Positions 1 through 64,000 of a stretch of 64,000 nucleotides of DNA are shown one piece after another. The position numbers and the translations under genes are program-made. The DNA is from Mesorhizobium sp. CAU 1732 (GTDB taxonomy: Bacteria > Pseudomonadota > Alphaproteobacteria > Rhizobiales > Rhizobiaceae). Under the pieces are notes generated by a model. The model ran no database searches. It had not been told where the DNA came from and saw only the letters and a list, made by a program, of their open reading frames with translations. The stretch's first letter is position 1. The number at the start of each line of letters is the position of its first letter. Where the stretch lies: positions 472,001-536,000 of the forward strand of contig NZ_JBDQQR010000002.1 in the NCBI RefSeq assembly GCF_039888675.1, given 5' to 3'.

Positions 1-102
1 GAACCGGGTCACGCGGCACGCAACAACAAGCAGAGCGCAGATTGCTCATCTGGAACAGGCCGCGCGAAGCGCCCGGACCAGTCGCAACAAGGGTACTGAA
101 CC

Positions 103-492
103 ATGTCACTTCTAGCCCAACTGAGGATTCTCGTTGTCGATGACACGACGACAAGCCGCCTGCTCCTTCGCGATGCGCTCGAGACGCTCGGATTCCGCAA
201 CATTCAGGTTGCGCCCGACGGCGAACAGGCGATGAAGATGATGATGACGACGCCGTCGCACCTCATCATCTCGGACATGAACATGCCGAAGATGAACGGG
301 CTGCAATTGCTGCACGCGATCCGCACCTACAAGCCGACCTCGCGCACGCCTTTCATGATCCTCACCGGCAGCCCCGACCGCGCCGTGCTGGACGAAGGCC
401 GCAAGCTCGGCCTCAACAACTATCTGACGAAGCCGTTCAACCCGGACCAATTGCGACGCGCCCTCGAAGCGATCGTCGGCAAGCTGCACTAG
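103..492 (+). CDS. cheY: single-domain response regulator, CheY-like
   Basis: A 129-residue stand-alone receiver domain. The acidic pair is D13/D14, the phosphoacceptor is D58 (SDMNMPKMNG), the switch residue is T88 (ILTGS) and the conserved lysine is K110 (LTKPF). No output domain follows, so it should act by binding a partner such as the flagellar switch, or as a phosphate sink for CheA. It lies 12 bp upstream of a CheT/CheZ-like gene on the same strand and faces the mcp-cheW-cheR-cheB-cheD run, so a chemotaxis role is well supported by context. The gene or promoter upstream of position 103 is not in the window, so its operon start is unknown. Whether it is the motor-binding CheY or a sink CheY cannot be told from sequence. 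Confidence 0.9.
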   Translation: MSLLAQLRILVVDDTTTSRLLLRDALETLGFRNIQVAPDGEQAMKMMMTTPSHLIISDMNMPKMNGLQLLHAIRTYKPTSRTPFMILTGSPDRAVLDEGRKLGLNNYLTKPFNPDQLRRALEAIVGKLH

Positions 493-504
493 GGCCAGGA
501 CCGC

Positions 505-891
505 ATGAGCCTCCCGCATCGGCACGACCAGGACACCCGCGCAGAGCCGATCACGGATGTGCTTGCCCGCATCCAGGTCGAGCTTGAAGACATCGCGCGC
601 CGCATCGACCACAACCAGGCGGCGATCGCGAAGACGACATGGGCGACGGGCGCGGCTGACCGTGACTATGTCAAGGCGATGCAGGATGCCGATCTGAGCG
701 CGCAGCGTATCGCCGGCATCGCGGATTTCCTGCGCGCCATACGCGGTGCCTCGCTTCCCGGTTGGCGCGTCGACACGAGCGCAGCGACCGGCGCCCTCAA
801 GCTCACCGAACTCGCCCGCGCGATCGGCTCCACCACCGAAGCGATCGAGCGCAAGGACGAAGCGGCCGCCGGCAACGTCGATCTGTTCTAG
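505..891 (+). CDS. CheT/CheZ-like chemotaxis protein with DxxxQ phosphatase motif
   Basis: A small helical protein of 128 residues directly downstream of cheY. Residues 55-75 form a predicted helix containing D63-L-S-A-Q67, which matches the DxxxQ catalytic signature of CheZ (D-L-T-G-Q in E. coli). The C-terminus is acidic-hydrophobic (GNVDLF), reminiscent of the CheY-binding tail of CheZ. From established knowledge, the Sinorhizobium meliloti che-operon protein CheT carries a DxxxQ helix, speeds decay of a sink CheY and binds CheR. Size and che context here fit a CheT-type protein. The assignment rests on motif and location, not on overall similarity, so an unrelated small che accessory protein remains possible. 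Confidence 0.62.
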   Translation: MSLPHRHDQDTRAEPITDVLARIQVELEDIARRIDHNQAAIAKTTWATGAADRDYVKAMQDADLSAQRIAGIADFLRAIRGASLPGWRVDTSAATGALKLTELARAIGSTTEAIERKDEAAAGNVDLF

Positions 892-916
892 ATCATTTCA
901 GGTTTTCGCGAAAACC
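889..916 (+). repeat. stop-proximal palindromic repeat, possible bidirectional terminator
   Basis: Starting at the TAG stop of the CheT-like gene, the sequence TAGATCATTTCAGG runs into the perfect 16-bp palindrome GGTTTTCGCGAAAACC (901-916). It lies between two convergent transcription units (that gene and cheD). A closely matching copy sits at the stop codon of fpr near 15.1 kb in the other orientation. A terminator role is inferred from position; there is no long T-run. Confidence 0.5.
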
Positions 917-975
917 AGAAACGGTCCGGAATTTTCGACAATCCGAAAAACGGCCGCCGCATCTGCGCGCGATGG

Positions 976-1536
976 TCAGAACAGCTCGACCGCGCCGTCG
1001 CTCTCGGGTGGCGCGACCGGGCGAATGCGCCGCTCGGCATCGAACACCTGCAAGTTCTCGCGTTCCATCAGCGACTGGCGCGCACGCCCGGAGACCGGCC
1101 AGAACTGGATCTTGCGGCCATGCTCTCCGCGAAGGCTGCCGCCGACATGGCGGATGCCCTCGGCAGCCAGAAACCCTTCGGCGAAATCGGCGTTCTGACG
1201 TCCGATGTCGGTCAGTCCGTCGATCAGGCGGGCACCGCCGAAGAGCTTGCATTCGAGACGCTCGCGGCGCGCGCCGCGACTGAGCAAAGCGTTGACCAGC
1301 AGCTCCATCGCATGGACGGCGTGACGCTGCGCCTGCGTATCGAAGTTTTGCGAGCGCCCGCCGGGAAGCAGAAAATGGTTCATGCCGCCGATGCCGGCGA
1401 GCGGGTCGCGCATGCAGGCGGCGACGCAGCTTCCCAGAAGCGTGATCAGCACCGTCTCGGCATCGTCGGTAACGTGCTGCTCGCCCTGAACCACATGAAT
1501 GCGATGGCCCAGGCGATCGGCGAGGCTGCCTCTCAT
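976..1536 (-). CDS. cheD: chemoreceptor glutamine deamidase CheD
   Basis: CheD deamidates selected receptor glutamines and tunes receptor signalling. The 186-residue product shows the family signature with the catalytic cysteine in LLGSCVAAC and the catalytic histidine in [11 protein letters not shown], followed by [11 protein letters not shown] and [10 protein letters not shown]. The start chosen (1536) makes a 4-bp ATGA overlap with the end of cheB; longer readings upstream are only cheB in another frame. The C-terminus, beyond the usual CheD fold, ends in SDGAVELF, a tail similar to those of two other che-linked proteins in the window. It is the last gene of the mcp-cheW-cheR-cheB-cheD run. 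Confidence 0.93.
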
Positions 1537-2579
1537 CGTGCCGCCTCCGCCGCGTAGGCGGCATTGCACTGGCTGATGATGTCCGGGCCGATACGCTCGA
1601 GCGGCAGTTGCCGGGCAACCGCGCCGATCTCGAAGGCGACTTTCGGCATGCCGTAGACGACCGAGGTGGATTCGTTCTGCCCGATCGTCAGAGCGCCGGC
1701 CTGCCGCAGCGCAAGCAGGCCCTGCGCGCCGTCGCGGCCCATGCCCGTCAGGATGACCCCGACCGAAGCTTTGCCGGCTGTCTTCGCGAGCGACTGGAAG
1801 AGGACGTCGACCGACGGGCGATGTCCGTTCACTGTCGGCTCGGCAACGAGCCTGCAACGGCTTTGCGTCGTGCCGACTACCTGAAGGTGGCAGTCTCCGC
1901 CGGGCGCGAGGTAGATCTGCCCCGCTTCGAGCGCGGCTCCGTCAGTCGCTTCGGACACATGCGCGGCGCAGGTGCGATTGAGCCGTTCCGCGAAGCTCTT
2001 GGTGAACGTGCCGGGCATGTGCTGCGTGATGACGGTCGGCGGGCAGTTCGCCGGAAAGGCCGACAGCACCGTCAGCAATGCCTCGACACCACCCGTCGAA
2101 GACCCGATCGCGACGATGCGCCCGTCTGACCGAAAGACGCCGTCTCCGACGCCTGTCGAAGCGCGGTCGCCCACCGGTCTTACCCGTGAGAGTGCGGCCG
2201 CCTTCACCTTGTTCGGCAGGTCGGCAAAGGCGATCTCGGCCGGGACGCCGGCCATCGGCTTGCCGATGCAATCGAACGCGCCAAGTTCGAGCGCCGCAAG
2301 GCTCACATCGGCGCCGTTCTGCGTCAGCGTCGACACCATGATGACCGGCATCGGGCGCAGCCGCATGATTTTCTCGAGGAAGCTCAGCCCGTTCATGTTG
2401 GGCATCTCGACGTCGAGCGTGATGACGTCGGGATTGAGCTGCTTGATCGCTTCGCGTGCTTCCAGCGGATCGCCGGCCTGGCCGATGACCGTGATCTCAG
2501 GGTCGCGGCGCAGCACCGCGGAGATCAGGCTGCGCATCGTGGGGCTGTCGTCGACGACGAGAACCTTCACCTGACTCAT
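1533..2579 (-). CDS. cheB: chemotaxis response regulator protein-glutamate methylesterase CheB
   Basis: A 348-residue two-domain enzyme that removes methyl groups from receptor glutamates when phosphorylated. The N-terminal receiver has D10/D11 and phosphoacceptor D56 ([12 protein letters not shown]). The C-terminal methylesterase shows the serine motif [11 protein letters not shown], the histidine motif ITQHMPGTF and the aspartate motif GMGRDGAQG. Length is normal for CheB. It overlaps cheR upstream and cheD downstream by ATGA tetranucleotides, so translation is probably coupled. A second CheB, with a different linker, lies at 50.8-51.9 kb. Confidence 0.96.
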
Positions 2580-3463
2580 GCAGAGGCGTCCTTCAGACGA
2601 TAGGTCGTCAGCCCGTCGGTTTCGAAGCGCTTCATTTCGGTAACGCGTTCCGAATGACCCACATAGAGACGCCCGCCCGGATTCAGCAGCGGCGCAAACC
2701 GCGTCCAGATGCGCGCCTGCGTCGGTTCGTCGAAATAGATCACCACGTTGCGGCAGAAGATGGCGTCGAACGTGCCCTTCATCGGCCAGTGGCCCATCAA
2801 ATTGAGCTCGCGGAAGGACACCATGCGCCGCATCTCGTCTCCGGCACCCCAGGCCTCGCGGTCACCGTCCTTGACGCGCACCATCCAGCGGTCGCGCAGG
2901 GCGGCAGGCACCGGCTGCACGGCCTCGTCGGAGTAGACTGCCGCGCGCCCGGTCCGGATCACGTTCGGATCGATGTCGGTCGCCAGGATGCGAATGTCAT
3001 GGTCGGCCGCGTCCGGCATCATGCCGAGGATCGTCAGCGCGATGGAGTAAGGCTCCTGCCCCGTCGAGCAACCGGCGGACCAGAAGCGCACGCGGCCGCG
3101 CGCGCGCGCCAGCGTCATCAGCTCGGGCAGGACGTTCGACTTCAGATGTTCGAAATGGTGCGGTTCGCGAAAGTAGCGCGTCACATTGGTGGTGAGCGCC
3201 GCGAGCATGTTCTGGCGTTCGCTGACGCCGTCGGTGCCGGCCACGAACCGGCAGTAATCGCGAAAGCTCTCGAGCCCCAGCGCCCGCAACCGCTTTGCAA
3301 GCCTGGAATAGACGAGCGACGCCTTGCTTTCCTGCAACGCGATGCCGGCGTCGTCGTACAGCATCCGCGCGATCGACACGAAGTCGTCATTGGTGAACGT
3401 GAACTCGCCCTCGACAAGCGTCTTCTTACGATCGTTGGCGGGCGACCGGGCGGCGGTGCTCAT
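2576..3463 (-). CDS. cheR: chemotaxis protein methyltransferase CheR
   Basis: S-adenosylmethionine-dependent methyltransferase of receptor glutamates, 295 residues. The N-terminal helical domain contains [17 protein letters not shown], the SAM-binding loop is [14 protein letters not shown], and [14 protein letters not shown] and LYVGHSERV close the catalytic domain. The start at 3463 overlaps the cheW stop as ATGA; the open frame extending further upstream belongs to cheW in another frame. The linked receptor ends in a WEEF-type pentapeptide, the kind of tail that docks CheR on receptors, so this enzyme is its likely partner. Confidence 0.95.
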
Positions 3464-3924
3464 GCGGCTTCCGCCTCTCGCCCGGGCAGGATGTGGTCGA
3501 GACCGACAAGCCCCATCATGCGCCCGTCCACCGCGAGGATGCCGCGGATGAAGGCTTTGACCGTATCGCTCGCCACCGCCGGAGTCGGCTGGATCATGTC
3601 TTCGGTGACGCTCAGTATGTCGCACACCGCATCCACGAGAAGGCCCGCTTCCTGATCGCCGGAGCGCACGACGATGATGACGTGGCGCGCTTCGGGCTCG
3701 GTGAAGCCGAAGCCGAGCCTGGCGCTCAGGTCGATGATCGGCAGCACGGTCCCGCGCAGATTGATCACGCCGCGCACGAAGGACTGGGCGTGCGGCAGCG
3801 GGGTGGCGGGCGCCCAGCCGCGGATTTCGCGCACGGACATGACGTCGATGCAGAATTCCTGCTCCCCCACCTTGAAGGCGATCAGTTCCTGTTGGCGGCC
3901 GGTGGAAGCGGTGGCTGTGCTCAT
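3460..3924 (-). CDS. cheW: chemotaxis coupling protein CheW
   Basis: A 154-residue single CheW domain linking receptors to CheA. Recognisable parts are [19 protein letters not shown] at the N-terminus, the conserved [17 protein letters not shown] core, and the C-terminal [19 protein letters not shown]. It sits 8 bp after the receptor gene and overlaps cheR by ATGA. No CheA gene accompanies it in this locus inside the window, so it must work with a CheA encoded beyond position 1, elsewhere in the genome, or with the CheA at 58.4-60.5 kb. Confidence 0.94.
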
Positions 3925-3932
3925 GATGTGCC

Positions 3933-5885
3933 TCAGAACTCTTCCCAGCCCTCGTCGGCCGGCTGCTGGGCGAGCAGCGCCGCCGCCTGACCGCCACCGC
4001 TCGATACCGTCTTCAGGGCCGGAGCCGAATGGCGCGGTTGCGGCCGGGACACGGTGCGCGCGGCGACGACCTTGCGCGCCGGATGACCCTCGGACTGTGC
4101 ACCAAGCCTGAACTTGGAGACCAGCCGCGCGAGATCGTCGGCTTCCTGCGCGAGGCTGTGGCTTGCCGCCGTGGACTGCTCGACCATGGCCGCATTCTGC
4201 TGCGTGACCTGGTCCATCTGGTTGACGGCCGAGTTGACCTCGCCCAGCCCGGTCGACTGCTCGCGGGCGGATGCCGCGATTTCCGTCACGAGACCGGTGA
4301 TCTCCGACACCTGCGCCAGGATCTTTTCCAGCGCCACGCCGGTTTGCCCGACGAGATCGACGCCCTGGTCGACCTGCTGCGTCGATGTCGAGATGAGGCC
4401 CTTGATCTCCTTGGCCGCTTCGGCGGAGCGTTGCGCAAGCGCGCGCACTTCCGATGCGACGACCGCGAAGCCGCGTCCCGCCTCGCCCGCACGCGCCGCC
4501 TCGACACCCGCATTGAGCGCGAGAAGGTTGGTCTGGAAGGCAATCTCGTCGATCACGCCGATGATCTGGCCGATCTGCTGCGAGGAACGCTCGATCTGCG
4601 CCATGGCGGCGACGGCTTCGCGAACTACGGCGCCCGACTTCTCGGCACCGATACGCGCCTGATTGGTCACGTCCGAAGCCTGATGAGCACCTTCAGCCGT
4701 CTTGCGCACCGTTGCGGTGATCTGGTCGAGGGCGGCTGCCGTCTCTTCCAGGCTTGCAGCCTGCTGCTCGGTGCGGCGCGACAGATCGTCGGCCGCCTGG
4801 CTGATCTCGCCCGTGCCGTTGCGCATGCCGTCGATCGCGCCCGAAATATCGGCCATCGTCTCCTGCAATTGCTGGGCGGTAACGTTGAAGTCGTCCTTCA
4901 GCTTCTGGGTCTTCGGCGCGAACGGCGCGGTGATGCGGAACGTCAGGTCGCCATTGGCGAGCGCCGAAAGGCCGGATGCGAGATTGGAGATCGCGATGTG
5001 GTCTTCTTCCGCCTCGCGCGCCTTCTCCATCTCGTTGCGCGAGCGTTCGCCCTCGGCGGCGACACGGGCATGGCCGGTTTCTTCCTCGAGACGGATCTTC
5101 GCGATCGCGGCGTCCTTGAACACCAGCACGGCCCTGGCCATCTCGCCGATCTCGTCCTTGCGGGCGACGGCGGGAATCTCGACCGAATTGTCGCCGGAAG
5201 CCAGCCGGCCCATCACCTGCGTCAGCGCATTGACCGGCGTTGCGATCATGCGGCTCAACAGGACGCCGAGCGCGCTCGCGATCAGCACGCCGCACATCAC
5301 GCCGATCAGCAGGACGGTCTGGTTGAAGTCGAGCGCGGCCGACGCGGTGGCGCGAGCGTCCGCGATCTTCGCGTTTGCGTTGGCACTGACCGTGTCGATG
5401 GCGCTTTCGATGCCCTCCATGTAGTCGTCCGCGCTGCCGTTTCGTCCGACCATGTCGACAGCCTTGAAACGATGGATCGGGTCGGCGGCGAATTTCTGGC
5501 CTGCCTCGACGACATTGGTCCACCAGGCGCTCTTCGCGGCTGCGGCCGCATCGACGGCGGCGACCAGTTCCGCGTCGCCATTTGCCAGATCGCGAATGGT
5601 CGCGAGATGCGCGTCGAAGGCATCGCGGTGGCGTTCCAGCCGTTCGATGTAGTAGGCGTCATTGGTCAGCAGGAAGCCGCGATAGCTGTTTTCCTGGCGT
5701 GAGAGACGAAATTCCGCGCCGTTGGCCTCTTCCAGTATCCGGTCCACGGAAACGCGCTGCTGTTCCGCTGCGCGTGTGGCCGACAGGTTCCAGTAGATCG
5801 CCGCGCTCATCGCGATGATCGTTGCAACGACGGCAAAGAACGCAAGCCCGAGCTTGCGCGAAATGTTGAGATTAGCGAAAAACAC
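3933..5885 (-). CDS. methyl-accepting chemotaxis protein with C-terminal WEEF pentapeptide
   Basis: A transmembrane chemoreceptor of about 650 residues. A first membrane segment ([19 protein letters not shown]) is followed by a helical periplasmic domain of about 150 residues and a second membrane segment ([19 protein letters not shown]). A HAMP domain comes next, then a cytoplasmic signalling domain with the receptor tip [20 protein letters not shown]. The protein ends in GWEEF, matching the xWxxF pentapeptide that recruits CheR/CheB. The start is uncertain: ATG codons at 5942 and 5927 are in frame but lack a clear ribosome binding site. The GTG at 5885 follows GGGGGT at good spacing and places the membrane segment where receptors normally have it, so I prefer it. 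First gene of the mcp-cheW-cheR-cheB-cheD run. Confidence 0.92.
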
Positions 5886-6092
5886 GTTTGACCCCCGACG
5901 TCTCGCGTCGTGATCCGACAGCCTCATGCCGGATCGCCCCATCCTGCCCGCAAGTTGCAGGCGCCCGCTTCACTGATGTCGGGACAAGATTAAAAAGCAC
6001 CTAATGGAGCCTCGCTGCGGGCCTGAAAATCGACGCGTTTGGCGCGACGTGCGATGACGCGGCGGAAGCGTTGCGCGCAAGACGGGTCTGGC

Positions 6093-7361
6093 TCATAGCT
6101 CGGCGCGGGCCCGCCCGGACTGGGGCTGCTGCAGCCGGTCCAGATGCCGCCGGATGTGTGCGGCTTCGGCGGGCGTGTTGGCGATCGAAATCGCCTTCTC
6201 GTAAGCGCCGCGCGCTTCACGGACACGTCCCAATTGTTGGAGAAACGCGCCACGCACGCCGTGGAAATGAAAGTAACCGGCAAGCGGGCCGGAAAGCGGC
6301 TCGATCAGCGCAAGCGCCTCCTCCGGCCCCGCATGCTTCGAGACGGCGACGGCCCGGTTCAGCGTCACGACCGGCGATGGCGTAAGCTGCTCCAGTATCT
6401 GGTAATACCGGTCGATCGTAATCCAGTCGGTGTCGGCGGCCGTCTTCGCCTTGGCGTGCTCATAGGCGATCGCCGCCTGAAGCTGGTACGAGCCGGCCCG
6501 TCCGTGCCGCGCCGCCTTCTCGATCAGCGCACCTGCCTCGGCGATCAGCTTGCCGCGCCACAGGCCGCGATCCTGATCCTCGAGCAGGATGATCTCGCCC
6601 TCGGCATCGATGCGGGCAGGCGCGCGCGCATGCTGGAAAAGCATCAATGCGGTCAGCCCCATCAGCTCCGGTTCGGCCGGATAGAGCCGCAGCAGGAGAT
6701 AGCCGAGCCGGATGGCCTCGTCGCAGAGCGGCTCGCGGATATGCGCGTCCCCGCCGCTGGCCGAATAGCCTTCGTTGAAGAGCAGATAGACCATCGCGGC
6801 GACGCTCGCGATCCGCTCGACGCGCTCCACGGCCGAGGGCGTTTCGAATGCGACGCCGGCGGCCGCGACCTTGCGCTTGGCGCGGGTGATGCGCTGCTCC
6901 ATCGCGGCTTCGGAGACGAGAAACGCACGGGCGATCTCGGATACCGAGAGACCCGAGACGATACGCAGGGCAAGGGCGATCTGCTGCGTTGCCGGCAGGT
7001 CGGGATGGCAGCAGATGAACAGCAGGCGCAACACGTCGTCGCGATAATCGGCATTGTCGAGCCGCTCCGCCATCGAGGGTTCGGCATCGTCGAGGTCGGA
7101 GAGCTTTTCCTCGTCCGGCAGCGCGACGTTGCGGCTCGACTTGCGGATCGTATCGATCGCCGCATTGCGCCCGACGAAAATGAGCCAGGCGGCGGGATCG
7201 CGGGGCGGTCCCTTCTGCGGCCAGTTTTTAAGGGCCTTGAGGCACGCCTCCTGAAAGGCTTCTTCCGCGGTATCGAGGTCGCGGAAATAGCGCATCAGCG
7301 CGCCGACCACCTGGGGCCGGACGGATGAGAGCGCTTGGTCGATCCAGGAGATGTCGGGCAC
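6093..7361 (-). CDS. ECF42-type RNA polymerase sigma factor with C-terminal TPR-like extension
   Basis: A 422-residue sigma factor. Residues 1-180 hold sigma-70 regions 2 and 4 (AEEAFQEACLKALKNW, PAAWLIFVGRNAAIDTIRK, LSVSEIARAFLVSEAAMEQR). The remaining 240 residues are helical, with PSPVVTLNRAVAVSKHAGPE typical of the extension seen in this group. In ECF42 systems the sigma factor is encoded with one or more DGPF proteins, exactly as here. The start is the GTG at 7361, preceded by AAGAGGAATAAA; the upstream DGPF gene ends only 1 bp before it. No anti-sigma factor is visible, as expected for the group. Target genes are unknown. Confidence 0.88.
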   Translation of the reverse strand: MPDISWIDQALSSVRPQVVGALMRYFRDLDTAEEAFQEACLKALKNWPQKGPPRDPAAWLIFVGRNAAIDTIRKSSRNVALPDEEKLSDLDDAEPSMAERLDNADYRDDVLRLLFICCHPDLPATQQIALALRIVSGLSVSEIARAFLVSEAAMEQRITRAKRKVAAAGVAFETPSAVERVERIASVAAMVYLLFNEGYSASGGDAHIREPLCDEAIRLGYLLLRLYPAEPELMGLTALMLFQHARAPARIDAEGEIILLEDQDRGLWRGKLIAEAGALIEKAARHGRAGSYQLQAAIAYEHAKAKTAADTDWITIDRYYQILEQLTPSPVVTLNRAVAVSKHAGPEEALALIEPLSGPLAGYFHFHGVRGAFLQQLGRVREARGAYEKAISIANTPAEAAHIRRHLDRLQQPQSGRARAEL

Positions 7362-7362
7362 T

Positions 7363-7725
7363 TTATTCCTCTTGTGGTGCGAAGGCCGCGATCGGCCTGA
7401 CCTCGATGCCGCCGAATTCGCGTTCACGGGCGAGGTGCTTGCCGGCTTCGATCGCGTCTTCCAGCGACGCGCAGTCGACCACCCAGAAGCCGAGCAACTG
7501 TTCCTTGGTTTCGGCGAACGGCCCATCGACCACCAGCGGATCCTGCCCGGCCTTGACGAAGGTCGCGGCCGTCGTGGGCATCAGGCGCAGGCGCGGTCCG
7601 AATGTGCTCCTGGCGGTGATTTTGGCCTCCGCGCCGCGCACGCGCTCCATCATCGCGTCGTCTTCCTCCTTGGAAAGACCGCAAACGGCAGCTTCGTTGT
7701 TGTAGCAGAGAAGGGCGTAAAGCAT
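7363..7725 (-). CDS. DGPF (YCII-related) protein, ECF42 partner
   Basis: A 120-residue protein of the YCII-like superfamily beginning MLYALLCYNNE. It contains the eponymous DGPFAETKEQLLGF motif, with the usual C-terminal EVRPIAAF. The ATG at 7725 has a good ribosome binding site (CGAGGAAGCC). The gene ends 1 bp before the sigma-factor start, so the two form an operon. Proteins of this group are regularly paired with ECF42 sigma factors and are among their proposed targets; their biochemical role is not established. Confidence 0.9.
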   Translation of the reverse strand: MLYALLCYNNEAAVCGLSKEEDDAMMERVRGAEAKITARSTFGPRLRLMPTTAATFVKAGQDPLVVDGPFAETKEQLLGFWVVDCASLEDAIEAGKHLAREREFGGIEVRPIAAFAPQEE

Positions 7726-7831
7726 GGCTTCCTCGTTGCTTGGTCTCAGGACGTGCGAGTATGGCCCGCGCCGACAGACGCGGTCCATTTTATTTGCGTG
7801 ATCGAGGGCGGGTGTCTTCCCCATCCTGCGG

Positions 7832-8038
7832 ACCCCCACCCCTAACCCATCCTGGGCGAGCCACGCGTCGCACCCCCACCCCTTACCCCTCCCCACAAGG
7901 GGGAGGGAGACGTTGGTGTCCCGCCATTTCCAGCAACGCTGGTGTCGAGGCTGCGCGCATGTGTTCCCCTCCCCCTTGTGGGGGTCCGCAGGACGGGCGA
8001 GACGCGTGGCTCGCCCAGGACCGGTTAGGGGTGGGGGT
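7832..8038. repeat. long imperfect inverted repeat, palindromic element type A
   Basis: Left arm 7832-7907 and right arm 7966-8038 are imperfect reverse complements around a loop of about 58 bp. Both contain a C-rich core of the form ACCCCTCCCCACAAGGGGG and a GGCGAGCCACGCGTC-like block. It fills the gap between the DGPF gene and the hypothetical gene at 8.1 kb. A shorter relative in the opposite orientation lies between hyuA and hyuB near 18.3 kb, sharing part of the loop (GCGGGACACCAA versus ACGGGACACCAA). No reading frame here is credible. Confidence 0.8.
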
Positions 8039-8069
8039 AAACACGGGGCTGTCCATGCGAGCGCTGCCG

Positions 8070-8822
8070 TCACGACGTATCCGGCGGGTCCAGCGCCTCG
8101 CGTGCGAAATGATGCAGGTCGGCGAGGATGCCGTGGATTTCGTGTGTCGGTCTCAGCCGATAACCGGGCGGGCGGCCGGGCTTCAGCGGCGACAGGCGGC
8201 GCGGGCCGTTGTGCGCAGTTGAACGGCTTTGACGCGCCCGCCAGCGGGCAAAACGGTGGGCGTGCTTCGGCAGGTCGTCGAGTGCCGCGGCAAGCGCCCG
8301 GAGCCTGAGGTTAAGGCGCGTCGCGTCCAGCGGATCGTCGGGCGCGGGCGGCGGCGGGAGCCGATGCCGCGCCGTGGCGCCGGGGACGCAAATGCGCGGC
8401 GCCGCATGCGCCGGCACAAAGCGGCGGCGGGCGCGCCCCGGCAGGCGCACCGGATCGAACAGCGGCAGGACATGCGTGCGCGTGGCGCGGCCTTTTGCGG
8501 CCTGCCCGGCGGGAAGGCGCGCGAACCCGGCTGACGGCATGACGGCGGCGATGCCGAAGCTGCGCGGAGCGGGCACGGCGGGGGTGGCCTCGCGCTTTCG
8601 CGGACGTGCCGGCGGCGGGGTCACGACGAGCCCATGCGCGGCGACGATGATGAGCCGCCGCGCTGCGGCTTCCGCCGGGCGCAGCAGCCGCAGCACGGCG
8701 CGGTGGAGATGGCGCGGCAGGGTCGGGCGGCAATCGGCGGTGATGCAGGCCATCGCCACGAGGGTTACCATCACGCGCTTCAGCGCCTGACGATTCGTCT
8801 CGATCGCGGCCTTCCAGTCCAT
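8070..8822 (-). CDS. conserved hypothetical protein, proline/arginine-rich
   Basis: A 250-residue protein that I do not assign to a function. It starts MDWKAAIETNRQALKRVMVTLVAMAC, which may be a short N-terminal membrane segment, and continues with a basic, proline-rich region containing FDPVRLPGRARRRFVP. It ends with LKPGRPPGYRLRPTHEIHGI and a DLHHFAREAL helix. The ATG at 8822 is preceded by GGCGCGGAGGATGCG, a strong ribosome binding site. Proteins with this general layout seem familiar from rhizobial genomes, but that is recollection rather than evidence. The gene stands alone between two repeat-rich intergenic stretches. Confidence 0.65.
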   Translation of the reverse strand: MDWKAAIETNRQALKRVMVTLVAMACITADCRPTLPRHLHRAVLRLLRPAEAAARRLIIVAAHGLVVTPPPARPRKREATPAVPAPRSFGIAAVMPSAGFARLPAGQAAKGRATRTHVLPLFDPVRLPGRARRRFVPAHAAPRICVPGATARHRLPPPPAPDDPLDATRLNLRLRALAAALDDLPKHAHRFARWRARQSRSTAHNGPRRLSPLKPGRPPGYRLRPTHEIHGILADLHHFAREALDPPDTS

Positions 8823-8988
8823 CGCATCCTCCGCGCCTCTTTGGTCAAGGCGGCGGGATTATCCCGCGGGATGGGAGGGGGTGGATAAAATGGCGGGGAG
8901 TTCGGAGGGGGTATTTCGCAAGTGATTGATCGGGCGTCGGAAACGGTTTTGGCGATGCGGAAATCTTTCCACCGGCGGTCTACCTCAA

Positions 8989-9232
8989 CTTCGTCATTCT
9001 CGGGCGACTGGAGCGCAGCGGAGGGAGACCCGGGAATCCATGCCTCGCCCGTTGGTGACGAGCGGGGTGGTCCCGATGGTTCGCCATCTCGGATCGTCGC
9101 ACGCGCGCCCGGTTCTGCACCACCCTGCGACGGAACCGGCGAGGCATGGATCCCCGGGTCTGCGCATCGAGCTTCGCTCAATGCTCCGCCCGAGGATGAC
9201 GAAGTGGATGGGGATGCCTTGAGATGGCGAAG
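8989..9232. repeat. 244-bp direct repeat, copy 1
   Basis: Runs from CTTCGTCATTCTCGGGCGAC to CTTGAGATGGCGAAG and matches copy 2 at a constant offset of 338 bp, with scattered substitutions. The unit is itself an imperfect palindrome. Its ends CTTCGTCATTCTCGGGCG and CGCCCGAGGATGACGAAG are nearly reverse complements, as are the internal GGGAATCCATGCCT and AGGCATGGATCCC blocks. This is typical of non-coding palindromic dispersed elements. Confidence 0.8.
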
Positions 9233-9326
9233 CTGGGAGGTTCTGCCTTGAGGATGGCGAAGGGTGGGTGAAGCTCACCGAAAACCGTCACCGCCTCCGA
9301 ACGTGGCCCAGCCGAAACCACCCCAC

Positions 9327-9570
9327 CTTCGTCATTCTCGGGCGACTGGAGCGAAGCGGAGGGAGACCCGGGAATCCATGCCTCTTCAGTTGGTGACGGG
9401 CGGGGTGGTCACGATGGTTCGCGGTCGCGAATGGTCGCAGGAGTGCCAAGTTCTGCACCACCGAGCGATGGAACCGGCGAGGCATGGATGCTCGGGTCTG
9501 CGCCTTTCGCTACGCTCAAGGCTCCGCCCGAGCATGACGAAGTGGGTGGGGATGCCTTGAGATGGCGAAG
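9327..9570. repeat. 244-bp direct repeat, copy 2
   Basis: Second copy of the palindromic 244-bp unit, the same length as copy 1 and in the same orientation, with 94 bp between the copies. It ends about 30 bp before the stop codon of the convergent iorAB gene. Copy-specific substitutions are concentrated in the central loop (for example GCGGGGTGGTCACGATGG against GCGGGGTGGTCCCGATGG), while the arms are better kept. Confidence 0.8.
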
Positions 9571-9598
9571 TGGGGGATCGTTCGCATGAAACCGCGCG

Positions 9599-12500
9599 TT
9601 ACCTCGCCACCGCCTCGTCTACGGCAGCCCGCACGCGTTTGGCCGCCTCGTCCTTGACCGGACCGTAGCCGCGGATTTGCATCGGCATGGCGAGCGCCTC
9701 GCGCAGTGCTGAATGGTTGTCGGCGGACAGCATGGCCAGCGCGCGGTCGATGACCCCTTCGTACCAGCCGATCAGGTCGCGCTCCATGCGGCGCTCGGCG
9801 GTGTAGCCGAAGAGGTCGAGCGGCGTGCCGCGCAGCCGCTTCATGCGTGCGAGCTGGGCGAACGGCGTCCTGATCCACGGTCCGAAGCTGCGCTTGAGGG
9901 GACGCCCGCGCGCATCTTTTCCAGACGCCAGAAACGGCGGCGCAAGGTGATGCACGATCCTGAAGTCGCCTTCATAGTCGCGGGACAGGCGCTCGGCGAA
10001 GCCCGTCTGCGTGTGCAGCCGCGCGACCTCGTATTCGTCCTTGTAGGCCATCAGCTTGAACAGCGCGCGCGCGACCGCCTCGCTCAGACCCTCGGAGCCA
10101 AGGGGCTTTTCCGCGACCCGGACACGATCCACGATCGAACGGTAGCGCGCGGCATAGGCCGCATCCTGATAGTCGGTCAGGAAGGCTTCGCGCCGCGTGA
10201 CGATCTGGTCGAGCGTTTCGCTTGCGGGTTTGGGCGGCGCGAGCAGGCCAGCCAGCGTCTCCGGCTGCGCCGCCGCGATGCGCCCCAGCAGGAACGCGCG
10301 GTGGTTCGCCTCGACCGCGACGCCGTTGAGCACGATGGCCTGCGTCAGCGCGGCGTGACCGAGCGGCACGAGCCCGAGCTGCCAGGCGAAGCCCAGCATC
10401 ATGACGTTCGCGAAGACCGTGTCGCCCATCAGGCCTTCGGCCAGCGCGTTGGCATCGATCGCGTCCAGCGCGCCCTCGCCCACGGCTGCGCGGATCGCGG
10501 CGACGCGGCGGTCGACGGCGAGGTCGGCATCGCGCCGGCGCACGATGTCGCCGGTCGGCATCTTCGCCAGATTGAGCGCCGCCTTCATGCCGGGGCGATA
10601 GGATGCGGAGGCTTTCGGCGACGACGAGACGACCACGTCGCAGCCGATCAGCGCGTCGGCCGAGCCTGTGTCGATGCGCACCTGGTTGATCGCACCGGGC
10701 GTCGCGGCCAGGCGCACGAAGGACAGAACCGGGCCGAACTTCTGCGCGAAGCCGGTGAAGTCGAGCACCGACGAGCCCTTCGCCTCGAGATGCGCCGCCA
10801 TCGTCACCAGCGCGCCGATGGTGACGACGCCGGTGCCGCCGACGCCGGTGATCAGGAGATCGTAAGGCCGGTCGAGCGTCGGCAGGTCGGGCTCGGGAAG
10901 GTCGGCGGCGAGCGCCGCGAGGTCGACCTGCAGGCCGGTTTTTTTCTTGCGGGTGGCGCCCTCCAGCGTCACGAAGCTCGGGCAGAATCCGTTCGTGCAG
11001 GAAAAGTCCTTGTTGCATGAGGATTGATTGATGCGCCGCTTGGTTCCGAACTCCGTCTCGACCGGCTCGACCGACAGGCAGTTCGATTCGACCGAACAAT
11101 CGCCGCACCCCTCGCAGACCAGTTCGTTGATCACGACGATCTTTTTCGGGTCTTCCATCGTGCCGCGCTTGCGGCGGCGGCGCTTTTCCGTGGCGCAAAC
11201 CTGCTCGTAGATCAGGACCGAGACGCCCGCGATGTCGCGCAATTCGCGCTGGACCGCGTCGAGGTCGCGGCGATGGTGGATCGTCACACCGGCGGGAAAA
11301 TCGCGCACGGAGAATTTTTCCGGATGGTCGGAGACGAGCGCGATGCGCGCGACGCCTTCCGCCCGCACTTCCTGCGCGATCGCGTGGACGCTGACGGGTC
11401 CATCGACGGGCTGGCCGCCGGTCATCGCGACCGCGTCGTTGTAGAGGATCTTGTAGGTGATGTTGGCCTTGGCTGCGATCGCCTGGCGGATCGCCATCGA
11501 GCCGGAATGGTAGTAGGTGCCCTCGCCGAGGTTCTGGAAGATGTGCCCCTTGCCGGTGAACAGCGAGGATGCCGCCCAGTTGACGCCCTCGCCGCCCATC
11601 TGGATCAGCGACGTCGTCTCGCGGTCCATCCAGCTTGCCATGAAATGGCAGCCGATGCCTGCCAGCGCCTTGGAACCTTCCGGCACCTTGGTGGACGTGT
11701 TGTGCGGGCAGCCGGAACAGAAATAGGGCGTGCGTGTCGCGCCCTCGACGCTGATCGAGATTGCCGGCTGGCCGGTCAACCGGGCCGCACGCTCGGCAAA
11801 GCCGTGGCCGGGAAAGATGCCGTCGAGACGTTTTGCCACGATTGGCACGAGCTGGCGTGGCGACAGTTCGCCGGTCCAGGGGATCAGCCGCGCGCCGGTC
11901 TCGTCGCGCTTGCCGACCATGACGCGCGGCTTGTGGCCCGGCCAGTCGTAAAAATATTCCTTGAACTGGCTCTCGATGATGCCGCGCTTTTCCTCGACGA
12001 CCAGAACCTCTTCCTTGCCGCGCACGAAGTCGAGCGCGTCGCGCCGCGCCAGCGGCCAGACCATGCCGACCTTGTAGATGTCGATGCCGAGGTCGCGGCA
12101 TTCGGCCTCGCCGATGCCGAGCAGCCGCAGCGCCTCCATCAGGTCGAGATGGCCCTTGCCGGTGGTGACGATGCCGAAGCGGGCGTGCTTCACGTCAAAG
12201 ATGTGGCGATCGATGGGATTGGCCTCGGCGAAGGCGAACACGGCCTGCTTCTTGGCCTCCATGCGCTCTTCGATCTGCGGTCCGGGCAAATCCGGCCAGC
12301 GGTAGTGCAGGCCGCCGGGCGGGGCCATGAAATCGGGAGCGTTGAACGTGCGGTCGGCGGGAAGCGCGAACGAGGCGGCCGATTCCACCGTCTCCGAGAC
12401 CGCCTTGAAGCCGACCCACATGCCCGAGAACCGCGACAGCGCGTAGCCGTATTCGCCGAAGGCGAGATATTCCGACACGCTTGCCGGGTTCAGCGTCGGC

Positions 12501-13024
12501 ATGAACCACGCCATGAACGCGACGTCCGACTGGTGCGGCATCGACGACGACACGCAGCCATGATCGTCGCCCGCGACGACCAGAACGCCGCCATGCTGCG
12601 AAGAGCCGTAGGCGTTGCCGTGCTTCAACGCATCGCCCGCGCGGTCCACGCCCGGCCCCTTGCCGTACCATAGGGCGAAGACGCCCTCGACTTCCCTGTC
12701 GGGATGGGTTTCGACCTGCTGCGACCCCAGAACGGCGGTGGCTGCGAGGTCCTCGTTCACCGCCGGCAGGAACTCGATGCCGCGCTCGGCGACCAGCGCC
12801 TTGTTCTTCCAGAGTTCGAGATCGACGCCGCCGAGCGGCGATCCGCGATAGCCCGAGATGAAGCCGCCGGTCCTGAGCCCCGCCTCGCGGTCGCGCCGCG
12901 CCTGATCGAGCGCGATGCGGATCAGCGCCTGCGTGCCCGTCATGAAGACGCGCCCGGAGGTTTGCGCATAGCGATCTTCGAGCCGGTAGCGCGATAAATC
13001 GCGAAGCGGTGGATGCGCGGTCAT
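9599..13024 (-). CDS. indolepyruvate ferredoxin oxidoreductase, fused alpha-gamma-type
   Basis: A large 1141-residue 2-oxoacid:ferredoxin oxidoreductase that converts aryl pyruvates such as indolepyruvate, with CoA, to aryl-acetyl-CoA, CO2 and reduced ferredoxin. The N-terminal third is the pyrimidine-binding-like domain (GYRGSPLGGVD). The middle carries the thiamine-diphosphate domain (CSGCPHNTSTKVP, GGEGVNWAA). A cysteine-rich Fe-S segment follows (CEGCGDCSVESNCLSVEP, NKDFSCTNGFCPSF). The C-terminal third is the gamma domain (TGVGGTGVVTIGAL). The ATG at 13024 has an AGGAGG site. The divergent Lrp/AsnC regulator is its likely controller, fitting a role in aromatic amino-acid breakdown. Confidence 0.93.
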   Translation of the reverse strand: MTAHPPLRDLSRYRLEDRYAQTSGRVFMTGTQALIRIALDQARRDREAGLRTGGFISGYRGSPLGGVDLELWKNKALVAERGIEFLPAVNEDLAATAVLGSQQVETHPDREVEGVFALWYGKGPGVDRAGDALKHGNAYGSSQHGGVLVVAGDDHGCVSSSMPHQSDVAFMAWFMPTLNPASVSEYLAFGEYGYALSRFSGMWVGFKAVSETVESAASFALPADRTFNAPDFMAPPGGLHYRWPDLPGPQIEERMEAKKQAVFAFAEANPIDRHIFDVKHARFGIVTTGKGHLDLMEALRLLGIGEAECRDLGIDIYKVGMVWPLARRDALDFVRGKEEVLVVEEKRGIIESQFKEYFYDWPGHKPRVMVGKRDETGARLIPWTGELSPRQLVPIVAKRLDGIFPGHGFAERAARLTGQPAISISVEGATRTPYFCSGCPHNTSTKVPEGSKALAGIGCHFMASWMDRETTSLIQMGGEGVNWAASSLFTGKGHIFQNLGEGTYYHSGSMAIRQAIAAKANITYKILYNDAVAMTGGQPVDGPVSVHAIAQEVRAEGVARIALVSDHPEKFSVRDFPAGVTIHHRRDLDAVQRELRDIAGVSVLIYEQVCATEKRRRRKRGTMEDPKKIVVINELVCEGCGDCSVESNCLSVEPVETEFGTKRRINQSSCNKDFSCTNGFCPSFVTLEGATRKKKTGLQVDLAALAADLPEPDLPTLDRPYDLLITGVGGTGVVTIGALVTMAAHLEAKGSSVLDFTGFAQKFGPVLSFVRLAATPGAINQVRIDTGSADALIGCDVVVSSSPKASASYRPGMKAALNLAKMPTGDIVRRRDADLAVDRRVAAIRAAVGEGALDAIDANALAEGLMGDTVFANVMMLGFAWQLGLVPLGHAALTQAIVLNGVAVEANHRAFLLGRIAAAQPETLAGLLAPPKPASETLDQIVTRREAFLTDYQDAAYAARYRSIVDRVRVAEKPLGSEGLSEAVARALFKLMAYKDEYEVARLHTQTGFAERLSRDYEGDFRIVHHLAPPFLASGKDARGRPLKRSFGPWIRTPFAQLARMKRLRGTPLDLFGYTAERRMERDLIGWYEGVIDRALAMLSADNHSALREALAMPMQIRGYGPVKDEAAKRVRAAVDEAVAR

Positions 13025-13136
13025 GGCTGCCTCCTGGGTGCGTCCTTGCGGACGGGCCTGAGCGACAGTGTAACCCGCAACGCGTGGAAGAACCTGCCAG
13101 AATGGCCGCTGGAATGGGGATTGATGACAAAATCTG

Positions 13137-13157
13137 CCGAATGAAATACGATTTCGG
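13137..13157. promoter_or_regulatory. candidate Lrp/AsnC operator
   Basis: The inverted repeat CCGAA-N11-TTCGG lies in the intergenic region between iorAB and the divergent Lrp-type regulator, 25 bp before the regulator start. Placement fits autoregulation and control of iorAB, but a single short dyad is weak evidence. Confidence 0.35.
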
Positions 13158-13181
13158 AAGAATTACCCGACTGGAGCAGAA

Positions 13182-13646
13182 ATGGCGGAAACTTTATCGG
13201 AACAGGATCGCAGATTGCTGCGCGTGTTGCAGGACGATGCGCGCATCTCCAACCAAGATCTGGCAGAGCGATCGGGCATGTCCGCGTCGGCCTGCTGGCG
13301 GCGGGTGCGGGCGCTGGAGGAGATGGGCCTGATCAGGCGCTACGCCGCGATGCTCGATGCGCCGATGGCCGGTCTGCAATTCCATGCGATCGCGCATGTC
13401 ATGCTGACGCGCCACGACCACCGGCATGTCGATACGTTCATCGCGGAGGTGCAGAAGCGGCCGGAGGTACTGGACTGCTTCGCCACGACCGGTGAGGCCG
13501 ACTATCATCTGCGTGTCGTGTGCGCCGATCTGGACGCCTATAATCGCTTTCTGGAAGGGTTTCTGTTCCGCCTGCCGGGCATCGCCAATGTGCGGACCAA
13601 CCTCGTGCTCAAGGACATCAAGCAGAACACCGCGATCCCGCTGTAG
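13182..13646 (+). CDS. Lrp/AsnC family transcriptional regulator
   Basis: A 154-residue regulator. The N-terminal helix-turn-helix is recognisable (LLRVLQDDARISNQDLAERS, SASACWRRVRALEEMGLI), and a RAM/AsnC ligand-binding domain follows (VLDCFATTGEADYHLRVV, LPGIANVRTNLVLKDIK). These regulators sense amino acids or their keto acids and bind as octamers. It is divergent from iorAB, with 157 bp between the starts, and probably controls it in response to an aromatic amino acid; the ligand is inferred from the neighbour only. Confidence 0.92.
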   Translation: MAETLSEQDRRLLRVLQDDARISNQDLAERSGMSASACWRRVRALEEMGLIRRYAAMLDAPMAGLQFHAIAHVMLTRHDHRHVDTFIAEVQKRPEVLDCFATTGEADYHLRVVCADLDAYNRFLEGFLFRLPGIANVRTNLVLKDIKQNTAIPL

Positions 13647-13751
13647 GGATCGCTCCCCGGAGTGAGGAACTGTTCACCAAGATCGCACCTTGCGGTCGCT
13701 TGGCGCCAGCATTTCAGTTTTAGCAAACACGCGCGTGCTACGGTTTGCGGC

Positions 13752-14897
13752 ATGACGATCGACCAGAACTCACTTTTCCTTGCCGCCGGCATCTGCTCCA
13801 TCGCTCTTGCGGTGGCGTTGGGCAATGCGTGGCTTCAGAGCCGCTCTGATCGGTTCCTCGTCAACTGGATGCTGGGCATCGCCCTGCTCGGTCTGGGTGT
13901 GCTCTTGTCCATGGGCACACCGCCGGACGTCATGCCGACCGTGGCGCTCGCCTACGCCATGGAGATTTTCGGCTTCGGCCTCGTCTTCATCGCATCGCGC
14001 CAGTTCACCGGCCGAAGCACACCGGCATTCTTTGCCGTTCTTCTTCTCGCGGGCATCACGCTTTCCGTGACGGTCCCGATCCTGCTCGGCCTCGACGGCC
14101 TCGGCCTCATCACCTTCAACTTCCTGGCGGCAGCGCTGCTCGCGGCAACGGCACTCCGGTACTGGAGCGTGCGCGCCGAGGCGCCTTCCTCGATCGCGGT
14201 GATGACCGTCCTCTACGGTCTGGCAGCCCTGTCCTTCTTCGCGTGCGGCACGATCCTCGCCCATGAGGGCGACTTCGTGCTGCATCGCCACCCCGACAAC
14301 TGGGCGGAGCAGTTCAACGCGATCATGTGCATCACCGGGATCACCGGGATCGGCGCTATATCGCTCGGTCTCAACAACCAGCGCGCGGCGCGGCGGCATC
14401 ATCTGGAAGCGCGTACGGACGTTCTGACCGGCCTCCTGAACCGGCGCGCGCTGTTCGACAGCTTCGCCGTCCAGATGCTGCGTGACGGCGATGCCGTGAT
14501 CGCCTTCGACCTCGATCACTTCAAGGCCGTCAACGACCGCCATGGCCATTCGACGGGCGACGCGGTGCTGCGGCTCTTTGCAGATGCTCTACGCCAGAAC
14601 GGAAGGGCCGGCGACATCGTCGCCCGCACCGGCGGCGAGGAGTTCGTCCTGATCATGCGCGCCGCCTCGATGCAGTTGGCGACGACGAGCGCGGAACGCA
14701 TCCGCGCGATCTTCGCCGACGCCCAGGTGGAAACCGTCTCAGGCCCGCTTCAAAACACCGCAAGTGCGGGCATCGCCATGGCGAAGGGCGCAGGTGAGAG
14801 TTTCGAGGTGGTGCTGCACCGCGCCGACACGGCCCTCTACCGCGCCAAGAACGGCGGCCGGAACCGCGTCGTCACGGAATTGCAGGCTGTGGCGTAA
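13752..14897 (+). CDS. membrane-bound diguanylate cyclase (GGDEF)
   Basis: A 381-residue protein with an N-terminal domain of about six hydrophobic membrane segments (residues 5-210) and a C-terminal GGDEF domain. The active-site motif is GGEEF at 294-298, and an intact inhibitory I-site, R285-A-G-D288, lies five residues upstream, so it should be an active, product-inhibited c-di-GMP synthase. RTDVLTGLLNRRAL marks the domain start and RADTALYRAKNGGRN its end. I chose the ATG at 13752 because the residues before it in the longer frame are poor and the membrane domain begins directly after it. No EAL domain is present. Confidence 0.92.
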   Translation: MTIDQNSLFLAAGICSIALAVALGNAWLQSRSDRFLVNWMLGIALLGLGVLLSMGTPPDVMPTVALAYAMEIFGFGLVFIASRQFTGRSTPAFFAVLLLAGITLSVTVPILLGLDGLGLITFNFLAAALLAATALRYWSVRAEAPSSIAVMTVLYGLAALSFFACGTILAHEGDFVLHRHPDNWAEQFNAIMCITGITGIGAISLGLNNQRAARRHHLEARTDVLTGLLNRRALFDSFAVQMLRDGDAVIAFDLDHFKAVNDRHGHSTGDAVLRLFADALRQNGRAGDIVARTGGEEFVLIMRAASMQLATTSAERIRAIFADAQVETVSGPLQNTASAGIAMAKGAGESFEVVLHRADTALYRAKNGGRNRVVTELQAVA

Positions 14898-14898
14898 A

Positions 14899-15010
14899 AC
14901 CCCCTCCACCACTTCGTGGTCCCCCTCCCCCATAAAAAATGGGGGAGGATCCCGGTCGTGATTGTCCGCAACCTCGAATCCTCCCCTGCGAAGCGGGGGG
15001 TCCGAAGGAC
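14899..15010. repeat. GC-rich palindromic element type B
   Basis: AACCCCCTCCACCACTTCGT, GGGGGAGGATCCCGG and GAATCCTCCCCTGCGAAGCG form an imperfect nested palindrome directly after the diguanylate cyclase stop. The element at 25669-25800 has the same order of blocks (CCCCCTCCACC..., GGGGGAGGAT..., ATCCTCCC.TGCGAAGCGGGG). It probably folds into a strong hairpin in RNA. Confidence 0.7.
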
Positions 15011-15038
15011 CGGCGAGACAAGCGGCTCGCCCCACAGC

Positions 15039-15070
15039 CCGGAGGGCCGGAGGGCCGGAGGGCCGGAGGG
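15039..15070. repeat. four tandem copies of the 8-mer CCGGAGGG
   Basis: Four perfect consecutive copies of CCGGAGGG lie at the end of the intergenic space between the convergent diguanylate cyclase and fpr genes. It is a short simple-sequence tract without coding content. Confidence 0.85.
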
Positions 15071-15071
15071 T

Positions 15072-15098
15072 GTTTCAGCGAAAACTTGAAATGATCTA
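15072..15098 (-). repeat. stop-proximal palindromic repeat, second copy
   Basis: Read on the minus strand, the fpr stop codon starts TAGATCATTTCAAG, followed by GTTTTCGCTGAAAC. This nearly repeats the 889-916 element, where the CheT-like gene stop is embedded in the same way. The dyad here is imperfect (GTTTTCGCTGAAAC). A terminator role is inferred. Confidence 0.5.
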
Positions 15099-15923
15099 GC
15101 CGACGAAGGCGCGTTCGACCACGAGTTCGGCGGGCTTGTTGTTGGAGCCTTCGGTGAGGCCGAAGCCTTCGACCAGCGCCTTGACGTCGCGGATCATGTC
15201 CATCGAGCCGCAGATCATGACGCGGTCGGTGGCCGGATCGAAGGGCGACGTGCCGGTGTCCTTGAAGAGCTGGCCGCTCTCGATCAGCGACGTGATGCGG
15301 CCCATGCGCACGAACGCCTCGCGCGTCGTCGTCGCGTGGTGGACGAAACGCCCATTGACCAGTTCGCCGATGAGCGGATCGGCGCCGAGGTCGCGCGCGA
15401 GTTCCTCGCCGTAGGCAAGCTCGGCCACGTCGCGGGTGGTGTGGGTGAGAATGACCTGCTCGAACTTCTCGTAGGTTTCCGGATCGCGCATCAGGCTCGC
15501 AAACGGCGCGATGCCGGTGCCGGTCGAGATCATCCACAAGCGGCTTCCCGGCGTCAGCGCATCGAGCACGAGCGTGCCCGTCGACTTCTGCCGCATCAGC
15601 ACGGTGTCGCCGGGCTGGATCTTCTGCAGATGCTGCGTCAGCGGACCGTCCGGCACCTTGATCGAGAAGAACTCGATCTCCTCGTCCCAGGACGGGCTGG
15701 CGATGGAATAGGCCCGGAAGATCGGCTTCTCCGCGTTCGGCAAGCCGATCATCACGAACTCGCCGGACCGGAAGCGGAAGCTCGCCGGCCGCGTGATGCG
15801 GAACGAGAACAGCCGATCGGTATAGTGGCGGACCGACACGACCCGCTCGGCAAAAACACCGGCTGGGGCGGGGAAGTCGGCGGGGCGTGCATCTGCTGCG
15901 TCGGGGCGCGCGATCGTGTTCAT
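15096..15923 (-). CDS. fpr: ferredoxin--NADP reductase
   Basis: A 275-residue flavoenzyme exchanging electrons between NADP(H) and ferredoxin or flavodoxin. FAD contacts are seen in FRAYSIASPS, the NADP-binding loop in STGTGIAPFASLMRDPE, and CGSMDMIRDV near the C-terminus. It ends VVERAFVG, the bacterial FPR-type C-terminus lacking an extra aromatic. The 187 bp upstream contain an AT-rich stretch (16010-16035) that is the best place for its promoter. It lies near the ferredoxin-dependent oxidoreductase at 9.6-13 kb, but that enzyme is not in the same operon. Confidence 0.93.
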   Translation of the reverse strand: MNTIARPDAADARPADFPAPAGVFAERVVSVRHYTDRLFSFRITRPASFRFRSGEFVMIGLPNAEKPIFRAYSIASPSWDEEIEFFSIKVPDGPLTQHLQKIQPGDTVLMRQKSTGTLVLDALTPGSRLWMISTGTGIAPFASLMRDPETYEKFEQVILTHTTRDVAELAYGEELARDLGADPLIGELVNGRFVHHATTTREAFVRMGRITSLIESGQLFKDTGTSPFDPATDRVMICGSMDMIRDVKALVEGFGLTEGSNNKPAELVVERAFVG

Positions 15924-16110
15924 AGGCTTGTGTCCCGTGGTTCTTGCGTGCTGGCCGGAGGCAGTGTCGGTCAGGACGAGGACTGGGCTGAGGGCTGTGC
16001 TTGCCAGTGGAATTTATTAGTATACAAATGATTATCGCGTCAAGATCAGGGCTTAGGGCGGCATTCCAAAATGTGCTTCTCACGCAGGCCAAACGTTTCG
16101 GATTTTCATC

Positions 16111-18180
16111 ATGAATGAGAACGACACGACAGGTTCGGGCAGCGTGGTCGCCGGCATCGATGTCGGCGGGACCTTCACCGACCTTTTGCTGATCGATGGC
16201 AGCGACGGCGGCAGGGTCCATATCGCGAAGCGGCCGACGACGGTCGAAAACCAGGCTTTCGGCGTGATCGATGCGATCCAGGCGACCGGCTTTCCGGTGG
16301 ACCGTATCGACCTGATCGTCCACGGAACGACCACCACCACCAACGCCGTTCTGGAGCGCCGCCTCGCGAAAACCGGGATGATCACCACGCGCGGGTTTCG
16401 CGACGTGATCGAGCTTGGCCGCCGCACGCGCCCGCAGCCCTACGGCATGACGGGCGTCTTCGTGCCGGTGATCCCGCGCAACCTTCGGCTCGAAGTGCCC
16501 GAACGCCTGGAGGCGACCGGCGCGGTGCGTGTGGCGCTGGACGAAGAGGCGGTTCGCGATGCGGTGCGTGCGCTGCTGGACGCCGGCTGCGAATCCCTTG
16601 TGATCCATTTCCTCCACGCCTACGCAAACCCGGCGCATGAACGCCGCGCGGCGGAGATTGCGCGTGAAATCTGGCCGAACGAGCATATCACGACCGGCCA
16701 CTCGCTCCTGTCGGAGGCACGCGAGTTCGAACGCGGCGTCACCGCTGCTGTGAACGCCTCCGTCCAGCCGATCCTGAAGCGCTACGTGTCCCGCCTCGCC
16801 GACGAGCTCAACGCGCGTGGCTATCACCGCGACTTTCTCGTCATGAACGGCAATGGCGGCATGATTTCCGCCCGCTTCGTCACGGACGAGGCGGCGAAGA
16901 CGGTGATGTCCGGCCCGGCATCCGGCGTGATGGCGGCGGCGTATACCGCGCGGCGCGCCGGCTTCGACAATGTCGTCACCTACGACATGGGCGGCACGTC
17001 GACCGACGTCGCCCTGATCCGCAATGCACGGCCGGCGGTGTCCAACGAGATCGAGATCGAATATGCGATGCCGATCCATGTGCCGATGGTCGACGTCCAC
17101 ACAGTCGGTGCCGGCGGCGGATCGATCGCGCATGTCGACGATGCCGGATTGATCCGTGTCGGGCCGGAGAGCGCAGGCGCGAAGCCCGGCCCGATCTGCT
17201 ACGGCCGCGGCGGCACCGAACCGACCGTGTCCGACGCCAATTTGGTGCTTGGGCGGCTGAACCCGCGCAAGCTTCTGGCAGTCGACAACCCTGTTTCCGT
17301 GGACGCGGTTCAGGCCGCCTTCGCCGGGAAGATCGGCAAGGCGACCGGCCTCGACGGCGTCGAGGCAGCCGGTGCGGTGCTGCGCCTCGGCAACCTCAAA
17401 ATGGCCGGTGCCATTCGCATGGTGTCGGTGTCGCGCGGGCACGATCCGCGTGATTTCGCGCTCTTCGCCTTTGGCGGCGCGGGTCCGCTCCATGCATGCG
17501 CGCTGGCCAAGGAACTCGGCATTCCGCGCGTGATCGTGCCGGCGCGGCCGGGCATCACCAACGCGCTGGGCTGCGTCGTCGCCGATTTGCGCCACGACTT
17601 CGTCCGGACCGTCAATCGACCCGTGGCGGAGATCGATGAAGACGACCTCGCCGCTATCCTCGACGCGCAGTCGCAGGAGGGGCGCAGCCTGATTGCCAAG
17701 GAGGCGGTCCAGCCGAAGGAACTGCGGTTCCTCCATTCCGCCGACATGCAGTTCGTCGGGCAGACCCATCTGATCAACGTGACCCTGCCCTCGACGCGGA
17801 TAGGCCGGGCGGAATTGCAGGCGCTTTTCGAGGCCGCGTATTTCGCGCGGTTCAAGGTGTCGTTGCCGGAAATCCGCGCGAACCTCGTCAACCTGAACAC
17901 GTCCGTCATCGGCGTGCGCCCCGAGATCGACCTGGCGACGCTGATCGATCCCGCCGGCCACGAGGACACGCTTGAGAAAGCCCTGAACGAGACGCGATCC
18001 GTCTGGTTCGACGGCGCCTGGATCGACACGCCCGTCTATGCCCGCGAGAAGCTGCCGCTCGACGCGGTCGTCACCGGTCCCGCGATCCTGGAACAGCTCG
18101 ACGCGACGACCGTCATCGAACCGGGCGACGTCGCGACCAGCGACCGCGACGGAAACATCATCGTGGAGGTGGGGAGATGA
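16111..18180 (+). CDS. hyuA: hydantoinase/oxoprolinase family protein, subunit A
   Basis: A 689-residue member of the ATP-dependent hydantoinase A / 5-oxoprolinase alpha family, which hydrolyses cyclic amide rings with ATP. The N-terminal ATPase-like motif is GIDVGGTFTDLLLIDG, followed by HGTTTTTNAVLERR. The central MSGPASGVMAAAY and YDMGGTSTDVALI motifs form the actin-like nucleotide site, and FGGAGPLHACALA follows. The C-terminus carries the usual beta domain. The subunit B gene follows 211 bp downstream after an inserted palindromic element. The actual substrate (hydantoin, oxoproline, N-methylhydantoin or another lactam) cannot be read from sequence. Confidence 0.92.
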   Translation: MNENDTTGSGSVVAGIDVGGTFTDLLLIDGSDGGRVHIAKRPTTVENQAFGVIDAIQATGFPVDRIDLIVHGTTTTTNAVLERRLAKTGMITTRGFRDVIELGRRTRPQPYGMTGVFVPVIPRNLRLEVPERLEATGAVRVALDEEAVRDAVRALLDAGCESLVIHFLHAYANPAHERRAAEIAREIWPNEHITTGHSLLSEAREFERGVTAAVNASVQPILKRYVSRLADELNARGYHRDFLVMNGNGGMISARFVTDEAAKTVMSGPASGVMAAAYTARRAGFDNVVTYDMGGTSTDVALIRNARPAVSNEIEIEYAMPIHVPMVDVHTVGAGGGSIAHVDDAGLIRVGPESAGAKPGPICYGRGGTEPTVSDANLVLGRLNPRKLLAVDNPVSVDAVQAAFAGKIGKATGLDGVEAAGAVLRLGNLKMAGAIRMVSVSRGHDPRDFALFAFGGAGPLHACALAKELGIPRVIVPARPGITNALGCVVADLRHDFVRTVNRPVAEIDEDDLAAILDAQSQEGRSLIAKEAVQPKELRFLHSADMQFVGQTHLINVTLPSTRIGRAELQALFEAAYFARFKVSLPEIRANLVNLNTSVIGVRPEIDLATLIDPAGHEDTLEKALNETRSVWFDGAWIDTPVYAREKLPLDAVVTGPAILEQLDATTVIEPGDVATSDRDGNIIVEVGR

Positions 18181-18220
18181 GCGTGACGTTCCGCGGTCCC
18201 CCGCGCCGACCTCTGCGCCG

Positions 18221-18353
18221 ACCCCCACCCCTTACCCCTCCCCACAAGGGGGAGGGGGATTCTGGAGCGTGTATGCTCGGAGCCAAAATTCACGGAAGTG
18301 ACGGGACACCAAGGTCTCCCTCCCCCTTGTGGGGAGGGGTAAGGGGTGGGGGT
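18221..18353. repeat. palindromic element type A between hyuA and hyuB
   Basis: Left arm 18221-18258 (ACCCCCACCCCTTACCCCTC...) and right arm 18316-18353 are near-perfect reverse complements around a 57-bp loop. It is related to the element at 7832-8038 and inserted in the opposite sense. It sits inside what is otherwise a two-gene operon and would form a strong hairpin in the hyuAB transcript. Confidence 0.85.
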
Positions 18354-18391
18354 GCCTGGCGAGGTCCGTCCAGACAGCAGGGCTGCACATC

Positions 18392-20119
18392 ATGACCATC
18401 GACGCGATCACCCTGTCGGTCATCGAAGCCGGGCTTCAGCAGATTTGCGACGAAATGGACCTCGCCTTCTCGCGCTCGGCCTTCTCGCCCATCATCGCCG
18501 AAGCCAACGACCGGTCGGACGGCATCTATTCGGCCGTGGACGGCTCGCTGATCGCGCAGGGCGCGGGCGGCCTGCCGGTCTTCGTCGGCGTCATGCAATA
18601 CTCCACGCGCACGCTGATCGAGATGATCGCGAACGGGCGGTGCCTCGCGCCTGAGCCGGGCGACATCTACATCGTCAACGATCCCTATCTCGGCGGCACG
18701 CATCTCATGGATGTGCGGTTCGCCATGCCGGTGTGGCGCGACGGGGCGATCTTCTGCTGGCTGTCGAACACCGGTCACTGGCCGGATATCGGTGGCGCGG
18801 TGCCGGGCGGTTTCTCGGCATCGGCGACGTCGGTCGAGCAGGAAGGACTGCGGCTGCCGCCGGTCAAGCTGTTCAAGAAGGGCACGCTCGACCCCGAGAT
18901 TTACGCCATCATCACATCCAACATCCGCGTCGCAGACCAGCGCATCGGCGACATCAGGGCACAGGCAGCCGCCTTGCAGGTCGGGCAGGACCGGCTGTTC
19001 GAAATGCTGGATCGTTACGGAGACGATACGGTCACCAATGCGATCGCGGAACTGCGGTCACGGGCAGCAGCCCAGATGCGCGCCAAGATCGCGACCATCG
19101 ACGACGGCACCTATCAAGGCGTCGCCTATGTCGATTCCGATGGCGTGGTCGATCAGCCGCTGGAGATCAAGCTCTCGATCGATAAAAAAGGCGATACGCT
19201 GATCTTCGACTTCGCCGGATCGAGCCCGCCCTGCATCGGGCCGATGAATTCGGTTCTGGCGACGACCTATTCGTCCGTCTATCTCGCGATGCGCCACATC
19301 TTCCCCGACGTGCCGATCAGCGCCGGCGCTTTCGAGCCCTTGCAGATCATCCAGCCGGAAGGGACGTTTCTGGACGCCCGCTATCCGCGCCCGGTCTCCG
19401 GCTGCGCGGCGGAGGTGTCGCAACGCATCGCGGAAGCGGTCTTCTCGGCCATGGTGAAGGCGCTGCCCGGCAAGGTGACGGCCGCACCCGCCGGTTCGAG
19501 CGGCAATTTCGGGCTCGGCGGGTTCGATCCGCTGCGCGGCCGGCCCTTCGTGCTCTACCAACTTTCGGGCGGCGGCTATGGCGGCAATGACGATCATGAC
19601 GGCCTCTCGAACGGCTGCTCGACCATCGGCATTTCCAAGTCGCCGCCGGTCGAGATCATGGAGCAGGGCTACCCGATCCTCTACAATCACTACCGCCTGC
19701 GCGAAGGGTCGGGCGGCGCGGGCCGCCTGCGCGGCGGCATGGGTCTCGACTACGAGATCGAGCTTCTGCGCGGCGAGGCGCGCGCCTCCTTCGTCATGGA
19801 TCATGGGCGTTTCGGCCCCCAGGGCGCGCTCGGCGGCGCTGACGGCGCGGTCAACACGGTGACGGTGTTCCGCGACGGCGAGGCGCATGTGCCTGCGCAT
19901 CTGTCAAAGGAGCAGGACATCGCGATGAAAGCCGGCGACCGCGTTCGCGTCGGCACGCCCGGCGGTGGCGGCTATGGCGACCCGCTTGAGCGTGACCCGG
20001 AAAAGGTGCTGCGCGACGTGACGCTCGGCTACTACACGGCCGAGCAAGCCCGAACCCTGTTCGGCGTCGTCATCGACGCCGACGGCATCGACCATGATAC
20101 AGCGGCACGCTTCAAATAG
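18392..20119 (+). CDS. hyuB: hydantoinase/oxoprolinase family protein, subunit B
   Basis: A 575-residue subunit B of the hydantoinase/oxoprolinase family, starting MTIDAITLSVIEAGLQQICD. Family landmarks are FSPIIAEANDRSDGIYS, PGDIYIVNDPYLGGTHLMDV, FWLSNTGHWPDIGG-like FCWLSNTGHWPDIGGAVPGG, and GTPGGGGYGDPLERDPE at the C-terminus. The start at 18392 is chosen by family N-terminus; upstream codons in the same frame read through the palindromic element. It acts with HyuA as a hetero-oligomeric ATP-dependent cyclic amidase. Its stop abuts the stop of the convergent TetR gene with no spacer. Confidence 0.92.
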   Translation: MTIDAITLSVIEAGLQQICDEMDLAFSRSAFSPIIAEANDRSDGIYSAVDGSLIAQGAGGLPVFVGVMQYSTRTLIEMIANGRCLAPEPGDIYIVNDPYLGGTHLMDVRFAMPVWRDGAIFCWLSNTGHWPDIGGAVPGGFSASATSVEQEGLRLPPVKLFKKGTLDPEIYAIITSNIRVADQRIGDIRAQAAALQVGQDRLFEMLDRYGDDTVTNAIAELRSRAAAQMRAKIATIDDGTYQGVAYVDSDGVVDQPLEIKLSIDKKGDTLIFDFAGSSPPCIGPMNSVLATTYSSVYLAMRHIFPDVPISAGAFEPLQIIQPEGTFLDARYPRPVSGCAAEVSQRIAEAVFSAMVKALPGKVTAAPAGSSGNFGLGGFDPLRGRPFVLYQLSGGGYGGNDDHDGLSNGCSTIGISKSPPVEIMEQGYPILYNHYRLREGSGGAGRLRGGMGLDYEIELLRGEARASFVMDHGRFGPQGALGGADGAVNTVTVFRDGEAHVPAHLSKEQDIAMKAGDRVRVGTPGGGGYGDPLERDPEKVLRDVTLGYYTAEQARTLFGVVIDADGIDHDTAARFK

Positions 20120-20671
20120 TCAGCTTTTGCCGGATCGGGCCAGCTTCACGATATCCTCGAATACCGACTGCCAGGTCTCCCGGTCGAGATCGATCAGGTT
20201 GAAGGATTTGAGGAAGAACAGCCCTTCGATGGCGAAAAGCGCCAGCCTTGCGTCGCGCCCTTCCGGCGTCGACACATCCAGTCCTTCAAGCCTGCTGTTG
20301 TACCATTTGCGCGATTCCGCGACCTGATCGGGACTTTGCAGCAGCGCGGTCATCATCACCGCCGCGCGTGAAACCTCTGCGGCGTCCGGCGGACGGCTCG
20401 CCTCGACATGCCCCCGGATCACCGCCCGTGCATCCGGCTTTTCGCCGGCGAAATTCATCACGTCCTCTTCGAATGCATCCCCCCACCGCCGGATCATGGC
20501 GGCGATGAGGTTGTCCTTGGACCCGAAGCAGTACTGCACGCCGCCCTTGGTGATGCCCGCCTCCCTCGCCACCGCATCGATGGTCAGGCCGCTCGCTCCC
20601 GTGCGGGTGACGACGGCCTCGGCAGCATCCAGCACCTTGTCGCGGTCGATGGTTCTCGGTCGCCCCGCCAT
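20120..20671 (-). CDS. TetR family transcriptional regulator
   Basis: A 183-residue regulator with the N-terminal TetR DNA-binding domain (RDKVLDAAEAVVTRTGASGL, TIDAVAREAGITKGGVQYCF) and a helical ligand domain ending in LFFLKSFNLIDLDRETWQSV. It is divergent from an SmvA-like efflux pump with a palindrome between the starts, so it is most likely the pump's repressor, as SmvR is for SmvA in enterobacteria. The ligand is probably a cationic toxic compound, by analogy only. Confidence 0.92.
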   Translation of the reverse strand: MAGRPRTIDRDKVLDAAEAVVTRTGASGLTIDAVAREAGITKGGVQYCFGSKDNLIAAMIRRWGDAFEEDVMNFAGEKPDARAVIRGHVEASRPPDAAEVSRAAVMMTALLQSPDQVAESRKWYNSRLEGLDVSTPEGRDARLALFAIEGLFFLKSFNLIDLDRETWQSVFEDIVKLARSGKS

Positions 20672-20691
20672 AAATTTTTCCTTTCAATTCC

Positions 20692-20703
20692 ATACGCGCG
20701 TAT
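20692..20703. promoter_or_regulatory. candidate TetR operator palindrome
   Basis: ATACGCGCGTAT is a perfect 12-bp palindrome in the 95-bp gap between the divergent tetR and efflux genes. It is followed by the AT-rich TTATATA, which could be a -10 element. Such a site is where a TetR repressor would block both promoters. Confidence 0.5.
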
Positions 20704-20766
20704 TTATATAGCGATCACCCGGCGCCGACACAACGTTGCGCCCCGCATTCCATGGGAACAGACACA

Positions 20767-22266
20767 ATGACTTCCGCCAATCGCTGGCTCGTCCTCGCCA
20801 TCGTTTCAAGCGCGCTTCTCCTCATCGTCATCGACATGACGGTGCTCTACACCGCCCTGCCCCGCCTGACCCATGATCTCGGCGCAACCGCATCCGAAAA
20901 GCTCTGGATCGTCAACGCCTATCCGCTCGTCGTCGCCGGCCTGCTTCCGGGTCTCGGCACGCTGGGCGACCGGCTCGGCCACAAGCGGCTGTTCACGGCC
21001 GGACTGGTGGTGTTCGGCTTCGCATCGCTGATCGCAGCCTATTCACCGACGCCGTCGATCCTCATCGCCGCACGCGTGATGCTGGCCGTCGGCGCAGCAA
21101 TGATGATGCCGGCAACGCTGTCGATCATCCGGCTTACCTTCACCGATGAAAACGAGCGCGCCTTCGCCATCGGCATATGGGCAGCCGTTGCCTCCGGCGG
21201 CGCAGCGCTCGGGCCGGTCGTCGGCGGCGTCCTGCTCGAATATTTCTGGTGGGGCTCGGTGTTCCTCATCAACGTGCCCGTCGTCATCGTCGCGCTGGTG
21301 CTGGCGCTCGTCCTGCTGCCGAACCGGCCCGGAAAGGCCGACCGGCCGTGGGATCTCATCGGCTCTGTCCAGATCATGGTCGGTCTTGTGGGCGTTGCTT
21401 ACGCCATCAAGGAAGTCAGCAAGCGGGTGCCGTCGTGGGAAGCGGCTGCCATCGCTGCCGTCATCGGCGTGGTCGCACTCGTGCTGTTCGTCCGGCGGCA
21501 ACGCGCAAGTGCTGCGCCGCTCATCGACTTCACCCTGTTCCGCAACCGCCGGTTTTCGTCGGGAGTCGCGACCGCGCTTGTCGCGTCCGCGGCGCTGATC
21601 GGCGTCGAGCTCGTGTTCAGCCAGCGCCTGCAACTGGTTCTCGGTCTGTCGCCGCTTGAGGCTGGCCTCTTGATCCTGCCGATCCCGCTGGCGGCGTTCC
21701 TCGCCGGCCCGCTGACCGGTCTCGCTCTGCCGCGTCTGGGCAACGAAACCGTGCTCTGGTCGTCGCTGGCATTATCCGGTGTCGGCCTCGGCGGCTTCCT
21801 CCTGACCTACGATCTGAACCAGATCGTGTGGCTCAGCTTGTTGGCCGTGATGGGTTTCGGCGTCGGCGCAGCCATGACGGCTGCATCCACCTCGATCATG
21901 CTCAGCGCGCCCGAAGACCGCGCCGGCATGGCCGCATCGGTGGAAGAGGTCTCGTACGAACTCGGCGGCGCAATGGGCATCGCCCTCATGGGCAGCCTGA
22001 TGTCGGCGCTCTATACGGCCGCTCTGGTGTTGCCATCCGGCATGGATATCAGCGCCACCGCGCGCGACAGCCTCGACGAAGCGCTCATCGCGGCAGAGAG
22101 GCTCGACCCGGCAGCGGCGCAAACGCTGGCCGACCTGGCGCGCGGAGCCTTCGACTACGCCTTCATCAGCGTCGTCGCAGCCGCAGTGGTGATGTTGCTT
22201 GGCGCCGCACTCGGCATCCGGATCGCGGCAAGGCGTCCGGTTCGCGAGACGGCGAGCGTCAGCTAA
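20767..22266 (+). CDS. MFS efflux transporter, DHA2 family, SmvA/QacA-like
   Basis: A 499-residue, 14-helix drug:proton antiporter. Motif A is GDRLGHKRLF, motif C falls in the GGAALGPVVGGVLLEYFWWG segment, and the first helix carries the D-x-T motif (VIDMTVLYTALP). The whole protein lines up with SmvA of enterobacteria, which exports quaternary ammonium and acridine-type cations. An ATG 15 bp upstream (20752) is possible; I prefer 20767 because GGGA lies about 9 bp before it. The 3' end overlaps the convergent marR stop by 8 bp. Confidence 0.92.
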   Translation: MTSANRWLVLAIVSSALLLIVIDMTVLYTALPRLTHDLGATASEKLWIVNAYPLVVAGLLPGLGTLGDRLGHKRLFTAGLVVFGFASLIAAYSPTPSILIAARVMLAVGAAMMMPATLSIIRLTFTDENERAFAIGIWAAVASGGAALGPVVGGVLLEYFWWGSVFLINVPVVIVALVLALVLLPNRPGKADRPWDLIGSVQIMVGLVGVAYAIKEVSKRVPSWEAAAIAAVIGVVALVLFVRRQRASAAPLIDFTLFRNRRFSSGVATALVASAALIGVELVFSQRLQLVLGLSPLEAGLLILPIPLAAFLAGPLTGLALPRLGNETVLWSSLALSGVGLGGFLLTYDLNQIVWLSLLAVMGFGVGAAMTAASTSIMLSAPEDRAGMAASVEEVSYELGGAMGIALMGSLMSALYTAALVLPSGMDISATARDSLDEALIAAERLDPAAAQTLADLARGAFDYAFISVVAAAVVMLLGAALGIRIAARRPVRETASVS

Positions 22267-22678
22267 GCTTTGCCAGCAACCGCATCAGCGTCTCGATCTC
22301 ACGGGCGCTGAGCGGCCCGGTGGTCTCCCGCGTGATCGCATGGGCGAGCGGCAGCAGCGCCTCGACGGCCTGCCGCCCCTCCTCCGTGAGGCTGACGACG
22401 ATCCGCCTGCGGTCTTCCAGATGGCGCTCGATGCTGACGAAACCGCGCAGCTTCAGCCGGTCGATCACGCCCTTGATGGTCGCTGCGTCCATCGCCACCA
22501 GCGTACCGAGCTGGTTCTGCGATGTCGCGCCCACTTCGGCCAGCTTGGCGAGTGCTGCAAACTGCGGCGGCGTCAGCTCGGCGATATGCCGCACGAAAAT
22601 CGCAATGTGCCGCTGGCTTGCCTTGCGCAGCACGAACCCGATCTGCTCCTCCAGCCGATAGGGCGGCGGCGTGCTCAC
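22259..22678 (-). CDS. MarR family transcriptional regulator
   Basis: A 139-residue winged-helix regulator (LTPPQFAALAKLAEVGATSQ, DAATIKGVIDRLKLRGFV, RHLEDRRRIVVSLTEEGRQA). The start is a GTG at 22678 that overlaps the stop of the preceding gene (GTGA), showing it is the last gene of the operon with the 6-hydroxynicotinate reductase-like gene. MarR-type NicR/BpsR proteins control nicotinate degradation in Pseudomonas and Bordetella and respond to 6-hydroxynicotinate, so a similar effector is an attractive guess here, not shown by the sequence. Confidence 0.9.
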   Translation of the reverse strand: MSTPPPYRLEEQIGFVLRKASQRHIAIFVRHIAELTPPQFAALAKLAEVGATSQNQLGTLVAMDAATIKGVIDRLKLRGFVSIERHLEDRRRIVVSLTEEGRQAVEALLPLAHAITRETTGPLSAREIETLMRLLAKLS

Positions 22679-23259
22679 CGAAGCCCGTCCTCACCCTTCA
22701 CGTCCCAGGCTTCGAGCCCGCCCATGCGCGAATGGATGCGCCCGCCGCAGGCCATCGCAAGCACGAACAGGATTTCGTCCGGCCTCGGACCATCGGGTGC
22801 GCGCACTTCGATCGCGTCGAAATGACTGCGCACATAGGCGGCGTTGGTGTGGCCCAGCGGAACGTCGAGCGCCGAGCCGAACGCGCCAACCTTCATGGCG
22901 GACGGAACGATCGCCTTCGAGGCGCCGAGGCGCTCGCGCATGGCGTAGCCGCCCGGCACGTGCCAGAGCGCGCCGTGCTCGATCTCGCCCTCCGTGCCGA
23001 CGATCGCGCCCTTGCCGTAACCGTCGATGGCAGCGACGTCGCCGCCGAGCGCCTCGACCAGGCGTTCGGTCAGAATTCTTCCGAGTGGCTTGAGATCGTC
23101 CATCGCGGATTGCAGTTCCTCGGCATGCCGTCCGGCGAACGGGTTTTTCACCAGCGCCATCGACGCGCCGCGACGGCGTGGCGTTGCCGGCGCAGGGCCG
23201 CCATCATGCAGGATTTCCTCGGTGAAGACCGCGATCTTGCGGATGATGAAGTCAGGCAT
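22675..23259 (-). CDS. amino acid synthesis family protein (PF06684-like)
   Basis: A 194-residue protein of the so-called amino-acid synthesis family, whose biochemical function is not established. Recognisable family blocks are IRKIAVFTEEILHDGG, RRGASMALVKNPFAG, AIDGYGKGAIVGTEGEIEHG and SAMKVGAFGSALDVPLGHTN. The ATG at 23259 overlaps the end of the UPF0280 gene by 8 bp, and its stop overlaps the marR start, so all are translated as one unit. Presence in an operon with a 6-hydroxynicotinate reductase-like enzyme suggests a catabolic step rather than amino-acid biosynthesis. Confidence 0.82.
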   Translation of the reverse strand: MPDFIIRKIAVFTEEILHDGGPAPATPRRRGASMALVKNPFAGRHAEELQSAMDDLKPLGRILTERLVEALGGDVAAIDGYGKGAIVGTEGEIEHGALWHVPGGYAMRERLGASKAIVPSAMKVGAFGSALDVPLGHTNAAYVRSHFDAIEVRAPDGPRPDEILFVLAMACGGRIHSRMGGLEAWDVKGEDGLR

Positions 23260-24124
23260 GGGCTTCCTCGATTGTTTTGGTCGGCACAGCGGCAAGAGTG
23301 CCCGCAAGGTGGCTCTGGCCATCCAGAAACAGCGCCGCCGAGACGATCAGGCCGCGCGAGACGAATTCCTCAGCGACGACAAGGCCATTTCGCAACGCCT
23401 CAGCGACGTCGTTGGAAGACAGCACGCCGACGGCGGTCGTCACCAGCCGGTCGCCCAGATCGCTGTCGGGGGCAAGTTCATGAGCCGGCTTTCGCTCGAT
23501 CGCGGGATGACCCGGCAGATCGACCGCATTGGCGATCAGCGTCGCTGCCGCATCCGCCGCCGCGGCGTCGCGCGCAAGCACTGTCACCGCATCGGCAATG
23601 CCCAGCGAATGGCTGCGCCCGCGCCATCCGCTCGTGGCGACGCCGCGAACGGGATCGGTCGAGCGAATGGTGATGCGGTCGCCCATTCCATGGCCCGTTC
23701 CGGCAATCGCCGCCTTCATCTCCGCGCCTTGCGACAGGAACACGGCGATGTCGCCGCCATTGTTGACATAGGCGCGATCGAGGGTTCGTCCCTGGATCAT
23801 CGCGGCCAGCACCTCGTCGGCGACGGAGCCGGCCACCGCCGCCATGGGCGTGATGAAGCGATCCGCGAGCCGGCAGACCGCCTGCTCCATTCGCCTTGCG
23901 GTCGGTCCCTGAAAGGGGCGCTGGCGCATCGCCGCCGGTTTCCGCAATTGCGGAAGCTCAGTCACCAATTCAGTCAGAACGGTATCGAAACGATCCTTGG
24001 CTTGCGTATAGGCGGCGGCGCATTCCGCCGGATCGCCGAACGCCTCGATGATGAGATCGATTGGCCCATGATTGAGGTGCAGCCGCCTGCCATCGGTCAG
24101 CATGGCGGCTTGGGGACCGTCCAT
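23252..24124 (-). CDS. UPF0280 family protein (ApbE-like fold)
   Basis: A 290-residue protein of family UPF0280. Typical segments are ITPMAAVAGSVADEVLAAM, AYVNNGGDIAVFL and GVATSGWRGRSHSLGIADAV, the last reminiscent of the flavin transferase ApbE (ATSGN/SHI region). The function of the family is not established. The ATG at 24124 shares its A with the TGA stop of the upstream gene (TGATG), which fixes the start. The gene overlaps the PF06684-like gene by 8 bp. Tight coupling with an Fe-S/flavin-type reductase raises the possibility of a role in cofactor attachment, as inference only. Confidence 0.85.
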   Translation of the reverse strand: MDGPQAAMLTDGRRLHLNHGPIDLIIEAFGDPAECAAAYTQAKDRFDTVLTELVTELPQLRKPAAMRQRPFQGPTARRMEQAVCRLADRFITPMAAVAGSVADEVLAAMIQGRTLDRAYVNNGGDIAVFLSQGAEMKAAIAGTGHGMGDRITIRSTDPVRGVATSGWRGRSHSLGIADAVTVLARDAAAADAAATLIANAVDLPGHPAIERKPAHELAPDSDLGDRLVTTAVGVLSSNDVAEALRNGLVVAEEFVSRGLIVSAALFLDGQSHLAGTLAAVPTKTIEEAHA

Positions 24125-25650
24125 CACCCGCGCTCCCGCCGAAGTTGTTGCGAGAGCGGCCATGGATTGGCATCGGGTGCGGGCTTCGCCTCGCGCGGGT
24201 TGAAATACTCGCCGCCTTCGGCAAGCACGTCATCGACGGAGCGGACGGCCGAGGCGTAGCCGCCAAGCTGCTCGTAATGATCGCGGCGAAGCGTGAACTC
24301 GATCGGCGCGACGAGCGCCGGCGTCGGGACGTAGCCGAACGCGTTGTCGGGCAGGCGCATGACGTCGACCATCAGCGTGATGCCGCCGCCCGGCCAGACA
24401 TAGACCGGTGCGCCGCCACAGGTGACATAGGTCTGGAGCCGCTGCACGGATCGTGTGAGGTTGACCGGATTCTCGGTGACGCCCGCGCGCAGGCTGCCGC
24501 CCGCGCCGCCCATGAACAGCACGGTGCAGAGCGCCGGCTCGCAATTGTCCTCGATCAGATCGACCGACTTGCGCAGCCGATCCGGGAACGGTTTCGCGAC
24601 CGGCGTGAGTGCGTCGTCCAGCTCGTAATAGGCGAATTGCTCACCTGTCGTGGAGACCATCAGCAGCGACAGGCCGGGACGCGCGCCCTTCTTCGGGTTC
24701 CACGGCCCGAGGATTTCGAGCGGGTCGGCAATCGTCGTGCCGCCCCAGCCAAGGCCGGGTTCCGACACCTTGAAATAACGCCCCGGCGTGGAACGCCGGC
24801 CCAAAATCTTGATGCCGGTCTCCGCCCAGTCGATCACCTTGCCGGCCTGATGCTCGGAGACGACGCCGGTGATGTGGTCGTCGACGACCACCACCTCGTC
24901 TACCAGCCCCTGCCACTGCGTCGCGAACATGCCGATCGTGGCCGACCCGCAGCCGACCCGCATGCGATGCTCGACCGTGCCGTCGATCACCGGCGGCTGC
25001 CCGGCCTGCACGATGATGGTCGAGCCGTCATCGATCGTCAGTTCGACCGCCTGCTTGTTGCACAGCGCCAGCATCGTGTCGCAGGTGACGCGGCCTTCGC
25101 TCTTCGACCCGCCCGTGAGGTGTCGCACGCCGCCGAGCGACAGCATCTGCGAGCCGTATTCCGCCGTGGTCACATGCCCGACAGGCTCGCCCTGCGCGCG
25201 CACGATCGCAGTCTCGGAGCCGATATGGCGGTCGGTGTCGATCTTCACCTTCACGCCGCAATAGGAGAAAATGCCCTCGGTGACGACGGTGACCAGATCG
25301 ACGCCTTCCACCTCCTGGGCGACGATGAACGGCGCGGGCTTGAAGTCGGGATAGGTGGTGCCGGAGCCGATACCCGTCACGAAACGCCTTGTTGGGTTTA
25401 CCGGATTGCCGTCCCATTCTCCTTCGCCGGCGAAGGACACGAGTTCGCCGCCGGTCTCCACGCGGTGTTCCAGGATGGTGACCGGGTCGGAGCGAACGAT
25501 ACGGCCGCCGAAATTGCCGTAGCGATCGCAAGCGCCGGTGCGCCCTTCGGCGATGTAGCACATGACCGGGCAGGCATCGCAGCGCAGCTTTTCACCGGCG
25601 CGCGCCTCGCCCGGCTCGTGGGTCTCGAAACGTTCGGACAGTTCGCTCAT
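24124..25650 (-). CDS. 6-hydroxynicotinate reductase-like iron-sulfur protein
   Basis: A 508-residue protein that I recognise as the family annotated 6-hydroxynicotinate reductase, after the Eubacterium barkeri enzyme that reduces 6-hydroxynicotinate to 6-oxo-1,4,5,6-tetrahydronicotinate. An N-terminal cysteine cluster C24-x2-C27-x3-C31-x9-C41 (RCDACPVMCYIAEGRTGACD) can bind an Fe-S centre. Other landmarks are FVTGIGSGTTYPDFKPAPFI, EGIFSYCGVKVKIDTD and WPGGGITLMVDVMRLP. It heads the operon with UPF0280, PF06684-like and marR genes, and follows a molybdenum hydroxylase operon. The substrate in this organism is inferred from family and context. Confidence 0.78.
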   Translation of the reverse strand: MSELSERFETHEPGEARAGEKLRCDACPVMCYIAEGRTGACDRYGNFGGRIVRSDPVTILEHRVETGGELVSFAGEGEWDGNPVNPTRRFVTGIGSGTTYPDFKPAPFIVAQEVEGVDLVTVVTEGIFSYCGVKVKIDTDRHIGSETAIVRAQGEPVGHVTTAEYGSQMLSLGGVRHLTGGSKSEGRVTCDTMLALCNKQAVELTIDDGSTIIVQAGQPPVIDGTVEHRMRVGCGSATIGMFATQWQGLVDEVVVVDDHITGVVSEHQAGKVIDWAETGIKILGRRSTPGRYFKVSEPGLGWGGTTIADPLEILGPWNPKKGARPGLSLLMVSTTGEQFAYYELDDALTPVAKPFPDRLRKSVDLIEDNCEPALCTVLFMGGAGGSLRAGVTENPVNLTRSVQRLQTYVTCGGAPVYVWPGGGITLMVDVMRLPDNAFGYVPTPALVAPIEFTLRRDHYEQLGGYASAVRSVDDVLAEGGEYFNPREAKPAPDANPWPLSQQLRRERG

Positions 25651-25668
25651 GAATAGCGCCCCTGACGC

Positions 25669-25800
25669 AAAACACCCCCTCCACCGCCTTCGGCGGTCCA
25701 CCGTAAACGGGGGAGGATCTGCCGCTGCGGCCGGTCTCCACCGTGGATCCTCCCATGCGAAGCGGGGGAGGGGGACCGCCGAAGGCGGTGGAGGGGGTTT
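25669..25800. repeat. palindromic element type B
   Basis: The left arm (ACCCCCTCCACCGCCTTCGG, from 25674) and right arm (CCGAAGGCGGTGGAGGGGGT, ending 25798) are reverse complements. Inner blocks GGGGGAGGATC and GATCCTCCCATGCGAAGCGG form a second dyad. It separates the molybdenum hydroxylase gene from the 6-hydroxynicotinate reductase-like gene, both on the minus strand, and matches the element at 14899-15010 in block order. Confidence 0.85.
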
Positions 25801-25822
25801 GCAAAAAAGTGCTGATTAAATC

Positions 25823-28561
25823 TCACCGCTTCGCCTCCCGGATCGCAGCCAGGACGCGGTCGGGCGTTGCCGGTACGCGTTCGATCTTGGCGCCCGATGC
25901 GTGCCGGATCGCGTTGAGGATCGCCGGTGCGGTCGGGATCAGGACGTGCTCGCCCAGCCCCTTCGCGCCGTAGGGCCCTTCCGGGTCCGGAACCTCGATC
26001 AGGATCGTTTCGATCGGCGGCACGTCGCCGATCGTCGGGATGAGGTAGTCGTGCAGATTCTCGGTTCGGCCGGGCACATACTCTTCCATGAGGGCGAGCC
26101 CGATGCCCTGTGCGATACCGCCCTCCACCTGGCCCTCGGCCAGCAGCGGGTTGATGGCGCGGCCGACATCGTGCGCCGCCGTGATCTTGATGAGCTTGAC
26201 CGTGCCGAGTTTCATGTCGACTTCGAGTTCGGCCATCTGCGCGCCCCAGCCATAGACGGCGTAAGGCTTGCCCTGCCCCTTGGCGTCGAGCGGCACGGTC
26301 GGCGGGTCATAACTCTCGCTGGCGGCGAAGACGAAGCCGTCCGCATCGACCGGCAGGCCGCCAAGCGCAATCGTGCGGCTCGCCTCGCCTTCGCGCACCA
26401 CGACCATCGCGCCATCGAGCGACAGTTCGGCGGCATCCGAAACATTGGCGTAGCGCAGGATCGTTTCACGCAGCGCGCGCCCGGATTTTTCGGCCGCCTT
26501 GCCGGAAATATAGGTCTGTCGCGAGCCGGAAGTCTTACCGGCATCGGGCGTCACCGCCGTGTCGCCATAGACGTAGGCGAAATCCGACAGCGGCAGGCCA
26601 AGCGCTTCCGCCGCGATCTGCGGGATGACCGTGTTGGACCCCTGCCCGATATCGACCGCGCCCTGATGCATGATCAGCCTGCCGTCGGTCGTGATGCCCA
26701 TTTTGATGGTCGACGGGTTGGGGATGCCGGTGTTGCCGCAGCCGTACCAGCAGGAGGCGACGCCGATGCCGCGCTTGATATGCTCGTTCCCGGCGTTGAA
26801 ACGTTCCGCCTCGGCGAAGGCGCGCGCCCACGGCTCCCGTAGCGCCTCCAGGCAGGCGGTGATGCCGATCCCCTCGTCCATCACATGGCCGCAGACGGTC
26901 GGCTGGCCGTTGCGCAGCGCGTTCTTCAGGCGAAATTCCAGCCGGTCGATGCAGAGTTTCCCAGCGAGCTCGTCGTAAAGCGTCTCCTGCATCAAGGCTG
27001 CCTGCGGTACGCCGAAACCGCGAAACGCGCCAGAGACGGGACCATTCGTATGAACCGCACGGCCAAGCGCATAATAGGCCGGCGTGAAATACGGACCCGA
27101 AGCGTGGACAGGAACGCGCGTCGCAACCGTCGGCCCCCAACTGGCATAGGCACCTGTGTTGAAATCGCCCTCGAAGTGCATGCCGGAGATCATGCCATCC
27201 GCATCGGCACCGATCGTCGCGGTCATGACGGCCGGATGGCGCTTCGTCGTGGAGGTCATGGAATCCTGCCGCGTGTAGGTCAGCGCGGCCGGCCGCCCCG
27301 TCTTCAGCGCGACGAGGCCGATCAGCGGCTGCACGGACAGGTCGAGCTTGGAGCCGAAGCCGCCGCCGGTCGCGGTCGGGATGATCCGCACCTTGTCCTT
27401 CGCGAGGCCGAGAGTGGCGGCCGTGTCGTCCCGGTCCATGATCGGCGCTTGGGTGCAGGCCTTGATGACGAGCGTATCGCCATCCATGAATGCATAGCCG
27501 GCTTCCGGCTCGATATAGGCATGCTCGACATAGGACGTTTCGAGCGAGCCGGTGACCGTCGCGGCGGAGCCGGCCAACGCGGCTGCAACGTCGCCACGCT
27601 CGACCAGACCCTGCGTCAGAATATTGCCCTCGCGGCTCGCATGAAGGCGGTCGAAGCCGTTCATCGCCTTGGCGGTCGTCAGCGCGTGGGGCAGTTCGTG
27701 CCATTCGATCGGGAAATCCGCGATCTCCAGTTCCTCGATCGCATCGCGCTCGCCGGCGACCAGCGCGACGGCCTCGCCGCGGAAGAGCGCAGTCCCGTCT
27801 GCCAGCGCTGGCTGGTCGGCGAATGGCGGGATCACGCCGAACCGGTTGACGCCGGGAATGTCCCTGGCCGTGAACACTGCCTCGATGCCGGGGCGGGCAG
27901 CTATGAAGGCGTCCAGATCACCGAACGAAAACCGCGCGTGCCAGAAGGGCGAGCGGATCACCATCACGGACAGCGCATCATCCGGCCGCTCGTCCGCGCC
28001 AAACAGGTCTGTGCCGCGCACCTTCGTCTCGCCGTCGAGACGCGGAATTGCCGCCCCAACCGCATGTCCATTGATCGCCGGTTCGTGCCGTTCGCCGGGC
28101 TCCAGCGCCTCCATCACCGCCGCCACGATCTTGCGGTAGCCGGTGCAGCGGCAGAGCACGCCGCCCAGCGCGTCGCTGACCTGCTGCTCGCTCGGGTGCG
28201 GGTTGACGTCGAGCAGCGCGGTCGCGGTGATGAGCAGGCCGGGCGTGCAGATGCCGCATTGGGCCGCGCCATGGCGCAGGAAGGATTGCTGCAGGGCCGA
28301 CAGGCTGCCATTTGCGAGCCCCTCGACGGTGCGGATTTCGGAACCTTCGGCGCTCGCGGCCGGTACGAGGCATGAGCAGACCGGCGCGCCATCGACCAGA
28401 ACGGTGCAGGCACCGCAGTCGCCGGCGTCGCAGCCGACCTTCGTGCCGGTGAGTTTCAGCGTATCGCGCAACAGCGCGGACAGCCGCATCACGGGCGAGA
28501 CATCGACGCGCACGGCGTCACCATTGACCGTCAGCGAGATCGGTGCGGATGCCATGCTCAT
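25823..28561 (-). CDS. xanthine dehydrogenase family protein, fused [2Fe-2S] and molybdopterin subunits
   Basis: A 912-residue molybdenum hydroxylase. Residues 1-80 bind a plant-type [2Fe-2S] cluster (C44, C49, C52, C64) and residues 85-155 a second cluster (C101, C104, C136, C138). Residues 170-912 form the molybdopterin subunit, with [44 protein letters not shown] and [10 protein letters not shown], the last holding the catalytic glutamate. Such enzymes hydroxylate electron-poor carbons of N-heterocycles or oxidise aldehydes. The ATG at 28561 overlaps the FAD-subunit stop as ATGA. Context suggests a pyridine-type substrate such as nicotinate, but xanthine-like or other substrates are not excluded. 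Confidence 0.9.
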
Positions 28562-29418
28562 GCCGCCACCTCCTCTGCGATTCCTGCCGACGCGGCAGCG
28601 CCCGCCAGCGCGCGGCAGACGATTTCGCGCGCCGCGTCACGCCGATATCCCCCGCTTCCACGCACGTCGTCGATGGGCGAAAGCTCGGCAAAGTCGTAGG
28701 CCTCGACGATCTCCCGCACCGACGCGACGGGATGCCCGACCAGATGCTGCTCCAGTGCCTTGAGCCGCACCGCAACCGCGGAACATGCACCGACCGCAAT
28801 CGCGGCCTCTTCGATCGTTCCGCCCTGCCCGACGACAACCCGTGCGGCGACCATCGCGATCGAGATGACCAGATAGCGCCGCGCGCCGAGCTTGACGAAA
28901 TGGGACGTGCCGCGCGCGGCCGCTTTCGGTACGCGGACCGCCGTCACCATGTCGCCAGTCCTCAACGCCGTCTTGCGATTGCCCAGGATGAAATCCGAAA
29001 GCGGGATCGTTTGCGTACCGCCCAGCGAGCGCAGCTCGACCTCGGCATCGAGCGTCAGAAGCGGCGGCACGCCATCGGCGGCGGGCGATGCGTTGCAGAG
29101 ATTGCCGGCGATGGTGCCGGTGTTCTGGATCTGGATCGACCCCACCTCACGCGCGGCCTGCTTCAGAGACGCGAAGGCGGGCGGCAGGTCGGCCCGGATG
29201 ATATCGGTCCATGTCGCGCGCGCGCCGAACACGACATGCGTCGCGTCTTCGTGAATCCCGCGCAGATCGGACAGGCCGTTGATGTCGAGGATGTTGTCCC
29301 GGAGCGGGCGCGAGCCCTGTGCTGGATAGAAGTCGGACCCGCCGGCGAGCATGCGCCAACGGTCTTCGCTCAAGAGCGCGAGTGCCTCGTCAATCGACTT
29401 CGGTTTCGCGTAGCGCAT
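28558..29418 (-). CDS. FAD-binding subunit of xanthine dehydrogenase family enzyme
   Basis: A 286-residue medium subunit (CoxM/XdhB type) that passes electrons from the Fe-S clusters to FAD. The FAD-binding motifs are [12 protein letters not shown] and [20 protein letters not shown], followed by a C-terminal CO-dehydrogenase flavoprotein domain. It is the first gene of a two-gene operon with the fused Fe-S/Mo subunit and is divergent from the nicotinamidase gene, sharing a 137-bp promoter region. Together the two proteins make a complete hydroxylase; accessory maturation genes are not in the window. Confidence 0.92.
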
Positions 29419-29555
29419 ATCCTGCTCCCACGGCTGAGAATGCGACGAAACTCATTCGCATGCAAATGATATTGCAAGCCCGATGCTTGCCAAGCGGCCA
29501 TTTTCCCATCAGCCTGATGCAGGCATTGAACTGCGCCGGCTTGAGAGAGGACATC

Positions 29556-30155
29556 ATGAGCGACAAAGCCCTGATCGTGATCGACGTGCAGAACGATTTC
29601 TGTCCGGGTGGATTGCTCGCCGTAGAAGGCGGCGACCAGATCGTTCCGGTCGTCAATCGCCTGATCGAGGGCTTCGACCACGTGATCCTGACACAGGATT
29701 GGCACCCGGCGGGACATTCCAGTTTCGCTTCGTCACACGCCGGCAAGGCCCCGTTCGACACGGTCGAGATGCCCTATGGCGCGCAGACGCTCTGGCCCGA
29801 CCATTGCGTGCAGGGAACGGCCGGCGCGCAGTTTCACTCAGGACTTCAGTGGACCAAGGCCGAACTCGTGATCCGCAAGGGGTTTCGTCCGTCGATCGAC
29901 AGCTACTCCGCCTTCTTCGAAAACGACCACGAGACGCCGACCGGCCTTGCCGGCTATCTGCGCGAGCGCGGGATTTCCGACCTGACGCTCGTGGGACTGG
30001 CGACCGATTTCTGCGTCGCCTATTCGGCGCTCGACGCGGTGCGTTCGGGCTTCACCGCCACCGTCCGGCTCGATGCCTGCCGGGCGATCGATCTCGGCGG
30101 CTCGCTGGATGCCATGACGGCGAAGATGGCGGACGCGGGCGTCGCGCTCGCCTGA
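29556..30155 (+). CDS. pncA: nicotinamidase/isochorismatase family hydrolase
   Basis: A 199-residue amidohydrolase that should convert nicotinamide to nicotinate and ammonia. The catalytic triad is D10 (IVIDVQNDFCPGG), K108 (VIRKGF) and C153 (LATDFCVAYSALD). The metal site is D48/H50 with H54 (QDWHPAGHSSF) and H83 (WPDHCVQGT), all as in PncA. The ATG at 29556 is preceded by GAGAGAGG. It can serve NAD salvage alone, but its place opposite the molybdenum hydroxylase and next to a Liv-type importer fits supply of nicotinate for catabolism. It ends exactly where the convergent livF ends. Confidence 0.92.
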   Translation: MSDKALIVIDVQNDFCPGGLLAVEGGDQIVPVVNRLIEGFDHVILTQDWHPAGHSSFASSHAGKAPFDTVEMPYGAQTLWPDHCVQGTAGAQFHSGLQWTKAELVIRKGFRPSIDSYSAFFENDHETPTGLAGYLRERGISDLTLVGLATDFCVAYSALDAVRSGFTATVRLDACRAIDLGGSLDAMTAKMADAGVALA

Positions 30156-30863
30156 TCAGCTTACGCCGACATACCGCCTGACATAATCTGGATCGGCGCG
30201 AACCTGCTCGACCGGCACCGTCTCGCGGTTCTGGCCGTTCTCGATGAAGGCCACGCGGTCGGCAAGCGACAGCACCGCATCGACGCGCTGCTCAACCAGG
30301 ATGGTCGAGACCCCGCGTTCGCGAAGTGCGGCCACCGTCTCGCGGATCTTGGCGATCATCGACGGCATCAGGCCTTCCGTCGGCTCGTCGAGAAGCAGTA
30401 CGTCGGGCTCGATGCACAGGGCGCGCGCCATGGCGAGCATCTGCTGCTCGCCGCCGGACAGCGTGCCCGATTGCTGTGAAAGCCGCTCGCGCAGAACCGG
30501 AAACAGGTCGAGCACGGATTCGCGCGTCGCGCTGCCCTTGCCGCGCGTCATCAGGCCGATCTCGATGTTCTCGGCCACGGTCATTTCGGCGAACAGGCGA
30601 CGCCCCTGCGGCACATAGGCCACGCCGGTCTTCGGGATGTCGTGCGCCGCCAGTCTGCTCAGGTCCGCGCCATCCTTCATGACCGCTCCCGCGCTCACGG
30701 AGACGAGGCCCATGATCGCCTTCAGCGCCGTGGTCTTGCCCGCGCCATTACGCCCGAGCAGGCAGAGAACCTCGCCCTTGCGCAGATCGAGCGACAGTCC
30801 GCGCAGCACCTGCACATTGCCGTAGCCTGCATCGAGGCCGGAGATCGAGAGCGCCTCAGCCAT
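30156..30863 (-). CDS. livF: branched-chain-amino-acid-type ABC transporter ATP-binding protein LivF
   Basis: A 235-residue ABC ATPase. Walker A is GRNGAGKTT, the Q-loop region is VAYVPQGRRLF, the signature is LSGGEQQML, and Walker B is DVLLLDEPTEG. Size and the LFPVLRERLSQQSGTLSGGE stretch are typical of LivF. It overlaps livG by 8 bp and is the last gene of the five-gene importer operon. Liv-type systems carry many substrates besides leucine, including amides, urea and aromatic acids, so substrate identity is open. Confidence 0.93.
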   Translation of the reverse strand: MAEALSISGLDAGYGNVQVLRGLSLDLRKGEVLCLLGRNGAGKTTALKAIMGLVSVSAGAVMKDGADLSRLAAHDIPKTGVAYVPQGRRLFAEMTVAENIEIGLMTRGKGSATRESVLDLFPVLRERLSQQSGTLSGGEQQMLAMARALCIEPDVLLLDEPTEGLMPSMIAKIRETVAALRERGVSTILVEQRVDAVLSLADRVAFIENGQNRETVPVEQVRADPDYVRRYVGVS

Positions 30864-31614
30864 CGGCGGTCGTCCCCAGATAGGCGTCCTGCACGGCCGT
30901 GTTGGCCCGGATGTCTTCCGGCGTGCCTTCCGCGAGAATGCGGCCCGAACTCATCACGGTGATCTTCTGCGCAAGCTGCATCACGACATGCATGTTGTGT
31001 TCGATGAGAAGGACGGTCGCGTCCTTTGCGATGTCCCGGACCAGCGCGACGAAGGTCTCGATCTCGCCATCCGACAGGCCTTGCGTCGGTTCGTCGAGGA
31101 TCAGCAGGCGCGGTTCGAGCGCCAAGCCCATCGCGACCTCCAAAAGCCGCTGATGGCCATAGGCCATGTTGCCCGCGAGCGTCGTTGCGCGGTCGGCAAG
31201 ACCCACGCGGCCGAGCGCCTCGATGACGCCGTCATGAAGCTCGGCGGGCTTGATGCGGCCCTTGGTCAGGAGCCGGCGCTGAACCGAGAGCGCGACATTG
31301 TCGTAGGCCGACAGTTTTGGAAAGATGCTGGTGATCTGGAACGTGTAGGCGATGCCCGCCAGCACGCGCTTGTGCGCGGGCATCGCCGTAATGTCGGTCC
31401 CGTTGAAGGCGATCGTGCCGCTGCTTGGCGCGATGCGACCGCAGATCAGGCTCACGAATGTCGTCTTGCCGGCCCCGTTCGGGCCGATGATGGCGCGGAT
31501 TTCGCCTTTCTCCAGCTTGAAATCGACGCTCTCGACAGCCTTCAGCCCGCCGAAATGGCGCGACAGGGCCCGCGTCTCGATGAGAGGCATCCCAAGGGGC
31601 GTCAGGGCAGCCAT
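30856..31614 (-). CDS. livG: branched-chain-amino-acid-type ABC transporter ATP-binding protein LivG
   Basis: A 252-residue ABC ATPase. Walker A is GPNGAGKTTF, Walker B is LLILDEPTQGL and the H-loop is IEHNMHVVM. The signature region AGNMAYGHQRLLEVAMGLAL has the degenerate form usual for LivG. The ATG at 31614 has the site GAGAGGTGG and overlaps the livM end by 13 bp; a second ATG at 31590 is possible. Together with LivF it powers the LivHM channel. Confidence 0.92.
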   Translation of the reverse strand: MAALTPLGMPLIETRALSRHFGGLKAVESVDFKLEKGEIRAIIGPNGAGKTTFVSLICGRIAPSSGTIAFNGTDITAMPAHKRVLAGIAYTFQITSIFPKLSAYDNVALSVQRRLLTKGRIKPAELHDGVIEALGRVGLADRATTLAGNMAYGHQRLLEVAMGLALEPRLLILDEPTQGLSDGEIETFVALVRDIAKDATVLLIEHNMHVVMQLAQKITVMSSGRILAEGTPEDIRANTAVQDAYLGTTADG

Positions 31615-32567
31615 GGCAGCCACCTCTCGCGGATCGTACCGAGCAGTCCCTTCGGGAAGAACAGCACCAGCAGGATGAGCGCGACGCCGACGAACAGGAG
31701 ATACGCCGTCGTCAGGCCGGACGTGTAGTCGATCACATAGAACATGAAGAGCGTGCCGATCAGCGGCCCGAGCGTCGTCGCCGCACCGCCCGCAAGCACC
31801 CAGAGCAGCGGAAGGATCGAATACTGGATCGTCGCGAAGCCGGCCCCGACATAGCCGAACAGGATGGCGTATGCCGCGCCGGCCGACGCGCAGAACAGCC
31901 CTGACAGAACGATCGCGGACAGCTTGGCGCGAAACACGTCGTAGCCCAGCATGCGCATCCGCTCCTCGTTCTCGCGGATCGCGACGAGCGTGCGCCCGAA
32001 AGGCGACCGCACCAGTTTGAGGATCGCGAGCAGTATGACCGAGAACAGGGCCAGCGCGATCAGGTATCGCGTCGAAGGATCGGACAGGCTGATCGCGGTG
32101 CCGCCGAGATCGATGCTGCGCATCTGCTGGTTCAGCACCAGCCCTTCCTCGCCGCGCGTCCATGTCGTGAAATAGAGCGAGCCGAGATAGAAGACCTGCG
32201 CGAACATCATCGTGACGATCATGAAGGCGACGCCGGTCGTGCGCAGTGCCAGAAGCCCGACGATCGTCGCGACGCCGACACCTGCGACGAGCCCCGTCCC
32301 GAACGAAAGCGGCACGCCCCAGCCGAGATGATAGAGCGGAAGCCCCGCGCCATACATGCCGGCGGCGAAGAACATCGCGTGGCCGAGGCTCAGAAGTCCG
32401 GTGTAGCCGAACATCAGATTGTAGCCCATCGCGAAGACGGCCAGCACGAGCACGCGCGAGAACACCCCGCGATGGTACTCAGGCAGCAGGAAGTTGGCTG
32501 CGAGAAGCACGCCGATCACCGCGAGATGCAGCAGGACGACCTTGCTCGAATTCTGCGCGCCGTTCAT
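31602..32567 (-). CDS. livM: branched-chain-amino-acid-type ABC transporter permease LivM
   Basis: A 321-residue permease with about eight to ten hydrophobic helices. The family motif region FGYTGLLSLGHAMFFAAGMY and the RSPFGRTLVAIRENEERMRM loop, which contacts the ATPase, are clear. It overlaps livH by ATGA at its start and livG at its end. The long open frame further upstream is livH read in another frame. Confidence 0.93.
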   Translation of the reverse strand: MNGAQNSSKVVLLHLAVIGVLLAANFLLPEYHRGVFSRVLVLAVFAMGYNLMFGYTGLLSLGHAMFFAAGMYGAGLPLYHLGWGVPLSFGTGLVAGVGVATIVGLLALRTTGVAFMIVTMMFAQVFYLGSLYFTTWTRGEEGLVLNQQMRSIDLGGTAISLSDPSTRYLIALALFSVILLAILKLVRSPFGRTLVAIRENEERMRMLGYDVFRAKLSAIVLSGLFCASAGAAYAILFGYVGAGFATIQYSILPLLWVLAGGAATTLGPLIGTLFMFYVIDYTSGLTTAYLLFVGVALILLVLFFPKGLLGTIRERWLPWLP

Positions 32568-33445
32568 CGGGCAGTGGTCCCGAACAGCCCTTGCGGGCGG
32601 AAGACGAGCACCATGGCGACGAGGCCTGTCGCCAGCATCTTGGCGAGCGTCGGCGAATAGAACATCGAGATGATCGAATCCGACAGGCCGATGAGCACAG
32701 CGGCGACGACGGTGCCCCGCAGGCTGCCCAGCCCGCCGATGATCACGACGATGAAAGACAGAAGCAGCGGGTCGCGGCCCATCAGATAATGCGCCTGCTG
32801 GATCGGCACGATCAGCACGGCGGCGAGTGCGGCCAGCATCGCCCCCAGCGCGAACACGCCCGCATAGACACGATCGACGGGAATGCCGAACGCCTGAGCC
32901 GTCTCGCGATCGTACTGCGTGGCGCGCATGACGAGACCGATCTTCGTCCGTGTCAGCACGAACCAGGTGACGATCATCATGGCGATCGCGGCAAAGATGA
33001 CGAACAGCTTGTAGCCCGAGAACCCGAACCACGGCAGCGGAATGCGGATGTTGAACGGCGGCTGCACCGGCCGCGCATCCGCGCCGTAAAAGGTGAGCGC
33101 CAGTTGCTGGATGATGTAGAGCATGCCGATCGTGGCGACGATCGTCGCCTCCGGATCGTAATTAAGCCGGCGAAGCACCAGCCGTTCCGACAGGAGGGCC
33201 GCGGCCCCCACGACCAGCGGCGCGACCAGAAGGGCGGCCGTGAAGCCGATCGCCGGATGCCCCGCAAACGCCGTCGAGACGCCCCAGGCCAGCACCGCGC
33301 CGAGCATGAAGAACTCGCCATGCGCGACATTGACGACGCGCATGACACCGAAGACGAGCGACAGTCCGAGCGCCGTCAGCGCCAGAACGGCCGCTGTCAC
33401 CAGCCCCTCGAGAGAGGCGAGCAGGAGATAGGGACCAAACCCCAT
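32564..33445 (-). CDS. livH: branched-chain-amino-acid-type ABC transporter permease LivH
   Basis: A 293-residue inner-membrane permease. Typical pieces are LGLSLVFGVMRVVNVAHGEF at the N-terminus, IGLVMRATQYDRETAQAFGI in the ATPase-contact loop, and GGLGSLRGTVVAAVLIGLSD near the C-terminus. It follows the substrate-binding protein gene by 57 bp and overlaps livM by ATGA. It pairs with LivM to form the channel. Confidence 0.93.
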   Translation of the reverse strand: MGFGPYLLLASLEGLVTAAVLALTALGLSLVFGVMRVVNVAHGEFFMLGAVLAWGVSTAFAGHPAIGFTAALLVAPLVVGAAALLSERLVLRRLNYDPEATIVATIGMLYIIQQLALTFYGADARPVQPPFNIRIPLPWFGFSGYKLFVIFAAIAMMIVTWFVLTRTKIGLVMRATQYDRETAQAFGIPVDRVYAGVFALGAMLAALAAVLIVPIQQAHYLMGRDPLLLSFIVVIIGGLGSLRGTVVAAVLIGLSDSIISMFYSPTLAKMLATGLVAMVLVFRPQGLFGTTAR

Positions 33446-33502
33446 CAGCCGGCCTGGAAGCGCTGTGTGCGCCCTTCGAACACCATCCTCACATCGATCC
33501 GA

Positions 33503-34807
33503 TCAGAAGGACTGCGTGGTGTAGTCGGCCTCCGCCTCGTACATGCCGTCTTCGATCGTCGTGCGGTGAACGACGTTGAGCTTGCCGCCCTCGACCACCG
33601 AAATGCTCTGGCTGCCATAGACCTGATGGTTCTTGCCGTTGAACACCTTCGCGCCCTGCGGATGCTCGGGCCCGGCCGGCAGGTCGGTCATCGCCTCGGT
33701 CGCCTCGATCAGCTTCGCGCGATCCTCGGGGCCCTTGTAGTCGGCGGCTTCCATCGCGGCCTTGATGACGTAGAGCGTCTCCCAGCAGCCGAACATGTGC
33801 GCGGCGGTCGAGACGTCCTTCGCGTCGTTGACGCTGGCGCCATTGTCGTCGAGGCCGACGGCAGTGCGATAGGCTTTCTCGTCTTCCGACGCGTCTGCCT
33901 GCAGGTAGCGCGGCATGCCTTCCCAGAAATGCGTGCCTTCGAGGAATTCGAGACCCGGGCTCTTGATGTCGACCGCCTCGAGCGAGTCGATGAAGCCGAA
34001 GAGCTTCGGTCCGCTGTTGCCGTAGAACTCGCCGAGTTCCTTGACGAAGGTGAGCACCGCCGGCCCCACCATCACGTGATAGATCACATCCGTGTCGGAC
34101 GGGATCTGCGGCAGGTAGCGGGTGAACGAGCTTTCGGTCGGCGGGATCGGGATCTGCGCGACGATCTCACCGCCCTGCTCGGTTGCCGCGGGTGCGAAGA
34201 AGTCGCGATGGTCGTGGCCGAACGCATAGTCGGGATAGATCATCGTGATCTTCTTGCCGACATTCGACGTGATCCAAGGGGCCACCGCGCGGCACTGCGC
34301 GCGCACGTCGGTGATGCCCGGCTGGATCACGTAGCGGTTCATCTTGCCCGACGCCACGTGATAGCCCTCGCTGACCACGTAGTACGGCATCTTGAGCTCG
34401 CCCGCAGCCGGCGCGGACCCGACGACGACATGGCTGAAAAGCGTGCCGTAGACGATATCGACCTTGTGCTGGTTGGCGAATTTCTCGATCACCTCGGCGC
34501 CGCGCGCAGCGTCCGTGCCGTCATCTTCGGTGATAATCTCGATCGGCCGTCCGTTGATGCCGCCGCCATCGTTGATCAGCTTGACGGCAGCACTCGTGGT
34601 CCGCTCATACCAGCGGCCATAGGCGGCGCCGATGCCCGTGCGATGCGCCTGGAAGCCGATCTTGATCGGCGCGGACGACTGCGCCTGCGAATAGCGCACG
34701 AAGCCGGGCGCCGTGCCGATCGCGGCGGCGGCACCCAGACCCTTGAGCGCGCTGCGTCGTGAAATACCAGTCGTGAGGAGGCGTGATGGCTTGAAAATGT
34801 CAGTCAT
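33503..34807 (-). CDS. ABC transporter periplasmic substrate-binding protein, Liv/AmiC-type
   Basis: A 434-residue type I periplasmic binding protein (Peripla_BP_6). The N-terminus carries a twin-arginine-like signal (SRRSALKGLGAAAAIG) followed by a possible cleavage region near AQSS. Landmarks are KIGFQAHRTGIGAAYGRWYE, LINDGGGINGRPIEIITEDD and ITMIYPDYAFGHDHRDFF. The ATG at 34807 follows AAGGGGAACCCTC. It is the first gene of the importer operon; a short dyad TTGT-GT-ACAA at 34885-34894 could be a GntR-type operator, which is weak evidence. The ligand may be an amide or pyridine carboxylate rather than an amino acid, judged from its neighbours only. Confidence 0.92.
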   Translation of the reverse strand: MTDIFKPSRLLTTGISRRSALKGLGAAAAIGTAPGFVRYSQAQSSAPIKIGFQAHRTGIGAAYGRWYERTTSAAVKLINDGGGINGRPIEIITEDDGTDAARGAEVIEKFANQHKVDIVYGTLFSHVVVGSAPAAGELKMPYYVVSEGYHVASGKMNRYVIQPGITDVRAQCRAVAPWITSNVGKKITMIYPDYAFGHDHRDFFAPAATEQGGEIVAQIPIPPTESSFTRYLPQIPSDTDVIYHVMVGPAVLTFVKELGEFYGNSGPKLFGFIDSLEAVDIKSPGLEFLEGTHFWEGMPRYLQADASEDEKAYRTAVGLDDNGASVNDAKDVSTAAHMFGCWETLYVIKAAMEAADYKGPEDRAKLIEATEAMTDLPAGPEHPQGAKVFNGKNHQVYGSQSISVVEGGKLNVVHRTTIEDGMYEAEADYTTQSF

Positions 34808-34965
34808 GAGGGTTCCCCTTGTCGCGTACCGTTGACCGAACGTTTCGCCGATTTTCCGGACAGTTCCCGATGCCCGAAAATCGCTTGTGTACAAACTAAA
34901 TCATCAAACCATTCACGTGGCAACTGCTCTGTTTCCGCAGCGGAAGAAGATCGCGACATCGCGCC

Positions 34966-36390
34966 TCATCCCGCCGTCGGTGACGACAGCAGCCACAGGC
35001 CGAAAACGGTGTAGGCCACCATCAGAATTGCCAGTGGAAGCTGGCTGCGGGTTGCCGCTCCGCCCGTGCCATGCAGGCGCAACGCGATCACATGCGCGAC
35101 CAGGATCGCAAGCAGATGCCCCCCAATGATCGCCGCCGCCTGCAGGTTCCAGACGAGCCACGCGCCATCGGCCCCCATCAGGATGCCCGCCTGCACGTTG
35201 AACGTCACCGTTCCCAGGAGGTCGGCGCCCGTCGCGAAGGGGTCGGAGAGTGCAGCCAGCGCATATTGTCCGTTGATTACCAGCGCCGCGAGATAGTGCG
35301 AGAAATGGTAGGCCATCGAGATCGGGATGATCGACCAGACCAGCGCGCCCGCCGCATCCGCCACGGCTCGGTTGCCGGACATTCGCGCCGCCAGCGCGAC
35401 CGCGCCGAAGAATGCAGATGCGAGAATCGTAGCCGTCAGGAGCAGGCCGTAGCTGCTGATCCAGAGAACGGCGGTGCGCCCGGGAAATTCGAGCGGGTTG
35501 ATGCCATTGAGGCCGAGCCAGAAGAACGTGCGCATCAACCCGTCGAACGACACAGACCCAAGCGCAAGGAGCAGGAACACGACACCCGACAAGGGCAGCG
35601 GCGCGGCATCGGCGAGTTTGGCTCCGGGCAGGCACAGCGCGATGGCGCGCCGCTTGCCGACAGGCCGGCTGCCATCGACGATTGCCAGCCGCGAGATCAT
35701 GCGCAGGAAGACCGACAGGCATTCGCCCTGCCGCATCCAGGCCTCATAGCCGAAGGTCAAGGCGGCAAAGAGGTTCAGCACGAAATAGACCGCGAGCACG
35801 GTGGCGAGGCGCGCGGGATCGTCGGGCGCGGGATAGACGAGTTCGAACCAGGCGAAGGCCGCGAAGAGGGCGACCGCCGGCCAGTAGCCGACCCGCCCCG
35901 GCAGCTCAGGAGCCTCTCGCCGGCCCGTGACACGGGAAAGAATGCGCCACGGTGCGTACCACGGATTGATCCACCACCAGATGTTCCCGAACACGCCCTG
36001 CGCCAGCGTCAGGCCGACCCAGAACACCGTCCAGACCATCAGCGGCAGCGGATTGGACAACGGGTCGCGACTGCCGAACCACCCCGCCACGAGAAGCCCG
36101 ACGAGAAGGAAAAAGCAAAGCGCGCTCGCCGCAAGCCTCGGCCATGTCGGCAGACTGCCGATGCGCAAGCGCAGCCGCGCGAGATCGTCGAGCGGTCTGG
36201 CCGGAACGAGCGCCAGGACCAGAAAGGTCAGCGCCACCGCAATCGCCCCGCCGAAGATGTAGTGGCCCGTCGGCAAGAGCAGCACATGCCCGCGGTCGCC
36301 CGCATGCGCAAACGCGTCGCCGGCCCATATTACGGTCGAGAGCGTGAAGGATGCTCCGGCGAAAATCTGCAGGCACCGCCTCACAGCCAC
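34966..36390 (-). CDS. polytopic membrane protein of unknown function
   Basis: About 474 residues with at least ten hydrophobic segments. They include GHYIFGGAIAVALTFLVLAL, ALCFFLLVGLLVAGWFG, MVWTVFWVGLTLAQGVFG, and the last helix LAILMVAYTVFGLWLLS. The loop FGNIWWWINPWYAPWRIL and the SVSFDGLMRTFFWLGLNGIN block look conserved-type. Related proteins are, as I recall, sometimes labelled fenitrothion hydrolase, but I cannot confirm this and do not assign an activity. The start is uncertain: no ATG fits, and GTG codons at 36390 and 36384 are the best candidates just before the signal-like segment IFAGASFTLSTVIWAGDAFA. It follows the ABC operon in the same direction after 158 bp, on the far side of the substrate-binding gene promoter. 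Confidence 0.7.
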   Translation of the reverse strand: MAVRRCLQIFAGASFTLSTVIWAGDAFAHAGDRGHVLLLPTGHYIFGGAIAVALTFLVLALVPARPLDDLARLRLRIGSLPTWPRLAASALCFFLLVGLLVAGWFGSRDPLSNPLPLMVWTVFWVGLTLAQGVFGNIWWWINPWYAPWRILSRVTGRREAPELPGRVGYWPAVALFAAFAWFELVYPAPDDPARLATVLAVYFVLNLFAALTFGYEAWMRQGECLSVFLRMISRLAIVDGSRPVGKRRAIALCLPGAKLADAAPLPLSGVVFLLLALGSVSFDGLMRTFFWLGLNGINPLEFPGRTAVLWISSYGLLLTATILASAFFGAVALAARMSGNRAVADAAGALVWSIIPISMAYHFSHYLAALVINGQYALAALSDPFATGADLLGTVTFNVQAGILMGADGAWLVWNLQAAAIIGGHLLAILVAHVIALRLHGTGGAATRSQLPLAILMVAYTVFGLWLLSSPTAG

Positions 36391-36615
36391 CGGGCGTACC
36401 CGTTCGATCGTCTCGTCATGCGCCGCCCCATCGACTCCCCGCGCCGTAATGCATGGCGGCAGACTAGGCCATCTGCGCGCAATCTGTGAACCGCCAATCG
36501 TGACGACCGGCAGCGGCTGCGAAATTCGCCACGCACTGCGCCGACTTTGCTCTTGTCGGACGCCGCCACAATGGTTATGTGTGCGCCGCGCCGGAAACGG
36601 CTGACCAAGCTCCGC

Positions 36616-36705
36616 GGAGAGGTGGCAGAGTGGTCGAATGCACCGCACTCGAAATGCGGCATGGGTGCAAGCCCATCGGGGGTTCGAATCCCTCCCTCTC
36701 CGCCA
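36616..36705 (+). tRNA. tRNA-Ser (anticodon CGA)
   Basis: A 90-nt cloverleaf. The acceptor stem is GGAGAGG with CCTCTCC, then discriminator G and an encoded CCA. The anticodon stem CCGCA/TGCGG encloses loop CTCGAAA, giving anticodon CGA (36650-36652), which reads UCG. A long variable arm (ATGGGTGCAAGCCCAT) marks a class II serine tRNA, and the T-arm is GGGGGTTCGAATCCCTC. It lies between the divergently placed membrane-protein start and the MFS stop. Confidence 0.97.
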
Positions 36706-36741
36706 TTTGCCCGCATCACAGGGCACGGATGTGCCTATATT

Positions 36742-38049
36742 TCACTCCACGACCTTTTGGGTGGCCACAGCAGGTATCCACCGTTGGGTAAGTGCCCAAA
36801 AAACGATCGTGGTGAGGCTGATACCTGCTCCTGCAATGCAGACACCTTCCCATCCGACATAGGCGTAGATGATCGTTGAGGTGGATGAGCCAATTGCGCT
36901 GCCGATCGAATAGAACATCATGTAGGCGGCCGTGAGACGATTCTGCGCTTCCGGCCTGACGCGATAGATCATCGCCTGATTGGTGACATGGGTCGCCTGC
37001 AGCCCGAAATCGATGATGATAACCCCTGCGATCAGCCATAGGATCGAGTGATCCAATAGCGAAATCGGCAGCCAGGCGACCAGCATCAGGCCGAGCGCCA
37101 CCCCCGTGGTGCGTTCGCCGTGCCCCCTATCGGCCCAGCGTCCCGCTCGCGCCGCACCGAGCGCGCCCGCCGCGCCCGCAAGCCCGAACAGACCGATCGC
37201 GGTGTGGGACAGGGAATATGGCGGCGCGCTCAGCGGCAGGACCAGCGGTGTCAGCAGCATCGTGACGTTGGCGAAGATCAGCATGGCGATCACGGCACGG
37301 ATGCGCAGGACCGGCTCCTCGATCAGGAGCGTAACGAGAGACCTGATGAGGCCCGTATATGTCAGGCTCGTGCGCGGCCTTTCCTGTCGCGGAAGCGCTC
37401 TCCAAAGCAGCAGCGCCACCACGAATGTCAGCAAAGCAGAAACCAGGTAAACCGTCCGCCACCCGGAGAGATCGGTTAGAACCCCCGCAACGCTACGGGC
37501 CAGCAGGATACCGAACACGATCCCGCTCGTGACCATCCCGACGAGATGGCCGCGTTCGGATGGCCGTGCGAGGCTGGCGGCATAGGCGACCAAGGCCTGC
37601 GTAACGACGGCCAGAAACCCCATTGCCGCCATGGAGACCAGCAACATGGCCGCGGTCGTCGAAAAACCCACGCAGATCAGGACCAGAACGGACAGGAGCG
37701 ACTGTGCGACAATGAGCTTGCGACGATCGATCAGATCACCGAGCGGCACCAGCAGGACAAGGCCCAAGCCATAGCCAAGCTGCGTCATCCCCACGATCAG
37801 GCCTGCCAGACCGTGCGAAAGCCGAAGATCGGCGGTCATAACGTCGAGAAGCGGATGCGCGAAATAGGCGTTGGCGACGGCAAGACCGCTGGCGACAGCA
37901 AACAGGAAAATGGTGAAGCGGGTAACCGGCGGCGTGCTGGCTGGAGATACGCCGGCAGGCCCGTTCGCATCGCCAACGTCCTGTCTGGCCCGGGCGCGCG
38001 CGCCATTGCCCGCGCCGCCCGCAGGCGACGCGCCTTGTTCAGTGCTCAT
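36742..38049 (-). CDS. MFS transporter, 12-helix, YnfM/NepI-like
   Basis: A 435-residue major facilitator with a disordered alanine/glycine-rich N-terminus of about 40 residues before the first helix (TIFLFAVASGLAVANAYFA). The motif A-like loop is GDLIDRRKLIV, and a helix-rich second half contains GRWADRGHGERTTG. It belongs to the group of small-molecule exporters resembling YnfM, and is divergent from an HxlR regulator with two operator-like repeats between them, implying regulated export. Substrate unknown. Confidence 0.88.
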   Translation of the reverse strand: MSTEQGASPAGGAGNGARARARQDVGDANGPAGVSPASTPPVTRFTIFLFAVASGLAVANAYFAHPLLDVMTADLRLSHGLAGLIVGMTQLGYGLGLVLLVPLGDLIDRRKLIVAQSLLSVLVLICVGFSTTAAMLLVSMAAMGFLAVVTQALVAYAASLARPSERGHLVGMVTSGIVFGILLARSVAGVLTDLSGWRTVYLVSALLTFVVALLLWRALPRQERPRTSLTYTGLIRSLVTLLIEEPVLRIRAVIAMLIFANVTMLLTPLVLPLSAPPYSLSHTAIGLFGLAGAAGALGAARAGRWADRGHGERTTGVALGLMLVAWLPISLLDHSILWLIAGVIIIDFGLQATHVTNQAMIYRVRPEAQNRLTAAYMMFYSIGSAIGSSTSTIIYAYVGWEGVCIAGAGISLTTIVFWALTQRWIPAVATQKVVE

Positions 38050-38065
38050 TGCAAGCTCCTGTCGA

Positions 38066-38086
38066 ATGGTTTAATAATGAAACCAT
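38066..38086. promoter_or_regulatory. candidate HxlR operator, site 1
   Basis: The sequence is ATGGTTT-AATAATG-AAACCAT, an inverted repeat with perfect 7-bp arms. It lies 16 bp upstream of the MFS start, in the gap shared with the divergent hxlR gene. A second related site follows 17 bp further along. Confidence 0.65.
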
Positions 38087-38103
38087 CTTCGGGTAACTTG
38101 ATC

Positions 38104-38120
38104 GGTTTAATTATGCAACC
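38104..38120. promoter_or_regulatory. candidate HxlR operator, site 2
   Basis: GGTTTAATTATGCAACC repeats the core of site 1 (GGTTTAATAATGAAACC) with two substitutions. The repeat of the same dyad 36 bp from the first, about 3.4 helical turns, supports a real binding array between the divergent MFS and hxlR genes. Confidence 0.6.
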
Positions 38121-38157
38121 ATATTTTTTCCCCCTGAATCGAGTTTCGGACTAGGCG

Positions 38158-38610
38158 ATGGTCGCGCGAAAGAGCCTCAAGGGTGACTATTGCCCCAGCG
38201 CACGCTCCCTGGACGTAATCGGGGACTGGTGGTCATTGCTGATCGTGCGTGACGCTTTTGACGGGCTTGCGCGCTTCGGCGAATTTCAAAAGAGCCTCGG
38301 CATCGCCAAGAACATTCTCACCGAACGCCTGCGGGCGCTGGTCGCGAACGGCATTCTCGAACTCGTATCGGCGAGCGAAGGCGGGACGCGCATGGAATAT
38401 CGTCTGACGGCTAAGGGAAAAGATCTGTTTCCGGTGATGGTGGCGCTCAGGCAGTTTGGCGAGCGCCACCTGTTTGCCCCCCAGGAGGCGCATTCGCTCC
38501 TGGTAGAGCGTGCAACCGGCCAGGCGGTTCGACTGGAGGTCCGAACTCAGAGTGGCCGGCCGATTAGCCCCGACGAAGCTGTGATCCTGAAGGTGCCGGA
38601 AGGGGAATAA
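38158..38610 (+). CDS. HxlR family transcriptional regulator
   Basis: A 150-residue winged-helix regulator. The family core is CPSARSLDVIGDWWSLLIVR, then FGEFQKSLGIAKNILTERL with the wing EGGTRMEYRLTAKGKDLFPV. HxlR proteins often sense electrophiles or quinones. It is divergent from the MFS exporter at 36.7-38.0 kb and separated from it by two dyads, so it most likely controls itself and the exporter. Confidence 0.92.
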   Translation: MVARKSLKGDYCPSARSLDVIGDWWSLLIVRDAFDGLARFGEFQKSLGIAKNILTERLRALVANGILELVSASEGGTRMEYRLTAKGKDLFPVMVALRQFGERHLFAPQEAHSLLVERATGQAVRLEVRTQSGRPISPDEAVILKVPEGE

Positions 38611-38939
38611 AGCGGCGACCGGAGGATTTAAGGAGAACAATGGAGGGCTAAGCGGTGCGCTTGCGGTACGGCTAAAACTGCGGTTCACGCCCCCCAACCG
38701 GACGGTATGGCCTGCGGATAACCGCCGGTTGTACGCCAAAGCGGGGAGATTTCGAGGGTAATCACGGTTCGCAGAATGCGAGATACAGTTGGTCTCGGCC
38801 CATGCCTATTAAGTGTGGTGCTGGTCAGTAGCGAACGTGATAGGGTGCCTTAGAGCGTCAGCCTTAGGGTCTGTGTTTGACGGCGTTCCTGCCGAGTGAT
38901 GGCTCGCCCCGCGAGTTTTCGGCCCACAAGGGCCATTTC
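38611..38939. other. 329-bp non-coding stretch upstream of the HisKA_2 kinase
   Basis: I see no credible gene, tRNA or repeat here. The stretch should contain the promoter of the kinase gene. I looked for a GGAAC-type general-stress promoter and found none convincing. Confidence 0.5.
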
Positions 38940-39992
38940 ATGCCAAAAGAACCGATTGCGCATTTCGAAGCGGCGAGCACGCTTGCCGTGGTGGTTTCAT
39001 CGAACGAGCCGCTGTTATTCCTGTCCGCAGACCAGAAGGTCATCGCAGCGAGCACATCGTTCTGCCGCGTCTTCGAAATCGATCCGGCGACAATTCCCGG
39101 TCAGCCGCTCAGTGAGCTTGGAAACGGAGAATGGGCGATGTCCAAGCTCGCCTCGCTGCTGAAAGCGACGGCTTCGGGAAGTGCCCAGATCGAGGCCTAC
39201 GAACTCGACCTCAAGCGGCCAAACCAGAAAACACGGAACCTGATCGTCAATGCACGCACGCTCGATGACGGCATCAAGGATCACGTTCGCCTCCTGCTGG
39301 CGGTCACCGACGTGACCGTCGCGCGCGCCCAAGCTCGGCTGAACGACGATCTGCTTCGCGAGAAGGCCATCCTGATTCAGGAAGTCCAGCATCGCGTCGC
39401 GAACAGCCTTCAGATCATCGCGAGCGTTCTCATGCAGAGCGCACGACGGGTCCAGTCGGAGGAAGCGCGCGGGCACCTGCAAAACGCGCATCATCGGGTC
39501 ATGTCCATCGCAGCCGTACAAAAGCAACTCTCGACATCGCCAGGCGGCAATGTCGAACTGCGCCCCTATCTGACGCAACTCTGCGAAAGTCTTGCCGCAT
39601 CGATGGTCGCCGACCCGGATCATCTCTCGATATCAGTGACGGTCGATGACAGTGCCGTGGAGGCCGACACGTCCATCAGCGTGGGACTTATCGTGACGGA
39701 ACTGGTGATCAACGCCATCAAACACGCCTTCCAGGATCAGCCAATGGGCACGATCGTGATCGACTACAGCTCGGCCGGCACCGATTGGACTCTTTCCGTG
39801 ACCGACAACGGTATCGGCATGCCGACCGGCAGCGATGCGCCCAAGGCAGGATTGGGCACCGGCATCGTCGAAGCGCTCGTCAGGAACCTGCAGGGCGAAA
39901 TCCAGTTGAGCGATGCAGACCCAGGCACCGCCGTGACGATCACTCATCGTGGGGCACCGATCGCCAATGCCGACCTTCCGCCAGCCGCGTAG
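38940..39992 (+). CDS. sensor histidine kinase, HisKA_2 type, cytosolic
   Basis: A 350-residue kinase without membrane segments. A PAS-like sensor domain (residues 15-125) is followed by the HisKA_2 phosphoacceptor H151 in LIQEVQHRVANSLQIIASVL, and a compact ATPase domain (LIVTELVINAIKHAF, LSVTDNGIGMP, GLGTGIVEALVRNL). Kinases of this class are common in rhizobia and often belong to stress or light circuits. The ATG at 38940 is preferred over a TTG 63 bp upstream. A single-domain response regulator follows 72 bp downstream and is the likely partner. Confidence 0.92.
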   Translation: MPKEPIAHFEAASTLAVVVSSNEPLLFLSADQKVIAASTSFCRVFEIDPATIPGQPLSELGNGEWAMSKLASLLKATASGSAQIEAYELDLKRPNQKTRNLIVNARTLDDGIKDHVRLLLAVTDVTVARAQARLNDDLLREKAILIQEVQHRVANSLQIIASVLMQSARRVQSEEARGHLQNAHHRVMSIAAVQKQLSTSPGGNVELRPYLTQLCESLAASMVADPDHLSISVTVDDSAVEADTSISVGLIVTELVINAIKHAFQDQPMGTIVIDYSSAGTDWTLSVTDNGIGMPTGSDAPKAGLGTGIVEALVRNLQGEIQLSDADPGTAVTITHRGAPIANADLPPAA

Positions 39993-40064
39993 GAGCTATC
40001 ATGCCGCCGAAGCGCTATGCTACCGGGAGCCGAAGAAGCTCCTCGTCTCCTACACGAGTGACAG

Positions 40065-40454
40065 ATGAACGAAGGTAAGGCAGTCGTCCTCGTGGTCGAA
40101 GACAGCGCGCTCATCAGGATGGGCGCGGTCGACCTGGTGGTGTCCGCAGGTTACGAGGCGCTGGAGGCACACGATGCGGATGAGGCGATCCGCATCCTGG
40201 AATTGCGACCCGACATCGACCTGGTGTTTACCGACGTGCAGATGCCGGGGACGATGGATGGCATCAAGCTGTCCCGCTACATCCGCGACCGATGGCCCTC
40301 GGTGAAGCTGATTCTCGCTTCCGGCACGGCAATCCTCGAAGAGAGCAGCCTTCCCGAGGGAAGCCGATTTTTCTCGAAACCCTATACCGACCATGCCATT
40401 GCAGACGCGATGGCTCGCATGCTTTCGAACGAGAACAGCTTTCCTGCAACTTAG
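40065..40454 (+). CDS. single-domain response regulator
   Basis: A 129-residue receiver. Residues E12/D13 form the acidic pair, D57 (LVFTDVQMPGTMDG) is the phosphoacceptor and K in FFSKPY is conserved. The pattern VVEDSALIRMGAVDLVVSAG is typical of receivers encoded beside HisKA_2/HWE kinases, and it lies directly after one. It has no output domain, so it likely acts as a phosphate sink or relay. Confidence 0.9.
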   Translation: MNEGKAVVLVVEDSALIRMGAVDLVVSAGYEALEAHDADEAIRILELRPDIDLVFTDVQMPGTMDGIKLSRYIRDRWPSVKLILASGTAILEESSLPEGSRFFSKPYTDHAIADAMARMLSNENSFPAT

Positions 40455-40555
40455 CGTGAGGCGCGAGGATCGTCCGGCGGCAACCGCTTTCAAGACGGGA
40501 CCAGGCCGTCCCGCCGCAATCGTCGATCGCGCGCGGTTTGTACTCCGCTACCCTG

Positions 40556-42400
40556 ATGATCTATATCCGGCCGGTGCCAGATTTTTCTTCCCTTCGACGC
40601 CCGGTGCTTGCGCTTCTGGGGCTTGTCTTGATTGTCGCGTCCTCGATCGCGGCGGCGATCGCCTGGGAGGCTGCTGCCGAGCGGTCGCTGCGGTCTGCGG
40701 GCGATCAGCGATTGAGCCTTGTCGCTGCGTCGGTGCGCTCCACGGTGATGCAGAACGATCATCTGCCGCTCGCCATCGCCCTCGACCCGGATTCCCGGCA
40801 GGCATTGCTGACGCCCGGCGCCCCCCGGATCATCGGCGCGCTCAACCGGAAGCTGGATCTCCTCTCCAACGCATCGAGCGCGGCGGCGCTTTACGTCATG
40901 GACATGAACGGGCTCACCATCGCGGCCAGCAACTGGAACGAGCCGACATCGTTTCTCGGCCAGAACTACAGCTTCCGGTCCTATTTCACCCAGGCGATCG
41001 AACAGGGGCGCGGCGCATTCTACGCGATCGGCGCCACGACCAGCCGGCCCGGATACTTTCTGTCCCGGTCCATTCAGGATGGCGACCGGACCATCGGGGT
41101 TGCCGTGGTCAAGGTCGAGTTCGACGATGTCGAGGCCGTGTGGGCCGCGGCGGATGAATCCGTGCTGGTGACGGACGGCAACGACATCGTGTTTCTGGCG
41201 AGCGATACCGGCTGGAAATACCGCGCGCTCTCGCCGCTCACCGAAGACGTGCAGGACGACATCGCACGCACGCAGCAATATACCGACCTGCCGCCGACAG
41301 CCATGTCGATGGAAACCGTGGGCGGAAGCGCCGAAGCCCCGCATCTGCGCATCGACGGGCGGGAGGATGTCTTCCTGTCGCAATCCGCGCCGCTGCCGGA
41401 ACTGGGGTGGGTCGTCCATCATTTGACCGGAATCCATCCGCTCGGCCTCGCCCGCCGTGACGGCGCCATCATCGGCGGCAGCGCCTCGGCGTTGCTGCTC
41501 GCATTGGGACTGGCGTTCCTGCAACGCCAGCGGATTTTGAATGACGAGCGACACGCCCGTGGTCGCCTCGAGGAGCGCGTCGGCGCGCGCACCATCGAAC
41601 TCACCGAGGCCAACCGGCAATTGCGCACCGAGGTTGCCGAACGCGAGCGCGCCGAAGCCGGGCTGCGGGCAACGCAAGCCGAACTCGTCCAGGCGGAGAA
41701 GCTTGCCGCCCTCGGGCGCATGTCGGCGGCGATCGCGCATGAGGTCAATCAACCCTTGAGCGCCATCCGTACATCGGCTGCGAGCGCCGCCCTCCTCGTC
41801 GAGCGCGGCGATGCATCGGAGGCCGGCGCGACGCTGGAGCGGATCGGCACGCTGGCCGCGCGTGCTGCGACCATCACCAGTCACCTGCGCGCCTTCGCGC
41901 GCAAGGGCGGACAGGGCGTACGCAAGCCATTCCGTGTCGATGTCGCGCTCACCCGGGCGCTCGATCTTTCGCGCGACGCGATCGAGATGGGCGGACTGGA
42001 CCTGGCGACCGAGATCGCGCCGCTCACCGCTCTGGGAAGCGATGTCCCGTTCGAGCAGGTGGCGGCGAACCTGATCCGAAACGCCGTCGATGCCGTCGCG
42101 CAGACGACAGCCCCTCGCATAGAAATCAGTACGGCACTGGTTGCCGACCACGTGTTCGTCACGGTCAGCGACAACGGGCCCGGGTTCCCGGAGGCAAGCC
42201 TCGACAAGGTGTTCGACCCGTTCTTCACCACGAAGGATGTCAATGAGGGGATGGGCCTGGGGCTGTCGATCGCCTACGGCATCATCCGGGAGTTTTCCGG
42301 CTCCATCCGCGCGGAGAACCTGCCCGGCGGCGGCGCGCGGGTGACGGTGACGCTCGACGCCGCACCGGGACTATCACCATCCAAGGAGATGACGCGATGA
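40556..42400 (+). CDS. DctB-like transmembrane sensor histidine kinase
   Basis: A 614-residue kinase. The first membrane helix is PVLALLGLVLIVASSIAAAIA. The periplasmic double-PAS/Cache region has SNWNEPTSFLGQNYSFRSYF, matching DctB-type C4-dicarboxylate sensors. A second helix (IIGGSASALLLALGLAFLQ), a coiled coil, H-box AIAHEVNQPLSAIRTSAASA and an ATPase domain (NLIRNAVDAVAQ, VSDNGPGF, GLGLSIAYGII) follow. An ATG at 40556 is used; an upstream TTG is also open. It overlaps the regulator gene by ATGA. The adjacent transporter is a TAXI-TRAP system, so its ligand may differ from succinate. Confidence 0.9.
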   Translation: MIYIRPVPDFSSLRRPVLALLGLVLIVASSIAAAIAWEAAAERSLRSAGDQRLSLVAASVRSTVMQNDHLPLAIALDPDSRQALLTPGAPRIIGALNRKLDLLSNASSAAALYVMDMNGLTIAASNWNEPTSFLGQNYSFRSYFTQAIEQGRGAFYAIGATTSRPGYFLSRSIQDGDRTIGVAVVKVEFDDVEAVWAAADESVLVTDGNDIVFLASDTGWKYRALSPLTEDVQDDIARTQQYTDLPPTAMSMETVGGSAEAPHLRIDGREDVFLSQSAPLPELGWVVHHLTGIHPLGLARRDGAIIGGSASALLLALGLAFLQRQRILNDERHARGRLEERVGARTIELTEANRQLRTEVAERERAEAGLRATQAELVQAEKLAALGRMSAAIAHEVNQPLSAIRTSAASAALLVERGDASEAGATLERIGTLAARAATITSHLRAFARKGGQGVRKPFRVDVALTRALDLSRDAIEMGGLDLATEIAPLTALGSDVPFEQVAANLIRNAVDAVAQTTAPRIEISTALVADHVFVTVSDNGPGFPEASLDKVFDPFFTTKDVNEGMGLGLSIAYGIIREFSGSIRAENLPGGGARVTVTLDAAPGLSPSKEMTR

Positions 42401-43773
42401 GCCAGAAAGCGGACGTGCTCTTCGTCGACGACGATCCGGCCATGCGCCAGTCGGTCGAGCAATTCCTGCGGCTCGCCGGCTTCAATCTCACGGCGATCGA
42501 TTCCGGCGCGGACGCGCTCGCCCGCCTGTCCGCGAACTTTCCGGGCATCCTCGTCACCGATTTGAAGATGCCGGGAATGACCGGGGCGCAGCTTCTGGAC
42601 GAGGCACTGGTCATCGATCCCGAACTGCCCGTCGTGGTCATCACCGGCCATGGCGATGTCGAGACCGCCGTCGAGATGATGCGGCGCGGGGCGTATGATT
42701 TCATCGAAAAGCCGTTCGATCCGGTTCGCTTTTCGGAAATCCTGACGCGGGCGGCAGAGAAGCGGCGCCTCGTTCTGGACAATCGCCGGCTTCGGCGCGC
42801 GGTATCGGACGGGTCGCTTGCCGGGCGCATTCTGGGCACGTCGCGCGCCGCGCAAACCCTGCGCGACGCCGTCGCCGAGATCGCCGCGACCGATGTCAGC
42901 GTCGTCCTGCTCGGCGAAACAGGCGTCGGCAAGGATCTCGTCGCGCGCGCCATCCACGAGACGAGCCGCCGCGCCGCCGGCAATTTCGTTGCGATAAACT
43001 GCGCGGCCATTCCTGAAACCATGGTGGAGAGCGAGCTCTTCGGCCACGAACAGGGCGCGTTCACAGGCGCCGTGCGTGCGCGCACCGGGAAGATCGAGCA
43101 CGCCGATGGCGGAACGCTGTTTCTTGACGAGGTGGAGTCCATGCCGCTGGCCATGCAGGCCAAGCTGCTGCGCGCCCTGCAGGATCACGAGGTCGAGCGG
43201 CTCGGCTCCAACCGGACCGTTTCGGTCGATCTGCGCACCATTTCCGCAACCAAGAGCGACCTCTTCCAGGCCGGCCGCGCGGGTACGTTCAGGTCCGACC
43301 TGTTCTACCGGCTCGCGGTCGTCGAACTGCGCATCCCTCCATTGCGCGAACGCAAGGACGACCTCCTTTTGCTGTTCGACCATTTCGTCGCGCGCGCGGC
43401 GCATGCGCATGACCGTGAACCCAGGCCCCTCACCGACGCCGTCGCGGCCAATCTCCTCGCGCACGACTGGCCCGGCAATGTGCGCGAACTGCGCAATGCC
43501 GCCGAACGCTTTGCACTTGGCTTCGCCAGCTCGGCAGCGATCGGCGGCGTGGCATCGCCATCGGACGAATTGACCAACCCCACCCTTGCCCAGCGGGTGG
43601 AGGCTTTCGAACGGTCCGTGATCGAACGCAGCCTTGCGGAGGCGAAGGGATCGATCGCCGACGTCATGGCGGCGTTGCAGGTTCCGCGCCGAACCCTGAA
43701 CGAAAAGATGGCGCGTCATGGGCTGTCGCGGCCTCGTCCGGACGGCGTCGATCGGCAAGATTCCGCCGACTGA
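42397..43773 (+). CDS. DctD-like sigma-54-dependent response regulator
   Basis: A 458-residue activator. The receiver has D55 (VTDLKMPGMTG). The AAA+ domain has Walker A GETGVGKD (173-180), an intact GAFTGA loop (220-225) for sigma-54 contact, and Walker B LFLDEVES. A C-terminal Fis-type helix-turn-helix is seen in GSIADVMAALQVPRRTLNEK. It is translationally coupled to the DctB-like kinase. A perfect sigma-54 promoter and two enhancer-like palindromes lie just downstream, before the TRAP operon, so its target is evident. Confidence 0.94.
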   Translation: MSQKADVLFVDDDPAMRQSVEQFLRLAGFNLTAIDSGADALARLSANFPGILVTDLKMPGMTGAQLLDEALVIDPELPVVVITGHGDVETAVEMMRRGAYDFIEKPFDPVRFSEILTRAAEKRRLVLDNRRLRRAVSDGSLAGRILGTSRAAQTLRDAVAEIAATDVSVVLLGETGVGKDLVARAIHETSRRAAGNFVAINCAAIPETMVESELFGHEQGAFTGAVRARTGKIEHADGGTLFLDEVESMPLAMQAKLLRALQDHEVERLGSNRTVSVDLRTISATKSDLFQAGRAGTFRSDLFYRLAVVELRIPPLRERKDDLLLLFDHFVARAAHAHDREPRPLTDAVAANLLAHDWPGNVRELRNAAERFALGFASSAAIGGVASPSDELTNPTLAQRVEAFERSVIERSLAEAKGSIADVMAALQVPRRTLNEKMARHGLSRPRPDGVDRQDSAD

Positions 43774-43801
43774 AACTCGCCTGTCGGCACAAATCCGCCG
43801 A
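43752..43801. promoter_or_regulatory. tandem enhancer (UAS) palindromes for the DctD-like activator
   Basis: Two near-identical 18-bp dyads, TCGGCAAGATTCCGCCGA (43752-43769) and TCGGCACAAATCCGCCGA (43784-43801), have centres 32 bp apart, about three helical turns. The first overlaps the 3' end of the activator gene. They lie 41-90 bp before the sigma-54 promoter, the right arrangement for two activator dimers. Confidence 0.75.
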
Positions 43802-43841
43802 CCACGTCACGGAACCCGCTGAAAACACGTCGCTTTTATGC

Positions 43842-43857
43842 TGGCACGCCCCTTGCT
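43842..43857 (+). promoter_or_regulatory. sigma-54 promoter of the TRAP-TAXI operon
   Basis: TGGCACG-CCCC-TTGCT matches the -24/-12 consensus (TGGCACG-N4-TTGCW) exactly, with GG and GC ten bases apart. It is followed about 165 bp later by the start of the TAXI binding-protein gene, implying a long 5' leader. Confidence 0.88.
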
Positions 43858-44021
43858 CGGTGATCGGCGAGGGCCGCTTTGCGGTCATCACCGCCTTGGC
43901 ACGCGCCGGGGCACGACATGGGGAGGAGGTCCGGCTGCGCCGGACGGTTCGAAGGGTCTTCGAACGGCCTCCAGTGGCTGTCGCGAGCGTGCCTGAAAGA
44001 AAACCCAAGGGAGGTTTCAGC

Positions 44022-44987
44022 ATGAAAATCTTGAAAGCGGCGTTGATCGCCGCATCCGTCGCGATTGCCGGTCCGGCACTCGCGCAGCAGCAACTGTCCG
44101 TCGCAACCGGCGGAACCGGCGGCGTCTACTATCCGATCGGCGGCGGTCTGGCGGAACTCATCAACCAGCACATCGAAGGCTATGCCGCCGTGGCCGAAGT
44201 CACCGGCGCCTCCGTGGAGAACGTCGCGCTGATCCATCGCGGCGACAGCGACATCGCCATCGGCCTCGGCGACAGCGTCTATCAGGGCTACACCGGCACC
44301 GGCCAGTTCGAGGGCCGACAGGCGGATTCGATGCGCGTTCTCGCGTCGGTCTACCCGAACGCGGTGCAGATCGTCGTTCCGGCCGATTCAAACATCCAGT
44401 CGCTCGAAGACCTGCGCGGCAAGCGCGTGTCGGTCGGCGCACCGGGCTCGGGCACGGAACTCAATTCCCGTGCGCTTCTCGAGGCTGTCGGCATGACCTA
44501 TGACGACCTCGCATCCGCCCAGCGCCTCAACTTCAACGAGACCGCCGACGCGCTGCGCGACAACGACATCGACGCAGGCATCTGGAGCGTTGGGCCGCCC
44601 ACCTCCTCGATCATGAACCTTGCCGCGACGCGCAACATCCGCCTCATCCCGGTCACCGAGGAGCAGGTGGCGGCCGCGCGCGAGATCGAGCCGATTTTCG
44701 CGCCCTACACGCTGCCTGCCGGCATCTATGACGGCGTCGCGGAAGACACCGGCACGGTCGGCATCCCCAATGTCTGGTTCGTCAGCGACGAGATGGACGA
44801 GGAACTGGCCTATGCGATCACCGAGATGATCTACGAGCGCCATGCCGATCTGGTGGCCATCCATCCGGCCGCGAACGACACGACCGTGGAGTTCACCATG
44901 GCCTCGAGCCCCGTGCCGCTGCATCCCGGCGCGATCCGCTACTACGAGGAAATCGGCGCGGACATCCCGGACAATCTGCGGCCGTAA
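44022..44987 (+). CDS. TAXI family TRAP transporter solute-binding protein
   Basis: A 321-residue periplasmic binding protein. The signal peptide is MKILKAALIAASVAIAGPAL with cleavage near AQQQ. The TAXI hallmark is SVATGGTGGVYYPIGGGLAE, followed by VPADSNIQSLEDLRGKRVSV and GAPGSGTELNSRALLEA. The ATG at 44022 follows AAGGGAGGTTTCAGC. TAXI proteins feed fused TRAP permeases; glutamate or other dicarboxylates are known or proposed ligands in some members. It is the first gene of the operon controlled by the sigma-54 promoter. Confidence 0.94.
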   Translation: MKILKAALIAASVAIAGPALAQQQLSVATGGTGGVYYPIGGGLAELINQHIEGYAAVAEVTGASVENVALIHRGDSDIAIGLGDSVYQGYTGTGQFEGRQADSMRVLASVYPNAVQIVVPADSNIQSLEDLRGKRVSVGAPGSGTELNSRALLEAVGMTYDDLASAQRLNFNETADALRDNDIDAGIWSVGPPTSSIMNLAATRNIRLIPVTEEQVAAAREIEPIFAPYTLPAGIYDGVAEDTGTVGIPNVWFVSDEMDEELAYAITEMIYERHADLVAIHPAANDTTVEFTMASSPVPLHPGAIRYYEEIGADIPDNLRP

Positions 44988-45008
44988 GCGCGGCCACAGG
45001 TACTCGCC

Positions 45009-45500
45009 ATGCAATGGCGTAGACGGCACCACGCGAGGTGCGGGCTCCTGCCCGCCCTCGCTCTTTCGCTTCTGGCGAGCACCGCTTCTGCCGGAACTGT
45101 CGACGTCGTCGACGCCACCGGCACGCGCATCGCGCATGTCGATGCAAGCCGGTGGTGCATCGTCTGGAACCACTCGGTCGCAGGTTTTGAAGTCAGCGAC
45201 TGCTACGAACTGCGCGACGACCAGATGGTTCTGTCACGCAGCCACCAGCCGGATTTCGCGGCGGGTCTCGGCCACATCGCCGGTCGAGGCACGCAACGCT
45301 CGGACGGCGCCGGTGGATACTGGATAGAGGGCATCGACGAGGTCGTGCCCGGAAACTGCTACCGCCTGCGCGTCGGATCGGCCTTCGTCGATCACCGTAT
45401 CGTCGCGGGCGACACCACAATCAGCCTCTCGGCACTGGCAGCGGGCGAAAGCGTCGCCATACGCGCCGGCACTGCCACAAAGGGAAAACGCACATGTTGA
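45009..45500 (+). CDS. DUF1850 domain protein, TRAP-TAXI accessory
   Basis: A 163-residue secreted protein with an arginine-rich N-terminus and signal peptide (LLPALALSLLASTASAG), followed by a domain with the WCIVWNHSVAGFEVSDCYEL block typical of DUF1850. Such proteins are regularly encoded between the TAXI binding protein and the fused permease, as here, but their function is unknown. The stop overlaps the permease start by 7 bp. Confidence 0.85.
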   Translation: MQWRRRHHARCGLLPALALSLLASTASAGTVDVVDATGTRIAHVDASRWCIVWNHSVAGFEVSDCYELRDDQMVLSRSHQPDFAAGLGHIAGRGTQRSDGAGGYWIEGIDEVVPGNCYRLRVGSAFVDHRIVAGDTTISLSALAAGESVAIRAGTATKGKRTC

Positions 45501-47557
45501 ACAGGTTTTGGGGATCGCCCCAGGCGAAATCCGCCGTCGCCGGCGATGTCGGTGCCGGACTCGTCGAGCCCCCTGCACTGCAACAGCCTTGGCTGGTGGC
45601 CAAGCTGATCATCGTCCTGTCTGTAGGCCTTTGCCTCTTCCAGCTCTACGGGGCGGGCATTCAGCCCATGAGCCTCTTCTACCAGCGCTCGATCCATCTG
45701 GCGTTCATCATGATGATCGCCTTCCTGATGTTTCCCGCATTCGGGCGGCATAAGGAGCGCGGCATTTCCGGCGCGCTGATCGACACGGCGTTCTTCATCG
45801 CCGCGATCGTGTCGGGCTTCTACATCACCCTCAATCTCGACGCGATTTTCGCGCGCGCCGGTTTCTGGACGCAGACGGATATCGCCGTCGGCGTGCTGGC
45901 AGTGGTCACATTGCTCGAAGCCAGCCGCCGTGTCGTCGGGCTTGGCATCACGATCATCGGGCTGGTGTTCATCCTCTACGCGCTGGCAGGCCCGCGCGGG
46001 ACGTTGCCATGGCTGGGCGAGTGGTTGCCGGGCATCCTTTCGCATCGCGGCTACAACGTCGAGCGGCTCGTGGCACAGCTCTATCTCGGGCAGGAAGGCA
46101 TCTTCGGCCTGCCGCTCGGTGTGGCTGCAACCTATGTCTTCATCTTCGTGCTGTTCGGCGCGGTTCTGGAAGTCACCGGTGCCGGCAAGTTCTTCATCGA
46201 TCTCGCCTATGCCGCGACCGGCCGCAAGCGCGGTGGTCCGGCCAAGGCGGCCGTGCTTGCATCATGCGGCATGGGCTCGATCACCGGCTCGGCGATCGCC
46301 AATGTCGCGACGACCGGCCCCTTCACCATCCCGTTGATGAAGCGCCTCGGCTACAAGCCCAGCCAGGCGGCCGGCGTCGAGGCCGCCGCGTCGACCGGCG
46401 GCCAGATCACACCGCCGCTGATGGGCGCAGGTGCGTTCCTGATCGCTGAATATACGGGCATTCCGTATATCGAGATCGTGATGGTCTCGATCTATCCGGC
46501 CTTCCTCTACTTCCTCACCGTCTATCTCTTCGTCCACATCATCGCCATCAAGCAGGGCATGAAGGGGCTTCCCGCCAGCGAACTGCCTTCGGTTCCGAAG
46601 GTCATGCGCGAGGGCTGGCATTTCCTGGCACCGCTCGCGCTGCTGATCTGGTTGCTCGTGATGGGGCTGTCGCCGATGCGCGTCGGCTTTTATGCGATCC
46701 TTGCGATCCTCGCCGTCACTGGCGTGCGATTTGTCGTGGATATTGCCATGGCGCGCCGGCACGGCTCCACGCCTGCGGCCCGTCTCGCGGATTATGGCGG
46801 CTCGCTGGGCATCGCGCGCAACACGACATCCAAGCTGATCGAGGCCTGCGAGGTCGGCGTGCGCTCGGCGCTGACCGTGTCGCTGGCCTGCGCCGTCGGC
46901 GGCATCATCGTCGGCGTCATCGGGTTGACCGGCCTCGGGCTGAAATTCTCCTCGCTGATGATGAGCTTCTCGCAGGGCAACATCGTGCTCGCCCTGCTGC
47001 TGGTCCTGATCGCCAGCCTGGTGATCGGCTTCGGCCTGCCGGTCACGGCGAGCTACATCGTGCTGATCATTCTGGTCGGTCCGGCCATGAGCGCCGAGTT
47101 CGGCATCCCGCTGCTGATCGTCCATCTGGTCGTGTTCTGGTACTCGCAGGATTCCAACGTGACGCCGCCGATCGCGCTGGCGGCCTTCGCGGCATCGGCG
47201 ATCGCCGGATCGAAACCGGTGGAGACCAGCTTCCAGGCTTGGAAGTTCGCCAAGGGGCTCTACATCATCCCGCTCTTCATGGTCTTCAACCCGGAGATCA
47301 TCATCGGCGGCCCGGTGCCGTTGGTGATCTGGAACGGTGTCGTCGCCCTGGTTGCGCTGGTGGCGTTCGTCGCTGTGCTGGAGGGCTATCTCTTCGAGCG
47401 CATAGGCCTCATCGAGCGCGGCATTCTCACGGCCGCCGGCATCGGTTGCCTGTGGCCAAGCATCCCGGCCGAGATCGTCAGCGTCATCGCGATCGTCGCC
47501 ATCCTCGGCCGCAACTACGTGACGGCACGCCAAACCGGCGCGCTGTTGGAGGTTTAG
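45494..47557 (+). CDS. TRAP transporter permease, fused 4TM/12TM subunits
   Basis: A 687-residue inner-membrane protein combining the small and large TRAP permease parts, the form that goes with TAXI proteins. Landmarks are FGLPLGVAATYVFIFVLFGA, GMGSITGSAIANVATTGPFT, ASTGGQITPPLMGAGAFLIA and QDSNVTPPIALAAFAASAIA. It works as a secondary, ion-driven importer with the upstream binding protein. The start at 45494 overlaps the DUF1850 stop, so all three genes form one translationally linked operon. Confidence 0.94.
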   Translation: MLNRFWGSPQAKSAVAGDVGAGLVEPPALQQPWLVAKLIIVLSVGLCLFQLYGAGIQPMSLFYQRSIHLAFIMMIAFLMFPAFGRHKERGISGALIDTAFFIAAIVSGFYITLNLDAIFARAGFWTQTDIAVGVLAVVTLLEASRRVVGLGITIIGLVFILYALAGPRGTLPWLGEWLPGILSHRGYNVERLVAQLYLGQEGIFGLPLGVAATYVFIFVLFGAVLEVTGAGKFFIDLAYAATGRKRGGPAKAAVLASCGMGSITGSAIANVATTGPFTIPLMKRLGYKPSQAAGVEAAASTGGQITPPLMGAGAFLIAEYTGIPYIEIVMVSIYPAFLYFLTVYLFVHIIAIKQGMKGLPASELPSVPKVMREGWHFLAPLALLIWLLVMGLSPMRVGFYAILAILAVTGVRFVVDIAMARRHGSTPAARLADYGGSLGIARNTTSKLIEACEVGVRSALTVSLACAVGGIIVGVIGLTGLGLKFSSLMMSFSQGNIVLALLLVLIASLVIGFGLPVTASYIVLIILVGPAMSAEFGIPLLIVHLVVFWYSQDSNVTPPIALAAFAASAIAGSKPVETSFQAWKFAKGLYIIPLFMVFNPEIIIGGPVPLVIWNGVVALVALVAFVAVLEGYLFERIGLIERGILTAAGIGCLWPSIPAEIVSVIAIVAILGRNYVTARQTGALLEV

Positions 47558-47589
47558 CCGACGCGCTCAGCCACCGACGCTGAAAACAA

Positions 47590-47624
47590 GCGGCGCATGC
47601 AACGCTTTGGCAGGCATGCGCCGC
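47590..47624. terminator. strong inverted repeat after the TRAP operon
   Basis: GCGGCGCATGC (47590-47600) and GCATGCGCCGC (47614-47624) are perfect 11-bp reverse complements around a 13-nt loop, 33 bp after the permease stop. There is no T-run, so Rho-independent termination is not certain. The hairpin overlaps a degraded LuxR-type coding remnant. Confidence 0.5.
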
Positions 47625-47752
47625 AACCAGGAACTGGGCATCCTGGAAAGACGGTCAAATTCGACATGACCAGGATCATGGCGAAGATCAAGGCGCGCAA
47701 CCGGGTCGAGGCATCGTTGATCGCGCGGCGGGAATGGGGAAACGGCGACTGA
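47592..47752 (+). pseudogene. remnant of a LuxR/NarL-type helix-turn-helix domain
   Basis: Two adjacent plus-strand frames together resemble the end of a LuxR-family regulator. The first frame reads ALAGMRRNQELGILE. After a one-base shift near 47650, the second reads KTVKFDMTRIMAKIKARNR, then VEASLIARREW, ending at a TGA (47750-47752). The recognition-helix pattern (EKTVK-x-HxTRI-x-KxxARNRVEA) is convincing, but there is no start, no N-terminal domain and a frameshift. It is therefore a decayed fragment, about 220 bp before the intact LuxR gene. Similarity judged by eye only. Confidence 0.5.
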
Positions 47753-47974
47753 TGCAGGTCGCCAACAGCAGCCCCACATCCGAGTTGCAACCGCTCCGGG
47801 AAAGATACATCATTTGCATGATGCGAGGCCCATTTGCCTCGTGGAAAGTGCTCATCGATTGAGATTGCTCGTCATGAATCCCTTCGAAACGCAGTCGGAT
47901 ACGACTGTTCCGCCAGTTGCGTTCGAGGCACATGCCGAAAATCGTCCGGGTTCGGGTTTCGGGGAGACGTCATC

Positions 47975-49123
47975 TTGCAACGGTGGAATGTCGAGCAGAT
48001 CGTCAAGCTTGCCGGCGACATCTACGAGGTCGCCAACAACCAGAGTGAATGGATCGTGGCGCTCGACCGGATGTGTGACGCATTCGGCGGCTCGCGTACC
48101 TGCATCCAGCGCTTCGACGGCATCGCGATGCCGGGGCATAGCGAAAGCAACGTTCACGAAACCAGCGGCTTGAAGGAAGAGCTGGCTTCCGGCGGTTATT
48201 CCTACGTGATGCCGCTGACCCAAATCCTGATCTCGATGCCGCACGGCTCGACATATCACGAACGCAGCCGCATCGATTGCAAAGCCTGGCACAGTACGCC
48301 CGTATGGCAGGATTTGATGGCGCCACGCGACATGTATGGCGGCGCGGGCTGCCGGCTGAACGGCGCGCACGGCGCCGACGAATGGTGGATATTCGACATC
48401 CAGCGCGGGCGCAGCCAGGCGGACTTCAGCGCGGAGGACATGCGCGTCCTCGACATGTTCGTTCCAGCATTGAGCAGGGCCTTTCAGATCGGGCCGACCG
48501 CACGGCACGACCGGGCTTCCGGCTTCATCGAAACCCACACCTTCGATCGGCTGCCGACAGGGATGGCAGTGGTATCGAAGGACCTGAAGACCCTTCGCCT
48601 CAATCAGGCCGCCGAAACCCTGATCGAACGCTATGGACTGCGCGTCTCCCACGGAATGTTGATGACCGGAGACGCGGCTGCGACGCGGCAGTTGCATGCA
48701 CTGGTCTCGGACGCATGCTACGTCATCGACGGTCTGCCGGGCTCGGGCGGGGACATGCTGCTGAAGAGCCGCGATGACGAAACGGCGGGGCTGATCCTGT
48801 CGATAGTTCCAATGGTCAGCGGCAGCGGACACGCGCAGTTCAACCCGACGGCGGCGATCTATATGCGCGAGACGCACGCGAAGCCGGACGCAGGCTTCGC
48901 GCGGCGCGTATCCAGCCTGTTCGGCCTGAGCCAACGCGAGAGCGAAGTTGCCGAGCGCCTCGTCGAAGGCCTGTCCCTGAAGGAAATCTCGGAAGCCCAG
49001 GCGGTGAGCATCACCACCGTGCGCACCCACGTCGCCAGCCTGTTCCGCAAGACGGGCACGAACCGGCAAAGCCGCCTCGTCGCCATGCTGGGCCGCATAT
49101 CGGAACTTCACCACATCCACTGA
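47975..49123 (+). CDS. LuxR family transcriptional regulator
   Basis: A 382-residue regulator with an N-terminal sensory region of about 300 residues, including a PAS-like stretch, and a C-terminal LuxR helix-turn-helix. The latter is seen in FGLSQRESEVAERLVEGLSL and KEISEAQAVSITTVRTHVAS, then FRKTGTNRQSRLVAML. The start is uncertain: TTG at 47975 has GGGGAGA at good spacing, while an earlier TTG at 47834 gives a longer but unlikely N-terminus. No autoinducer synthase is nearby. Its relation to the TRAP operon upstream is unknown. Confidence 0.82.
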   Translation: MQRWNVEQIVKLAGDIYEVANNQSEWIVALDRMCDAFGGSRTCIQRFDGIAMPGHSESNVHETSGLKEELASGGYSYVMPLTQILISMPHGSTYHERSRIDCKAWHSTPVWQDLMAPRDMYGGAGCRLNGAHGADEWWIFDIQRGRSQADFSAEDMRVLDMFVPALSRAFQIGPTARHDRASGFIETHTFDRLPTGMAVVSKDLKTLRLNQAAETLIERYGLRVSHGMLMTGDAAATRQLHALVSDACYVIDGLPGSGGDMLLKSRDDETAGLILSIVPMVSGSGHAQFNPTAAIYMRETHAKPDAGFARRVSSLFGLSQRESEVAERLVEGLSLKEISEAQAVSITTVRTHVASLFRKTGTNRQSRLVAMLGRISELHHIH

Positions 49124-49186
49124 AGCAGCACGTATGGGCCTCGGAGGGGTGTCGTCACATGCCGGCGCGGTACGGGTTGCGCACCC

Positions 49187-50713
49187 TCACGTCCCGCAGA
49201 AGGTCTGCAGCACCCGTTCATGCATCTGCGGCGGCTCGGCATAGGCTGCCATGTCGGGCTGCTCGTCGAACGGTTTCGTCACCACTGCCAGCAACTCTTC
49301 GAACGGCTGATAGTCGCCTTGGTCGACCGCAGCCGCGATCACCGCCTCGACGCGGTGGTTTCGTGGGATGTACTTCGGATTGACGGCGTTCATCGCCGCG
49401 CGCCGTGCCGAAGCATCTCCCGGCTCTTGCGCCAGTCGATCCCGCCACAATGCCGCCCAGGCGTCGAAAGCCGCCGGGTCCGAGAACAGCGCCCGCGTCT
49501 TGCCGTTTGCCGTCCCGTCGGCAAGCGCCAGGACGTCGTCTCCGAGTGACCGGAAGGTGAGCGTGAAGTCTGCGCCGCCTTTGGCCATGGTGTCGAAAAG
49601 ACCGCGAGCCAGTGCGCCGTCTTCCTCGCGTTCGGTGAGCAGGCCGAGTTTGGCCCGCATGCCTTTCAGGAACGTCTCTTCGAACCGCGGTTTGAACTCG
49701 CCCAGTATCGACTGTGCGCGCTCGACGGCAGCATCCTGGTTCTCGGAGAAAAGCGGCAGCAGGGTCTCGGCGAAACGAGCAAGGTTCCACTGCCCGATCG
49801 GCGGCTGATTGGCGAAGGCATAGCGGCCATACTGGTCGATCGAGCTGAACACGGTCGCAGGGTCGTAGGCATCCATGAACGCGCACGGCCCGTAGTCGAT
49901 CGTCTCGCCGGAGATTGCCATGTTGTCGGTGTTCATCACGCCGTGGATGAAGCCCAGATGCATCCAGCGCGCGATGAGGTCGGCCTGCGCATTCACGACC
50001 GCCGCGAAAAGGGCCGCGTAGCGGTCCGCGCCCTGCGCCAAAGCGGGGTAGAGGCGGGCGATGACATGATCGGCGAGGATCTTGACGCCATCGGTGTCGC
50101 CGCGCGCGGCAAAATACTGGAACGTACCGATCCGCACATGACTGGCGGCCACGCGCGTGAGGATGGCGCCCGGCAGCCGCTGCTCGCGATAGACCGGATC
50201 GCCGGTCGCGACTGTGGCCAGCGATCGCGTCGTTGGCACGCCGAGCGCCGCCATCGCCTCGCTGACGATGTACTCACGCAGCACCGGCCCAATCGCGGCC
50301 CGTCCGTCGCCGCCGCGCGAAAATGCCGTCTGGCCCGAGCCCTTGAGCTGGATATCGCGCCGCCTGCCGTGAATGTCGGTGACTTCGCCGAGCAGGATGG
50401 CGCGGCCGTCCCCCAGTTGCGGAACGAAATTGCCGAACTGGTGTCCCGCATAGGCCATGGCGATCGGCCGCGATGACGCCGATACGGCGTTGCCGGAAAA
50501 CAGCGCCGCGAGATCGTCTGTCGCGAAGCCACCGAGATCGAGCCGCAGCTCGTACGCCAACGCCTCGTTGAGCTTGATGAGCATCGGCGCCGAGACCGGC
50601 TCCGGCAGGGCGCGCGCATGGAAGCGGTCGGGCAGCGTCGCGTAGCCTTCGACGAGCCCCGGGAGGCTGGGGCCCGTTACCGCTTCCCGTGCTGGCGTTT
50701 GAAGATCGGTCAT
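49187..50713 (-). CDS. selO: protein adenylyltransferase SelO
   Basis: A 508-residue pseudokinase-fold enzyme that transfers AMP to hydroxyl side chains of proteins. Family landmarks are FATDDLAALFSGNAV, AYAGHQFGNFVPQLGDGRAI, DIQLKGSGQTAFSRGGDGRA, GFIHGVMNTDNMAISGETID and DYGPCAFMDAYDP. The C-terminus NPKYIPRNHRVEAVI and final FCGT fit; many SelO proteins have a redox-active penultimate cysteine region, and here a cysteine lies three residues from the end. The ATG at 50713 is chosen from the family N-terminus. It is 105 bp downstream of the cheB2 stop on the same strand but has no functional link to chemotaxis that I know. Confidence 0.94.
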   Translation of the reverse strand: MTDLQTPAREAVTGPSLPGLVEGYATLPDRFHARALPEPVSAPMLIKLNEALAYELRLDLGGFATDDLAALFSGNAVSASSRPIAMAYAGHQFGNFVPQLGDGRAILLGEVTDIHGRRRDIQLKGSGQTAFSRGGDGRAAIGPVLREYIVSEAMAALGVPTTRSLATVATGDPVYREQRLPGAILTRVAASHVRIGTFQYFAARGDTDGVKILADHVIARLYPALAQGADRYAALFAAVVNAQADLIARWMHLGFIHGVMNTDNMAISGETIDYGPCAFMDAYDPATVFSSIDQYGRYAFANQPPIGQWNLARFAETLLPLFSENQDAAVERAQSILGEFKPRFEETFLKGMRAKLGLLTEREEDGALARGLFDTMAKGGADFTLTFRSLGDDVLALADGTANGKTRALFSDPAAFDAWAALWRDRLAQEPGDASARRAAMNAVNPKYIPRNHRVEAVIAAAVDQGDYQPFEELLAVVTKPFDEQPDMAAYAEPPQMHERVLQTFCGT

Positions 50714-50818
50714 CTCGAAGTCCAGTTCCGGTTCCCGCCGCGCTGCCCACGCCGTCGATGGCACTGCGCCACATATGGGTAGCAATGCGCCGTCGAGAAA
50801 GGGCTAAGGCTTGATCGG

Positions 50819-51904
50819 CTACCAGCTTTCCGTGGATTGCATGATCTCGCGCGCCATATGTTCCAGCGGCAGGACCTTGGCTGCCGCGCCGCGTGCGATC
50901 GCCTCCCTGGGCATGCCGAAGACGACGGATGTGGCCTCGTCCTGCGCCACCGTATGCGCGCCGGCATTCTTCATCTCCTCGAGGCCGCGCGCGCCGTCGT
51001 CGCCCATGCCCGTCAGAATGATTCCCACGGCATTCGCGCCGGCAGACCGCGCGGCCGACCGGAAGAGCACGTCGACCGATGGCCGGTGCCGCGAGACCAG
51101 CGGCCCGGTTCGGACGGAGACGTGATAGCGCGCGCCCTGCCGCTCCAGCAGCGTGTGGCGATCGCCCGGCGCGATGAGGACATGCCCGCGCAACACCGGG
51201 TCGCCATGTTCGGCCTCCTTGACCTCGACCTGGCAAAGGCTGTTCAGGCGGCGCGCGAAGGCGGCGGTGAATTTTTCGGGCATGTGCTGGACGATGACGA
51301 TGCCGGGCGCGTTGGCCGGCAACGCTTCCAGCACTTCGCGCAGGGATTCCGTGCCGCCGGTCGATGCGCCGATGCAGACGACCTTTTCCGTCGTCTTCGC
51401 CATCGCCCGCCCGGTCGGCGGCGGCAGCACCGCATCGGCCGTCAGCTTCTTCGTCGTCCCTGATGCGGACGCGCCGTGTGTGCGGCGCACGTTTCCGAGG
51501 CGCGCCTGCGCGGCTGCCTTGACGACATGCCTGATACGATCGCCGATCTCGTTGAGGTGGTCGGCCGCGGCGATCTTCGGCTTCAAAATGACATCGACCG
51601 CGCCGGCTTCGAGCGCCTGCATCAGCGTTTCCGACCCCATTTCGGTCAATGACGAGCACATCACCACCGGGATCGGCTTCTGCGACATCAGCTTGCGCAG
51701 GAAGGTGATGCCGTCCATGCGCGGCATCTCGACATCGAGCGTGATGACGTCCGGAATTTCCTCCTGGATGCGCCGTGCGGCGACGAAGGGGTCAGGAGCA
51801 ACGCCCATGACCTCGATGTCGGGGTCAGCCTCGAGAACGGAGACCAGCGTCTGGCGGACGCTTGCCGAGTCGTCGATGACGAGAACGCGTATCTTTTTGC
51901 GCAT
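50819..51904 (-). CDS. cheB: protein-glutamate methylesterase CheB, locus II
   Basis: A 361-residue CheB with receiver phosphoacceptor D57 ([12 protein letters not shown]), a linker of about 50 residues, and the methylesterase motifs [20 protein letters not shown] and [10 protein letters not shown]. It is the last gene of chemotaxis locus II, 9 bp after cheR. It differs clearly from the locus I CheB in linker and receiver, so the two loci are separate pathways rather than a recent duplication. Confidence 0.95.
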
Positions 51905-51913
51905 GCGGGGCCT

Positions 51914-52768
51914 TCAGGTGCGCTGGAAGACCGTGTTCGCCACGGTGCGAACCGGCAGGTCGAGGCCGGCGATGGTTTCGGAATGCCCGATGAAGAGATA
52001 GCCGCCCGGCACGAGACAGTCGCACAGCCGGTTCAGCACCTCGCCCTGCGTCTTCTTGTCGAAATAGATCAGCACGTTGCGGCAGAAGATGATGTGCATG
52101 GGTTCGCCGACATTGTAGCGCGAATCCATCAGGTTGAGCCGACCGAAACCGATCTTGGAGCGCAGATAGGGTGTAACCCGTACATCCCGCCGCGTCTCGT
52201 TGGCGGCCTTCAGAATGTATTTGCGACGCATGTCTTCCGGCACAGGATCGACGATCTCGCTGGCGTAGATGCCAAGCCGGGCCTTCTCCAGCACATCGGT
52301 GCTGAGGTCGGTTGCGAGGATGGAATACGAGCCGTCCCGCTTGTTCTCGAAAAACGTGTCGAGAACCATGGCCATCGTATAGGGTTCGGCCCCGGTCGAG
52401 CAGGCGGAGCTCCACGTCCTGATCGATTTGACGCCCTTGCCGACGAGCGCCGGGAGTGCAAGGTCCTTCAGGTAGTCGAAATGCTTCGGCTCGCGAAAGA
52501 AGTCGGTCTTGTTCGTCGTCACTGCATCGACGAGATGGACGAGTTCCGTCTCCAGCCCGCCATGGTCGAAGACATAATCGCAGTAATCATCGAAGGCCGG
52601 AATGCCGGTTGCCCGGAGACGGCGACGCAGCCGCCCCTCAAGCATCGTATGCTTGGCCGGAGGCATCTTGATGCCGCTGTAACGGTAGATGAATGCCGAC
52701 AGTCTGTCGAAATTCCGCTTGCTGAGCCGATCATTCATCGGCTGTAATCTCATTGCTGCGGTTGCCAT
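51914..52768 (-). CDS. cheR: protein-glutamate methyltransferase CheR, locus II
   Basis: A 284-residue methyltransferase with VDAVTTNKTDFFREPKHFDY, the SAM loop TWSSACSTGAEPYTMAMVLD, and IIFCRNVLIYFDKKTQGEVL. The start at 52768 follows GGGTGTGAGT; the longer frame upstream is cheW read out of frame. It lies between cheW and cheB of locus II. The locus II receptors lack a xWxxF tail, so this enzyme must recognise them without that tether. Confidence 0.94.
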   Translation of the reverse strand: MATAAMRLQPMNDRLSKRNFDRLSAFIYRYSGIKMPPAKHTMLEGRLRRRLRATGIPAFDDYCDYVFDHGGLETELVHLVDAVTTNKTDFFREPKHFDYLKDLALPALVGKGVKSIRTWSSACSTGAEPYTMAMVLDTFFENKRDGSYSILATDLSTDVLEKARLGIYASEIVDPVPEDMRRKYILKAANETRRDVRVTPYLRSKIGFGRLNLMDSRYNVGEPMHIIFCRNVLIYFDKKTQGEVLNRLCDCLVPGGYLFIGHSETIAGLDLPVRTVANTVFQRT

Positions 52769-52796
52769 ACTCACACCCAAACGCTGTACACCTGAA

Positions 52797-53282
52797 TCAG
52801 GCCGCTTCCGGCTGGCGCGCCAGAAGAACCGTGTCGTGCTGCGACAGGAGCTTGGCGAGATCGACCAGGACGACGAAGCCCTGGTCGCGCCGCACCACGC
52901 CGGCGATGTAGTCCGAGCGCCAGTGGCTGCCGATGTCGGGAGCCTGCTCGATCTGGTCACGCCGGAACGGCGTGACCTCGTAGACCCGGTCGGCGACCAT
53001 GCCGAGCGTCAGCAGCCTGTCTTCCATCGGAATGTCCATGACGAGCACCCGCGTATGCGGCGTCGGCACGGTCCTGGTCAGTCCGAGCTTGAGCCGCAGG
53101 TCGATCGTGGGCACACCTTGCCCACGCACGTCCCTCAAGCCCAGTAGGTAGTCTGGGCCATTGGGAATCTTGAAGGCTTCCTCATGGTCCAGGATTTCCC
53201 GCACGACTTCGACAGGCACCGCGAAGACTTCATCGCCGAGGCTGAAGGTGACGAACTGGGCTTCGAGAGACGTGGCGGACAT
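52797..53282 (-). CDS. cheW: chemotaxis coupling protein CheW, locus II copy 1
   Basis: A 161-residue CheW that starts [20 protein letters not shown] and has the core [20 protein letters not shown]. It also carries RRDQIEQAPDIGSHWRSDYI near the C-terminus. It is a close paralogue of the CheW at 55.3-55.8 kb, differing by scattered substitutions, consistent with tandem duplication of an mcp-cheW unit. It starts 1 bp before the stop of the receptor gene upstream. Confidence 0.94.
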   Translation of the reverse strand: MSATSLEAQFVTFSLGDEVFAVPVEVVREILDHEEAFKIPNGPDYLLGLRDVRGQGVPTIDLRLKLGLTRTVPTPHTRVLVMDIPMEDRLLTLGMVADRVYEVTPFRRDQIEQAPDIGSHWRSDYIAGVVRRDQGFVVLVDLAKLLSQHDTVLLARQPEAA

Positions 53283-53283
53283 C

Positions 53284-55110
53284 TTATGCAGACTCCTTGA
53301 AGTCGACGTCGTGCTCGTCGGGGCCGCCCATGGCCATGTCGAGCGCGAAGCCCCTGACACGTTCCTGCTGCGCGGAGACGGAGTTGCGGGCCGGCGCCGC
53401 AGGCTTGCGGTAGGTCGGCTTCGCGGACGGCTTGATATGCGCGACCGTGGGCTTGGCGGCAGCCGGCTTCTGGGCGGGCGCGGCACGACGGGTGCCCGCA
53501 TTGTCGGTGCGGAAGAAGGCGATCGATGCCTGGAGCTCTTCGGCCTGCGCCGCCAGCTCTTCGGACGTCGCCGACATCTCTTCCGATGCGCCGGCATTCT
53601 GCTGCGTCACCTGGTCGAGCTGCTGGATCGCCTCGTTGATCTGGGCCGCCCCTATATCCTGTTCACGGCAGGCCGCGCTGATCTCGGAGACAAGTTCGGC
53701 TGTCTTGCGGATATCGGGAACCAGACGCGTCAGCATCTCGCCCGCTTCGGCCGCAACCTTGACCGTGTCGTCGGAAACGGCGCTGATTTCCGCTGCTGCG
53801 GTCTGGCTGCGTTCGGCGAGCTTGCGCACTTCGGACGCGACGACCGCAAAGCCCTTGCCATGCTCACCGGCGCGCGCTGCTTCCACCGCAGCGTTGAGTG
53901 CGAGCAGATCCGTCTGGCGTGCGATCTCCTGCACGATGCCGATCTTCTCCGCGATGGTGCGCATCGCCTGAACGGCGCGGGTCACCGCCTCGCCGCTGGC
54001 TTCCGCGTCCTTGGAGGACTGGCGGGCCATCTTCTCGGTCTGGGCCGCGTTGTCGGCGTTCTGCTTGATGTTTGCGGCCATCTGCTCCATCGAAGACGAT
54101 GCCTCTTCGGCAGCCGATGCCTGTTCCGTCGCGCCTTGCGAGAGCTGTTCCGAGCTCGACGACAATTCCTGGCTTCCCGACGAGACGTTTTCGGCAGCCG
54201 CCGCAGCGTCCGCCACGACGGAACGAAGACGTTCGACCATGCTTTGCAGCGACAGGCCGAGCGTGTCCTTGTCGGAGAGCGGCGTTGGACGAACGGTCAG
54301 GTCGCCTTCCGAAATCTGCTCGGCGATGCGCGCCGTCTCGCGCAGGTTCGCCGTCATCGTGTTGACGTTGTCGACGAGGTCCTTGATCTCGTCGTTCGTG
54401 GTGACATCGACCTTCTGGTTCAGATCGCCGATCGAAACGGCCTTGGCCAGATCGATGACGCGGGCCAGACCGCGGCTGATGCCGAGCGCAATCCACAATG
54501 CGATGCCGATGCCGGCCACGAGCGCCACGCCGGTGATCGCAAAGACGATATTGCGCGTGTTGGCGTATAGTTCGTCGGTGACGCGATCGGCTTCGACCAT
54601 CGCGACCTTGTTGGCCTCTACCTGCGTGCTGATGATGCCTTCGATCGCATCGGTGATCGGGCGGCCTTCCACGCGCGTCAGGCGAACGGCTTCGGCAGTG
54701 TTGCCGGAACGCGAGGCGCTGCGGATGCGGTCGTCCACCTGAACCAGCCGGTCGAATTGCGTGCGAACGTCAGCCCACTGGCGGGCGGCGTCCTCGCTGG
54801 CTGAATTGTCCCGCAGCCACTGGACTGTCTCCAGAAAATTCTGACGGTTACGGTCGCTCGCATCCGTATAGCTCTGGATTTCCGCAGGCGTCTCTGAATT
54901 CGCCAGGTTGAGCTGCGCGCGAGCGATGCGGAGCTGGTAGTCTCCGAGGTTTTGGGCCCGCTCCAGCCGAGCGGCCGGTCCCTCCACCATTTCGGTGATG
55001 GACTGGTTGAGATTGGACAGGCTGTAGATTCCGTAGCCTGCCGTTATGCCGAGCATGAGGATCAGCAAGCCGAACCCCAAGGCGAGTTTCATTTTGATGG
55101 TGAAGCGCAT
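53284..55110 (-). CDS. methyl-accepting chemotaxis protein, locus II copy 1
   Basis: A 608-residue receptor with a short N-terminal cytoplasmic part ([14 protein letters not shown]), a membrane segment, a helical periplasmic domain of about 150 residues, a second membrane segment ([20 protein letters not shown]), HAMP and a signalling domain. The receptor tip is [20 protein letters not shown]. The tail [18 protein letters not shown] is shared with the next receptor and is not a WxxF pentapeptide. The start at 55110 is supported by position relative to the first helix. The periplasmic domain differs from that of the neighbour, so ligands probably differ. Confidence 0.94.
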
Positions 55111-55328
55111 TTGATCTGTAGCCCCAAAAAGATCGTAAGTTTGCTGTGACGCGGCGCGCCTGTAGTGGCGTGTCGGTGGTGAAAGAACGTGCCGGTCGCG
55201 GCAGGGGAAGAGTGCAACTCCACTGCCTGGATGGCCCGTGCATGAAGCCGGACGCCTGTACATTCCCGCCTGTCTTTATCTGGCTCTTGTTTGCGGGAAT
55301 GCCGTGTTCATACCTGCTCAATCAGGTT

Positions 55329-55814
55329 TCAGGCCGCCGCAGACGCGTCGGCCAGAAGTGTCGTATCGCGCTCCGAGAGAAGGCTTGCGAGGTCGATCAG
55401 GACGACGAAGCCCTGGTCTCTCCGCACGACGCCGGCGATGTAGTCGGATCGCCAGCGGCTGCCGATGTCGGGAGCCTTTTCCACCTGGTCACGCCGGAAT
55501 GGCGTGACCTCGTAGACCCGGTCTGCGACCATGCCCAAAGTGAGCATGCGATCGTCGAGCGGGATATCCATGACCAGCACCCGCGTGTGCGGTGTGGCCA
55601 CCGTCTTCGTCAGGCCGAGCTTGAGGCGCAAATCCATGACCGGAACGCCCTGGCCTCTCACATCCCGCAGGCCCAGCAGGTAATCCGGACCGTTGGGAAC
55701 CCTGAAGGCCTGCTCGTGGTCCAGGATTTCCCGGACCACGCCGACCGGCACCGCGAAGACCTCATCACCGAGACTGAAGGTGACGTATTGGGCTTCGTCG
55801 GAGCCGGACATCAT
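55329..55814 (-). CDS. cheW: chemotaxis coupling protein CheW, locus II copy 2
   Basis: A 161-residue CheW nearly identical in architecture and much of its sequence to copy 1 ([40 protein letters not shown]). The first ATG (55814) overlaps the receptor stop upstream as ATGA; a second ATG follows immediately. A 218-bp gap follows before the next receptor, the largest inside the operon, and could hold an internal promoter. Confidence 0.94.
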
Positions 55815-57907
55815 GCAGACTCCCGGAAGTCGGCGTCATGCTCGTCCGGTCCGCCCATCGCCATGTCGAGCGCAAAGCCCTTGGCGCGTTCCTGCTGGGC
55901 ATGGACCGGGTTGCCGGCCTGCTTCTTGAATACCGGCTTTGCAGCCGGAGACTTGCGAGGTGCCTGAGCCGGCGCTGCCATCTTGGCGGCGGGAGCGCTT
56001 CGCTTCGCGTTCGCAGCTTCGATGCGGAAGAACGCGATGGAAGCCTGGAGTTCCTCGGCCTGTGCGGCGAGTTCTTCCGACGTCGCCGACATCTCTTCCG
56101 ATGCGCCCGCGTTCTGCTGCGTCACCTGATCGAGCTGCTGGATCGCCTCGTTGATCTGGGCAGCGCCGATATCCTGCTCGCGGCAGGCGGCACTGATCTC
56201 GGAGACGAGTTCGGCGGTCTTGCGGATATCGGGAACCAGACGCGTCAGCATCTCGCCCGCTTCCGTGGCGACGGTCACGGTGTCGCCCGACAATGCGCTG
56301 ATCTCGGCTGCCGCAGCCTGGCTGCGTTCGGCAAGCTTGCGCACTTCGGAAGCAACGACCGCGAAGCCCTTGCCGTGCTCGCCGGCGCGGGCAGCTTCGA
56401 CAGCCGCGTTGAGCGCCAGCAGATCGGTCTGACGTGCGATTTCCTGCACGATCCCGATCTTTTCCGCGATGGTGCGCATCGCTTCCACCGCACGCGTCAC
56501 GGCAGCGCCGCTGCTTTCAGCATCCTTGGAAGACTGACGCGCCATCTTCTCGGTCTGGGCTGCGTTGTCGGCGTTCTGCTTGATGTTGGCAGCCATCTCC
56601 TCCATCGAGGACGAGGCCTGTTCGGCAGCCGAAGCCTGCTCGGTGGCGCCCTGCGACAACTGCTCGGAGCTCGACGACAGTTCCTGACTGCCTGCCGAAA
56701 CGTTCTCGGACGCGGCCAGAGCATCGCCCACGACGCCGCGCAGACGCTCGATCATCTTGTTCACGTGGCCGAGCAGGTCGCCGACCTCGTCACGCGTGGT
56801 GATGTCGGCATAGCGCGTCAGATCCCCCTCGGCGACGGAGCGGACCGCTTCATTGGCATTGCGCAGACCGCGTCCGATGGAGACGACGATCCAGAACGCC
56901 GCAACAATTGCGATCAGGGTCGAAAGCGCAAGCAGACCCATCAGCATCATGCGGCTGTTCTCGTAGGTCGCGTCCGCTCCGGCGATGCCCTCAAGCTTGA
57001 GCTGGCGGTTGAACTCGACGAGTTCGTTGAGCGATTCCACTGCCGCGGCACGAGCCTCACGCATCTCGCCATTCGCAAGCAGCGTGGATTCGTACGTGCT
57101 GCGCTGGATGGCAACAGCATTGGAACGATCGGCTGCGCCCTTGACCGTGGCAAACGCGGCCTGCATGGCCTGCACGGCAGCGCGCTGCTGACCCTGCGCA
57201 GATGCCAGCAATGCGGAAATGTCCGTTTCGATCTCCGTGGCGGCGGCGTCATACGCCTTCATCCAGTCGGCCTGCCGGTCGGGATCGCTGCTGGCGAGGA
57301 GAATATTGCGGTGCTGGCGGAAGAAGTTACCGACATCAGCCCGGATTTCCGAAGCCCGCTCATAGTTCTCCAGGGCACCGACGTCTCCGCGCAGCACGGA
57401 TTCCCGTATCGTTCTGGAAAGCGTTACCGCGGCTTCCTCGGCGGCGCGGTAGGCGACTGTGCCGTCCGTCGTCGATATGTTGAACGCTTCAAAATCCGTG
57501 TTCTTCTTGGTGATCTCCTGCAAGGTCAGGTTCTGGGCCCAATAGGACGACCACTTTGTCGTGAAATCGTTGAGCAAACCATGGCCCGTTTGGGTGGTGA
57601 GCTTGCTTCTGACGTCTTCGGTAAGCTTCGCCAGATCCGCGTTACGTGCAGCCAGGGTCGTGGAAATCTGGTCCATTTCCGCGGCGTCGTTGGTGAGGAT
57701 CATCTGCCGTGTCTGCGAGCCGATTTCGCCGGTAAGCGTTTCAAGCCCGCTGAGGCCGAGCGTGGCTTCGCCGGTTACGTTCACGAGCCGGTCCATGGTC
57801 TCGTTGAGCTCGCCAAGACTCTGGACAGCAACGAACATACTGACGCCGGACAGCAGAATGACCGTTGAAAACGTCGCTATGAGCTTGGTTCTGATGGTTA
57901 ATCGCAT
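55811..57907 (-). CDS. methyl-accepting chemotaxis protein, locus II copy 2
   Basis: A 698-residue receptor. A first membrane helix ([20 protein letters not shown]) is followed by a large helical periplasmic domain of about 290 residues, roughly twice the size of that in copy 1. A second helix ([20 protein letters not shown]), HAMP and the signalling domain follow. From [20 protein letters not shown] to the shared tail [10 protein letters not shown] the cytoplasmic part is almost the same as copy 1. GGGGGA precedes the ATG at 57907. The contrast between the similar cytoplasmic half and the different sensor half shows duplication followed by sensor exchange or divergence. Confidence 0.94.
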
Positions 57908-57933
57908 TTGAATCGTCCCCCGTGAATGAACCG

Positions 57934-58440
57934 TCAGTTGACGGTGCGTGCGGCGCCGGGTGCAGGCGCGTCGTGATGATCGAAGATGGCTTGCAGGTTC
58001 GGGAGGATGATGAATTCGCCCCCGCGCTTGAAAAGCCCCTCGATGTAATCAGGCCGCCAGCGCATACCGACGCTGGGTGGCGGTTCGCTCGCCTTCATGG
58101 CGAGAGTCGTCACTTCATTGACCTTGTCGGTCCGGAGGCCGATCAGGGTCGTTTCCCCTTTCAGGTCGAGCTCGATGACGACGATGCGGCTGTCGATCGT
58201 CGCCTCCGTCGCATCCATCCCGAAAGCCAGCCGAAGGTCAGCCAGCGGGATCACCCGTCCGCGAAAGTTGATGACGCTGCCGACGAAACGTTCCGCGCCC
58301 GGAACCCGCGTCTCGGGCAGCATGTCGAGGATTTCCTGCACCCGCATCGCCTCCAGCGCGAAGGTTTCGCCATGAAGGTTGAAGGTGAGGACTTCCATTT
58401 CGTCGCCGGCAGGGCCGGCATCTGTTGTCTGCTGCATCAT
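57934..58440 (-). CDS. cheW: chemotaxis coupling protein CheW, locus II copy 3
   Basis: A 168-residue CheW of a different subtype from the other two in the locus ([40 protein letters not shown]). It has a C-terminal segment, [20 protein letters not shown]. The ATG at 58440 has AGGGTGATT upstream and lies 5 bp after the cheA stop. It is likely the main adaptor for this CheA. Confidence 0.93.
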
Positions 58441-58445
58441 CGCAA

Positions 58446-60473
58446 TCACCCTGCAGCGCGCAGTCGCGCTTCCTGTTGCTGGCCGGCCGCCACGAGATGG
58501 GCGACGTCGAGAATGAGCGCGACGGTGCCGTCGCCCAGGATCGTCGCGCCGGAAAAGGTCGCAACGTCGGCGTGCAGCTTCGACATCGACTTGATGACGG
58601 TCTGGTGGTCGCCGATGATCTGGTCGACCACGAGGCCCACGCGCTCGGAGCCCGTCGAGATGACCACGATCTTCTGATGCGGGTCGGGTCTCGTGCCGGT
58701 ATCGAAGAGTTCGCGCAGGCGCAGGAACGGAACCAGCGCGTCGCGCAGCGAGATGAAGGACCGGCCCCGCGAGCGCAGATCGTCTTCGAGCGACAGTTCG
58801 ATGCATTCCTCGACCGCGGCGAGCGGGATCACGTAGCGCCCCTCGCCGACGCGGACGAGCAGCCCGTCGATGATCGCCACCGTCAGCGGAATGCGAAGCG
58901 ATATCTCCGACCCCTCGCCCGCCTTGCTGGTCATGTCGATGGCGCCGCGCAGCGACTCGATCGTACGCTTCACCACATCCATTCCGACGCCGCGCCCGGA
59001 GAGGTTGGTGACCTTCTGCGCCGTCGAGAAACCAGGATGGAAAACGAACTGCAGGAGTTCCTGATCGCTCACCGCCTGGCCCGGCTCTATCAGCCCCGAT
59101 GCTTCCGCCTTGGCGCGAACCTTCGCCCGATCGATGCCACGGCCGTCGTCGGTAATCCTGATGATGACCTCGCCGCCGGCCTGTCGGGCAGACAAGCGGA
59201 TCGTTCCCATGGACGGCTTGCCGGCAGCCTCGCGATCGCCCGGCAGTTCGAGCCCGTGGTCGATGGAGTTCCGCACGAGATGCACCAGCGGGTCGGCCAG
59301 CCGCTCGATGACGGTCTTGTCGACCTCGGTGCTCTCGCCCTCCGTGACGAGCTCGATCGCCTTGCCGGTCTCCCGCGCAAGGTCATGCACGAGCCGCCGG
59401 AAACGGCCAAACAATGTCGCGACCGGCACCATGCGCAAAACCATCATCGTATCGCGCAACTCGCCGGACAGCCGCTCGATCTCCTCGGAGACCGAGCGCA
59501 GATGCAGGTCCGCGCTGCTGGCGGCCAACTGGCTGAGGCGAGACTGCGCGATGACGAGTTCGCCGACGCGGTCCATCAATTCGTCGAGACGTTCGGCGGG
59601 AACGCGGACGTTCTCGGCAGACTTGGCCTGACGAGCCTCGGCCGTCATCGTGACCGGCGCGAGGTCGACCGGAAGTATGGCAGGACGCGGATCGTTCGCC
59701 GGGACCGCAACCGGAGGCGCTGCGACAGCAACCGCCTGTACCTCGCTCGAAGCGACCGGTGTTTGCTCTCCGCCCAGTTCCTCGATGCGAATCTGCATGT
59801 CGTCCATCACGAAAATGAACACGTCCTCGATCGCCGCGCGCGGCTGGTCCGTCTCGACCGTCACGTCCCAGGCGAGGTGGAGATCGGTTGGAACGAGCGC
59901 CTCGATGGGCGGGACGGCGGAGACGTCCGCCTTGATCGTTGCGGGACCCAGATCGCGGATTTCGGCCAGCAGCGCCAACGGGTTCGTGCCGTTCGACATC
60001 GAATTGACCGGCAGGCTGAACCCGACCTTCCAGCCCTTGCGGCCGCTCTGTGCGGGTGTGTCCGTCACAGGCGGAGGCGTGGCCGCCGCCCCGGTCTCGG
60101 CACCCTCGACGGCAGCCCTGAGTGCGCTCAGGAGGCCCTCGCCCCGCTCCAGATGGGCGGGCGTCACCGCGTCTTCCACCAGCGAGCGCATGTGGTCGCG
60201 TGCTGACAGAACGGCAAGGACGAGCTCGACGGTCGCCGGCACTTCGCCTTTGCGCACGCGGTCGAATGCCGTCTCGCAATGATGCGTGAACGCGGCCAGC
60301 GCCTCGAAGCCGAACATCGCGCCGGAGCCCTTGAGGGTGTGCAGCCCGCGAAACACGGCATCGATGAGGTCCTTGTCGGCAAGGCGGTGCGTGAGATCGA
60401 GCAACCCCTCTTCGACCTGCTCCAGAAGCTCGGCAGCCTCGATACGGAAAGTCTCGACAGGATCCATGCTCAT
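58446..60473 (-). CDS. cheA: chemotaxis histidine kinase CheA
   Basis: A 675-residue kinase. The P1 domain has phosphorylated H45 in FRGLHTLKGSGAMFGF. A variable region at about 100-290 may include P2. The dimerisation domain follows LDELMDRVGELVIAQSRLSQ. The ATPase domain has N-box LVHLVRNSIDHGLELPG, G1 RITDDGRGID and GRGVGMDVVKRTIESL, and a C-terminal CheW-like domain ends the protein. It overlaps cheY by ATGA. It is the only complete CheA in the window and phosphorylates CheY and CheB of this locus. Confidence 0.96.
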   Translation of the reverse strand: MSMDPVETFRIEAAELLEQVEEGLLDLTHRLADKDLIDAVFRGLHTLKGSGAMFGFEALAAFTHHCETAFDRVRKGEVPATVELVLAVLSARDHMRSLVEDAVTPAHLERGEGLLSALRAAVEGAETGAAATPPPVTDTPAQSGRKGWKVGFSLPVNSMSNGTNPLALLAEIRDLGPATIKADVSAVPPIEALVPTDLHLAWDVTVETDQPRAAIEDVFIFVMDDMQIRIEELGGEQTPVASSEVQAVAVAAPPVAVPANDPRPAILPVDLAPVTMTAEARQAKSAENVRVPAERLDELMDRVGELVIAQSRLSQLAASSADLHLRSVSEEIERLSGELRDTMMVLRMVPVATLFGRFRRLVHDLARETGKAIELVTEGESTEVDKTVIERLADPLVHLVRNSIDHGLELPGDREAAGKPSMGTIRLSARQAGGEVIIRITDDGRGIDRAKVRAKAEASGLIEPGQAVSDQELLQFVFHPGFSTAQKVTNLSGRGVGMDVVKRTIESLRGAIDMTSKAGEGSEISLRIPLTVAIIDGLLVRVGEGRYVIPLAAVEECIELSLEDDLRSRGRSFISLRDALVPFLRLRELFDTGTRPDPHQKIVVISTGSERVGLVVDQIIGDHQTVIKSMSKLHADVATFSGATILGDGTVALILDVAHLVAAGQQQEARLRAAG

Positions 60474-60838
60474 CGGCCCAGCACCTTCCTGACGATCCGG
60501 ACGAGCTGTTCGGAATCGAACGGCTTGGTCAGCCAGCCGGTAGCGCCCGCCGCCTTGGCGCGCTGCTTCATGCCCTCGTCGGATTCCGTGGTGAGGAAGA
60601 TGATCGGCACGCCCATATGGGCCGGCGACTTGCGCAACTCCTCGATCATGGTCAGCCCGTCCATGACGGGCATGTTCAGGTCGGTGACGATGAGGTCGTA
60701 GTGGTTCGCCTTCGCCTTCTCGATGCCCTGCGCGCCGTCGGCGGCTTCCGCAACCGTGTAGCCCGCGCCGCTGAGAGCGATCTTGATCGTCATGCGTATG
60801 CTGGCCGAGTCATCGACCGTGAGAATGGAAGCGCTCAT
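60470..60838 (-). CDS. cheY: chemotaxis response regulator CheY, locus II
   Basis: A 122-residue receiver with D9/D10, phosphoacceptor D53 (VTDLNMPVMDG), T83/T84 and K105 (LTKPFD). It is second in the operon between the STAS gene and cheA, overlapping both by ATGA. It is the natural first target of the adjacent CheA. It is not closely similar to the CheY at 103-492. Confidence 0.95.
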   Translation of the reverse strand: MSASILTVDDSASIRMTIKIALSGAGYTVAEAADGAQGIEKAKANHYDLIVTDLNMPVMDGLTMIEELRKSPAHMGVPIIFLTTESDEGMKQRAKAAGATGWLTKPFDSEQLVRIVRKVLGR

Positions 60839-61155
60839 TGCAGAACCCCTTCTGTGGTCCAGAGGCCGGCGATGTCGCTCTCGAGGAAGCCGCCCCGCGT
60901 GAGAACATCGAGCAACGGGCCCTGCGGATCGTGCGCAAGCTTAACCGCTTTACCCGATGCCCTTGCACTGACCTGAACGGAGATTAGAAGCTGAACGAAG
61001 CTGATATCAGCCTCGACATCCGAAGGTATCTCGATGTCTATTGATTGATGTGATGCCAGAGACGACGCCAATACTTCTTTCAATTCAGAAATATATCTAA
61101 TCGTCAACGGGCCAGACAAGCGGATGTAATCCGCTTCTGCGCCAGTATGTTCCAA
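60835..61155 (-). CDS. STAS domain protein, first gene of chemotaxis operon II
   Basis: A 106-residue single STAS-like domain (LSGPLTIRYISELKEVLASS, DIEIPSDVEADISFVQLLIS, GLWTTEGVLQ). The position that is a phosphorylatable serine in anti-anti-sigma factors is not obvious, with DISFVQ at the usual DSSG-like site. The start is a TTG at 61155 after CGGGGGCAAAA. It overlaps cheY by ATGA. Stand-alone STAS proteins opening che operons occur in other proteobacterial loci; their role is unclear and could involve scaffolding or control of CheA. Confidence 0.8.
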   Translation of the reverse strand: MEHTGAEADYIRLSGPLTIRYISELKEVLASSLASHQSIDIEIPSDVEADISFVQLLISVQVSARASGKAVKLAHDPQGPLLDVLTRGGFLESDIAGLWTTEGVLQ

Positions 61156-61490
61156 TTTTGCCCCCGAAAACTTGAATTTCCGACTCGTAACCCGAGGCGG
61201 ATAGACTCATTTCTCGGTAAAAAATTTATGAAGCGCTGGGGGTGACTCTACGCCCGCCCAAGGTGAGGCTTAGTCGCGATCTTGCCTTCGGACTGCACAT
61301 ATCGATCGCAGATGATGCATTCTGATACATCTTCACATGATCCCAGCTATCCGACTCCCCAACTCTTCCACCCCAGAAATGACTCCTCTCTGGGCCAAGT
61401 CATTTAATCGAATAGGCCACGCAATTTACCGGAAATTCGCAGTTGATCGGCATAACTCGCCCCAGATCCAGCATGTGCGAGTAGTGTAGA
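61156..61490. other. 335-bp divergent promoter region between che operon II and the receptor/DxxxQ gene
   Basis: No gene is visible. The stretch separates two divergent transcription units and is more AT-rich than its surroundings (for example GGTAAAAAATTTATGAAG at 61215-61232). It must hold both promoters; I could not identify a specific sigma-factor consensus. Confidence 0.5.
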
Positions 61491-63191
61491 GTGAATCCAC
61501 AGATCGACGTCACCAGTTCCGCCCCGTCGAGCGCCCACCTCGGCGATCGCCTGGAGCATGCGCGAAGCCGGCTGGAACAGCGTTTCCTCGATGGCGGCAC
61601 GGTGCTGGCATCCGCGCTCGAACAGATCGGCGACCTGATCGGCGCACTCGATCAGGTCACCGGATCGCTGGGCGAGGATGCCGTCAACGCGACGATCGGA
61701 GACCTGACGGACACGGCCAATCAGCTTCTCGGGCTGCCCGCGCTGCAGACTGCGCGCCAGGACAGCATGCGCGAACTGGCGCAGTCCGGTGCCGTGCTTG
61801 CAGGACACGTCGATACGATGCTTGAGACGCTGCGCTATCTGCGCACCTTCGCGGTCACAGTGAAGATCACCGGCGCGGGCGCCATCGAGTTCGCGGGCTT
61901 CGCCGATGAAATGCTGGACAAGATCCAGAGCGGGCGAAACCAGGTCGACGGCTTTTCCGCCCGCCTCGTCCAGCTCTCCGCGCAGGTCAAGGCCGCGATC
62001 GCGTTCGGCACAGAACTCGACAAGCAGTATCAGGGCATCGTCCCGCAGGTGACCCGCGACCTGTCCGGCGATGCCGTGCGCATGGGCGACTATCACCGCG
62101 ACGTGGCGGACGTCGCCCGCGCGCTTGCCAGGCTGGTTCACGCCGTCCAGAGCAAGGTCGCCAAGGTGCTGTCGGCGCTTCAGATCGGCGACATAACCCG
62201 CCAGCGCATCGAGCATGTGCAAGCGGGCCTGACCATCGTCGACGAGATCAGGAGCGACACTGCCTTCCCGCAGGCCGACGCGCAGGCGATCCTCCGTTTG
62301 CTTGCCGATCAGACCGAAGACCTACTCGAGGAATTCCACGCGGGATGCCAGGTGGTGACGTCGAGCCTCGCCGGCCTCGCTGCGGATACGAAGGAAATCC
62401 TGGCACTCGGCAAAAAGGCGCGGGGCGATGCATCGGGCGGAAGCGAGAGCTTTTTGCGCGCGCTCGAAACCAGCGTCGGTGCCGCTCGCAGGCTCGTGGA
62501 CAAGGTGGAGGCATCGGGCGCACGCGCCGACGATGTGAGCCGTTCGGCCGGATCGACCGCGCAGGAACTGATCGACGGCGTCGACAGCATCCGGGCGATC
62601 AAGACCGAAATCCAGCACATGGCCATCAACACCAGCCTGCGTTGCAGCCGCATGGGCGAGGCCGGCAAACCCATGAACGTCGTGGCTTCGGAACTGCGCA
62701 TCTTCGCGGACCAGATGGAGACCGTGTCTTCGCACATTCTGGGCTGTCTGGATCATCTCAGCGCCCGCGCCAAGGGCCTGTCCGGCGACAATTCCGGGCT
62801 CACCCCGCGCATGGGCGAGACGCTCGATGGTGCCCTGTCTCACATACGCCAGTCCGGCGAGGAGATGGCCGGAAACCTGAAGGAACTCGCGATCCGCGGT
62901 GATCAGGTCGCAAAGAGCGTCGCGCAGAGTGTCGCCAAGCTCGACTTCACGCGCGAACTCGGCGACGTTCTCGAAGAATGCGCCGTTGCATTGGACACGG
63001 AGGCTGCGGGCCCTGTGTCGGCAGAAGACCGGGTCAGCGGCGATGGACCGTTGCACGGCATCGCCGAGCGCATTTTCGCGACCTACACGATGGCCAGGGA
63101 ACGCGACGTGCACAGGCGCCACTTCGATCAACCGGCGGCGGGTCATGCGCGCGCGGTCACCGCGCCCGACCTCGACGACGTCTTGTTCTAG
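61491..63191 (+). CDS. soluble receptor-like chemotaxis protein with CheZ-type DxxxQ motif
   Basis: A 566-residue all-helical protein without membrane segments or HAMP. Residues 220-245 contain LQIGDITRQRIEHVQ, in which D234-I-T-R-Q238 matches the CheZ/CheT phosphatase signature. Residues 370-410 form a degenerate receptor-tip hairpin (EIQHMAINTSLRCSRMGEAG then NVVASELRIFADQ). It ends LDDVLF, similar to the CheY-binding tail of CheZ. It is divergent from che operon II, so it probably acts on that locus as a cytosolic signalling scaffold and/or CheY phosphatase. The start is a GTG without a good ribosome binding site and may be revised. The function is inferred; it is not a standard MCP or CheZ. 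Confidence 0.72.
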   Translation: MNPQIDVTSSAPSSAHLGDRLEHARSRLEQRFLDGGTVLASALEQIGDLIGALDQVTGSLGEDAVNATIGDLTDTANQLLGLPALQTARQDSMRELAQSGAVLAGHVDTMLETLRYLRTFAVTVKITGAGAIEFAGFADEMLDKIQSGRNQVDGFSARLVQLSAQVKAAIAFGTELDKQYQGIVPQVTRDLSGDAVRMGDYHRDVADVARALARLVHAVQSKVAKVLSALQIGDITRQRIEHVQAGLTIVDEIRSDTAFPQADAQAILRLLADQTEDLLEEFHAGCQVVTSSLAGLAADTKEILALGKKARGDASGGSESFLRALETSVGAARRLVDKVEASGARADDVSRSAGSTAQELIDGVDSIRAIKTEIQHMAINTSLRCSRMGEAGKPMNVVASELRIFADQMETVSSHILGCLDHLSARAKGLSGDNSGLTPRMGETLDGALSHIRQSGEEMAGNLKELAIRGDQVAKSVAQSVAKLDFTRELGDVLEECAVALDTEAAGPVSAEDRVSGDGPLHGIAERIFATYTMARERDVHRRHFDQPAAGHARAVTAPDLDDVLF

Positions 63192-63237
63192 CAAGGACCG
63201 GCATGGGCGGCGCGGCCGCCCGCCTCACCGCTGACGA

Positions 63238-64000
63238 TCACGCGACCTGCTGGGCCGGGTGGTTCGTCACTGCCTCGAACAGGGGCCGGATGTCCGGCCA
63301 CTTCGCCTTGAACGCCTCCACGCAGGCCGGGTCGAAATGCGTGCCGCTGCAACGCAGGATCTCGTCATAGGCATCCTGTATCGGCCATGCACGCTTGTAG
63401 GGCCGCTCCGAGCAAAGCGCGTCCAGCACGTCGGCAATCGCGACGATGCGCCCTTCCATGGGGATCGCCTCGCCCGCCAGACTGGCGGGATATCCGCTGC
63501 CGTCCCACTTTTCGTGATGCGAGGCGGCGACCGTCGCCGCCATCCTGATCAGGTCCGACGAACCGCCTTCCAGGATCCGGCAGCCATATTCGACATGGCG
63601 GCGCATCGTCTCCACCTCGTCCTGCGTCAGCCGCCCCGGCTTTTGCAGGATGGCATCCGAAATCCCGATCTTGCCGATATCGTGGAGCGGAGCAGCGAGA
63701 TAGAGGATGCGCGCGCGCTCTTCCGCGAAGCCCATTCCCTCCGCGATCAGGCGCGACACCGTCGCGACGCGCGAGACGTGTTCACCCGTTGTCCCGTCGC
63801 GATATTCGATCGCGCGCGACAGCCGCCAGATCACCTCTTCCTCGCGATCCATGATGTGCCGCGTGGCGGCATCGACCTCGCGCGCAAGCATCCGCGCACG
63901 CTCCGCGAGCTCAAGCTGTGCCCGGCGCAGCGCAAGCAGGTTGCGAACCCGTGCCTGGAGTTCGATCCAATCGAAAGGCTTGTTCAGGAAGTCCGTCGCC
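63238..64000 (-). CDS. response regulator with HD-GYP phosphodiesterase domain (partial, 5' end outside window)
   Basis: The gene runs off the right edge; 254 C-terminal residues are visible. The first ones (ATDFLNKPFDWIELQARVRN, LLALRRAQ) are the end of a receiver domain. The HD-GYP domain has GEHVSRVATVSRLIAEG, LAAPLHDIGKIGI and HHEKWDGSGYP, with all metal-binding histidines and aspartates in place, so c-di-GMP hydrolysis is expected. An internal ATG at 63891 is not the true start, because the receiver reads in frame across it. It ends 46 bp from the convergent DxxxQ gene. Confidence 0.9.
   Translation of the reverse strand, partial: ATDFLNKPFDWIELQARVRNLLALRRAQLELAERARMLAREVDAATRHIMDREEEVIWRLSRAIEYRDGTTGEHVSRVATVSRLIAEGMGFAEERARILYLAAPLHDIGKIGISDAILQKPGRLTQDEVETMRRHVEYGCRILEGGSSDLIRMAATVAASHHEKWDGSGYPASLAGEAIPMEGRIVAIADVLDALCSERPYKRAWPIQDAYDEILRCSGTHFDPACVEAFKAKWPDIRPLFEAVTNHPAQQVA

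Follow-up and report, generated by a model that had tools for sequence, protein, structure and literature searches.

A soluble receptor-like protein with a CheZ-type signature may end signalling from within the sensory array

The window, that is, the whole 64,000-nucleotide stretch of Mesorhizobium sp. CAU 1732 DNA analysed here, carries a gene for a protein of 566 amino acids next to che operon II. The features of this gene and its product are as follows:

61491..63191, + strand: gene of the 566-aa tandem receptor-tip/CheZ-motif protein (open frame, GTG start)
61530..62276, + strand: N-terminal unit, aa 14-262, predicted to form a long helical hairpin of receptor type that carries the D..RQ site (model, Foldseek, profile)
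61848..61925, + strand: first receptor tip, strongly degenerate, aa 120-145 (predicted turn at 128-131)
62190..62204, + strand: D234-I-T-R-Q238, putative CheZ-type catalytic motif (D and Q invariant)
62295..63005, + strand: C-terminal unit, aa 269-505, second receptor-like unit (hhalign)
62610..62708, + strand: second receptor tip, aa 374-406, INTSLRCSRMGEAGKPMNVVASELR (PF00015, PDB match, alignments)
62940..62981, + strand: degenerate counterpart of the putative active site, aa 484-497, LDFTRELGDVLEEC (hhalign against the GDITRQRIEHV region)
63084..63113, + strand: conserved YTMxxERxxH, aa 532-541 (alignment)
63162..63188, + strand: acidic tail ending in LF, aa 558-566, seemingly of the CheY-binding kind (alignments)

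The divergent operon comprises the genes below. Those from the first CheW to CheB were assigned from the frame and from matches in relatives, and named by eye:

60835..61155, - strand: STAS-domain protein, first gene of the operon (PF13466, E 3.2e-7)
60470..60838, - strand: CheY of operon II, presumed substrate (sequence matches; phospho-acceptor aspartate D53 by eye)
58446..60473, - strand: CheA of operon II (sequence matches)
57934..58449, - strand: CheW
55811..57907, - strand: chemoreceptor
55329..55814, - strand: CheW
53284..55263, - strand: chemoreceptor, start codon uncertain
52797..53597 as listed, - strand: CheW, true start probably near 53280
51914..52960, - strand: CheR, start uncertain
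50819..51904, - strand: CheB

This operon is the published class F8 Che2 operon of Rhizobium. In the accessible part of PMC7617929, Che2 of R. leguminosarum 3841 runs from RL4036 to RL4028, and the nine genes listed there from cheY3 onwards lack both a STAS gene and the divergent one; the tags RL4037-RL4039 are absent from PMC7617929. The two operons are orthologous (CheA, 73%), and a homologue of the 566-aa protein also adjoins Che2 in strain 3841 (locus L057). Among 80 of 377 loci, a sample whose counts lean towards close relatives, CheY and CheA (both more than 60% identical to those of the window), CheW and a receptor lie beside the gene in 75. In 74 of these 75 loci, gene and CheA are divergent; in one (L081), CheA lies downstream. 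Moreover, six of six distant relatives adjoin the cheB end of a similar che operon. A STAS match was found in 67 of the 75 operon-bearing loci and in L020, that is, in 68 of the 80 related loci. Convergent with the gene of the 566-aa protein lies that of an HD-domain protein (63238-64000, - strand; HD-GYP type by eye). The stretch just upstream of the latter in the genome matches the receiver part of CheB (L123), so that the HD-domain protein is probably a response regulator. An HD-domain protein with 53% identity is found beside the gene in the distant locus L117.

The initial annotation pointed to a D-I-T-R-Q motif at residues 234-238, and its D and Q proved to be invariant. A bare DxxxQ is uninformative here, since its three copies in the protein compare with 2.5 expected from composition; hence, conservation is the test that counts. 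In the alignment of homologues, only the copy at 234-238 is invariant. The homology search returned 658 matches, the best 120 of which were aligned, the window's own protein among them. Throughout these best 120 of 658, LQ.GD..RQR.EH is invariant, with L230, Q231, G233, D234, T236, R237, Q238, R239, E241 and H242 identical in 120 of 120 rows. The Q..D..RQR..H site is likewise present in 80/80 genome loci (80 of 377), and Q231, D234, R237, Q238, R239, E241 and H242 are found in all 35 rows of an alignment that includes six distant relatives from the same class. These six keep Q..D..RQR.EH at 14-22% identity over the N-terminal unit. With them included, the N-unit alignment A2 has 8 invariant positions out of 249, six of which (Q231, D234, R237, Q238, R239 and H242) fall within one twelve-residue stretch. 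The survey could have told against the initial annotation, and it found D234 and Q238 conserved throughout.

Ordinary receptors dominate the A1 search of the same class (123 of 387 genomes at E<=1e-5). The matches taken as relatives were the window's own, G366, G350, G035, G305 and G041 (four down to E 7.8e-20), together with the weaker G292 and G343, which were confirmed by the N-unit profile search. The sequence of L120 is incomplete and contributes no C unit. As judged from these alignments, the 566-aa protein is a member of a conserved family, one that the public names of some relatives hide ('Myosin-11', 'uncharacterized protein YukE', 'Mla subunit MlaD', 'methyl-accepting chemotaxis protein'). 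Two candidate explanations were rejected. A chance motif does not account for the data, as DxxxQ occurs three times as composition predicts, yet one copy alone is conserved. A decayed receptor is at odds with dN values below half of dS in 25 of the 25 pairs computed, and with the retention of the motif at 14-22% identity.

A degenerate chemoreceptor tip and the lack of a transmembrane or HAMP part had also been pointed out, and both observations stand. The tip, at about residues 374-406, scores PF00015 (MCPsignal) at E 1.6e-4 and 22 bits, below the 34.6-bit cut-off. No Pfam match to HAMP, to a sensor domain or to a membrane anchor was found in the protein, which has no strongly hydrophobic stretch either (best 19-residue Kyte-Doolittle mean, 1.31). 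Its best PDB sequence match is 2ch7 (E 4.5e-7). Within the second tip, M377, N380, L383, R384, C385, G389, N396, V397, E401 and L402 are the same in 120/120 rows (best 120 of 658), R384 replacing the E of the receptor sequence IEAARAGE. Another receptor-like tip, the first in the chain and more degenerate still, is found at about residues 120-145; the initial annotation overlooked it.

The two halves of the protein match each other in a profile comparison (hhalign; E 3.6e-4, probability 37%; reversed control, 8.5e-3). This alignment superimposes the two tips and sets GDITRQRIEHV against the LDFTRELGDVLEEC region, where D485, F486 and C497 are lost in distant relatives. Both units match far better the single-unit proteins described below as hybrids: the N unit aligns with 17 of them at E 6.8e-16, tip and motif in register (reversed hybrids, 0.087), and the C unit matches hybrids at E 9e-15 (reversed hybrids, 0.011; both by hhalign). 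These matches argue for an internal duplication after which the first unit alone kept the site. By profile comparison, therefore, two receptor-like units follow each other in the 566-aa protein, and the D..RQ site is retained solely in the first.

For the first unit, the predicted fold resembles that of receptor cytoplasmic domains. Its model (ma412347594b8; pLDDT 89, pTM 0.52) shows a hairpin, Foldseek with this model places chemoreceptors at ranks 1-12 (best E 1.6e-5; integrative models account for three of the twelve), and the N-unit profile A2 matches PDB 2ch7 at E 9.1e-11. In the model, the D..RQ site lies on the returning helix, about 104 residues beyond the turn. Structural alignment puts it roughly level with the second methylation helix in receptors. 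On the other hand, the full-length model, with a low pTM of 0.57, contains one unbroken helix (318-436) that runs through the second tip, so that a hairpin of the second unit is not predicted there. Structure prediction of the protein alone thus returned the receptor-like hairpin for the first unit and, in the full-length model, did not return it for the second. Fold searches with the full-length model give unrelated helical bundles besides receptors, and they were left out of the argument. CheZ is not among the best 50 matches of any of the four fold searches, an absence that is no proof of a different fold.

The likeness to the chemoreceptor signalling domain (PF00015), including that of soluble receptors such as Thermotoga 3g67, lies in the predicted hairpin of the first unit and in the tip sequence. 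Unlike chemoreceptors, the 566-aa protein combines two degenerate tips in one chain with a D..RQ site near the second methylation helix level, and has no recognised sensor domain. It might still be a cytosolic chemoreceptor or an array-assembly factor, with tips that activate or dampen CheA2 and a D..RQ helix that is structural or serves as a partner site. Such a role would suit two receptor-like units, a protein in which no membrane anchor is seen and public names that include 'methyl-accepting chemotaxis protein'. However, it fits poorly with the degeneracy of the tips, with R384 where receptors have the E of IEAARAGE, with the lack of a recognised sensor domain, and with a D..RQ helix that is better kept than the tips among distant relatives. 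We consider this explanation rather improbable.

A profile search with the N unit led to single-unit proteins (347-535 aa in the set) that combine a canonical receptor tip with a later stretch such as MQFQDRTxQRLEHV. These hybrids are represented by the L132-L153 set, P0134 and P0136-P0138. Sixteen places outside the tandem family were chosen as hybrids before their neighbourhoods were seen, and counts out of 16 therefore do not cover every match. Left out were places without D...Q (L145 and L147-L152 being ordinary receptors or PAS proteins by sequence) and lower-ranked places of the hybrid search without a locus. The 17-row hybrid alignment omits L134 (wrong frame) and L143 (motif letters outside the pattern), both of which carry the motif. 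QFQD...Q is present in 16/16 fetched hybrid genes, at a distance from the tip of 114 residues in 13 and of 115 in 2, the remaining tip being outside the pattern. The proteins end in ELF or DLF in 15 of the 16. A strongly hydrophobic stretch (over 2.0) was detected in 6 of 17 hybrids. The 16 fetched genes come from as many other alphaproteobacterial genomes (L191-L206), and every one of them is surrounded by che genes, mostly directly 3' of cheB with cheY further on, or directly 5' of cheY-cheA.

The 566-aa protein has the same combination of a tip and a D...Q in one hairpin at near-fixed spacing, an LF tail and a che neighbourhood. Its tip-to-D...Q spacing is 110 residues versus 114, a difference that corresponds to a four-residue gap at the tip. 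Hybrids differ from it in their single unit, their canonical tip and, in some, a hydrophobic N-terminus. We found no description of the hybrid class or of the 566-aa protein in the open-licence PMC literature searched, and the hybrids apparently form a wider, undescribed class. The initial view, in which a soluble protein mimics a receptor while carrying a CheZ-type motif and a tail like the CheY-binding end of CheZ, agrees with the sequence; what changes is that the protein is a tandem and belongs to this wider class.

The hybrids also match CheZ. P0134 scores with PF00015 (E 1.4e-30) and, just short of the cut-off, with the CheZ family PF04344 (E 1.5e-6; 28.6 bits, cut-off 30.7), and PF04344 matches P0136, P0137 and P0138 at E 2.4e-4, 7.6e-5 and 3.8e-3, all below the cut-off. 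Aligned with 18 CheZ proteins (those of 30 fetched loci that passed the pattern), the 17 hybrids score E 1.1e-5, versus 4.6e-3 for the best of 30 block-shuffled CheZ decoys. Both units of the 566-aa protein are, by their profiles, homologous to these CheZ- and receptor-matching proteins. Compared with CheZ directly, the N unit gives a weak match (E 4.2e-3, best of 30 decoys 1.6e-2; probability 8%), and the C unit gives no match (E 0.2). As for the family models themselves, the search foreseen in the initial annotation found the sub-threshold receptor match and no match of PF04344 to the 566-aa protein at E<=1.

In CheZ, whose hairpins pair into a dimeric four-helix bundle, D143 and Q147 lie on a long hairpin and the C-terminal helix grips CheY; Q147 of the E. 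coli protein orients the attacking water. CheC and CheX are also known CheY-P phosphatases. The 566-aa protein resembles CheZ in its DxxxQ, predicted to lie on the returning helix of a long hairpin, in its acidic C-terminal tail ending in F, in the location of its gene among che genes and in the significant profile match reached through the hybrids. It differs from CheZ in its tandem units with receptor tips, and in having D-x-T-R-Q where CheZ has DLTGQ, with R instead of G. The region layout of CheZ and its conserved AXXFQ-DXXXQ stretch are given in the available part of PMC7750401. No family model of CheC or CheX matches the 566-aa protein at E<=1. In the whole genome, there is no match to PF04344 (E<=1), PF04509 (CheC, E<=0.1) or PF13690 (CheX, E<=0.1), which extends to the genome the earlier statement that operon II has no CheZ, CheC or CheX gene.

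The accessible part of the review PMC12654446 describes CheT of Sinorhizobium meliloti (Agbekudzi 2024) as a DXXXQ protein outside the CheZ sequence family and reports that it enhances dephosphorylation of one of two CheYs. Rhizobia thus use DXXXQ proteins outside this sequence family. The 566-aa protein is likewise an alphaproteobacterial DXXXQ protein of this kind, whereas CheT is part of the class F7 Che1 cluster. The far end of the window harbours che operon I, which encodes a 128-aa protein (505-891, + strand) with MQDADLSAQRI and a VDLF tail; it has no Pfam match and hence no recognised receptor domain. In three rhizobial genomes, its relatives are flanked by a cheD-like gene on one side and a fliF-like gene on the other (by eye), a position that we take to be the place of cheT, and the 128-aa protein is therefore probably the CheT orthologue. 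A CheT identity for the 566-aa protein was rejected, as the cheT position belongs to the 505-891 family in the three genomes.

The LDDVLF tail noted at the outset is present (..DLDDVLF), and F is the last residue in 117 of the 120 rows (best 120 of 658). Among the 80 loci (80 of 377), 78 encode a tail with LF or FF at its end, and both exceptions, L028 and L080, are without the che operon. Y, T, M, E and R of YTMxxER are present in the 34 of 34 rows that reach it in the 35-row alignment. YTMxxERxxH is as conserved as the putative catalytic motif, and it recurs in several hybrids.

Altogether, we propose, with a probability of about 0.66, that the 566-aa protein is a receptor-shaped, CheZ-type CheY-P phosphatase docked at the class F8 (Che2) array. 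Array docking, CheY binding and catalysis are steps that we infer. The two degenerate tips would place the protein in or beside the array of CheA, CheW and receptors. The acidic ..LF tail, perhaps together with YTMxxER, would catch CheY-P on the surface that the CheZ tail uses. D234 and Q238 would then reach into the CheY active site, with Q238 orienting the attacking water. Phosphate would be removed from CheY beside its kinase, and signalling would stop near its source. The CheY of operon II (60470-60838) is presumed to be the substrate from its adjacency.

The invariant D..RQ could also bind CheY-P without hydrolysing it. The protein would then be a non-catalytic sink or sequestering scaffold, whose tail and D..RQ face hold CheY-P at the array. 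YTMxxER and the final F are conserved as well as the motif, and a CheY that serves as phosphate sink has been reported for rhizobial Che1 systems (accessible part of PMC8429497). However, mere binding would hardly need D and Q at fixed spacing in 120/120 (best 120 of 658), and the relatives with canonical tips match CheZ. On balance, we regard a sink as unlikely.

The che2 operon is missing or fragmentary in five loci (L020, L028, L047, L069 and L080), and the best CheA in these genomes has 41-44% identity, none being of the F8 type. The gene is still there in all five, with D and Q retained in 5/5. The tail is lost in two of the five (L028 and L080) versus none of the 75 loci with the F8 CheA, a difference with a hypergeometric probability of about 0.003 (by hand), to which shared ancestry and assembly errors could contribute. 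That the tail is lost in operon-less loci alone speaks for a link between gene and operon, and for the tail having a function. L080 deviates at 11 of 86 near-invariant columns, versus at most 4 in any operon-bearing locus, although these columns were picked on the 75 operon-bearing loci, which favours them over the other five. The same neighbouring gene precedes the phosphatase-like gene in four operon-less loci (not in L047), and cheB or cheY fragments persist in three of the five.

Of the five genomes that lack an F8 CheA, three keep both motif and tail, so that Che2 may not be the sole partner. The protein could even be a phosphatase for another response regulator instead of the Che2 CheY, be it one of the operon I CheYs, CheB or the adjacent HD-domain protein. 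The persistence of the gene in five genomes where no F8-type CheA was found would be in line with this, as would the HD-domain neighbour shared by the window and L117. Against it stand the adjacency of the Che2 CheY and CheA in 75/80 loci and the loss of the tail only where the operon is gone, and we think it very improbable that the Che2 CheY is not the target.

If the 566-aa protein is the proposed phosphatase, its architecture allows a bolder speculation, which we ourselves hold to be doubtful. Since the CheZ-type site is roughly level with the second methylation helix, the state of the array could gate CheY-P removal, switching it on or off by the same changes in helix packing through which CheA is controlled. 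If true, arrays would control both phosphorylation and dephosphorylation, and a receptor hairpin may have been the ancestor of CheZ itself.

The accessible parts of PMC8429497 and PMC7617929 name no phosphatase for F8 (Che2) clusters. For the end of the signal in rhizobial F8 systems, the conserved gene that adjoins the operon offers a candidate. According to the same accessible part of PMC7617929, che2 of R. leguminosarum affects bacteroid numbers, which makes the candidate testable in a symbiosis model. More broadly, the hybrid class links chemoreceptors to CheZ at the sequence level, which is relevant to the origin of CheZ, and it would be a means of building signal termination into the receptor array.
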